Part shown: positions 1 through 32,047 of the stretch, piece by piece
How positions within the stretch are numbered: position 1 is the first letter of the stretch
How the letters are laid out: each line of letters opens with the position of its first letter
NCBI GenBank assembly: GCA_017477125.1
Contig: JAFUXN010000001.1
Span: 1-32,047, forward strand
Origin: Selenomonadaceae bacterium
Lineage (GTDB): Bacteria > Bacillota > Negativicutes > Selenomonadales > Selenomonadaceae
Direction of reading: 5' to 3'
Length of the DNA stretch: 32,047 bases
Notes under the pieces: generated by a model
What the model was told of the DNA's origin: nothing
The model's database searches: none
What the model saw: the letters and a program-made list of their open reading frames with translations, nothing else
Made by a program: the position numbers and the translations under genes

Positions 1-132
1 GACGACGGCGCCACCGTCACCAACATAGCGGTGCACACCGTGGTGACCACGTCCACGCCGATCGCCACTTTGTGGAACGACAACCAGGGCACTCCGGCGG
101 CAAGTCCCGACGAGGAAGGTCCTTCCGATTGA
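1..132 (+). CDS. 3' end of an unrecognised virion-region protein (partial)
   Basis: The open frame from base 1 ends with TGA at 130-132 and gives 43 residues rich in Thr and Val, ending in an acidic SPDEEGPSD tail. No start codon lies in the window. Its C-ending codons (ACC, GCC, GTC) match the truncated gene at 31923-32047 and differ from the GCG/TTG-rich structural genes on both sides. I therefore infer that the two are halves of one gene of roughly 85 residues cut by linearising a circular genome. Joined directly, the frames do not match: one extra base (or 1 mod 3) is needed. Function unknown; small size and position between tail-fibre-like genes and head-tail genes suggest a virion or accessory protein. 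Confidence 0.6.
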   Translation, partial: DDGATVTNIAVHTVVTTSTPIATLWNDNQGTPAASPDEEGPSD

Positions 133-144
133 TCTTTTAATGCA

Positions 145-183
145 GACCGCCCCGAGCTTGCGGAAGGCTTGTTTGGGGCGGTC
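145..183 (+). other. Strong stem-loop, possible terminator or mRNA-processing hairpin
   Basis: GACCGCCCC at 145-153 pairs perfectly with GGGGCGGTC at 175-183 around a 21-nt loop. It follows the stop of the upstream gene by 12 nt and precedes a strong ribosome site (AAGGAGGTGA at 191-200). No U-tract follows, so intrinsic termination is uncertain; RNA stabilisation or attenuation is equally possible. Confidence 0.55.
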
Positions 184-206
184 GATTAGCAAGGAGGTGA
201 CAGGGA

Positions 207-281
207 ATGAAAAGCGGCTTAATGAGCGGGCAGGAAGTGCTGATGACATATTGCTCAACGCGCTGGAACGTAATAATTTAG
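207..281 (+). CDS. 24-residue small ORF with a strong ribosome site
   Basis: ATG at 207 sits 6 nt after AAGGAGGTGA, one of the best ribosome sites in the window, and the frame runs 24 codons to TAG at 279-281. The peptide contains a GQEVLMTYCSTRW stretch and has no recognisable domain. Its stop codon lies inside the AGGAGG site of the next gene (TTTAGGAGG), suggesting translational coupling to the cystatin-like gene. It may be a real microprotein or only a leader that opens the downstream ribosome site. Real translation is likely; function is unknown. Confidence 0.5.
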   Translation: MKSGLMSGQEVLMTYCSTRWNVII

Positions 282-293
282 GAGGCTAAGGAA

Positions 294-560
294 ATGGGCA
301 ACATAGAAGTATTGGAGCAGAGAGAAATGACGGCGTTCCCGCAGAAGGCAGCGTCGGCATGGAGCGTGATGAACGGGCTCGTCGGAGCATCGTACAAGCC
401 CATGGCGTACGTCGGCACCCAAGTCGTCAAGGGAATCAACCACATCTTCATCGCACAGCAGACCTCGGCGACCGCAAACGGCGAGCGACATATCGTCATC
501 GTCACCATCAACGAGTTCGACGGTAAGTTCGAGCTCGCCATGATCGATCGCATCATCTGA
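294..560 (+). CDS. Cystatin-like (stefin-type) small protein
   Basis: An 88-residue protein with AGGAGG 13 nt upstream of ATG. Residues 39-53 read YVGTQVVKGINHIFI: Q43-V44-V45-K46-G47 matches the QxVxG first-hairpin motif of cystatins and stefins, with the following beta-strand (INHIFIAQQ) and a second strand pair (HIVIVTINEFDGKFEL) in the expected order. The GLVGASYKP segment before it resembles the start of bacterial cystatin-domain proteins as I remember them. The usual P-W second loop is not evident and there is no signal peptide. Cystatins inhibit papain-family cysteine proteases; whether this one does is inference. The gene is bracketed by hairpins at 145-183 and 574-597 and differs in codon style from the head and tail genes, as expected of a late-acquired moron. 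Confidence 0.7.
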   Translation: MGNIEVLEQREMTAFPQKAASAWSVMNGLVGASYKPMAYVGTQVVKGINHIFIAQQTSATANGERHIVIVTINEFDGKFELAMIDRII

Positions 561-573
561 ACGCTTATTGGCA

Positions 574-602
574 AGGGCATCGAGCAATCGGTGCCCTCTT
601 TT
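574..602 (+). terminator. Intrinsic terminator after the cystatin-like gene
   Basis: AGGGCATCGA (574-583) and TCGGTGCCCT (588-597) form a 10-bp stem with one G-U pair, closed by a GCAA tetraloop and followed by CTTTT. It lies 13 nt after the stop of the cystatin-like gene. It also argues against a GTG start at 591 for the next gene, since that codon is inside the stem. Confidence 0.75.
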
Positions 603-617
603 GTTGGGATGATGATC

Positions 618-977
618 ATGGCGCGAGCGATGAATGTCCGTCGAATCTTGGAGCAGTACGGCGAGCGGGCGGCAACGGCGGCGAAAGAAGCGTTGGCGGA
701 CAACGCCGAGACGTTGATCGAGGAAGCGCGGTCGAGAGTGCCGGTAAGGACGGGACGGCTCAGAGACAGCATCAGGGCGTTGCCAAGCGCGAACGGGACG
801 AGGATAAAGATCGTGGCGGACGCCAAGAATGAGCAAGGGCAAGCGTATGGAGCGGTGGTCGAGTACTCGCCGAAGATCAATGAGCCGTTCCTGTACCCTG
901 CGTTTTATGCCAAGCACGAGGAGATGATAGAGCACGTGAAGGAGAAGCTGAAGCTGGAATTGAGGAGGAACAGATAA
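618..977 (+). CDS. HK97 gp10-like head-tail/tail component
   Basis: A 119-residue basic protein with the signature VPVRTGRLRDSI, typical of the HK97 gp10-like family of head-tail or tail-completion proteins, preceded by an amphipathic helix rich in Ala and Glu. Starts at 609, 612 and 618 are possible. ATG 618 is preferred because GGGATGATG precedes it, and a GTG at 591 would lie in the terminator hairpin. The stop overlaps the ATG of the major tail protein (TAATGG), so the two are coupled. The family acts at the neck, joining the filled head to the tail. In most phages the gp10-like gene directly precedes the tail terminator; here the tail terminator (30396-30794) and several accessory genes lie before it in the circular order. 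Confidence 0.82.
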   Translation: MARAMNVRRILEQYGERAATAAKEALADNAETLIEEARSRVPVRTGRLRDSIRALPSANGTRIKIVADAKNEQGQAYGAVVEYSPKINEPFLYPAFYAKHEEMIEHVKEKLKLELRRNR

Positions 978-1510
978 TGGCGACGATCGGCTTGAGGAAG
1001 CTGTATTACGCGCGGTTGACCGAGGACACCGAGACCACGACAACATATGAGACGCCGAAACGGTTAGCGGGATTGATAAACGTGGAGATCAATCCGTCGA
1101 TCCAGAAGAACACGTTGTACGGCGACGATATGCCGTTGGCGACGGCGTCAAGCATCTCGGAGATCACCGTTACGCTCGAGACCGCCGACATTCCGTTGGC
1201 GGACGCGGCGGCGATGTTGGGACACAGCCTTGACAGCGGGACGATGTTGGTGAAGGCGTCGGACACGAGCCCCTATGTGGCGATCCTGTTCGAAGCGGAG
1301 AAGCATGACGGTCAGACGAGGTATGTGAAATTGCTTAAGGGCAAGTTTGACGAGGGACAAGAGAGCCTGCAGACGAGAGGCGAATCGGTCGAGTACACGA
1401 CGCCAAAGCTCGAAGGCACGTTTGTGGCGAGAACGTCAGATGGTGCGTGGAAGATGGTCAAGGACACATCGGACACGACGGTTGCAACGAGTTGGTATGC
1501 GAGCGTATAG
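977..1510 (+). CDS. Major tail protein (phi13-like family)
   Basis: A 177-residue protein opening with MATIGLRKLYYARL and containing the NVEINPSIQKNTLYGDD and LETADIPLADAAAMLGH segments characteristic of the phi13-type major tail tube protein. It forms the hexameric rings of the siphovirus tail tube. Start ATG 977 overlaps the stop of the gp10-like gene and is preceded by TTGAGGAGG. It is followed by the two tail assembly chaperone frames and the tape measure gene, the canonical order. Length is typical; no C-terminal Ig-like decoration domain is present. Confidence 0.88.
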   Translation: MATIGLRKLYYARLTEDTETTTTYETPKRLAGLINVEINPSIQKNTLYGDDMPLATASSISEITVTLETADIPLADAAAMLGHSLDSGTMLVKASDTSPYVAILFEAEKHDGQTRYVKLLKGKFDEGQESLQTRGESVEYTTPKLEGTFVARTSDGAWKMVKDTSDTTVATSWYASV

Positions 1511-1521
1511 GGGTGACAGAG

Positions 1522-1839
1522 ATGGATAAGCCGAGCATCAAACTCAACGGGCGGACGATCGAGATGCCGGAGCCGAAGGCAAAGTTGTGGCGAGTGTTCG
1601 CGGAGTTCGAAGGAGGCAAGAAGGATTTGACGGCAGATCAATACGTGGAGCAACACTGCCGAATGATAAGCGTGATGTATGAGGGAGCGGTTACCGCCGA
1701 GGAACTGCTCGAGTGCATGGCACTGTCGGAGGTGATCCCCGCCTACAAAGTCGCCTCAACCTTCTTGACGGCGATGCTGTATTCGAAGCTCGAGGAGCTG
1801 GAAAAAAAAGAGGAGTCGGTAGGAGACGGAGTGATCTGA
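1522..1839 (+). CDS. Tail assembly chaperone G-like protein
   Basis: A 105-residue acidic protein between the major tail protein and tape measure genes, the position of lambda gpG and its relatives. The ATG at 1522 follows GGGGTGACAGAG; an upstream in-frame start at 1447 lies inside the major tail protein gene and has no ribosome site. The frame ends ELEKKEESVGDGVI. The EKK codons sit on a run of eight A residues (1802-1809) where a -1 slip enters the T-like frame ending at 1997, giving a predicted GT fusion of about 158 residues. In lambda the G and GT products bind the tape measure protein and recruit tail tube subunits. Confidence 0.82.
   Translation: MDKPSIKLNGRTIEMPEPKAKLWRVFAEFEGGKKDLTADQYVEQHCRMISVMYEGAVTAEELLECMALSEVIPAYKVASTFLTAMLYSKLEELEKKEESVGDGVI
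1802..1810 (+). promoter_or_regulatory. Predicted -1 ribosomal frameshift site (A8G)
   Basis: In the G frame the codons are GAA AAA AAA GAG, giving an A AAA AAA G heptamer. A -1 slip after the second AAA continues at 1809 as AGA GGA GTC and reads without a stop through the T-like frame to 1997. The site lies 28 nt before the G stop. Position, direction and slippery sequence match the conserved G/GT frameshift of siphoviruses. Confidence 0.8.
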
Positions 1840-1841
1840 CG

Positions 1842-1997
1842 ATGTACGAGGCGGCATTGGCATGGGAACTTCGATGGACGAGGACGCTCAAAACGAGTTT
1901 CGTTGACATCGAGAGAATGCCGCTGAGACTGTTGTTCGATCTTGAGAGACTGCAGCATGCGCCGGAACCGAAGGCGTGGATAGAGGAGGTGATCTGA
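1842..1997 (+). CDS. Tail assembly chaperone T-like frame (expressed as GT fusion)
   Basis: The second chaperone frame is open from before the slippery site to TGA at 1995-1997. It contributes about 62 residues to the -1 frameshift product; the part from ATG 1842 is 51 residues (MYEAALAWELRW...EAWIEEVI type, helical and acidic). ATG 1842 has GGAGTGAT 7 nt upstream, so separate translation cannot be excluded. In lambda-like phages the T extension carries the tail-tube-subunit binding surface and is made only at low level through frameshifting. The tape measure gene starts on the very next base after its stop. Confidence 0.7.
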   Translation: MYEAALAWELRWTRTLKTSFVDIERMPLRLLFDLERLQHAPEPKAWIEEVI

Positions 1998-4900
1998 TTG
2001 GCGAGGCGCGGCGGCGAAACGATCTCGGAGCTGTTTCTTAGCTTGGGGCTGGACATAAGCCAACTTGAGAGTGATTTCATAGCGGCGGATAGGAACGTGA
2101 ATGAGGCGATGGCGCGGTTGCGTCGGCAGAGCACGTTGATCGACTTACGGGCGCGGGTCGAGCTCGAAGGCTTGAACGAAGCGACAGACGGAGCGAGACG
2201 GTTGGCGGTACAAGAGCAAGCGCTCAACGAAAGGTTGAGTGTGCAGCGCGATCGGATAAGGATCACGGAAGCGGCATTGCAATCCCTTCAGAGGAGCCGC
2301 AATCAGGATCGAGCGGCGATCCAGCGAGCGGAAGTAGCGCTCGAGCGTGAGAGATTGGCGCTGGCAGAGTTAGAGAATGAGCTAAGAAACTTGAGCGATG
2401 CGCAAGATGATGCGGCGGACGGAACGGGCAATCTGACCGACGCGATAATGGATTTCATAGCGACGAGGGCGCCGGCGATAGCGACGCTGATAGGGATAGC
2501 GGAATCGGCGTCGACGGTCAAGGAAGCGATCAACGAAATGCTGGATGACTTCAATGAGCTGCAGAAGCAGTCGTATGAGCTAAACCTTGACGTGGGTGAC
2601 ACGGAAAGTTTCTTGAGACACATGAAGCTGGCGGGAGGAGATATCGGCGACTTCGAAGGCTACATACGCGGGATCAGTGATGCATTTGTGAAGGGGGAGG
2701 CAGATGATCCGGAGTTTCTGGCGTTGAGCCGATATGGAGCGCAGTTGACGGACGCTTCGGGGCGGCTCAAAAATTTTCAAGAGCTGACGGAAGAAGTATA
2801 TCAAGCGTTCAAGAAGGCGGAGGCAGAGGGCAACGAGATCGAGTTTCTGCAGCTTACGGGCGGCGAAGCGGGCGTTCGAGATGCGATCCAATACTTTCGC
2901 CGATATGAGGAGGCGAAGGAGGACGCGGCAAAGATCTTCGACGCGAACTTAGACTTCGACGAGTTACATGCGCTCGATCGGGAAATGAAATTGTTGAACG
3001 AGCAGACAAACGAATTCAAGCAGGCATTGACGAATTTAATCACGCCGATGGCGAGGAGTGTAATCGAATGGTTATTCGAGAAGGTCAGGGACGGCACGCA
3101 ATTGCTCGTCGAGAGCACCGATAAAGTACAACGTTGGGGCTTCATGCTAGAGAGCGCGGCAGAGCGATTGGGCAAGGTGTTCGATTTTAACGGCTTTGAA
3201 GGGCTCGACTTTGGAGACGCCGCCAAGAATGAGCAATGGGCACAGATACGGGCGGGGATCGAGGTTGAGGGCGAGCGCAGCGTCTGGGAGAAGGCGCGAG
3301 ACAAATTCCTCGACGATCTGTTGGGCGACATGGATCGAGATGCGAAAGTCAAGCAAGCGGAATACAAATTCAAGTTGGGAGCGAAAGCAGAGGTCGAGCC
3401 ATCGGAAGTGCCGACAATGGAGGATTTCTTCAAAGACTTAGAGGCAGACTTGTCGAAGCAGAAGGTTGAGCCTCCGTCGGACACGAGCGACATATTGAGC
3501 CAATATGCATCGAAAAGGATAAGCGATTATCGTCGGGAGCTCGAGGACTTGCGAATCGAGCTTGAGCATGGTGGTAACGAATATGAAAAGTCGAAGGCGG
3601 AACTTGAGAAATGGCGCGAGAGGGAAACGACCAACAAGCTGTATCTGTCAAAGGAAGAAGATACGGCGATCGAAGAGTTGTACGCGGCGAAGTCAGAGCA
3701 GATCGAACAGGAGCGAGCCGATAAACTTGACGAGATACGAGAAAAAATCGCGGCGGCGGACAGGACGGCGCTCGAAAACAAGTTGGCGGCAATCGAGAGC
3801 GAAAAGGACGAATGGATATCGGCGGGCATGGATGAAGCCGAGGCGGCGCTGTCTGCGGAGAAACAAAAGCAGCAGGCGATTCTTGAACTTGAAAAGGAAT
3901 TTGAGCAGAGCCGCGCGGAGCTCGGGCAAAGCGGATTGGAACAGACGTTGGCGAGGATCGAGCGCGAGAAGGAAGCCTGGAAGCAGAAGGGCATCGAGGA
4001 AGCGCGAGCGGCAGAGCATGCCGAGCAAGCGAAGGCAGAAGCCCAAAGGAACGCGGCATTGACCGCATTGAAGTCACAGCTGAAAGAGATGCGGGCGTTC
4101 AACGAAGGCGGTTACGGCGGACTGCAGGAATATTATCGCTCGGAGCTTTACCGGCAGGGCGTCAAGCGTGAAGAATTGATGCTCACGCCCGAACAATTGA
4201 ATGCGTTCGAGCAGGCAAGGCAGATGGCGACCAAGAGTTTGCTGCCGAATTTCATGACGGCGCAGGAACGCGAGCAGAATGCCGAGCTCGAGAGCAAATG
4301 GTTAGAGGGCTATCGGCAGAAGGTCAACGAGGTCAAGGGATATGCGATCGGAGACGACGGCAAAGTGATGTTCATGACGAAAGGGACGCCGCACCGACAG
4401 CCGTATGACGAGAAGGGCAAGCCAGACGAAGCGCGAGAATATCAGCTGGGTGTCGACGAGAGATTGAAGCAGTACTACGGGAAGGATCGATTGACCGACA
4501 GCCTTGACGGCTTGAACATCGGAGAGAAACTCAATGAGCAACTGCAAAGAGACCTGTCGAGATTGGAAATCCCGGTCGACAAATTGAATTCGGAGCTCGA
4601 AAATATCAACACGCCCGTAATGAGCCCAGAATCAAATCTGAGACGTTCATCATCGAAAACGGGTTTAGATACGGAAACAGGGGTCGAACGCGTCTACGAG
4701 CCTCTCAGCCCCCTTAAAATTGATGCTGACGTTGAGCCGATAAAAGCGCCGACGGAAATTGAGCCGGTGGTGTTGGGAGCGATGGAAGAATACGGCTCGC
4801 CGCTCGACTCCTTAACGGCGATGCTCGAAGGCTTGACGGAACCGTTGAGCATGGCGAGCGATAAGTTATGGGCGTTCCTCGAGCCGCTCGAAACAATGAC

Positions 4901-5135
4901 GGCAAAGCTGCTTGACCTGGCGAGCCGACTGTCGGAAGAAGTACTGCCCGAGGTCAAGGCGAGCCCAACGCAATCGGAGCCGGCGCCGGTGCAGAACACG
5001 ATAACGACGAATGTGAGCATAGAGGAAGCGCATGCGTGGGACGTGGATCACATTCAAGAACTGGCAGAGCGAGTGGCGGACGTAATTCAGCCTGCGCTGG
5101 TAGAGGCGATCTCGGGAGGACGCAATGGTTATTGA
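1998..5135 (+). CDS. Tail tape measure protein
   Basis: At 1045 residues this is the longest protein in the window. It sits directly after the chaperone frames and starts with TTG at 1998 behind GAGGAGGTGATC. Long Glu/Lys/Ala/Arg-rich coiled-coil segments fill much of it (about 20-130 and 500-690), with an alanine- and isoleucine-rich helix near 150-175 (DFIATRAPAIATLIGIAESAS) that could be the membrane-associated segment. Its length sets tail length and it is ejected ahead of the DNA. No lysozyme or peptidase domain is evident. The C terminus (VADVIQPALVEAISGGRNGY) overlaps the next gene by 11 nt. Confidence 0.92.
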   Translation: MARRGGETISELFLSLGLDISQLESDFIAADRNVNEAMARLRRQSTLIDLRARVELEGLNEATDGARRLAVQEQALNERLSVQRDRIRITEAALQSLQRSRNQDRAAIQRAEVALERERLALAELENELRNLSDAQDDAADGTGNLTDAIMDFIATRAPAIATLIGIAESASTVKEAINEMLDDFNELQKQSYELNLDVGDTESFLRHMKLAGGDIGDFEGYIRGISDAFVKGEADDPEFLALSRYGAQLTDASGRLKNFQELTEEVYQAFKKAEAEGNEIEFLQLTGGEAGVRDAIQYFRRYEEAKEDAAKIFDANLDFDELHALDREMKLLNEQTNEFKQALTNLITPMARSVIEWLFEKVRDGTQLLVESTDKVQRWGFMLESAAERLGKVFDFNGFEGLDFGDAAKNEQWAQIRAGIEVEGERSVWEKARDKFLDDLLGDMDRDAKVKQAEYKFKLGAKAEVEPSEVPTMEDFFKDLEADLSKQKVEPPSDTSDILSQYASKRISDYRRELEDLRIELEHGGNEYEKSKAELEKWRERETTNKLYLSKEEDTAIEELYAAKSEQIEQERADKLDEIREKIAAADRTALENKLAAIESEKDEWISAGMDEAEAALSAEKQKQQAILELEKEFEQSRAELGQSGLEQTLARIEREKEAWKQKGIEEARAAEHAEQAKAEAQRNAALTALKSQLKEMRAFNEGGYGGLQEYYRSELYRQGVKREELMLTPEQLNAFEQARQMATKSLLPNFMTAQEREQNAELESKWLEGYRQKVNEVKGYAIGDDGKVMFMTKGTPHRQPYDEKGKPDEAREYQLGVDERLKQYYGKDRLTDSLDGLNIGEKLNEQLQRDLSRLEIPVDKLNSELENINTPVMSPESNLRRSSSKTGLDTETGVERVYEPLSPLKIDADVEPIKAPTEIEPVVLGAMEEYGSPLDSLTAMLEGLTEPLSMASDKLWAFLEPLETMTAKLLDLASRLSEEVLPEVKASPTQSEPAPVQNTITTNVSIEEAHAWDVDHIQELAERVADVIQPALVEAISGGRNGY

Positions 5136-5457
5136 GTTGGGGCAAGTGAAGGCGTTGCGCGTGGAGAATTGGCGCGTGATCCCCGATGATCGCCAAACGA
5201 TGTACGAGGTGATCGGAGGAGTAGTCGTGCAAGACTTCGGGCATGTAGCAGACGGCGACAAGATCAGCTGCAAGATAACCGTTCGCGACGCCGACGCTCA
5301 AATTCTGGCAGGCTACTGGCACAATCGCGAGCCGATAGACGTGGTGGACGAGGCGGGTCACGTCTGGTCGAATCGTCGGCTCATAATCAAATCGTACTCG
5401 TACAAACCATATTTCGCAGATGTGTATGAGGCGGAGATCGAATTGTGGGGAGTGTAG
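5125..5457 (+). CDS. Small minor tail protein after the tape measure gene
   Basis: A 110-residue protein that overlaps the tape measure gene and has GGGAGGACGCA before its ATG. The sequence is mostly alternating beta-type (KISCKITVRDADAQILAGYWHNREPIDVVDEAGHVW, IIKSYSYKPYFADVYEAEIELWGV). Proteins of this size and pattern are common immediately downstream of tape measure genes in Firmicutes siphoviruses and are probably part of the tail tip. The family has no function I can name. Ordered spacing (stop at 5457, next ATG at 5459) indicates an operon. Confidence 0.7.
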   Translation: MVIELGQVKALRVENWRVIPDDRQTMYEVIGGVVVQDFGHVADGDKISCKITVRDADAQILAGYWHNREPIDVVDEAGHVWSNRRLIIKSYSYKPYFADVYEAEIELWGV

Positions 5458-5458
5458 A

Positions 5459-5881
5459 ATGGGGCATATAAGGCTGTACAAGAACAATCCGACGGCAGGA
5501 GCACTCGACGGGACGGAGGTATCGTCGGGCGACGGTTCCCTGCCGTTGACCTTTGCGTTGAATGCCGGCGAGGGCGAGAGTGCCGCGCAGAAGGCGGCGG
5601 TTCGATGCGACGCGGGATACAGCATCGAAGGCGGTTGCGAGATTTACCTTACCGGCTCGACGGCGGCGAAATGGGCGTTGGCGACGGACGATGAGAGTTT
5701 CAGCGATGCATCGTTGGCGTTGACGTTTGGGAATTGGAGCGAGCGATTGACGCTCGAGGGCGTGGCGACGGGCAACGCGGTGTTCTGGGTGAAGGCGAGC
5801 TCGAGCAGCGACGAGCAACCGCAGAACGACACGAGCGTGACGTTGAACGCCGAAGGCATAGTGGTAGAGCTCGATGGATAG
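5459..5881 (+). CDS. Predicted beta-rich tail-tip protein, unrecognised
   Basis: 140 residues from ATG 5459, chosen because GGGGAG precedes it and because an earlier in-frame start (5420) lies inside the previous gene. The protein is rich in Ala, Ser, Thr and Gly with repeated beta-type stretches (SLPLTFALNAGEGES, EIYLTGSTAAKWALATDD, LALTFGNWSERLTLEGVA), suggesting a beta-sandwich. It ends IVVELDG and its last 8 nt overlap the start of the LamG-hub gene, so the two are likely co-translated and may act together at the tail tip. No family was recognised. Confidence 0.65.
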   Translation: MGHIRLYKNNPTAGALDGTEVSSGDGSLPLTFALNAGEGESAAQKAAVRCDAGYSIEGGCEIYLTGSTAAKWALATDDESFSDASLALTFGNWSERLTLEGVATGNAVFWVKASSSSDEQPQNDTSVTLNAEGIVVELDG

Positions 5882-8534
5882 CGCGACCGCCGTCCTTCTC
5901 ACGTTCCGCGCGGAGCCGACAAGAGACGAATGCGGGAACTCATGGACGGCGCATGGCGCTCCCGTCGTCGGCAGTGCTCATTCGAAGTTTGGTCAAGCCC
6001 TGCAACTTGACGGCGCGAGTTACATCGAGATGAGCGAAGGGATCGAGCTCGGAGGAGCCGACTTCACGATCGACTTTTGGTTGTACACCGACGCCGACAG
6101 TCAAGCGGGAGCACGCGCCATCAACACGGTGCCGTTGCTGGTTCAGTTGCGCAATCCCTTCGACAGTTCCAAGCTGAGGCTGTGCTTTAACAAGACGGCA
6201 GACCTGTCGAGCTCGACCGTTACGACAGTCGATAGCGGCTACGATCCCACCGCCGAGCTCGTCCACCTCGCCATCATCTACAGCCGAGCCAACGGTTTCA
6301 TAGGGCTGTTCATCAACGGCGTCTTACGGGCGAAGAACACCGCGCCGCCCGCCTTCACGCGACAGAGCATCAAGTTTCAGCTCGGCTACCAGCAGGGAGC
6401 AAGCAGCGAGTACTTCTTGACGGGAGCGATAAGCGAGTTACGAGTGAGCGACGGTGTAGCGCGATGGATCGTCGACACTGCCGGCGCGCTCGTGAAGGAC
6501 GCGGCATCGAGCGACGGAGTGAAATGGTTCGAGCCGCCGACAAAGACATACCTCGTCGAGAGCGTCGGCTTCGACACCGAACGGCAACTGATGTTTCGTC
6601 GGCACGAGCACGCCACCGCCGACACTCAACGCAAGCTCCTGTCGAAGGCGGCATTCGACACCCTCAGACGGCTCAAGTACGTCGCCGCCGAACGCTGTAC
6701 CGCAGATGCTCATCGACGGCTGATCGAGCGGGCAACTGCAAGCTCCGCGCGGAAGGTCATAAAAAAAGAGCGAGCCGTTGCCGACACGCTCATAAGATAT
6801 CCCGTCGAACTCAAGTTCACCGTGCCAACCCGTTCCGGCGGCTCGAATAACACATTCGCCGAGCACAACGTGACGGAGATGAGCATCAGCCTGCAGGAGC
6901 GGACGCTGTCGGATCGGTTCAGCCTCTCGTCAACCAATGCGTGGCAGATCGGCGCTCAGGTCAACGGTCAACTGCTCGATTACAGCTTCTCATTCCTGAT
7001 CGAGAGCGTGACCGAAAGCGGAGGGCTCAAATCGCTTGCCGGCATGTACGATCAAGACGAATTGCTGTACTCGCACATCTTCCCGACCGTTCGAACCGAC
7101 AGCAATGGAGCGGCATACGGCATCGGCAGTGTCATTGACGTGCTCAATCCGCTAAAGCCCGGCGAATGGTACAAGGCAACCTACGGCAGTGCAGAGTACT
7201 ACGTCAGGGAGATTGCCAACTTCTTCGGGCTCGAGCCGACGGTGATGATCGAAGACTTCGTGCCCTATCAAGACTTTACCGGCTCAAACATCACTTACCA
7301 ACAATTGATCACGTCGCTGTTCGGTTGGACGAGCCGAGTACCGCGTCGGCAGATCAACGTCTTTATCCGCGCGGGGCGACTGTACTGCATTCAACGAGGG
7401 CTTGAGCAATCGGCAGTCGACATCACCGACCTCAATCACACCCAACCACGAATCGAGAGGACGCTGATCCGATCGCTGTTCAACAATCCGTTCCTCAAGG
7501 GCGACTCCGAGGAGCCCGACCCCGAGGAGCCGACAGAGCAGCCGGAGATTGATTGGGGCGAATGGGCAGACGTGGACGTTGCGGTTCCTTTTACGGGCAC
7601 GCTCGACTTCTCGAAGGGCGGCAATCGTCACTCATTGCAATACGTCAAGGGCTTTCTGCGTCGTGAATCGCAAGACATCCGTTCGATCTCAAAATCCTCC
7701 TCGTCCACCGTCGAGTACACCTACCAGACGAAATACCCCGCGGGAACGCATTGGTGGGACATCTTCATGGATCGCGTGGAAGGCGACATCTACCTTACCG
7801 GCAAAACGGAGAGAAGCACGGCGGAGGATTACAGCTCGGACCCGCCGACGAAAACATACACGATATCGAGAACGGAGTACCATTACAAGACGACGGTCAG
7901 GCACGGCATTTTCCTGTCCGAGGAAGAGGAACAAATTGAGACGAAAGTATACGAGCTGTTGAAAGCGAGCGACGAAGGATATGCGTGGGCATTGACGGAC
8001 GAGGACAGCTCGACGCGTCGGACGTACCACGTGCCGTTGGGAAACGGTTGGTACGGGACGAGCGTGACCGTTGACGGCGTCCCTCAAGGCTCGAGCATAT
8101 CGCAAGGCACTCCGGGCAATCGGGTCACGCCGTACACCGTCAATGAGGTGCAGAAGGCATTTACAAACGCTCGAGCCGGCAGAACCAACGGCGGCGACGG
8201 CGGCTCTTCGGGCGACGACGGCTCGCAAGGCGGGACGTATGAGGATTGGCGTCGACGTCTGTCGCCGATAGTCGACACGTCATTTCCCGTTCGCGACTTC
8301 AATCAGCTGGTCGAGCTCACCAACGAAGTGCATTGGATGAACCGAAGGACGCGCGAGCGTGTCAATGTCGAGCTGATCGGCTCGGTCAATAACGGTGTGC
8401 CGGAGCAGACGCACATAATCGACTTCACGGAGCGGGTGATGCTCGACGGTCACGAGTATTTTTTGGAGGCGAACACGATCACATTCACGCCGAGGAAATT
8501 GGTACAGAGATTGCAACTGGTGAGGTGGTATTGA
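5874..8534 (+). CDS. Tail hub/tail-associated protein with N-terminal LamG lectin domain
   Basis: 886 residues in four parts. Residues about 5-205 form a concanavalin/LamG-like domain (FGQALQLDGASYIEM, FTIDFWLYTD, HLAIIYSRANGFIGLFINGVLRAKN, GAISELRVSDGVARW). Residues about 228-310 are a repeated linker in which DT-R-L units recur (FDTERQLM, ADTQRKLL, FDTLRRL, ADAHRRLI, ADTLIRY). From 310 onward a beta-rich tail hub region follows, including SLQERTLSDRFSLSS and the closing IIDFTERVMLDGHEYFLEANTITFTPRKLVQRLQLVRWY. A Gly/Ser/Asp linker (GGDGGSSGDDGSQGG) splits the C-terminal half near 772-787. LamG domains usually bind sugars, so this hub may also touch the cell surface. The DT-R-L repeat resembles linkers I recall from Negativicutes phage tails. 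Confidence 0.78.
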   Translation: MDSATAVLLTFRAEPTRDECGNSWTAHGAPVVGSAHSKFGQALQLDGASYIEMSEGIELGGADFTIDFWLYTDADSQAGARAINTVPLLVQLRNPFDSSKLRLCFNKTADLSSSTVTTVDSGYDPTAELVHLAIIYSRANGFIGLFINGVLRAKNTAPPAFTRQSIKFQLGYQQGASSEYFLTGAISELRVSDGVARWIVDTAGALVKDAASSDGVKWFEPPTKTYLVESVGFDTERQLMFRRHEHATADTQRKLLSKAAFDTLRRLKYVAAERCTADAHRRLIERATASSARKVIKKERAVADTLIRYPVELKFTVPTRSGGSNNTFAEHNVTEMSISLQERTLSDRFSLSSTNAWQIGAQVNGQLLDYSFSFLIESVTESGGLKSLAGMYDQDELLYSHIFPTVRTDSNGAAYGIGSVIDVLNPLKPGEWYKATYGSAEYYVREIANFFGLEPTVMIEDFVPYQDFTGSNITYQQLITSLFGWTSRVPRRQINVFIRAGRLYCIQRGLEQSAVDITDLNHTQPRIERTLIRSLFNNPFLKGDSEEPDPEEPTEQPEIDWGEWADVDVAVPFTGTLDFSKGGNRHSLQYVKGFLRRESQDIRSISKSSSSTVEYTYQTKYPAGTHWWDIFMDRVEGDIYLTGKTERSTAEDYSSDPPTKTYTISRTEYHYKTTVRHGIFLSEEEEQIETKVYELLKASDEGYAWALTDEDSSTRRTYHVPLGNGWYGTSVTVDGVPQGSSISQGTPGNRVTPYTVNEVQKAFTNARAGRTNGGDGGSSGDDGSQGGTYEDWRRRLSPIVDTSFPVRDFNQLVELTNEVHWMNRRTRERVNVELIGSVNNGVPEQTHIIDFTERVMLDGHEYFLEANTITFTPRKLVQRLQLVRWY

Positions 8535-8752
8535 TGGGGATAGAGACGTTGAAGACGGAGGTGAAGGACGCGATGACGGCTCGGATCGAGCGCGAAGGGC
8601 GAGCGATGCATGGTACCGTCAGAGCCGGTAAGTTCTGCATGGGCGACGAGCAGCTTGAGCCGGTGCAAGCGGTCGAGCTCAACCTTTATAACGGCAAGAG
8701 AGTATGGGCGATGAGATCGAGGACAGAGAAGGCAGTGCTGGTAGGTGAATGA
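8534..8752 (+). CDS. Small conserved-looking tail-module protein, unrecognised
   Basis: 72 residues from ATG 8534, which overlaps the TGA of the hub gene (TGATG) and follows GAGGTGG by 6 nt; upstream GTG 8525 and TTG 8531 lack that spacing. The sequence (VRAGKFCMGDEQLEPVQAVELNLYNGKRVWAMRSRTEKAVLVGE) looks like a compact beta-barrel and recalls RNA-chaperone or OB-like small domains only superficially. The gene is coupled on both sides and is probably a tail-tip or tail-fibre accessory protein. Confidence 0.6.
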   Translation: MGIETLKTEVKDAMTARIEREGRAMHGTVRAGKFCMGDEQLEPVQAVELNLYNGKRVWAMRSRTEKAVLVGE

Positions 8753-8754
8753 AG

Positions 8755-10224
8755 ATGTTGCGACGAGAGCGGGCGGAGGCGGTCAACGGCTTAACGGTCG
8801 AGGCGGGCGGCAATCGACTGATCTGCATAGGGAACAAGCCGATAAGGGCGGGAGATTACGTATGGACGGACGGGCGTTGCGTGTACGGATTCGAACGCCG
8901 GAGCCAAATGCCGTTCGTGCCGACGGTTGCCGACAAGGACGAGCAAATCATTCCGTTTGTGGAGAACAAAATTTGGTGGCATTATCCTCGGCACAGTGTA
9001 GAGCGGAAGGTTGATGACAATGACGTTCCTGCGGGCAGACTTTTCCTCATGCGCAAATCGCAAGTCAAGAGATTGAAGCACAAGACGTGGTCGGGAGTTA
9101 TCAATGCAGAGGAACTTGATGCCTCTATGATGGCAAATGTCGAAGGCGGCGATGTGGAATTGGACACATCGCATCTTTGCGACGCCGAGCTCGACGAGAT
9201 CGGGAACGTGTTTGCGCTGTTCAAGAACTGTCGGCTGTATCGCAACGACAATTTGATCGCCGACTTCTTCGATAAGGTCAACGGCGTTCAGTTGCAAGGT
9301 CGGATAGAGTTTTTGGAGATAACTTCGACCGTAATCAATGCATATCCGCATAGCGCCAGTTATGTCAATTACGCTGCCCAACTGCTTGCCGAGTATAACG
9401 ACCCGACCAAAAGCTACAGCTTTGAAGCCAACACGAGGCAACGTCGTCGGTTCGGATTCAATTTCATTCACCCGTACATTGCTCCTGATGGTCAATGTGG
9501 AGCATTGTTTTTTAACGATGACAGCTACTTTGTGGCGGGAGATACTCCTCACTACACGGAAAATCTCGGAAACAACAGATATTACGGCGAGTGGAATGAC
9601 ATTGAGACATACTACAGCGAATTATTCCTGTTCGCCGACGGTGAAATCAAGACCTTGAGCAAATACTTCGTTGTTTATCATCAATACTGCCGATATACGT
9701 ACTCATGGCTTGACGGCGTGGGACAGTATGACACAGAGATTTCAGCCTACAGCGACCATTACATCCTTCAAAACAACAGCATATCGTTTGATCCTCACAG
9801 CGTCAGAGTGCCCATGCAAGACGGCGGCTTCTTTACCTTCGACTTAAACAGCGATGAGCAGCTCGCCGACGCAAAGGCTTTGTGGAATCCCGAGTATGTC
9901 TATCATTCCGAACTCAAATTTTACGATCGGGACGCCAACCTTCTTTTCGCCCTTAAGAAGTCGAATGCCAAGAAAATCTCCTTGTACTCCACACTCAACG
10001 TCCTTGCCGTCGATGCTCAAAACTTCCTCATACTCGAATCCTTTGCCGGCACATCCGTTGAAGTGTATCGCTATCCGAGGCGCTCTTACAAAAAATCGCG
10101 CCTTTGGCTTTTCGATGCCGACCAAAATTCACTCAACCTCATCAGCTCCGACATTCTCAATCTCCGTCTCTATCACATGCATCTCAAAAAATGGCTCCGC
10201 CGTCTCAAATCGTTCAAGCAATGA
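8755..10224 (+). CDS. Probable receptor-binding/tail appendage protein
   Basis: About 490 residues, last gene of the tail module before lysis, the usual place for the receptor-binding protein. ATG 8749 overlaps the previous stop but AGGTGA ends right against it, so ATG 8755 (6 nt away) is the likelier start. The sequence is rich in aromatic residues and Asn/Asp (YFVAGDTPHYTENLGNNRYYGEWND, YVVYHQYCRYTYSWLDG-like), as in carbohydrate-binding or beta-solenoid tail proteins. The end is very basic (RSYKKSRLWLF, HLKKWLRRLKSFK). No enzyme motif was recognised. Base composition changes inside the gene: the first third is G-rich on the + strand, the last third is C- and T-rich. Confidence 0.6.
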   Translation: MLRRERAEAVNGLTVEAGGNRLICIGNKPIRAGDYVWTDGRCVYGFERRSQMPFVPTVADKDEQIIPFVENKIWWHYPRHSVERKVDDNDVPAGRLFLMRKSQVKRLKHKTWSGVINAEELDASMMANVEGGDVELDTSHLCDAELDEIGNVFALFKNCRLYRNDNLIADFFDKVNGVQLQGRIEFLEITSTVINAYPHSASYVNYAAQLLAEYNDPTKSYSFEANTRQRRRFGFNFIHPYIAPDGQCGALFFNDDSYFVAGDTPHYTENLGNNRYYGEWNDIETYYSELFLFADGEIKTLSKYFVVYHQYCRYTYSWLDGVGQYDTEISAYSDHYILQNNSISFDPHSVRVPMQDGGFFTFDLNSDEQLADAKALWNPEYVYHSELKFYDRDANLLFALKKSNAKKISLYSTLNVLAVDAQNFLILESFAGTSVEVYRYPRRSYKKSRLWLFDADQNSLNLISSDILNLRLYHMHLKKWLRRLKSFKQ

Positions 10225-10238
10225 TCGGAGGTAATCCC

Positions 10239-10508
10239 ATGGAAGATTTTTTCACACCTTCGGCGGTCGCCACCGTCGGCTTCCCCATCATCATGTGCAT
10301 CTGGCTCATTCGCAACGGGCAGCAGACCATATCCGAGAACACCAAAGCCAACGCCGAACTGACCAAGGCGATCTCGAGCTTGACCGAGGCGATCGGCTCC
10401 CAGAGCACCCGCCTTGAACACATCGACACCAAACTCTCTCACCTCACCGAACTTTTTGTCGAGCACAAGACTAAGACCGAAAGGACTGACCGCCATGAAG
10501 GGCATTGA
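10239..10508 (+). CDS. Holin-like membrane protein (YvrJ/BhlA type)
   Basis: 89 residues from ATG 10239, 6 nt after CGGAGGTAA. A single hydrophobic segment (residues about 8-25, AVATVGFPIIMCIWLIRNG) is followed by a charged coiled coil (ISENTKANAELTKAISSLTEAIGSQSTRLEHIDTKLSHLTELF). The VGFPI motif and topology match YvrJ and BhlA-type small phage membrane proteins. The gene overlaps the endolysin gene by 14 nt. Role inferred: making or sensing the membrane lesion that releases the endolysin. Single-span holins are less common, so a holin-accessory role remains possible. Confidence 0.7.
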   Translation: MEDFFTPSAVATVGFPIIMCIWLIRNGQQTISENTKANAELTKAISSLTEAIGSQSTRLEHIDTKLSHLTELFVEHKTKTERTDRHEGH

Positions 10509-11088
10509 TGTTTCCGCTCATAACGGCATAGTCGATTGGAAAGCCGTTAAGGACGCCGGGATCGACTTTGCGATCATCCGTACCGGCGCCGGACTTTCCA
10601 TTCAAGACGACTTCAAATCGAACGTATACGGCGCCAAGGACGCGGGGCTGCTGGTCGGAGCATACCACTACAGCTATGCGCTGACACCGTCGAGGGCGGC
10701 GCAGGAGGCGGCGTTCTGTCGCTCGATCATCGACGACGCCGGAGTGCTCCTCGAGCTGCCGGTGTTCTTCGATATGGAAGATGCCGACGGCTACAAGAAA
10801 CGCCACAGCTTCGATTTCAGCCGTCGAAATTGCACCCGCGTATGTTATGCCTTCCTGACCTCGATCGGGCTTCAGAATGGCGTGTACGCGTCATATGAGT
10901 GGTTTTCAAAGTTGATCGATTGGCAGAGTTTGGGCTGCGCGGTGTGGAATGCGCAATGGAGCTCACAAGACGACCTTCAGGGCATGCTCTGGCAGTTCAC
11001 CGACCGCTTCAACATAAACGGTCAACTCTTCGACGCCAATATCCTCTACGACCATTCTCATCGAGCGGGGCTTGATCCATGGCTGTGA
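10495..11088 (+). CDS. Endolysin, GH25 lysozyme
   Basis: 197 residues from ATG 10495 (AAGGACTGACC upstream). The start MKGIDVSAHNGIVDW and the catalytic DxE (D93-M-E95 in LPVFFDMEDADG) are GH25 signatures, as are YHYSYA and the final ILYDHSHRAGL. It cleaves the beta-1,4 bond between N-acetylmuramic acid and N-acetylglucosamine in peptidoglycan. The protein is only a catalytic domain with no SH3b, LysM or choline-binding repeats and no signal peptide, so export would depend on the holin-like protein. Its stop overlaps the ParB-like gene start. Confidence 0.92.
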   Translation: MKGIDVSAHNGIVDWKAVKDAGIDFAIIRTGAGLSIQDDFKSNVYGAKDAGLLVGAYHYSYALTPSRAAQEAAFCRSIIDDAGVLLELPVFFDMEDADGYKKRHSFDFSRRNCTRVCYAFLTSIGLQNGVYASYEWFSKLIDWQSLGCAVWNAQWSSQDDLQGMLWQFTDRFNINGQLFDANILYDHSHRAGLDPWL

Positions 11089-11984
11089 AGGAAGATGTTC
11101 AATGGGTCGATATCGGCTCCATCACTCCCTACGAGAAAAATCCTCGCGACAATGCCGCCGCCGTCCCGAAGGTCGCCGAATCGATCAAGCAGTTCGGGTT
11201 CCTGTCGCCGATCATCGTCGACGCCAACCGCGTCATCCTCGCCGGACATACTCGCTACCTCGCCGCCAAGTCGTTGGGGCTCGAGCACGTTCCCATCATC
11301 GTCGCCACCAATCTCTCGCCCGCACAAGCCAAGGCGTTCCGTCTCGCCGATAATAAGACGGCGGAGTACTCGAAATGGAACGACGCGCTCCTGCTCGAAC
11401 AACTTTCCGACCTGTCGGCTTTTCAATTCGACGTCGCCGACTGCGGTTTCGAGATCACCGAGATCGAAAAGCGTCGAATGAGTTGGTCGCGGACGGCACT
11501 CTTTTGCGACCTTCAACAACACATCGCGCTGAGCTCACACGCGGGATTCTTCTGCACTACACTTTTCAAGACCGGAAAGCACGGCGTTCCCATCGAGCTC
11601 ATTAAGCAAGACCCTTCCAAAGCCGCCATGATCGCCGATAACCTTTGCGATTACCTTGAACAGACGCTCGGTCACAATCTCCGCGCGGGAGGCTGGTGCA
11701 TTGTTACGGCTCCTCGGCGCCGACATAAGGACGGGTTTCATTTCAGTTCGGAGGTTTGTCGCGTCGCCTCGAGCATCTTGCACATCACCTTCTACCCTGA
11801 CGCCTTCCTCGCAAAGAACCGCGCGAGAGTGCACCCGAGCTTTGAACTGACGACGAACCCGCTCGAGCCGAATGTGCTGCTGTTCGACGACATCATCACG
11901 ACCGGGCAGACCATTCGCACTTGCCGGCAACTACTTCTCGACCACGGGCACTGCGTCGTGTCGCTGGTCGGACTCAAGAATTGA
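11079..11984 (+). CDS. ParB-like domain fused to a ComF-like phosphoribosyltransferase
   Basis: 301 residues in two domains. Residues about 5-90 are ParB/sulfiredoxin-like (ITPYEKNPRDN, SIKQFGFLSPIIVDANRVILAGHTRYLAAK; G56-H57-x-R59 is the nucleotide-binding box). Residues about 150-301 are a phosphoribosyltransferase: CIVTAPRRRHKDGFHFSSEVCRVAS resembles the ComF core, and VLLFDDIITTGQT (D270-D271, T274-T275-G276) is the PRPP loop. The gene begins inside the lysin stop and is followed by a DNA methyltransferase and a radical SAM gene with short spacings. Phage ParB domains often accompany DNA methyltransferases; the PRTase fusion is unusual and suggests a base- or nucleotide-modifying activity, which is inference. 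Confidence 0.82.
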   Translation: MAVKEDVQWVDIGSITPYEKNPRDNAAAVPKVAESIKQFGFLSPIIVDANRVILAGHTRYLAAKSLGLEHVPIIVATNLSPAQAKAFRLADNKTAEYSKWNDALLLEQLSDLSAFQFDVADCGFEITEIEKRRMSWSRTALFCDLQQHIALSSHAGFFCTTLFKTGKHGVPIELIKQDPSKAAMIADNLCDYLEQTLGHNLRAGGWCIVTAPRRRHKDGFHFSSEVCRVASSILHITFYPDAFLAKNRARVHPSFELTTNPLEPNVLLFDDIITTGQTIRTCRQLLLDHGHCVVSLVGLKN

Positions 11985-11994
11985 GGTGGCGACT

Positions 11995-12798
11995 ATGGAG
12001 CTCGATTGGATCAAATGCGCAAATTGCATCGAAGGCATGAAGGCGATACCCGACGGCACCGTCGACATGGTGCTCACCGACCCGCCATTCGGAACTCTCG
12101 ACGCGTTTTGGGATCGGCAACTGCCATTAAGCGAGATGTGGACGGAGTTCAAGCGCGTCACAAAACAAAACGCCGCCATGGTTATCTTCAGCCAGCTGCC
12201 CTTCGCCGTCGACGTGATCAACGCCAATCGCAAACAGTTCCGCTACGAATGGATTTGGCATAAGACCATGCCTGTCGGCTTCCTCAACGCCAATAAGATG
12301 CCATTGCGGGCGCATGAGAATATCCTCGTCTTTTATCGCAAGCTCCCGACTTACAACCCTCAATGGTGGTACTCAACGCCATACTCCGTGAAGTCGCACG
12401 AGGAATGGCAACGCAACTCTTACCGGCAGACCAAGCAGGGCAGAGTTGCGACGGAGCGCCACGACGGCAGACGTAATCCCATCGACGTGGTCAAGTACGG
12501 AGAAGCGACGCATTACACAGGGAAGCCTTCCGACCATGCCACTCAAAAACCCGTCGGCTTATGCGAGTACCTTATTCGAACCTACACCAACGAGGGCGAA
12601 CTGGTGCTGGACGCCTGCATGGGCAGCGGGACGACAGCGGTGGCGGCGGTCAACACCAACCGTCACTTCATCGGTTTCGAGTTGCATCAACCTTTCATCG
12701 ACATCGCCAACCGACGGCTCGCCCAAGCGCGAGAGAATTTGTTGCAGGCACAGACGAGTGTATTGGAGGGCTTTAACGATGAACATCGCGGTCATTGA
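11995..12798 (+). CDS. DNA methyltransferase, beta class (N6-adenine or N4-cytosine)
   Basis: 267 residues from ATG 11995 (TTGAGGTGGCGACT upstream; a longer frame from 11872 lies in the previous gene). Motif IV LTDPPFG is at residues 29-32 near the N terminus, and the SAM-binding motif I LDACMGSGTTAVAA is near 205-216, so the motif order is that of beta-class enzymes. HATQKPVGL precedes motif I as in many phage Dam-like enzymes. A DPPF rather than SPPY motif favours N6-adenine. No restriction endonuclease is adjacent, so this is an orphan enzyme that probably protects phage DNA or works with the flanking ParB-PRTase and radical SAM proteins. Confidence 0.9.
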   Translation: MELDWIKCANCIEGMKAIPDGTVDMVLTDPPFGTLDAFWDRQLPLSEMWTEFKRVTKQNAAMVIFSQLPFAVDVINANRKQFRYEWIWHKTMPVGFLNANKMPLRAHENILVFYRKLPTYNPQWWYSTPYSVKSHEEWQRNSYRQTKQGRVATERHDGRRNPIDVVKYGEATHYTGKPSDHATQKPVGLCEYLIRTYTNEGELVLDACMGSGTTAVAAVNTNRHFIGFELHQPFIDIANRRLAQARENLLQAQTSVLEGFNDEHRGH

Positions 12799-13834
12799 CG
12801 CAGACCTGCTCGGACGCAAGCGCCATCGTTTCCCCAACCTCGTCTGCATGAAACTCAGCGGCTACCACAAGGAACGCGGCGACACGGTTTCGCTCAAGCT
12901 CGATTACTCCGACCTCGACCAATTTGATCGAGTGTACATCGCCAAGGTGTTCACCGATACCCCCATCGACCAAGCCATTCTCGATAAGCCCAACGTCACT
13001 TACGGCGGAACGGGCTTTTTTTATGACCGCGCGGAACCGTTGCCGCCCGAGATCGAGCATCACATGCCCGATTATCATCTGTATGATCGATGGGCGGTGA
13101 CGCAGAAGCCTTCGGAGATCAAATTCTATGCCGAGTACTCGATCGGTTATCTCACGCGCGGCTGCTTCCGTCATTGCCCGTTCTGCGTCAACCGTCGAGC
13201 CGATAAGGTCATCGAGCACAGCCCGCTTGCCGAGTTCGATTCGCCTATCAACAGACGGATCGCGTTGCTCGATGATAACTTCCTCGGTTGCGAGCGTTGG
13301 CGGGAACTGTTAACCGACCTGCAGGCGACGGGCAAGCGGTTCAGCTTTCGTCAAGGGCTCGATGCTCGATTGCTCGACGATGACAAATGCGAGCTCCTGT
13401 TCCGCTCAAGGTATGACGGCGATTTCTATTTCTCCTTCGACAGCATTGCCGATAAGGAGATCATCGAGAGCAAGCTGGCATTGATACGCAAGCACACTCG
13501 AAAGCAATGCCGATTCTACCTCCTTGACGGCTTCAATCCGCGCAGAACTTACGACGATGCATTCTGGTTGCCGGCATTGAAGTCGTTGCTCGATCGGATT
13601 GAACTGCTGAAGCGCTACGACATGCTCGGCTACGTTATGCGATATCGGAGCATCGCCCAATCGCCCTTCCGCGTCATTCATCAACTCGTCGGCGCATGGT
13701 GCAATCAACCACGCTTCTTTCGCAAGATTTCTTGTCGGCAGTTCTCATACTTGCCCAAGCGAGAGAACGATGCTCGTCAGCTCGAGCGGTTCTTGAAAGA
13801 GTATCCGCAGTTCGAACATTACTTTGACCAATAA
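12779..13834 (+). CDS. Radical SAM protein, phage B12-binding-like family
   Basis: 351 residues from ATG 12779, 8 nt after TTGGAGGG and overlapping the methyltransferase gene by 20 nt. The 4Fe-4S motif is C129-x3-C133-x2-C136 (LTRGCFRHCPFCVNR). The N-terminal part (VIDADLLGRKRHRFPNLVCMKLSGYHKERGD...VYIAKVF) is Rossmann-like and resembles the B12-binding domain of this family, but I see no clear cobalamin His. FSFRQGLDARLLDDDK follows the pattern of related radical SAM proteins in many Firmicutes phages, whose substrate is unknown. It is the last gene before a bidirectional terminator. Linkage to a DNA methyltransferase suggests nucleic-acid modification. Confidence 0.87.
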   Translation: MNIAVIDADLLGRKRHRFPNLVCMKLSGYHKERGDTVSLKLDYSDLDQFDRVYIAKVFTDTPIDQAILDKPNVTYGGTGFFYDRAEPLPPEIEHHMPDYHLYDRWAVTQKPSEIKFYAEYSIGYLTRGCFRHCPFCVNRRADKVIEHSPLAEFDSPINRRIALLDDNFLGCERWRELLTDLQATGKRFSFRQGLDARLLDDDKCELLFRSRYDGDFYFSFDSIADKEIIESKLALIRKHTRKQCRFYLLDGFNPRRTYDDAFWLPALKSLLDRIELLKRYDMLGYVMRYRSIAQSPFRVIHQLVGAWCNQPRFFRKISCRQFSYLPKRENDARQLERFLKEYPQFEHYFDQ

Positions 13835-13837
13835 AAA

Positions 13838-13862
13838 AGGCGGTTGTGCACCGCCTCTTTTT
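13838..13862. terminator. Bidirectional intrinsic terminator
   Basis: AGGCGGT (13838-13844) pairs with ACCGCCT (13850-13856) around a 5-nt loop. It is flanked by A6 on the left and CTTTTTT on the right, so it can stop transcripts from both sides: the + strand modification genes ending at 13834 and the minus strand exonuclease-TerD gene ending at 13862. Confidence 0.9.
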
Positions 13863-15100
13863 TATTTCAATCTCGACGTCAGAGCATCGTTTAGCTCCTC
13901 CCGGCGCCCTTCAAGGTACTCGATGATCGCATCGTTTACCAGCTCGCTCATGGTTGAGCCTCGAAGAGCGGCAAGCATCTTGATCTCAGCCTTTGCCTTC
14001 GCCGAGATCATCGCCGTGATCGATTCCTTTTTCTCTTTCACCTCAAGACCGTAGTTGCGCACCAAGGCACTCAAGCCGCCGCTGAAACCCGACCCGATCG
14101 CATGGAATTTCCATTGCGCTCCATGCCGATAGAGCTCGCACAACACTATCGCCGTCTCACACGAATAGTCCTCCGCCGGCTCATAACGGATCAACTCCGC
14201 TCCCGTCACCGCATCGCATACACTCACGTTCAACCCGACCAGATTTTTGAAGGTATGTCGGCGCGCGTCGGCATCGTATATGGTCAAGGTCAAGTCGATC
14301 TTCTCGGCGACAACCTTCGAAAGCCTGATCTTGAATTGCGCCCCCGACTCAACGTTCAACTGCTCGACCGAACCCGACGGATGCCTCGGCTGATTGTAGA
14401 AGATCATCGCCGAGTCCGCCGACGCTCGACCTGTGCCGTCAAGCAAAAAAACGGCAGCGTCGACGTCGACACCGCCGCTTGTGCTCCAATCTGCCTTCAA
14501 CAGCAGCTCGGGCGCGCCTTCGGTCACCGAGACCTTTTGCCCTCGAACCACTCTTACCGGCTCGGAGTACTTGACCGAGATCGTTTCAATGACCTTCGAG
14601 AGGATCAAGCAATCGTTAAGGGCGCGATGACGGCGCATTCGAAGGTTCAGAGCACGACAGATGTTTGAGAGGCGATGAGAAGTAAGGTCGGGCAGAGCCG
14701 TTCGACACAGCTTAACCGTATCGACGTAATCATTGACCAACTGCAAGCCGAGGACACGGTCGAAGTTTCGATAGAGGAAGGAAATATCGAAGGTGACGTT
14801 GTGCCCGACGAGAATTTCATCGGCTAAGTAATCCCACAGAGCGCGCGCAATGATCTCGAATTTGGGAGCGTTTGCCAGCATCTCATTTGTGATGCCGGTA
14901 ATGCCCTCGATTTGAGCAGAGACCTTGCAGGGCGGACTTATCAAGCTCGAATAACGGTTAATTTCCTGACCGTCACGGAATTTGATGCAGCCTACCTCGA
15001 TGAGGTGATCGGCGGTGGGACTGAAACCGCTGGTTTCGATGTCAATGATGGTGTAATCGCGCGGCAGACACTTGAGCTCATGCCCTTTTTTTATTTCCAT
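13862..15100 (-). CDS. DnaQ-like exonuclease-TerD-ribbon-helix-helix fusion protein
   Basis: 412 residues with three parts. Residues about 14-175 are a DEDDh 3'-5' exonuclease: D20-I-E22-T (TIIDIETSG), H100-N-V-T-F-D105, and H158-R-A-L-N-D163. Residues about 205-360 are a TerD domain (VDVDAAVFLLDGTGRASADSAMIFYNQ, TIYDADARRHTF, ETAIVLCELYRHGAQWKFHAIGSGFSGGLSALVRNYG); TerD proteins bind calcium and occur in tellurite- and phage-stress operons. Residues about 367-402 look like a ribbon-helix-helix DNA-binding segment (ISAKAKAEIKMLAALRGSTMSELVNDAIIEYLEGR). Start ATG has GAGGTGAGACG upstream. It is cotranscribed with the repressor (9 nt gap), so it is probably expressed in the prophage state. Function inferred: lysogenic conversion, perhaps superinfection defence. 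Confidence 0.85.
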   Translation of the reverse strand: MEIKKGHELKCLPRDYTIIDIETSGFSPTADHLIEVGCIKFRDGQEINRYSSLISPPCKVSAQIEGITGITNEMLANAPKFEIIARALWDYLADEILVGHNVTFDISFLYRNFDRVLGLQLVNDYVDTVKLCRTALPDLTSHRLSNICRALNLRMRRHRALNDCLILSKVIETISVKYSEPVRVVRGQKVSVTEGAPELLLKADWSTSGGVDVDAAVFLLDGTGRASADSAMIFYNQPRHPSGSVEQLNVESGAQFKIRLSKVVAEKIDLTLTIYDADARRHTFKNLVGLNVSVCDAVTGAELIRYEPAEDYSCETAIVLCELYRHGAQWKFHAIGSGFSGGLSALVRNYGLEVKEKKESITAMISAKAKAEIKMLAALRGSTMSELVNDAIIEYLEGRREELNDALTSRLK

Positions 15101-15109
15101 CGTCTCACC

Positions 15110-15328
15110 TCAAAAGGAATGCGCTTGTTGCGGGAACTCATTGCAAAGGAGGTAATCGATGGTGGTATCGAAGAGCCTGGAAAGTTTACGGAGATTGTCG
15201 AAGGAACATTCACGTTCACCGCTTTCATAGCGCCCGTAAGCCTGGCGAGTAACGGACAGCTGATTTGCAACGTACTCTTGCGTCAGATTGCGTTCTTCAC
15301 GCGCTTCTCTAAATCTGTTGTTCTTCAC
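15110..15328 (-). CDS. CI-like XRE-family repressor (small)
   Basis: 72 residues with a clear HTH (NLTQEYVANQLSVTRQAYGRYESGERECSFDNLRKLSRLFDTTIDYLL). The start is GTG at 15328, chosen because GAGGAGGTG lies 6 nt upstream; a longer frame starting at 15349 would put that ribosome site inside the coding region and begin at the predicted transcription start. It is divergent from the Cro-like gene and first in a two-gene minus-strand operon with the exonuclease-TerD gene. No peptidase domain is present, so RecA-driven autocleavage is not expected; induction must work differently. Confidence 0.85.
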   Translation of the reverse strand: MKNNRFREAREERNLTQEYVANQLSVTRQAYGRYESGERECSFDNLRKLSRLFDTTIDYLLCNEFPQQAHSF

Positions 15329-15345
15329 GGTCAACACCTCCTCGT

Positions 15346-15417
15346 GCACATTATATGTGCCAATATGGCAACCGTCAAAACGATTTTGTAACCGTATTGA
15401 CGCGGTACCAAAACGGT
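15346..15417. promoter_or_regulatory. Operator region of the divergent genetic switch
   Basis: Three dyads lie between the divergent genes: GCACAT-TAT-ATGTGC (15346-15360, perfect) overlapping the leftward -10; CAAAA-CGA-TTTTG (15376-15388, perfect) between the promoters; and ACCGT-ATTGAC-GCGGT (15391-15406, one mismatch) on the rightward -35. ACC-AAAAC-GGT follows at 15408-15417 within the rightward spacer. They differ in sequence, so the repressor and the Cro-like protein may recognise different dyads. Confidence 0.6.
15350..15378 (-). promoter_or_regulatory. Leftward promoter for repressor and exonuclease-TerD operon
   Basis: On the minus strand TTGACG (15373-15378) and TATAAT (15350-15355) are separated by 17 bp. 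The -10 lies inside the GCACAT-TAT-ATGTGC dyad. Transcription would start near 15343, about 15 nt before the GTG start at 15328. Confidence 0.85.
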
Positions 15418-15425
15418 GCTAAAAT
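15397..15425 (+). promoter_or_regulatory. Rightward early promoter
   Basis: TTGACG (15397-15402) and TAAAAT (15420-15425) are separated by 17 bp. It drives the Cro-like gene at 15450 and probably the whole early replication operon to 21082. Dyads overlapping the -35 and spacer are suited to repression. Confidence 0.85.
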
Positions 15426-15449
15426 AAAAAATCGATTGGAGGTGTGGTT

Positions 15450-15665
15450 ATGCCCGAGCCCAAGATTCGTCAATGGCTGATTGATGCCAGGAAGGTCAAA
15501 GGATTAACTCAGGAGGAGGTTGCCACGTCTGTCGGCGTCACTCGTACCACTTATGCCCGTTATGAAATGGGGGAACGCACACCCAGACCGAAGATTGCCG
15601 ACGCATTGGCTCATACTTTGAACGTTCATCGGGAGAAATTCTTTTGGGATCAACAGAAGGAATGA
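15450..15665 (+). CDS. Cro-like XRE-family regulator
   Basis: 71 residues from ATG 15450, 5 nt after GGAGGTG; an in-frame GTG at 15444 would overlap the ribosome site. The HTH is LTQEEVATSVGVTRTTYARYEMGERTPRPKIADALAHTLNV, very similar in layout to the opposing repressor, which suggests an old duplication of one regulator. It ends FFWDQQKE. First gene of the rightward early operon, it is the expected antagonist of the minus-strand repressor. Confidence 0.85.
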   Translation: MPEPKIRQWLIDARKVKGLTQEEVATSVGVTRTTYARYEMGERTPRPKIADALAHTLNVHREKFFWDQQKE

Positions 15666-15669
15666 TGTA

Positions 15670-16044
15670 ATGGCGAATTTTATCATTGACGGCGTGAAGG
15701 TTGAGACGCTGGCTGTCGACGACATCACACGCGCCGAGGCTGAAAAATATGTTGCTTACGTTCAAGAGCGAGTATCGGAGCCGATAAGAGAGATACGCGT
15801 CATCGGCTTGCCCGACGGAACAATCAACCTCGATTACGAGTTGCGCGGACCGAAGTTCGAGCGCATCAGGCGGATCACCGGCTATCTCAGCGGGGATATC
15901 AATACTTGGAACAACGCCAAGCGTGCCGAGGAGCGCGACAGAGTGAAGCACGGTTTGGACGGCGTTGACTTCGAAGAGAAAAACATCTACCGTGAACAGT
16001 TTGCGTCGGAGGCGAAGGGCGACGGCTTGATCATGCCGCGTTGA
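15670..16044 (+). CDS. Small NrdD-like phage protein
   Basis: 124 residues from ATG 15670 (AAGGAATGATGTA upstream). The central stretch RIRRITGYLSGDINTWNNAKRAEERDRVKHG resembles the C-terminal part of anaerobic ribonucleotide reductase (RITGYL...NNAK...ERDRV), and short phage proteins of this kind are commonly named after it. It lacks the catalytic body and the glycyl-radical loop, so it cannot be a reductase. It may modulate the host NrdD enzyme or have a different role. Position directly after the Cro-like gene makes it an early gene. Confidence 0.6.
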   Translation: MANFIIDGVKVETLAVDDITRAEAEKYVAYVQERVSEPIREIRVIGLPDGTINLDYELRGPKFERIRRITGYLSGDINTWNNAKRAEERDRVKHGLDGVDFEEKNIYREQFASEAKGDGLIMPR

Positions 16045-16125
16045 ACGTTGATGGTGAGGGCTCGGGTGACAGACGAGCCTTCAGATGAGCGTTCACCGCT
16101 CAAGTTCTTTGAAAGGAGGATCATC
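16045..16125 (+). other. Early-operon leader with two small hairpins
   Basis: An 81-nt gap. GGCTCG-N9-CGAGCC (about 16060-16080) and GAGCG-TTCAC-CGCTC (about 16087-16101) form two short stems in tandem, followed by GAAAGGAGG before the ATG at 16126. No T-runs follow them. They may insulate or regulate translation of the Sak4-like gene; no promoter was seen. Confidence 0.4.
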
Positions 16126-16797
16126 ATGAGCCGCACCATACTCATCTACGGGCAATCGGGCGCCGGCAAAACGACCAGTTGTCGGAACCTCGACCCCGAC
16201 CATACCTATTACGTTGATTGCGACGGTAAAGGGCTCAGCTGGCAAGGCTGGCGCAAGCAGTACAACAGAGATAAGCACAATTACTTCCGAACAGATATCG
16301 TCTCGCCGACGCACCCGTGCTCCGTTCAAGCCATCGTCGGCAAGGTTGCCACATCCGACCAGTGCAAGCACATAAACGTCATCGTCGTTGATGGCATCAC
16401 CACGCTCATGGTCACCGACGAGTTCCGTCGTCGCCGCGAGAAGGGCTTCGACAAGTACCAAGACCTCGCCGCCTGCATCTTCAATCTCTGCAAGGAGGCA
16501 GTAACTTATCGCGACGACTTGACGGTGGTGTTCATCGGACACGTCGATGTTGATCGGGATCAGAACAGCAGTGAAGTTTTCGCCCAGGTCAAAACCAGCG
16601 GGCAGAAGCTCAAGAAGATCGTGCTCGAAAGCCTGTTCACAACGGTGCTCTACGCAAAAGCTGACGGTGAGCATCACTTCTTCGAGACGCGCGCCGGTAA
16701 TTCCACCGCCAAGAGCCCCATCAATGCACTGCCTCCCGAAGTCGACAACGACATCGCCGAGGTTATCAAACTGCTTATCAAATATGAGGAGGAATAA
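16126..16797 (+). CDS. Sak4-like RecA-fold ATPase (single-strand annealing recombinase family)
   Basis: 223 residues from ATG 16126, 6 nt after GAAAGGAGG. Walker A is GQSGAGKTT at residues 9-17, and INVIVVDGIT near 85-93 is Walker B. The closing part (QVKTSGQKLKKIVLESLFTTVLYAKADGEHHFFETR...PINALPPEVDNDI) is typical of phage AAA proteins of the Sak4 type. These promote strand annealing and recombination with a partner SSB. The next gene encodes an SSB-like protein 2 nt downstream, which supports the assignment. Confidence 0.85.
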   Translation: MSRTILIYGQSGAGKTTSCRNLDPDHTYYVDCDGKGLSWQGWRKQYNRDKHNYFRTDIVSPTHPCSVQAIVGKVATSDQCKHINVIVVDGITTLMVTDEFRRRREKGFDKYQDLAACIFNLCKEAVTYRDDLTVVFIGHVDVDRDQNSSEVFAQVKTSGQKLKKIVLESLFTTVLYAKADGEHHFFETRAGNSTAKSPINALPPEVDNDIAEVIKLLIKYEEE

Positions 16798-16798
16798 C

Positions 16799-17416
16799 AT
16801 GGCTACCTTCAAGCTGCCCAACCATTGGCAGAACGTCTCGCCGCTCGGCTCAGCCCGTAAGGCGCCCACACCCGGCGCTTACATCTGCAAGATCATCAGC
16901 GCTGACATCATCTCAAACCGCTTGCACATCAATCTTGACATCGACGAAGGCGAATTCGCCAGCTACTTCCAAGACACTTTCAAGGCGAGAGTTGCCCGCA
17001 ATCCGCTCGCAACTTATTGGGGCTTGCCTTTCTCCATCAGCATCAACTTCAACGATCCCGACAAAGGTGAATATTTCTCTCGTCTTTTCAAACGCTTCGA
17101 ATTGGATTTGGCTGTTTCCAACAACGGTTTCAATATCGCCGACACCAACGGCAACGTCAACACCTCACGCCTTATCGGCAAGAAAATCGGCGCTCTCGTC
17201 ATCGGCATCGAACGCGAAAGCAACGGTACCATTTTCCTCAATTTCCGCGCGGAGCAGACCTACAGCGTCAAGGATGTGCACGAGGGCAAATTCAAAGAGG
17301 CGTGGATTGTCGGCGTCGACAAAACCAAGCGCAAGCCTTCCGAACCTCCTCCCAAACAAAACGCTCCCGCCACGAAGCGCGACACCACACCCGTTGACGT
17401 CGACATTCCATTCTGA
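16799..17416 (+). CDS. SSB-like single-stranded DNA binding protein
   Basis: 205 residues from ATG 16799, with GAGGAGG 6 nt upstream. The body is beta-rich and the C terminus is a disordered Pro/Lys segment (KRKPSEPPPKQNAPATKR) ending VDVDIPF. A terminal acidic-DIPF peptide is the hallmark of bacterial SSB, where it recruits replication and repair proteins. The N-terminal domain is not a textbook SSB; it more closely resembles the DUF669-like partner proteins that accompany phage recombinases. Placement directly after Sak4 fits the known Sak4-SSB pairing. Confidence 0.75.
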   Translation: MATFKLPNHWQNVSPLGSARKAPTPGAYICKIISADIISNRLHINLDIDEGEFASYFQDTFKARVARNPLATYWGLPFSISINFNDPDKGEYFSRLFKRFELDLAVSNNGFNIADTNGNVNTSRLIGKKIGALVIGIERESNGTIFLNFRAEQTYSVKDVHEGKFKEAWIVGVDKTKRKPSEPPPKQNAPATKRDTTPVDVDIPF

Positions 17417-17428
17417 GGAGGATTGAGC

Positions 17429-17875
17429 ATGAGACCTTTCAGCATCGCACGCGCCGTCGACCTTGAGACAAAACGCATCGTCGAAGGCAGGCTCGTCGAC
17501 CACGATTTCATTAAGGGCGACCACGGCGAACTTTCATTCGTCGACGAGGACACCCTCAACTTCAACACCGCCATCGTTGATCGCGACGGCGTCGAGATTT
17601 TCACTGGCGATCTCCTTCAGCACATTGCCGACGACAAGCAACATACTCGATACGAGGCGGAGTATCTCGTCGACGATGGCGCTTTTTACGTCAAGCACAC
17701 CGAGATCGGGACCTCTTACAGCCATAACTATCGCGCCTTCAGCGAGGAACTTATCCGTACCGACCGCACTCACGTCATTCACGAGCGCTTGACCGCCAAC
17801 ATCGCCAAACAGTTCCGCATCGTCACAGACACCCAATTCGAACCTTCGACGTCGAAGGACATCTTCGATGATTGA
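17429..17875 (+). CDS. YopX-like phage protein
   Basis: 148 residues from ATG 17429, behind TGAGGAGGATTGAGC. The segment DEDTLNFNTAIVDRDGVEIFTGDLLQHI matches the core of YopX-type phage proteins (a TGLKDKNG-EIYEGDI-like turn) followed by a beta-strand YEAEYLVDDGAFYVKH. Function of the family is unknown; it is common in early operons of Firmicutes phages. The acidic tail SKDIFDD overlaps the RusA start by 8 nt. Confidence 0.65.
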   Translation: MRPFSIARAVDLETKRIVEGRLVDHDFIKGDHGELSFVDEDTLNFNTAIVDRDGVEIFTGDLLQHIADDKQHTRYEAEYLVDDGAFYVKHTEIGTSYSHNYRAFSEELIRTDRTHVIHERLTANIAKQFRIVTDTQFEPSTSKDIFDD

Positions 17876-18236
17876 GTTCACTGTTTTCACCACTCCCAGA
17901 CCATGGCAACGCCCCAGATTCAATTCCAAGACCGGCTCCGTTTTCACCGCTCCCGCCATAAGGGCATACTCCGAACTGATTCGCATAGCCGCCGGTAAGG
18001 CAATGGGCGGACGAGAACCCTTCGAGCAACCGATCACCGTCAACTTGTCTTTCGCACGAGATACCTTTTGCGATTGGAAACGGTTTGGAGATGTGGACAA
18101 TCTGTCGAAGATAGTGCTCGACGCCATGAATGGGATCGTCTACCTCGACGACAGTTTGATTATAGAGCTGACCGCTGAGAAAATATTTGATCGCAAGTCT
18201 TACGTGAAGATATCCGTAAAGCCCTTCGGGGATTAG
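17868..18236 (+). CDS. rusA: RusA-like Holliday junction resolvase
   Basis: 122 residues. The conserved RusA core is FGDVDNLSKIVLDAMNGIVYLDDSLI, in which the aspartates of DVDN and DD would bind the metal and catalyse symmetric cleavage of four-way junctions. The N terminus (TTPRPWQRPRF) is the usual beta-strand with basic residues. It probably resolves recombination intermediates from the Sak4/SSB pathway before packaging. The ATG overlaps the YopX-like gene; GACATCTTCG upstream is a poor ribosome site, so translation is likely coupled. Confidence 0.9.
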   Translation: MIEFTVFTTPRPWQRPRFNSKTGSVFTAPAIRAYSELIRIAAGKAMGGREPFEQPITVNLSFARDTFCDWKRFGDVDNLSKIVLDAMNGIVYLDDSLIIELTAEKIFDRKSYVKISVKPFGD

Positions 18237-18250
18237 CATACAATCCGCGC

Positions 18251-18273
18251 GGGGCGACGCGTTGTATCGCCCC
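18251..18273 (+). other. Stem-loop before the primase-helicase gene
   Basis: GGGGCGA (18251-18257) pairs with TCGCCCC (18267-18273) around a 9-nt loop. A TCCGCGCGG element abuts its left arm. No T-tract follows; AAGGAG of the primase gene comes 12 nt later, so it could tune translation or partly attenuate transcription. Confidence 0.5.
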
Positions 18274-18301
18274 AACCTATGAAAAAAGGAGCGTGATAGA
18301 A

Positions 18302-21082
18302 ATGATTGATCCTGAGATCATCAAGCGTATCAAAGCCGATTGGCAACTTATCCTCGGCTCCGACGGCAGAGGTAAGGGCGCCGTTTGCCCTGCATGCGGA
18401 TCGGGCTCGGGGAAAAACGGGACGGGCTTGAGCGAAGTTCCCGGCACCGAAGGCGAGCTCAAATGCTTCGCATGCGGGCAATCCCACGACGTCATTCACT
18501 GGCATTGCATCAAGAACGGGCTCGACCCGACGGGAGATTTCAAGCGGGCGGTCGCCGAATGCGCTGCTCTTATCGGCATCAGTCTCGACCAACCTGTCAG
18601 TAACAACCACACTGCCATGAAAAAAGTCTACGACAGCTCCGAGATGAGCACCATCACTGCCGCGCGCAAAGCCTACTTCGACGAGTGCGCTGCACGCCTC
18701 GACCAAACCGATTACCACCGCGGCTTGTCCGAGGAAACTCTCAAGCATTTCCACGTCGGTTTCGATCCCAATTGGAAGCATCCCGATTGGAGCAAGAAGT
18801 GTTCGCCGACCCCGCGCTTGATCATTCCCGTCAACGACGTCGCATACATCGCTCGCCTCACGCGAGAGCCTCACACTCAGTTCGAACGAGACAAAGCCAA
18901 GGTCAAGGTATCAAAGCCGCACAAGCTGACGGTGTTCAATGCGTCGGCACTCAAGAGCGAAGTGGTGATAGCGGTCGAGGGCGAGATCGACGCCATGAGC
19001 ATCTTCGACGTCGGTTTCCACAACGTCATCGGGCTCGGCTCCATTTCCATGGTCAAAGAGTTCTTCAGGGAGCTCGAGCTCTGCCATCAAGAGGGGCATC
19101 GGTATCCTCGAGCGGTCATCGTCGCTCTCGACAACGAAATTCACCACTCCGAAAATGCCTCTAAAAACGTCCAGGATGCCCGTGAAGCCCTTCGGAAGGG
19201 GTTGGGGGTACATGACATAGCCTTCGTCGATGGAACGGCTCTCAGCGGCTCATACAAGGACGCCAACGAATTGCTCAATGTCGACCGAGAGCAACTCAAG
19301 CGTAACGTTCAAGCTCTCATCGCTCAAGCACAAGCACTGCCGCCCGTCGAGCACAAACCGAAGGCACAAAAAAAGAAGCCCGAGGGAGCTCCCGCATTTA
19401 CCGGTCACGTTCAGACGAAATCGGTGATCCCGACCTGCCCTATAAACCTCACCGTCCCCGACGACTTCGATTTCACTTCCGAACGCATCTACAGCGGCAA
19501 GCTGTGCATCTGTCGTAACCCCGTGCTCCCGACCAAGAAAATCGTCAAGCATTCCGACCGAACCGTGAAATACGGCATCGGGATCATGCAAGAAGACGGG
19601 CATTGGGAGGAACTCATTACGGAAGCCTCGACCATTCTCAACGCCTCCAAACTCATCGAGCTCACCGATTGCGGCATCCTCACCAACAGCGGCAAGGCAG
19701 TTCGCGAGTTGACCACCTATTTCAGGGATATGATCGCCATGAACGCGAGCGTGCTGCCGAAGCTCGTCGAGTATGATCAGCCGGGCTGGACTCACGACCT
19801 TACCGATTTCCGCTTGCCCTGCAACAAAAAATTCTACATGCCGGCATTGAGAGACATCTTCGAGCAACGCGGTTCACTCGAAACCTGGCTCGATATGGCT
19901 AAAGCCGTCGTCAAAAGCCCCGTCGCCGCCATAATGCTCGCCGCCTCCTTGGCTCCGCCCTTGCTCAGAATACTCGACATGCGCTCCTTCGTCGTCTACC
20001 TCTACGGCACATCGAGATTCGGTAAGAGCGCCTGCCAGAGCTTTGCAATCAGCGCGTGGGGCGTGCCGAAACGGATGATGGCGACATTCAACGCCACCGC
20101 CAACGGTTTGGAGGGAGTGGCAGCGCGTTCGAACGATCTGCCGCTGATGATTGACGAATCGACCGAGGCTGACAAGAAGAAGCTCAACCTCCAGATGATC
20201 CCGTACATGCTGGCGGGCGGGCAAGGCAAGACGCGAATGAACCGAGATTTGACGTCGCGCCCGACGAAGCAGTGGTTGACGATCGGCTTGACCAACGGAG
20301 AGGACGCGCTTTTCGATGACATGTCGAAGATGGGCGCGATGAACCGCGTGCTCGAGCTTCGTCTCAACGTAAACGAGCGCATATTAAAAGACGAATCTGC
20401 GGCTGCCGACGTCCACAAATTCGCCTCTAAACATTGCGGCTTGCTCGGTCAAGACTTCATTGAGCGTCTCAAGCAAGTCAGCGACGGAGATTATGGGGTT
20501 GTTCACACCTATTATAACCAATTCTACAAGTACGTCAACGAAGTCGACGATGATCACGTGCTCGAGCACATCCGACTGATATGCGTGCTGCTCACCGCAT
20601 GGGCTTTGTTTCAGGTGTGGTATATGGGAGTGCCCGAGAACGAGGTCATTCTGAAAACGCTCGAGGGCATGGGAAATGATCTGCTGACCCGCTTGCCGAC
20701 GATGCGCGAGGTTGACGAAGGACGCCGAGCCTGGGCGCAGTTCATCGAGTACATACAGGCACACAAATACAATTTCGTGGGCGAGCATCTGATAGACGGA
20801 GAGAAGTCGCGCCCGGTTTTGACGCCGATAATGGGAGCGCTGGAACACGAGAAGGCAGAGGGCGAAGGCTCGAAGGTGAAAGAGGCGCGAGTGCTCAGCT
20901 CGATGGCGAAAAAAATCCTGACCGACCTGGGCTTCTCGGCGAACAAACTGCTGAAGGAATTTGCGCAGCGTGGTTGGACGGACGCCCCAAGCGGGAGCAT
21001 CAACATCGTTCGAAAATGGGAGGGAAAATCGCAGCGCATGGTGGTCATTCCCGGCGTAAATTTCACTCCCAACATCAGCTGA
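18302..21082 (+). CDS. Primase-helicase: CHC2 zinc finger, Toprim, DUF927-like ATPase
   Basis: 926 residues from ATG 18302 (AAAGGAGCGTGAT upstream; GTG 18293 is too close to that site). Zinc finger cysteines are C29, C32, C55 and C58 (CPACG...KCFACG). A Toprim domain follows near 218-330 (VVIAVEGEIDAMSIFD, VIVALDNE). After a Lys/Pro linker, residues about 380-870 form a DUF927-like helicase domain with Walker A YGTSRFGKSA near 567-576 and acidic Walker B LPLMIDEST. It would prime and unwind DNA at the origin. It is the last early gene, and the origin-like noncoding region begins right after its stop. Confidence 0.88.
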   Translation: MIDPEIIKRIKADWQLILGSDGRGKGAVCPACGSGSGKNGTGLSEVPGTEGELKCFACGQSHDVIHWHCIKNGLDPTGDFKRAVAECAALIGISLDQPVSNNHTAMKKVYDSSEMSTITAARKAYFDECAARLDQTDYHRGLSEETLKHFHVGFDPNWKHPDWSKKCSPTPRLIIPVNDVAYIARLTREPHTQFERDKAKVKVSKPHKLTVFNASALKSEVVIAVEGEIDAMSIFDVGFHNVIGLGSISMVKEFFRELELCHQEGHRYPRAVIVALDNEIHHSENASKNVQDAREALRKGLGVHDIAFVDGTALSGSYKDANELLNVDREQLKRNVQALIAQAQALPPVEHKPKAQKKKPEGAPAFTGHVQTKSVIPTCPINLTVPDDFDFTSERIYSGKLCICRNPVLPTKKIVKHSDRTVKYGIGIMQEDGHWEELITEASTILNASKLIELTDCGILTNSGKAVRELTTYFRDMIAMNASVLPKLVEYDQPGWTHDLTDFRLPCNKKFYMPALRDIFEQRGSLETWLDMAKAVVKSPVAAIMLAASLAPPLLRILDMRSFVVYLYGTSRFGKSACQSFAISAWGVPKRMMATFNATANGLEGVAARSNDLPLMIDESTEADKKKLNLQMIPYMLAGGQGKTRMNRDLTSRPTKQWLTIGLTNGEDALFDDMSKMGAMNRVLELRLNVNERILKDESAAADVHKFASKHCGLLGQDFIERLKQVSDGDYGVVHTYYNQFYKYVNEVDDDHVLEHIRLICVLLTAWALFQVWYMGVPENEVILKTLEGMGNDLLTRLPTMREVDEGRRAWAQFIEYIQAHKYNFVGEHLIDGEKSRPVLTPIMGALEHEKAEGEGSKVKEARVLSSMAKKILTDLGFSANKLLKEFAQRGWTDAPSGSINIVRKWEGKSQRMVVIPGVNFTPNIS

Positions 21083-21096
21083 TTTTCAGTTACAGA

Positions 21097-21264
21097 ACGG
21101 TTACATTTTGGTATGTAACCTTTTCGAGGTCTCAAAAGGCTTGATGGCGCGCCTTTTTAGGGGCGGTTACAGGGTTACACTTTTTTCGCGCATAAGAGGT
21201 CTATATTTTCGTTTTTACCAAAAAGGAAGTGCGTGAAGGAATGGATGAACCGGCACGGTTTACA
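21097..21264 (+). repeat. Left arm of a long inverted repeat
   Basis: Bases 21136-21263 are the reverse complement of 27622-27749 with a single difference at 21165. A weaker match (roughly three quarters identical) continues out to 21097 against about 27790. The arms are 6.4 kb apart and enclose the genes from 21461 to 27625. Confidence 0.9.
21134..21158 (+). terminator. Intrinsic terminator of the early operon
   Basis: AAAAGGC (21134-21140) pairs with GCCTTTT (21151-21157) around TTGATGGCGC, with a T-run in the right arm. It follows the primase-helicase stop by 52 nt. In the distant right arm of the inverted repeat the sequence is conserved but the stem is weakened to AAGGC/GCCTT. Confidence 0.7.
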
Positions 21265-21267
21265 TTC
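21232..21267 (+). repeat. Direct repeat copy 1 (36 bp)
   Basis: CGTGAAGGAATGGATGAACC, six variable bases, then GTTTACATTC. The same arrangement recurs 178 bp downstream with GACGCA in place of GGCACG. This copy is also part of the left arm of the long inverted repeat, so the element exists three times (the third inverted at 27622 onward). Confidence 0.85.
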
Positions 21268-21409
21268 GCCTATTTGAAATTCATTTTCTTCTCATTGAAA
21301 TCACATGACCTTCCGCATGAATATTTTTGTCAATCGGTGCCATTTCCTTCGGTTTACAAATTCCTTTTGCTTATCAAAATTCAGCACTTTTTCAGAAGGA
21401 AATGCAATA

Positions 21410-21445
21410 CGTGAAGGAATGGATGAACCGACGCAGTTTACATTC
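21410..21445 (+). repeat. Direct repeat copy 2 (36 bp)
   Basis: Second copy of CGTGAAGGAATGGATGAACC-N6-GTTTACATTC, directly ahead of the ribosome site (AGGAGG) of the gene at 21461. It may be the original leader of that gene, copied upstream and into the inverted repeat. Confidence 0.85.
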
Positions 21446-21460
21446 AGGAGGAAATATGCC

Positions 21461-22354
21461 ATGGCTGAGTTGCATGAAGGGACGGACTTCGCGTTGCAAG
21501 TGGCACATAAAGTGATCCAACTTACCGGATACGATCCCTCTCACGACATCGAGATCGGGTTCTCCATGAAGTTTTTCCCCAGCGCCTTCGACGAGTTAAT
21601 TCCCGAACTCGATCCCCCCGACAATCTTGTCGGCGCTCTTTCCTTTCGACAGACACGTAATATCCACAACCAGATGCATCAACACCGTCTCGCTCGCGGC
21701 GAAGCTCGCTTTATGCGTAAGGTTCTCTTCGACGGTACCCTTTCCACCTATAGGAGCAACAGAGTCTTCTTCAAGCCCTTCTCCTCCGACGAAGCCGATG
21801 ATCTCTTCGACATCATGGCGGGACTCGAAGATCACGGCATCGATCTCGACAGACCCAATTCGATTAACGTCATGCTCCCACAGATATTCCAACTCTCGAA
21901 ACTTACCATCGACAACGGTAATATCTCCGTCGCCGACTATGACCGAGCACATGATTCCACCACCAGGATCAATATCAAAGACGGTACCGTTCGCCGTCAA
22001 GATGAATGGTCTAAGCCTTACCAAATCGCTCGCTTCCGTGCATGGGCTAAGTCTCAGATTCAGATCGGCTATTGGCATCAGACCGATCCCTTGGCTACCG
22101 AACGTCCCGGCGACAGCCATGCATGGCTTAAGCTTTTCCGGCTTGCCATGAAGGAACTTCCTGCGAAGGATCGCTTGTGGTTGACCGCCATATTGCGTCG
22201 CTTACGGGCTAATCAGACCGCACGCATGGAGAAGGCTCGGCAGGGTTGGCGACTGGTCGGTGACGACGACATCTGGTACCGCCAATTGCGCAAGGAGATT
22301 CTCGGCAACACCGACATCGCATCATGGCTCGAGCGCGTGTTGAAGGAACTGTAA
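21461..22354 (+). CDS. Unrecognised 297-residue phage protein at the start of the late region
   Basis: Start ATG 21461 follows CAGGAGG by about 10 nt; the frame is open upstream through the direct repeat but has no other good ribosome site. The protein is soluble, with many Arg, Asp and aromatic residues (RQTRNIHNQMHQHRLARGEARFMRKVLFDGT, SNRVFFKPFSSDEADDLFDIMAGLEDHGIDLDRPNSINVMLPQIFQL). No motif was recognised. It precedes a DUF1492-like regulator and the packaging genes, a place where replication or late-control genes are often found. Codons are C/T-ending, like the early genes rather than the head genes. Confidence 0.65.
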   Translation: MAELHEGTDFALQVAHKVIQLTGYDPSHDIEIGFSMKFFPSAFDELIPELDPPDNLVGALSFRQTRNIHNQMHQHRLARGEARFMRKVLFDGTLSTYRSNRVFFKPFSSDEADDLFDIMAGLEDHGIDLDRPNSINVMLPQIFQLSKLTIDNGNISVADYDRAHDSTTRINIKDGTVRRQDEWSKPYQIARFRAWAKSQIQIGYWHQTDPLATERPGDSHAWLKLFRLAMKELPAKDRLWLTAILRRLRANQTARMEKARQGWRLVGDDDIWYRQLRKEILGNTDIASWLERVLKEL

Positions 22355-22369
22355 CGGGGAGGACGACTT

Positions 22370-22771
22370 ATGCTTCGCAAGGAATTGGATCGGCTCAAGC
22401 AGTTGAGCATCGAGACCTCAGGACTCAACGAACGCCTTCAGTACCTCTACGAGAAGGCGACTAACACTACCGCCATCCTTAACGGCTTGCCCAAGGGATC
22501 GTCTTTGCGATCAAAAATCGAGGAGGCTATAACTACCATCCATGCAGAGATCACCGATCAGCATCGTAAGCTCGAGGAACTTTACGAGTTGCGCGAGAAG
22601 CTCCGTCGCGAGCTCGAGCCGTTGCCAAGGACGGAGCGCAACGTTTTGGCTTATCGGTACGTGGACGGACAGAGCTATAAGGCGATCAGTCGCCTGATGC
22701 ATCTCTCAATCGACTATATCTTCCAGCTCCACCGTCGTGCTCTCAAAAAAATCTTGATCGAGTGCTCTTGA
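22370..22771 (+). CDS. DUF1492/sigma-70 region 4-like late regulator
   Basis: 133 residues from ATG 22370 (GGGGAGGACGACTT upstream). A long N-terminal coiled coil (about 1-90) is followed by a sigma region 4-type HTH: LPRTERNVLAYRYVDGQSYKAISRLMHLSIDYIFQLHRRALKKI. This layout is that of DUF1492, RinA and ArpU-like proteins, which switch on late (packaging and morphogenesis) genes in Firmicutes phages. It is the last gene before the promoter/terminator gap preceding HNH and terminase, which fits such a role. Confidence 0.8.
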   Translation: MLRKELDRLKQLSIETSGLNERLQYLYEKATNTTAILNGLPKGSSLRSKIEEAITTIHAEITDQHRKLEELYELREKLRRELEPLPRTERNVLAYRYVDGQSYKAISRLMHLSIDYIFQLHRRALKKILIECS

Positions 22772-22808
22772 TCCCAGTCGATCTCAGTCACTATCAGATT
22801 GACCGTCA

Positions 22809-22817
22809 TGGTATGAT
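22809..22817 (+). promoter_or_regulatory. Possible late promoter (extended -10)
   Basis: TGGTATGAT is an extended -10 element in the 163-nt gap after the late-regulator gene. No good -35 lies 17 bp upstream, as expected of a promoter that needs an activator such as the neighbouring DUF1492-like protein. A terminator (22894-22919) follows, so this could also be a leader RNA. Confidence 0.3.
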
Positions 22818-22893
22818 AGGATCGGAAACAGGCATGGACATGACGTTGATGGCAGCTTGAATCCTCCTGACTCTTTTCTCTTAACGGCTTTGA

Positions 22894-22919
22894 AGCCCTC
22901 GAGTGTTCGGGGGCTTTTT
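22894..22919 (+). terminator. Intrinsic terminator before the packaging genes
   Basis: AGCCCTCG (22894-22901) pairs with CGGGGGCT (22908-22915) around AGTGTT, with TTTTT following. It ends transcription after the late-regulator gene; read-through or antitermination would be required for upstream transcripts to enter the HNH-terminase operon. Confidence 0.85.
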
Positions 22920-22934
22920 CCATGGAGCAGAACT

Positions 22935-23336
22935 ATGTTGATGCGAGAGTGCATATGTGGACGCCGCCTTAAGCAGGGCGAGCGATGCCCTTCATGCGAA
23001 CGGACATGGCACCGAAGGGCACTGGCGAACTACGATCGGAGCCTGACTGCTTTCTATGCCGGTGCCGCATGGCGGACGCTGTCGGAGCTGGTGAAGGCAC
23101 GAGCGGCAGGGCTCGACGAGTTGAGCCGCGCGGAAGGGTTCCTCGAGCAGGGAAGGATTGCACACCACATTGAGCCCCTAAAGGCTAAACCGGAACTGGG
23201 ATTGGAGCTTGAGAATGTGATCTTCCTGAGTGAAAGGAATCATCGCCGTGTCCATGCTGAGTATAGGAAAGGTGGCATGGCTGAAGCTGCCATGAAGGCT
23301 GCTTTGAGGAAGGCTTTGAAGAGTATGGGGGGCTGA
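22935..23336 (+). CDS. HNH endonuclease next to terminase
   Basis: 133 residues from ATG 22935 (TGGAGCAGAACT upstream). Zinc-binding cysteines appear early (ECICGRRLKQGERCPSCE), and the catalytic core is AHHIEPLKAKPELGLELENVIFLSERNHRRVH. HNH proteins adjacent to terminase genes are required for cos cleavage and packaging in many siphoviruses such as HK97. A basic, helical tail closes the protein. Placement two genes ahead of the small terminase is somewhat further than usual, since a PLD-like gene intervenes. Confidence 0.88.
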   Translation: MLMRECICGRRLKQGERCPSCERTWHRRALANYDRSLTAFYAGAAWRTLSELVKARAAGLDELSRAEGFLEQGRIAHHIEPLKAKPELGLELENVIFLSERNHRRVHAEYRKGGMAEAAMKAALRKALKSMGG

Positions 23337-23424
23337 AAAAGTTTTGGTTGGGGATTGGAAAGTATGCTGGGGATTTTTCTGAAGGAAAATCTCCCTAAAA
23401 AATTCATGGTTGGGAGGCGGTGAA

Positions 23425-24114
23425 ATGGCGGTATGGGAAATCGTGGATCAGAGCGTAAAGGACGACGAGGACGAGCAGGGCGTGCAGGTGAAGAAGGCAT
23501 CACCGTACCACCGTCGTCGCCGAATCCTATCCGAGATCGCTTTGGAGGCACAACTGCCCTGGCACTTCGAACAGGGCGTGTCGTATCACTGCCTGTCGTG
23601 GGGCGACGTTGATGCCCTGACCTACCTGCGGGTGATCGCCAAGCAGCAGAGGCTTGAGTACGTGGCGCTATCGACTTGGGTGATGGCGCAGACTGATATT
23701 CGTGAGATATTCGATTGGGTGGACATGGGCGTGATCGGACGTGTCGACATGTACCTCGGTGAGATCTTCCCGACCAGCTACGAATACGAGTACGCGATCC
23801 TGCTCGACGAGTGCACAAGGCATGGCAGTCGTCTGGTCGTGTTCCGAAACCATTCGAAGTTGATGGTGATCTTCGGCGAGCGCTTTGACGTGTTGATCGA
23901 GAGCTCCGCCAACATCAACACCAATCCGCGCATGGAGAACACGGTCATAACCACCGACCCCGACCTGGCGTTGTGGTACAAGCAGCAGCTTGACACGATC
24001 AAGCCGTTCAATACCGACTATGCTCAGCCGCCGGTATACGAGAGGAGGAGAGATCATCATGGGGCGCCCGAGGACGCGTGTGGCTCAGAACAAGAAGCAC
24101 CTTACCAAGGCTGA
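23425..24114 (+). CDS. PLD-superfamily-like protein with incomplete HKD motif
   Basis: 229 residues from ATG 23425 (GGGAGGCGGTGA upstream). The segment FRNHSKLMVIFGERFDVLIESSANINTNPRMEN matches the phospholipase D HxKx4Dx6GSxN pattern: H143 and K145 are present, the D position is F150, and SSAN replaces GSAN. Only one motif copy is present, so a dimer would be needed for activity, and the missing Asp may leave it inactive or binding-only. PLD-like proteins can be nucleases. Location between HNH and small terminase suggests a part in packaging or DNA end processing. The gene overlaps the terminase start by 56 nt, an unusually long overlap. Confidence 0.72.
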   Translation: MAVWEIVDQSVKDDEDEQGVQVKKASPYHRRRRILSEIALEAQLPWHFEQGVSYHCLSWGDVDALTYLRVIAKQQRLEYVALSTWVMAQTDIREIFDWVDMGVIGRVDMYLGEIFPTSYEYEYAILLDECTRHGSRLVVFRNHSKLMVIFGERFDVLIESSANINTNPRMENTVITTDPDLALWYKQQLDTIKPFNTDYAQPPVYERRRDHHGAPEDACGSEQEAPYQG

Positions 24115-24520
24115 AAGGGAAGCACGACTGGCGTCAGAGGCGGCTCATGCCGTTGGGAAGGATCAACTCCTGCCGCCCGACTGCCTATCGGCAAGAGCAA
24201 AGGCGGAGTTCGAACGCCTGATAGCGCAAGCGCATTGGCTCGACAACCTCGACATCAACGATCTTCAACTGTACTGCTTCTATTGGGACAAGGCGCAGAG
24301 CGTGATGGAGGAGTACGACAAATCTCCCGAGGTGTTGGCGCTCAAGGGAGCGGACGGCATGACCAAGCTCGTGAGTAATCCCTTACGTAAGGCTTTACGC
24401 GAGTATGCAGGAGAGATGAGACGCATATCGTTGAAGCTTGGGATAGCATCTATTGATCGATTGCGATTGGCAGAGCCTATCACGAGCAAGGAGAATAAGT
24501 TCCTCAGTCTGATGAGATGA
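24059..24520 (+). CDS. terS: Terminase small subunit, P27 family
   Basis: 153 residues from ATG 24059, 9 nt after GAGGAGGAG. The start MGRPRTRVAQNKKHLTKAEREAR and the body (LPPDCLSARAKAEFERLI, WLDNLDINDLQLYCFYWDKAQSVMEEYDKSPEVLALKGADGMTKLVSNPLRKALREYAGEMRRISLKLGI) fit P27-type small terminases, which recognise the packaging site and load the large subunit. It overlaps the upstream PLD-like gene. Confidence 0.88.
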   Translation: MGRPRTRVAQNKKHLTKAEREARLASEAAHAVGKDQLLPPDCLSARAKAEFERLIAQAHWLDNLDINDLQLYCFYWDKAQSVMEEYDKSPEVLALKGADGMTKLVSNPLRKALREYAGEMRRISLKLGIASIDRLRLAEPITSKENKFLSLMR

Positions 24521-24529
24521 TTGTACTTG

Positions 24530-24549
24530 ACTAAACATATATGTTTAGT
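24530..24549. promoter_or_regulatory. Perfect 20-bp AT-rich palindrome between terminase genes
   Basis: ACTAAACATATATGTTTAGT is a perfect palindrome 9 nt after the small terminase stop and is the most AT-rich spot in the packaging region. It could be a protein-binding site (for example terminase or HNH at cos), or a short hairpin that ends the small terminase mRNA. No T-run follows. Confidence 0.6.
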
Positions 24550-24656
24550 TCCCATGGATCCCACGTTTCACGATCGTCATGAACGTCACAATCTCTGCAA
24601 GACATCATGACTTCATGTGGGGACGCCGTGCGCAGTGCATTCATGGAACACATGAG

Positions 24657-26387
24657 ATGAAAGATAGAGCTACAGAGTATGCTCGTAGAGTGCTTAGCCA
24701 TAAGGAACTGGCAGGACGCAGTGAGTTCCTTGCCTGTAAGAGACACATGGAAGACCTTCACCGCCCGGACTTCGCGTACACCTTCGACTACGCCGAAGCC
24801 GAGTACCACATCGATCTCGCCAATGCACTGGTGCTGGGCGAAGGGCAGGAAGCTCAACCGCTCACTCTTAGGGGCTTCCAGAACTTCATCGTGGGCAGCC
24901 TGTTCGGTTGGCGACGCAAGCGTTCGAAGGAGCGTCGCTTCCGTGAGGCTTACATTCAGATGGGCAGGCAGAACGGCAAGAGCTTACTCGCGGGACTGAT
25001 GTGCAACGACTTCGCCACATTCGGCGGCTATCGCTACGGACGCATCTTCTGCACCGCTACCAAGCTCGAGCAAGCCAAGATCGTATGGAACGAGGTTTAC
25101 AAGTTCCTCATGAGCGATCCCGAGCTCGCCGAGCTCTACAAGGTCAGAAAGTCCTACCACAACATCACCAGTTTGGTCACGGGAACCGAGATCAAGGCGT
25201 TGGGCAAGGACACCAAGACCATCGACGGTCACCGCAGCATTTTGAGCGTGCTCGACGAGTACCATGGGCATCGAACAAATCAGATGTACAAGCTCATGCA
25301 GGACGGGCAGGTCGGAGTGTCGGGAGCACTGATCCTCGCCATCACTACTGCCGGATTCGATCTCAACGCTCCATGCTACGAGCACTATCGCTTCTGCAAG
25401 CAGATACTCAGCGGTGCGGTGAGCAAGGAGACGCAGTTCGTGTACATCGCCGAGCTCGACGACGACGACGACATTTGGGAGCCGGTAAGTTGGGCGAAGG
25501 CGAATCCACTGCAGTTGAGGAATCCCGACGGCACTCTTAACGGCACCATGGTTGGCAGGATCGCCGAGAAGGCATTGGAGGCACGAGAGAAGCAGGGCGA
25601 TGAGCTCAAGAACTTCATGACAAAGACGCTCAACCAATGGGTGAGCTGGAGCGGAGATGTATTCATCGACGCCGATAAGTGGCTGGCATGCGGCTCCGCG
25701 CGGAGCCTTGACGCCATGCACGGTCGAGAGTGCTACCTCGGCATTGATCTCTCAAGTGGCGGTGATCTCACTTCGATCGCGTTGGTGTTCCCGCTCGAAG
25801 ACGATCGAGCATACGTATGGTCGCACTCGTTCATGCCGGAGCTGCGACTGCTCGAGCACGAGAAGACTGACGAGGCACCGTACAGGATATGGGCACGGAG
25901 CGGATTGTTGACGCCGACAAGCGGGCTGTATGGGATCAAGACGGACTATCGAGCGGTGATCGAGATGCTCCGTCGGCTCATAGCGGCTCATGAGTTGAAC
26001 GTGATCTGTTGCGGTTATGATGCTCATAATGCGTCGGCATTCCTCGCCGATCTCGATGAGGTACTCGATTGCGATCTGGTCGAGGTGAAGCAATCGGCAC
26101 GAGCCCTTAACGACGCGACGGTTGACTTCCAACTCGGCGTGAAGGCGGGACTTATCGAATACGATAGGAGCAATGCGCTGATGACGTGGAGCATGGTGAA
26201 CGCGACCACGACGGCGAACAGTTTCGACGAGATCAAGATCGAGAAGAAGAAGATGACCAAGCGAATAGACGCGGTAGATGCGGTAATAGACGCGTATAAG
26301 CTGTACTTCGACGACAGGAAGCGCAAGGTCGACGGCGAGAAGAACTTAGCGATCTGGTTGAAGGCAACGGGAGGGACGGACATGTGA
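24657..26387 (+). CDS. terL: Terminase large subunit (Terminase_1/P27-linked)
   Basis: 576 residues if ATG 24657 is used, since MKDRATEYARRVLSH matches the usual family beginning; an in-frame ATG at 24579 would add 26 residues. Neither start has a good ribosome site. Walker A is MGRQNGKS (residues 102-109), Walker B is SVLDEYH (D200-E201), and the RNase H-like nuclease begins at GIDLSSGGD (D364), with later acidic residues in FDEIKIEKKKMTKRIDAVDAVIDAYK. It is the packaging motor and the nuclease that cuts concatemers. TGA overlaps the portal GTG start. Confidence 0.92.
   Translation: MKDRATEYARRVLSHKELAGRSEFLACKRHMEDLHRPDFAYTFDYAEAEYHIDLANALVLGEGQEAQPLTLRGFQNFIVGSLFGWRRKRSKERRFREAYIQMGRQNGKSLLAGLMCNDFATFGGYRYGRIFCTATKLEQAKIVWNEVYKFLMSDPELAELYKVRKSYHNITSLVTGTEIKALGKDTKTIDGHRSILSVLDEYHGHRTNQMYKLMQDGQVGVSGALILAITTAGFDLNAPCYEHYRFCKQILSGAVSKETQFVYIAELDDDDDIWEPVSWAKANPLQLRNPDGTLNGTMVGRIAEKALEAREKQGDELKNFMTKTLNQWVSWSGDVFIDADKWLACGSARSLDAMHGRECYLGIDLSSGGDLTSIALVFPLEDDRAYVWSHSFMPELRLLEHEKTDEAPYRIWARSGLLTPTSGLYGIKTDYRAVIEMLRRLIAAHELNVICCGYDAHNASAFLADLDEVLDCDLVEVKQSARALNDATVDFQLGVKAGLIEYDRSNALMTWSMVNATTTANSFDEIKIEKKKMTKRIDAVDAVIDAYKLYFDDRKRKVDGEKNLAIWLKATGGTDM
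25692..25707. repeat. GGCTCCGCGCGGAGCC, the longest copy of an iterated palindrome
   Basis: This 16-bp perfect palindrome inside the large terminase gene contains TCCGCGCGGA, which recurs at 5905, 6744, 17244, 26740, 28424, 29333, 30193 and 31724. The 8-base core CCGCGCGG also occurs at 3911, 7367, 11681, 13027, 18245 and 23126. Almost all copies are inside genes and in different reading frames, so protein sequence does not explain them. Confidence 0.85.
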
Positions 26388-27625
26388 GCCGATGGCAAGC
26401 ATTGAAGGCGCGAGTGATGAGCGTGTTCAGGAACGACGCGAGCGAGAGACACATGACGATAGGCAGGCTCAACGATTTCTTCACTGCCGGCAGTTACGGC
26501 TCAACGGCAGACGCACTGTCGGAGATCACCTACTACACGTGCCTGAAGGTGTTGAGCGAGAGCGTGGGCAAGATGCCCATGTACCTCATCGATGAGCACA
26601 AGCGCAGGATTGCCGACCATGCCCTTAACGCCTTACTGGCAAACAGACCCAACGACTTCCAGACCCCGAGCAGATTCTTCACGCTCATGGAGTTTTGGCG
26701 TAATCACTTCGGCAATGCGTACGCCTATATCAAGCGTGATCCGCGCGGAGCGCTCGAGAGTTTACTGCCGCTGGACCCGCGTCGCGTGCAAGTATGGATA
26801 AACAACACGACGCATTGGACTTCCCGACGATTCTACTACTCGTATACCGACCCGTTGCGAGGATCGATCGAGTACATAAAGCCCGAGGAAATGATCCATG
26901 TGACGTCATGGTTGCTCGACGACAATCAGCTGTTGGGGCGCTCGGTGAGGGAGATACTCGCCACGAGCCTGGCGGGAGCGAAGGCGAGCAACGAATTCCT
27001 CAACGACCTCTATCAGCGTGGATTGTTGGCTCGAGCGGTGATCAAGTACGTGGGAGACCTTAAGCCGGCAAGCCAAGAAGCATTACTGAACCGCTTGGAG
27101 GAACAAGCGAACGCGAACGGTCGGAGAATGATCGCGTTGCCGATAGGATTTGACATACAGAGCTTAGACATGAAGCTGACGGACACGCAGTTCTTCGACT
27201 TGAGACGTTACAGCGCGCAACAGATAGCGGCGGCGTTCGGAGTAGAGCCGATCCAGCTCAACGACTATTCGAAGGCGAGCTACCAGAACTCGACGGCACA
27301 GAACCTGTCCTTCTACGTGGACACCTTACTGGTGATAGTGTCGCAGTACGAGCAAGAGTTTCGAGCGAAGCTGTTGACGCCGGCAGAGACGAAGGCGGGT
27401 TGGCGTTTGAAGTTCAACGTGGGAGTGATCCTTCGAGCAGACCCGTCGGCGCAAGCGGAGATCATAGCGAAGTTATTGGCGACGGGAGTGTACACGATAG
27501 ACGAAGCTCGAGCGCTCCTGGATCGTGAACCATGCGAAGATGAGTTGGGCAAGACGCACTTGATAAACGGAGCTTATAGACAACTGAAAGAATTATTTAC
27601 AAGTGACGACGACGCAAATACGTAA
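26384..27625 (+). CDS. HK97-family portal protein
   Basis: 413 residues from GTG 26384 behind GGGAGGGACGGACAT, overlapping the terminase stop (ATGTGA). Typical portal segments are present: YYTCLKVLSESVGKMPMYL, LPLDPRRVQVW, EMIHVTSW, FDLRRYSAQQIAAAFGVEPIQLNDYSKASYQNSTAQNLSFYVDTL. Twelve copies form the DNA entry vertex. The last four bases of the gene are the first four of the right arm of the long inverted repeat, so the rearrangement boundary is exactly at the stop codon. Confidence 0.93.
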   Translation: MSRWQALKARVMSVFRNDASERHMTIGRLNDFFTAGSYGSTADALSEITYYTCLKVLSESVGKMPMYLIDEHKRRIADHALNALLANRPNDFQTPSRFFTLMEFWRNHFGNAYAYIKRDPRGALESLLPLDPRRVQVWINNTTHWTSRRFYYSYTDPLRGSIEYIKPEEMIHVTSWLLDDNQLLGRSVREILATSLAGAKASNEFLNDLYQRGLLARAVIKYVGDLKPASQEALLNRLEEQANANGRRMIALPIGFDIQSLDMKLTDTQFFDLRRYSAQQIAAAFGVEPIQLNDYSKASYQNSTAQNLSFYVDTLLVIVSQYEQEFRAKLLTPAETKAGWRLKFNVGVILRADPSAQAEIIAKLLATGVYTIDEARALLDREPCEDELGKTHLINGAYRQLKELFTSDDDANT

Positions 27626-27790
27626 ACCGTGCCGGTTCATCCATTCCTTCACGCACTTCCTTTTTGGTAAAAACGAAAATATAGACCTCTTATGCGCGAA
27701 AAAAGTGTAACCCTGTAACTGCCCCTAAAAAGGCGCGCCATCAAGCCTTCTCAGACCCTCAAAAAGTTACAGATCAAAGTGTAACCGCCT
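27622..27790 (-). repeat. Right arm of the long inverted repeat
   Basis: Bases 27622-27749 are the reverse complement of 21136-21263 with one mismatch, and a weaker match continues to about 27790. It fills most of the 238-nt gap between portal and protease genes and carries the same TGTAAC motifs (27706 and 27714 onward) in inverted orientation. Confidence 0.9.
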
Positions 27791-27800
27791 TTTTTGAGGG
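27756..27800 (+). terminator. Large hairpin before the protease gene
   Basis: CCCTCAAAAAGTTAC (27756-27770) pairs with GTAAC-bulge-TTTTTGAGGG (27781-27800) around AGATCAAAGT. It lies in the outer, diverged part of the right inverted-repeat arm. The T-run sits within the stem. It may terminate portal transcripts, but protease and capsid genes have no obvious promoter of their own, so read-through or processing is needed. Confidence 0.5.
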
Positions 27801-27863
27801 CAAAAAACGCCTTGAAAATTTTGAGCCGAATGACGATCTTTTCACTTAGCGAGGTGATTATTG

Positions 27864-28538
27864 TTGCTAAAAATGACCAATTTTGGGGAGCATGCCGACA
27901 TCTATATCAGCGGTTCGATTGTCGACGATGATGATCTCGTTACCGAAGGTTACGAGTTCCCGAGAAACATCAAAAAACAGCTCGACGCATGCAAGGGAAA
28001 AACACTCACCGTCTACATCAATTCTTATGGAGGCTCGGTGCCGGCAGGGTTGGCAATGGCGAATATGATAGCGCGCCACGATCGGGAGACGACCGCCATC
28101 GTCGAGGGAATGTGCTGCTCGATAGCGACGCAAATATTCTTCAGCGCCGACCACTGTAAGATGCCGTCGAATACGTTTTTGATGATCCACCGCCCGACGA
28201 GCACAACCTCGGGGACGGCTGATGACATGAGAAAAGCCGCCGAAACCCTTGATGTGATTCAACGGGGCTTGACGGCGACATATTTGAGCAAGGCGGTCGA
28301 AGGCATCACGAAAGAGCAACTCGACGAGATGATAAACGCCGAGACTTGGTTGACCGGGGAGCAAGCCTCGAAGTTCTTCAACATCGAAGTCTTAAGCCCC
28401 GTTTCGACCGTTAACTGTTTTTTTCCGCGCGGAGCGTTAAAGTGTAACCGACTGCCGGCGGGAGTGAATTTTATCGACGACGCCGAGGCGAGGATCAAAT
28501 TGGCGTCGGCTCGAGCAAAAGGAGTGTTATGCGTATGA
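27864..28538 (+). CDS. ClpP-like prohead (head maturation) protease
   Basis: About 224 residues. GAGGTGAT at 27851-27858 favours TTG 27864 (TTG 27861 is very close, ATG 27873 rather far). The S14 fold is clear: IYISGSIVDD, TVYINSYGGSVPAGLAMANMI, catalytic S86 in EGMCCSIATQ and H109 in FLMIHRPTS, and the helix EQLDEMINAETWLTGEQASKFF. It cleaves the scaffolding (delta) domain from the capsid protein. Its last codons overlap the capsid gene start. No separate scaffold gene is present, consistent with a capsid-linked delta domain. Confidence 0.9.
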   Translation: MLKMTNFGEHADIYISGSIVDDDDLVTEGYEFPRNIKKQLDACKGKTLTVYINSYGGSVPAGLAMANMIARHDRETTAIVEGMCCSIATQIFFSADHCKMPSNTFLMIHRPTSTTSGTADDMRKAAETLDVIQRGLTATYLSKAVEGITKEQLDEMINAETWLTGEQASKFFNIEVLSPVSTVNCFFPRGALKCNRLPAGVNFIDDAEARIKLASARAKGVLCV

Positions 28539-29689
28539 AGAAATCTGACGAGCTCAAACAAGCCATAACGGCAAAGCAGACCGAGATGGAGCGGTTACAG
28601 TCGGAAGGAAAAACGCAAGAGGCTTTGAACGCCGCCGATCAACTTACCGGCTTGATCAACGAACACAAGCTCGCGTTGCGCTCGGAGCAAGCGGATTTCG
28701 AATTGTTCAAGGCGAACGCGACGGCGTTGAGCGCCGGCAGTCGACAAGAGAGCGACGCGGTGCTTCGAAACCGAGCGTTCAACAAATTGGTGTTCAACAG
28801 AGGGACGTTGACGGCAGAGGAAAGACGGGCGTATTACAACGACGGCTCATCGACAACGGTAAGTCCGGCGTTGATGGAGACGACTTCGATGAAGGGCGGA
28901 GTATTGGTGCCGCCCGAGCATATAACGACGCTTCGGGAGTATCGGAAGGCGTACACGGCGTTGAAGGATTACTGCCACGTGGTGACGGCGAACGCGACGA
29001 CGGGAAGTTACCCGACGTTGGGCGAGGAGAGCGGGACGCTGACGAATTTCTCGGAGTTGACCGCCATCAAGAAGAGCGCGTTTGAGTTTGGGCAGGTCAA
29101 CTATTCGATCTCGGATTACGGCGACATCATCCAGTTGAGCAATCAATTGATAGCGGACGCGAATGTTGATCTGATCGGGATAATAGGGCAGAGGTTTGCG
29201 CGAAAAAGCGTGAACACGGAGAATGCGGCGATCTTGACGCTGCTGACGACGAACTTGACGGCGACGACGATAACGAGCTACAAGCAGTTGATGAAGGCGC
29301 TGAATGTCGACCTTGATCCCGTCTACTTCAGCTCCGCGCGGATTTATACGAATCAGGACGGATTCAATTGGCTGGCGACGCTCGAAGACGAGAACAAGCG
29401 CCCGTTGACGACGCCCGACATCACAGAGCCGGACACGTACAGGTTCCGAGGCAAGGAGATAGTGGTGCTCTCGAACAGCATATTGGCGACGACGGCGGGC
29501 AAGGCGCCGATTTTTATTGGGAACATGGCGGATTACGTGATGTTCTTCGAGAGGAGCGGTATAGAGGTGGCGGTGTCGACCGAATACCTGTTCGATTCGT
29601 ACGGGACGGCGATACGAGCCATCGAGCGCTTTGGAGTGGCAGCCGACGACACGAATGCGATGAAGGCGTATCTGGTGGCGGTGAGCTGA
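28529..29689 (+). CDS. Major capsid protein, HK97 fold
   Basis: 386 residues from ATG 28529 (AAAAGGAGTGTT upstream; ATG 28535 is also possible). Residues about 1-75 are a coiled-coil delta/scaffold domain (ELKQAITAKQTEMERLQSEGKTQEALNAADQLTGLINEHK), then ALMETTSMKGGVLVPPEHI starts the mature shell domain, with SYPTLGEESGTLTNFSELTAIKKSAFEFGQ (E-loop region) and a P-domain ending IEVAVSTEYLFDSYGTAIRAIERFGVAADDTNAMKAYLV. The neighbouring ClpP-like protease would cut near residue 100. Gene order is classical. Confidence 0.93.
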   Translation: MRMKKSDELKQAITAKQTEMERLQSEGKTQEALNAADQLTGLINEHKLALRSEQADFELFKANATALSAGSRQESDAVLRNRAFNKLVFNRGTLTAEERRAYYNDGSSTTVSPALMETTSMKGGVLVPPEHITTLREYRKAYTALKDYCHVVTANATTGSYPTLGEESGTLTNFSELTAIKKSAFEFGQVNYSISDYGDIIQLSNQLIADANVDLIGIIGQRFARKSVNTENAAILTLLTTNLTATTITSYKQLMKALNVDLDPVYFSSARIYTNQDGFNWLATLEDENKRPLTTPDITEPDTYRFRGKEIVVLSNSILATTAGKAPIFIGNMADYVMFFERSGIEVAVSTEYLFDSYGTAIRAIERFGVAADDTNAMKAYLVAVS

Positions 29690-29690
29690 C

Positions 29691-30044
29691 ATGGTCGAGC
29701 TGTCGCAAGTGAAGCAGTACCTTCGTATCGACACCGATGAGGAAGATGCTTTGCTCGGGACGCTGATGAAGGTAGCCGAGACGTATCTGGTCGATGCGAT
29801 TGGAGGCTTCCGATTGATTTACGAGCTCGACGTGGATTTCGCCGCCAAGGCTGATTTCGTCATGCTCGTCCTGACGGCGGAACTTTACGCCAATCGAGCC
29901 GACGACAATCACGGTGATTATTCGTATGCGGTACGGACGTTGATCAATCAGTTGGCATACTGGTCGAAGGGATACGAGGAGCTTGAGACGATGGAAGCGA
30001 TCACGTCGGAGGAAATTGCGAGCGTGGTGGGAGCGAGCCGATGA
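29691..30044 (+). CDS. Head-tail connector, HK97 gp6-like
   Basis: 117 residues from ATG 29691, 1 nt after the capsid stop. The start VELSQVKQYLRIDTDEEDALLGTLMKVAETYL is typical of gp6/Phage_connect_1 adaptor proteins, which form a ring beneath the portal. The closing helices (YAVRTLINQLAYWSKG) and length fit. Its stop overlaps the ATG of the head closure gene (ATGA). Confidence 0.88.
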   Translation: MVELSQVKQYLRIDTDEEDALLGTLMKVAETYLVDAIGGFRLIYELDVDFAAKADFVMLVLTAELYANRADDNHGDYSYAVRTLINQLAYWSKGYEELETMEAITSEEIASVVGASR

Positions 30045-30415
30045 GGACGGTGGGGCAGCAGTTCAAGAGCATGACGGTCGATGAGCTGACCGAACGCATT
30101 TCGATTCTCTATCGGCGGCATGAGAGGAATGAGAAAGGAGATATCGTGTCAACCGAGGAGCTTGAAAGGGCGAAGGTATGGGCGAAGGTGTTTCCGCGCG
30201 GAGCCCGCCGAGACGAGCAGGGCGTAGAGAAAAAAAATGAGCTCGAATACAGCGTGACGATCCGATATCGGAAGGATGTCGCGCCCGATGATGAGCTCGA
30301 TTGGCGTGCGCGTCGGCTCAAGCAGACGGCTCCACCTTTAGACGTTGAAGGGCGAAGGATATGGTTGCGGCTCGAGTGCAAGGAGATGATAGCAGATGAG
30401 GCGAGCCGAGTATGA
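30041..30415 (+). CDS. Head closure/head-tail joining protein
   Basis: 124 residues. ELTERISILYRRHERNEKGDIVSTEELERAKVWAKVFPRGAR is the usual opening of the SPP1 gp16/HK97 gp7-like head-tail joining family (strands followed by WA-V), and IRYRKDVAPDDELDWRARRL-IWLRLECKEMI closes it. It seals the connector after DNA packaging. Overlaps both neighbours by a few bases. Confidence 0.85.
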   Translation: MRTVGQQFKSMTVDELTERISILYRRHERNEKGDIVSTEELERAKVWAKVFPRGARRDEQGVEKKNELEYSVTIRYRKDVAPDDELDWRARRLKQTAPPLDVEGRRIWLRLECKEMIADEASRV

Positions 30416-30794
30416 GGCGGGGTTGTACGCGGCGTTGAAGGCGCGAACCGCACTGACCCGATTGCTCCATGACGGCGAGCGCTCGATCTATCGAAACAAG
30501 GCGCCGGCAGAGACGTATGAGAGATGTCCGTTTGTGGTGTATCGAGTGACATCGGACAATGCGAGCGTGACGGCGGACGATCGGGAATGGTCGAGCGTGT
30601 TGCAAATCCGATTGCACGTGGTGACAGCCGACGGTGACTATGACGCGATCGAAGATCAGCTCAGGGAGTTGATGAGAGAGCGGGGAGCGGCGCGCTTGAA
30701 GGCGATGTTGTATGAGGAGGACGGGCGGCAGATACTGATAAGCGATCACGTGGCGATGATTTACCGAGGTGATGACGATGAAGAAATTTCTTGA
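30396..30794 (+). CDS. Tail terminator/tail completion protein (SPP1 gp17-like)
   Basis: 132 residues from ATG 30396 within the end of the head closure gene. The order is a helix (YEAGLYAALKARTALTRLL), then CPFVVYRVTSDNASVTADDREWSSVLQIRLHVVTADGDYDAIEDQLRELMRERG, as in tail terminator (gp17/DUF3168-like) proteins. It caps the tail tube and joins it to the head. The gp10-like and major tail protein genes that usually follow directly are displaced here by about 1.9 kb (circular) of fibre-like and accessory genes. Confidence 0.78.
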   Translation: MRRAEYEAGLYAALKARTALTRLLHDGERSIYRNKAPAETYERCPFVVYRVTSDNASVTADDREWSSVLQIRLHVVTADGDYDAIEDQLRELMRERGAARLKAMLYEEDGRQILISDHVAMIYRGDDDEEIS

Positions 30795-31146
30795 TTACGA
30801 GGGCTTGACGCAACTGGTCAAAGAGCAGGACGGCAAGTATGTGCTCAAAGGTTGGGAGACGGAAGCGATCTCGGAGGGCGCAATTCACGGGCTGTTCGTC
30901 GAGACCATGAGCGGTGGAGTGAAATACAACGGGAGCCGGGGAGATTGGACGATAACGGGCTTGACGAGCGCCGAGGGAATTGAAGTCGATAGCGGCGAGA
31001 TCAAGTTGCCGTCGACGGTGGAAGCGAACGGGCTGCACTACTTTGGAGGCGCTCAGATGACGATCACGATCGGCGCGAAGACCTATCGGGTTTCGGAGGT
31101 CGATTCGGACACCGCCAACGGCTATGAGTTGATCGAAAAGGAGTGA
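30778..31146 (+). CDS. Tail-fibre-like small protein with KFLDYEGL opening
   Basis: 122 residues from ATG 30778 (GAGGTGATGACG upstream; GTG 30769 and ATG 30772 overlap that site). KKFLDYEGLTQLVKEQDGKYVLKG is the opening found in many gut-phage tail fibre and appendage proteins (a KFLD-x-GL-x-LW type start), here followed by a short beta-rich module (GGVKYNGSRGDWTITGL, YFGGAQMTITIGAKTYRVSE). It overlaps the tail terminator gene by 17 nt. Its position at the neck rather than at the tail tip suggests a collar or whisker fibre. Confidence 0.6.
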   Translation: MKKFLDYEGLTQLVKEQDGKYVLKGWETEAISEGAIHGLFVETMSGGVKYNGSRGDWTITGLTSAEGIEVDSGEIKLPSTVEANGLHYFGGAQMTITIGAKTYRVSEVDSDTANGYELIEKE

Positions 31147-31148
31147 TG

Positions 31149-31361
31149 ATGATGGGAGGTTACAAAGCGCTGGCGTCGGAGATGAAGATGTATGCGCGAA
31201 ACCGCTCGCCGACGTTTGAGGGAGTGCCGAAGGCGCCGACGGCGGAACGAGTGATGGCGTCGAAGCAGATTGCGACGACCGAGTACGTGGGCAAGGCGTT
31301 CGCGAAATACGTAATGGAATTGGGCGAAGCAAATTACGAGGTGGTGAATGCAAATGGATAG
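31149..31361 (+). CDS. Small tail-fibre-like protein with IATTEYV motif
   Basis: 70 residues; GGAG of the site AAAGGAGTGATG favours ATG 31149 (31146 and 31152 are alternatives). TFEGVPKAPTAERVMASKQIATTEYVGKAF matches the phage fibre shaft motif GTP-APT...IATTAFV. The piece is too short to be a complete fibre and may join the flanking proteins to build one. It overlaps the next gene by 8 nt. Confidence 0.6.
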   Translation: MMGGYKALASEMKMYARNRSPTFEGVPKAPTAERVMASKQIATTEYVGKAFAKYVMELGEANYEVVNANG

Positions 31362-31908
31362 CGACACGATGAGACAGACGTTGAGCGGCGGGCTGGTAGT
31401 GCAAGGGCGCCCCGGACTGTTCACGCCGGCAGATGCTTATCGGCTTGATGTGGCATACGGTTCGGCAACATTGGGCGGAAGCGGCGGAGGAGGAGACTTT
31501 GATCTGTCGTTTACCGGCGACGTGGAAGGCGCGTTGTACACCGACGCGAGCGGAACCAAGATCGCCGTCCTTACGATCCCCGATTACGACAATCTCAAGT
31601 TCGAATTGGAGAACGTGAAGACGAAGCTGTCGGAGCTTGAGAATGCCGATAATGAAGCGGTGACGGGAAGGTTGGACGATTTGGAAAGCAGCCTGGAGCA
31701 ATTGCAGACGGCGACCGACACGCTCCGCGCGGAGCTGGACAACGTGAGCGAGGATCAGAGGAATTACCTGAGACGAGTGAGTGAGAGCACGGTAGACGGG
31801 TCGTTGCGTTTTGTTGACGGATACGGCATTGAGACTTACACGCTTAGCGGCGCGCAATACGAAACGGTTACGGCGCAGTCGCAGGAGCCTACAAATCCTG
31901 ACGATTAA
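31354..31908 (+). CDS. Coiled-coil fibre/whisker-like protein
   Basis: 184 residues from ATG 31354, 7 nt after GAGGTGGTG (ATG 31348 is too close). A short N-terminal segment (QTLSGGLVVQGRPGLFTPADAYRLDV) and a Gly-rich linker (GGSGGGGDFDLSFTGD) precede a beta part, then a heptad coiled coil near 88-150 (LKFELENVKTKLSELENADNEAVTGRLDDLESSLEQLQTATDTLRAELDNV), suited to a trimeric rod, and a C-terminal beta cap. With the two upstream genes it forms a probable neck-appendage set. Followed by GGGAGGTGAT for the truncated gene at 31923. Confidence 0.62.
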   Translation: MDSDTMRQTLSGGLVVQGRPGLFTPADAYRLDVAYGSATLGGSGGGGDFDLSFTGDVEGALYTDASGTKIAVLTIPDYDNLKFELENVKTKLSELENADNEAVTGRLDDLESSLEQLQTATDTLRAELDNVSEDQRNYLRRVSESTVDGSLRFVDGYGIETYTLSGAQYETVTAQSQEPTNPDD

Positions 31909-31922
31909 GGGAGGTGATACAG

Positions 31923-32047
31923 ATGGCAGTCACTAAGAACAACACCAAATACACGGTGCGCGTCGAGTACAAAACCGCTTACGACACCGCCGGCGATTTC
32001 CCGTCTCTCCAAAACTACAGCCAGACCTTCTCCAACGTCAAGGAGAC
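31923..32047 (+). CDS. 5' end of an unrecognised protein, truncated by the window end
   Basis: ATG 31923 sits 4 nt after GGGAGGTGAT and the frame stays open to the window end: 41 codons plus two bases (MAVTKNNTKYTVRVEY..., beta-type, Thr/Tyr-rich). C-ending codons match those of bases 1-132. If the genome is circular it continues there, but only with one extra base at the joint. Protein family not recognised. Confidence 0.7.
   Translation, partial: MAVTKNNTKYTVRVEYKTAYDTAGDFPSLQNYSQTFSNVKE

Follow-up and report, generated by a model that had tools for sequence, protein, structure and literature searches.

The contig analysed here (32,047 nucleotides of a Selenomonadaceae bacterium, hereafter the window) carries on its minus strand a 412-residue protein in which a DEDDh exonuclease, a TerD domain and a ribbon-helix-helix (RHH) tail are joined, and whose gene is the second of a phage repressor operon. 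As judged from sequence, the gene is a domain-swapped variant of a common temperate-phage exonuclease family, usually exonuclease-BRCT, because its nuclease half belongs to that family and its TerD-RHH half has stand-alone relatives. We assign a probability of roughly 0.4 to the reading that the fusion would be an accessory nuclease of the lysogeny operon, working like BstA or RexAB, an analogy drawn from position and domains.

The fusion gene and its repressor operon

The features of the operon and of the fusion gene are as follows.

13838..13856, either strand: hairpin terminator with T-run, usable on both strands, closing the operon (hairpin prediction)
13862..15100, minus strand: exonuclease-TerD-RHH fusion gene, 412 aa (ORF list, Pfam, residue check)
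13910..14020, minus strand: CopG-like RHH tail, residues 361-397 (Pfam and tail profile)
14051..14554, minus strand: TerD domain, residues 183-350 (Pfam E 9e-44)
14339..14362, minus strand: residues 247-254, where the TerD calcium loop is missing (alignments, loop census and the residue list in an excerpt of PMC8779313)
14591..15049, minus strand: RNase_T domain (DEDDh 3'-5' exonuclease), residues 18-170 (Pfam E 2e-30)
15104..15110, minus strand: AGGTGAG, the likely ribosome-binding site for the fusion; it takes in the final base of the repressor stop codon (inference from sequence)
15110..15349, minus strand: CI-type HTH_3 repressor, which opens the operon (Pfam HTH_3 E 4e-16)
15350..15378, minus strand: sigma-70-like promoter TTGACG-17-TATAAT for repressor and fusion (consensus match alone, 11/12)
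15363..15402, no strand assigned: short direct and inverted repeats, operator-like, lying between the two divergent promoters (may be due to chance)
15397..15425, plus strand: divergent promoter-like site TTGACG-17-TAAAAT (consensus match)
15444..15665, plus strand: divergent HTH_3 gene in a Cro-like position (Pfam HTH_3 E 6e-15)

The fusion starts 9 bp downstream of the CI-type repressor gene, on the same strand; for the repressor itself a GTG at 15328, preceded by GAGGAGG, is the likelier start. A site scan of the operon predicted no promoter between the two genes, and the terminator hairpin at 13838-13856 folds with a z of -5.6 on the minus strand. Promoter-like and terminator-like sites are not in excess of shuffles (2 against 1.3 and 2 against 2.2, respectively), therefore the operon call rests on gene layout. 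With the HTH_3 repressor immediately upstream and the terminator downstream, the placement of the fusion in a repressor operon, proposed by the sequence-only reading, is borne out. Its expression in a lysogen is likely, by the predicted promoter ahead of the repressor only.

The open reading frame begins with ATG and has no internal stop. Both the RNase_T and the TerD match of the whole 412-residue protein lie well above the Pfam cut-offs, TerD scoring 149.6 bits against 25.3, which places the domain in the TerD family and agrees with the full TerD domain read earlier from the letters. The exonuclease part matches PDB 2p1j (E 3e-28), and the TerD part 3ibz (E 4e-29) and 2kxt (E 4e-26). The intact active site had also been read correctly, residue by residue: D20, E22, D105, H158 and D163 are all present and are invariant in the alignment of the three full-length fusions. 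Together with the RNase_T match, this set of residues assigns the domain by its sequence to the DEDDh (RNase_T/DnaQ-type) exonucleases.

The RHH-like tail is confirmed with a weaker signal. In the whole protein RHH_1 matches residues 361-397 at E 0.005 and 17.1 bits, below the cut-off of 20.5, and the 58-residue tail scanned alone reaches 22.3 bits, above it. A profile of five tails compared with the PDB gives the CopG RHH structure 9kkd as the top match (E 7.5e-4), followed by 2kel (E 0.011); at E above 0.4, other RHH chains are interspersed with unrelated chains. In the five-member tail alignment, RHH_1 matches three members and Antitox_RHH four, with E up to 1, and P0009 is alone among the relatives' RHH tails in reaching a cut-off (56B_RHH, 27.2, equal to the cut-off of 27.2). 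The tail has the strand-helix-helix pattern of RHH/CopG proteins, and DNA binding is predicted.

The phage nature of the contig is clear from its other genes. Comparison of 30 window ORFs with PHROGs recovered terminase, portal, protease, major head, adaptor, head-closure, major tail and endolysin proteins, the contig break falling between the head-closure and tail genes. The last 141 bases (31907-32047) are identical to the end of contig C76 of the same genome, and the first 200 match the start of its contig C36 at 97%. Shared contig ends are a sign of a repeat or of a permuted element; the contig is probably permuted. No integrase was found on the window contig, and tyrosine and serine recombinase families match elsewhere in the genome; the window phage is therefore only presumed to form stable lysogens. 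The segment from endolysin to fusion (11079-13834, plus strand), the place where an integrase might be expected, encodes a ParB-N protein, an N6/N4 methyltransferase and a radical-SAM-like protein (phrog_9298). On the other side of the switch, 15670-16044 encodes a 124-residue protein matching only the last ~30 residues of NrdD (Pfam E 4e-7), as if the NrdD C-terminal tail stood alone.

Relatives of the fusion and of its parts

A search with the fusion protein found full-length matches in two of 119 relative genomes: G052, about 65-66% identical over residues 4-403, and G032, about 44-46% identical over residues 1-403. Because these full-length relatives exist in two other genomes, the gene is one uninterrupted reading frame, as the sequence-only reading had held, and not split by a frameshift; a chance ORF or an assembly chimera is ruled out in the same way, by full-length copies in three genomes.

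Wider searches added none. Across the class (380 genomes, 66 of them of the genus, up to four candidates being scored in each), the matches listed include three full-length fusions, the window's among them, and a GTDB scan confirmed two of 67 pattern stretches, again the G052 and G032 copies. IMG/VR scans with the window protein and with the G032 protein confirmed no relative; among phage records, the window protein has 168 matches, none over 80% of its length. The exonuclease-TerD-RHH triple appears confined to this genus.

The two relatives stand in different surroundings. In G032, on a 4.6-kb contig, the fusion lies ~127 bp behind an HTH_3 repressor, with divergent HTH and Phage_pRha genes; this phage-like locus conserves the order of repressor and fusion despite the low protein identity. 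In G052 the fusion is alone among housekeeping genes, without a repressor and preceded by a strong promoter-like sequence. Its neighbours are a dehydrogenase, a sodium:solute symporter, peptide-transport permeases, DnaJ and a radical-SAM protein; a family was found for six of the seven scanned, and none is phage-like. Since this copy stands without a prophage repressor, the fusion's role cannot depend on one.

When the window copy is compared with that of G052, third codon positions account for most differences in each of the three domains; the differences amount to 0.28, 0.18 and 0.57 at positions 1 to 3. dN is 0.26; dS is 1.7 for TerD and saturated in the other parts. The RHH is the least conserved part (51%).

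Joining an exonuclease to TerD, part of a combination that the sequence-only reading did not recognise, turns out not to be new. Paenibacillus cellulosilyticus WP_110042962.1, annotated as a 'TerD family protein', combines the two, as do ORFs of Nocardia farcinica and a Streptomyces sp. As in the window, the exonuclease comes first and TerD second; unlike the window protein, these fusions lack RHH and their exonucleases are distant in the tree, and the actinobacterial ORFs carry a BRCT between the two. When the Paenibacillus fusion was searched across the phylum (398 genomes), none of the matches listed spans both halves. As a separate observation, in a distant genome (L100, G401:C1:1489952-1491316) an exonuclease gene adjoins a TerD gene, divergent and unfused.

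The halves also occur apart. In two genomes of the same genus, G043 and G038, a TerD-RHH protein 40-41% identical to the window's has a homologous RHH tail like the window's and no exonuclease; both genes stand alone in the chromosome, with metabolic neighbours as read from translations. G010 and G056 encode exonuclease-BRCT proteins without TerD, and G058 a TPR-like exonuclease, also without TerD (TPR being the reader's label, as Pfam showed the exonuclease only). An IMG/VR scan with the alignment of the three fusions gave 13 exonuclease loci and no ORF with TerD; one with the TerD-RHH alignment gave 38 loci and 90 TerD ORFs, all of which lack both RHH and an exonuclease.

In the exonuclease tree (27 rows), the window, G052, G032 and G058 form one clade (96/99) beside the phage exonuclease-BRCT proteins. 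Within it G032 is nearest to G058 (63%); the exonuclease-BRCT proteins of G010 and G056 come next (90/85), and Paenibacillus and Streptomyces fall outside on long branches. In the TerD trees (39 and 30 rows), G032 groups with the TerD-RHH proteins of G043 and G038 (100/95 and 97/95), and the window and G052 form a pair elsewhere, set apart by a long branch; a test does not reject a single clade of these five TerD domains (p 0.29). As the two kinds of tree group the fusions differently, parts have, on this sequence evidence, been exchanged between proteins, and the fusion may have arisen once or twice.

Exonucleases behind repressors

The nuclease half has a large phage family. In phage records the G010 exonuclease-BRCT protein has 170 matches, 32 of them over 80% of its length, and it has 26 IMG/VR loci. 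BRCT was found in nine of ten phage exonucleases scanned with Pfam, one below the cut-off. Proteins as variously named as the 'exonuclease' of Streptococcus phage IPP44 and the 'DNA polymerase III PolC, epsilon subunit' of Campylobacter phage CJIE4 belong to the same DEDDh family as the fusion. Two phage exonuclease-BRCT proteins (L117:4980-6266 and L135:1792-3192) have long extra C-terminal stretches with no Pfam match, perhaps more partner domains.

Members of this family recur behind repressors. An HTH gene lies no more than 900 bp upstream, in the same orientation, of 14 of 24 IMG/VR exonuclease relatives. Among background ORFs from these loci the figure is 23 of 222 (Fisher p 2e-7; with a near-duplicate removed, 13 of 23 exonucleases and p 7e-7). 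The contrast is rough, as the background ORFs were called mechanically and include some non-genes, and these loci also served to train the HTH model. The 24 genes come from L112-L137, minus L137 (sub-threshold) and L125 and L132 (less than 900 bp upstream), L127 contributing two genes. Counting all loci, including those that prompted the idea, the ratio is 18 of 29 (33 genes, four with short upstream sequence dropped). For the remaining 10 of the 24, no repressor was found within 900 bp.

The phage exonuclease-BRCT proteins are thus often directly behind the repressor, like the fusion, and carry BRCT instead of TerD-RHH. With its exonuclease in their clade and its gene directly behind a repressor, the fusion falls among the repressor-linked phage exonucleases. 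The idea that TerD accounts for the gene's place is not supported: because exonuclease-BRCT relatives without TerD occupy the same place, it is the nuclease half that ties the fusion to lysogeny modules.

Possible roles of the fusion

The gene's position, strand and recurrence are in keeping with expression during phage quiescence, and a nuclease that has a predicted DNA-binding tail and a putative partner-binding TerD would suit phage defence. From the sequence, superinfection immunity or stress protection is a plausible role. Several known systems offer a precedent. In parts of the published accounts, bstA is a defence gene behind a repressor that has prophage-free homologues and a DNA-binding part resembling KilA-N (PMC8585504), the exclusion gene ltp sits in a lysogeny module (PMC3952083), and the repressor-adjacent region is a site of accessory genes, for example rexAB (PMC7067206). 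BstA, with its DNA-binding part, and RexAB are encoded second, behind the repressor, as is the fusion (PMC8585504, in part). Scans with Pfam, PHROGs and PADLOC found no sequence relation of the fusion to BstA or RexAB, and it is not a member of either family. BstA is presumably no nuclease, going by its sequence. The PADLOC matches of the fusion itself (PDC-S48 and CRISPR-associated DEDDh) say nothing specific, because they cover the exonuclease part only.

The TerD domain is shared with ter systems, and phage inhibition by a ter plasmid is reduced by terD insertions, according to an excerpt of PMC12054061. The fusion differs from these systems in having no ter partner genes in its operon, which consists of repressor and fusion only, and in having lost the calcium loop. 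The genome of the window (G000, 91.5% complete) has five TerD places besides the fusion, on C38 and C96; TerC was not found in it.

The sequence-only reading had also suggested that calcium binding by TerD gates the nuclease. The available text on the TerD of Klebsiella (KP-TerD) reports two bound calcium ions and lists residues 40, 41, 42, 78, 79, 89 and 29, 82, 84, 88 (PMC8779313). Counted on an alignment to KP-TerD, with chain numbers taken as the paper's numbering, the window keeps D at 40 and 42 (D212 and D214), W at 29 and G at 82, and has a hydrophobic residue at 41; positions 78, 79 and 89 have become V, E and A, and 84 and 88 are deleted. Five of the ten residues in that text are thus lost, and with them the two sites. 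A rough loop pattern is present in 48 of 77 TerD domains; the 29 without it comprise five of the six exonuclease fusions, both TerD-RHH proteins (with degenerate loops) and 22 others, one gene being counted twice. Since these 22 also lack the pattern, loop loss is, by sequence, not peculiar to the fusions, and the loop does not define all TerD members. The G032 fusion retains a near-complete loop, which, with D212 and D214, speaks for a calcium gate; given the losses in the window copy and in most fusions, we regard such a gate as very improbable.

Three other roles deserve consideration. The fusion might be an enzyme of phage DNA metabolism, a proofreading or end-trimming exonuclease for the phage's own replication or recombination that is merely stored in the repressor operon. 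Its closest characterised sequences are the proofreading exonucleases PolC and DnaQ, phrog_192 is labelled as a DNA polymerase exonuclease subunit, and the phage encodes a Sak4-like annealing protein and a primase. The gene is, however, co-oriented with the repressor in its operon, the replication genes being on the other strand; no polymerase for it to serve was seen among the 30 window ORFs scanned, and the chromosomal copy of G052 is alone. We find this role unlikely. That lone copy, with its strong promoter-like sequence, the membership in the TerD family and the stand-alone TerD-RHH genes of two genomes would suit a general stress or fitness moron, which would shield the host from DNA damage or oxidants in a TerD-like manner, without being directed at phages. 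The recurrent link of the nuclease half with repressors, and a host genome with TerD genes but no TerC found, make it likewise an unlikely account. The RHH tail, the repressor as partner and the repeats between the promoters could instead point to a regulator of the lysogeny switch, the RHH binding operator DNA and the exonuclease acting on RNA or DNA of the switch region; with the repressor and the divergent HTH protein already covering that role, and stand-alone TerD-RHH proteins and the G052 fusion existing without a switch, this appears rather improbable.

The accessory-nuclease reading draws on the fusion being the second gene of a repressor operon, the conserved order in G032, the ratio of 14/24 against 23/222, the tree and the codon pattern. 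Counted against it are the lone G052 copy, the 10 of 24 relatives with no repressor found within 900 bp, and the failure to find an integrase on the contig or TerC in the genome. Under the accessory-nuclease reading, a repressor-linked DEDDh exonuclease whose usual BRCT partner has been replaced by TerD-RHH would be transcribed together with the repressor during phage quiescence. The RHH part would dimerise the fusion and anchor it on DNA; the TerD part, here without the canonical calcium loop, may recognise a partner or ligand; and the nuclease would trim free 3' ends of an incoming phage's nucleic acid. The outcome might be survival of the resident phage and its host, or abortion of the infection by the infected cell.

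More generally, many temperate phages may hold a defence nuclease behind the repressor, with a fixed DEDDh exonuclease and an exchangeable BRCT, TPR or TerD-RHH partner that would set sensing or binding, the window having the TerD-RHH version, which would also have moved to the chromosome as a free-standing gene. This extension is possible but more doubtful than the role proposed for the fusion itself. Should defence fail as an explanation, the constant place behind the repressor would still pose the question of why temperate phages express an exonuclease when quiet. If the extension is true, scattered phage genes annotated as DNA polymerase subunits would become a candidate class of repressor-linked accessory nucleases, the swapping of partners would be testable by exchanging halves between laboratory phages, and TerD would gain a direct tie to nucleic-acid processing.
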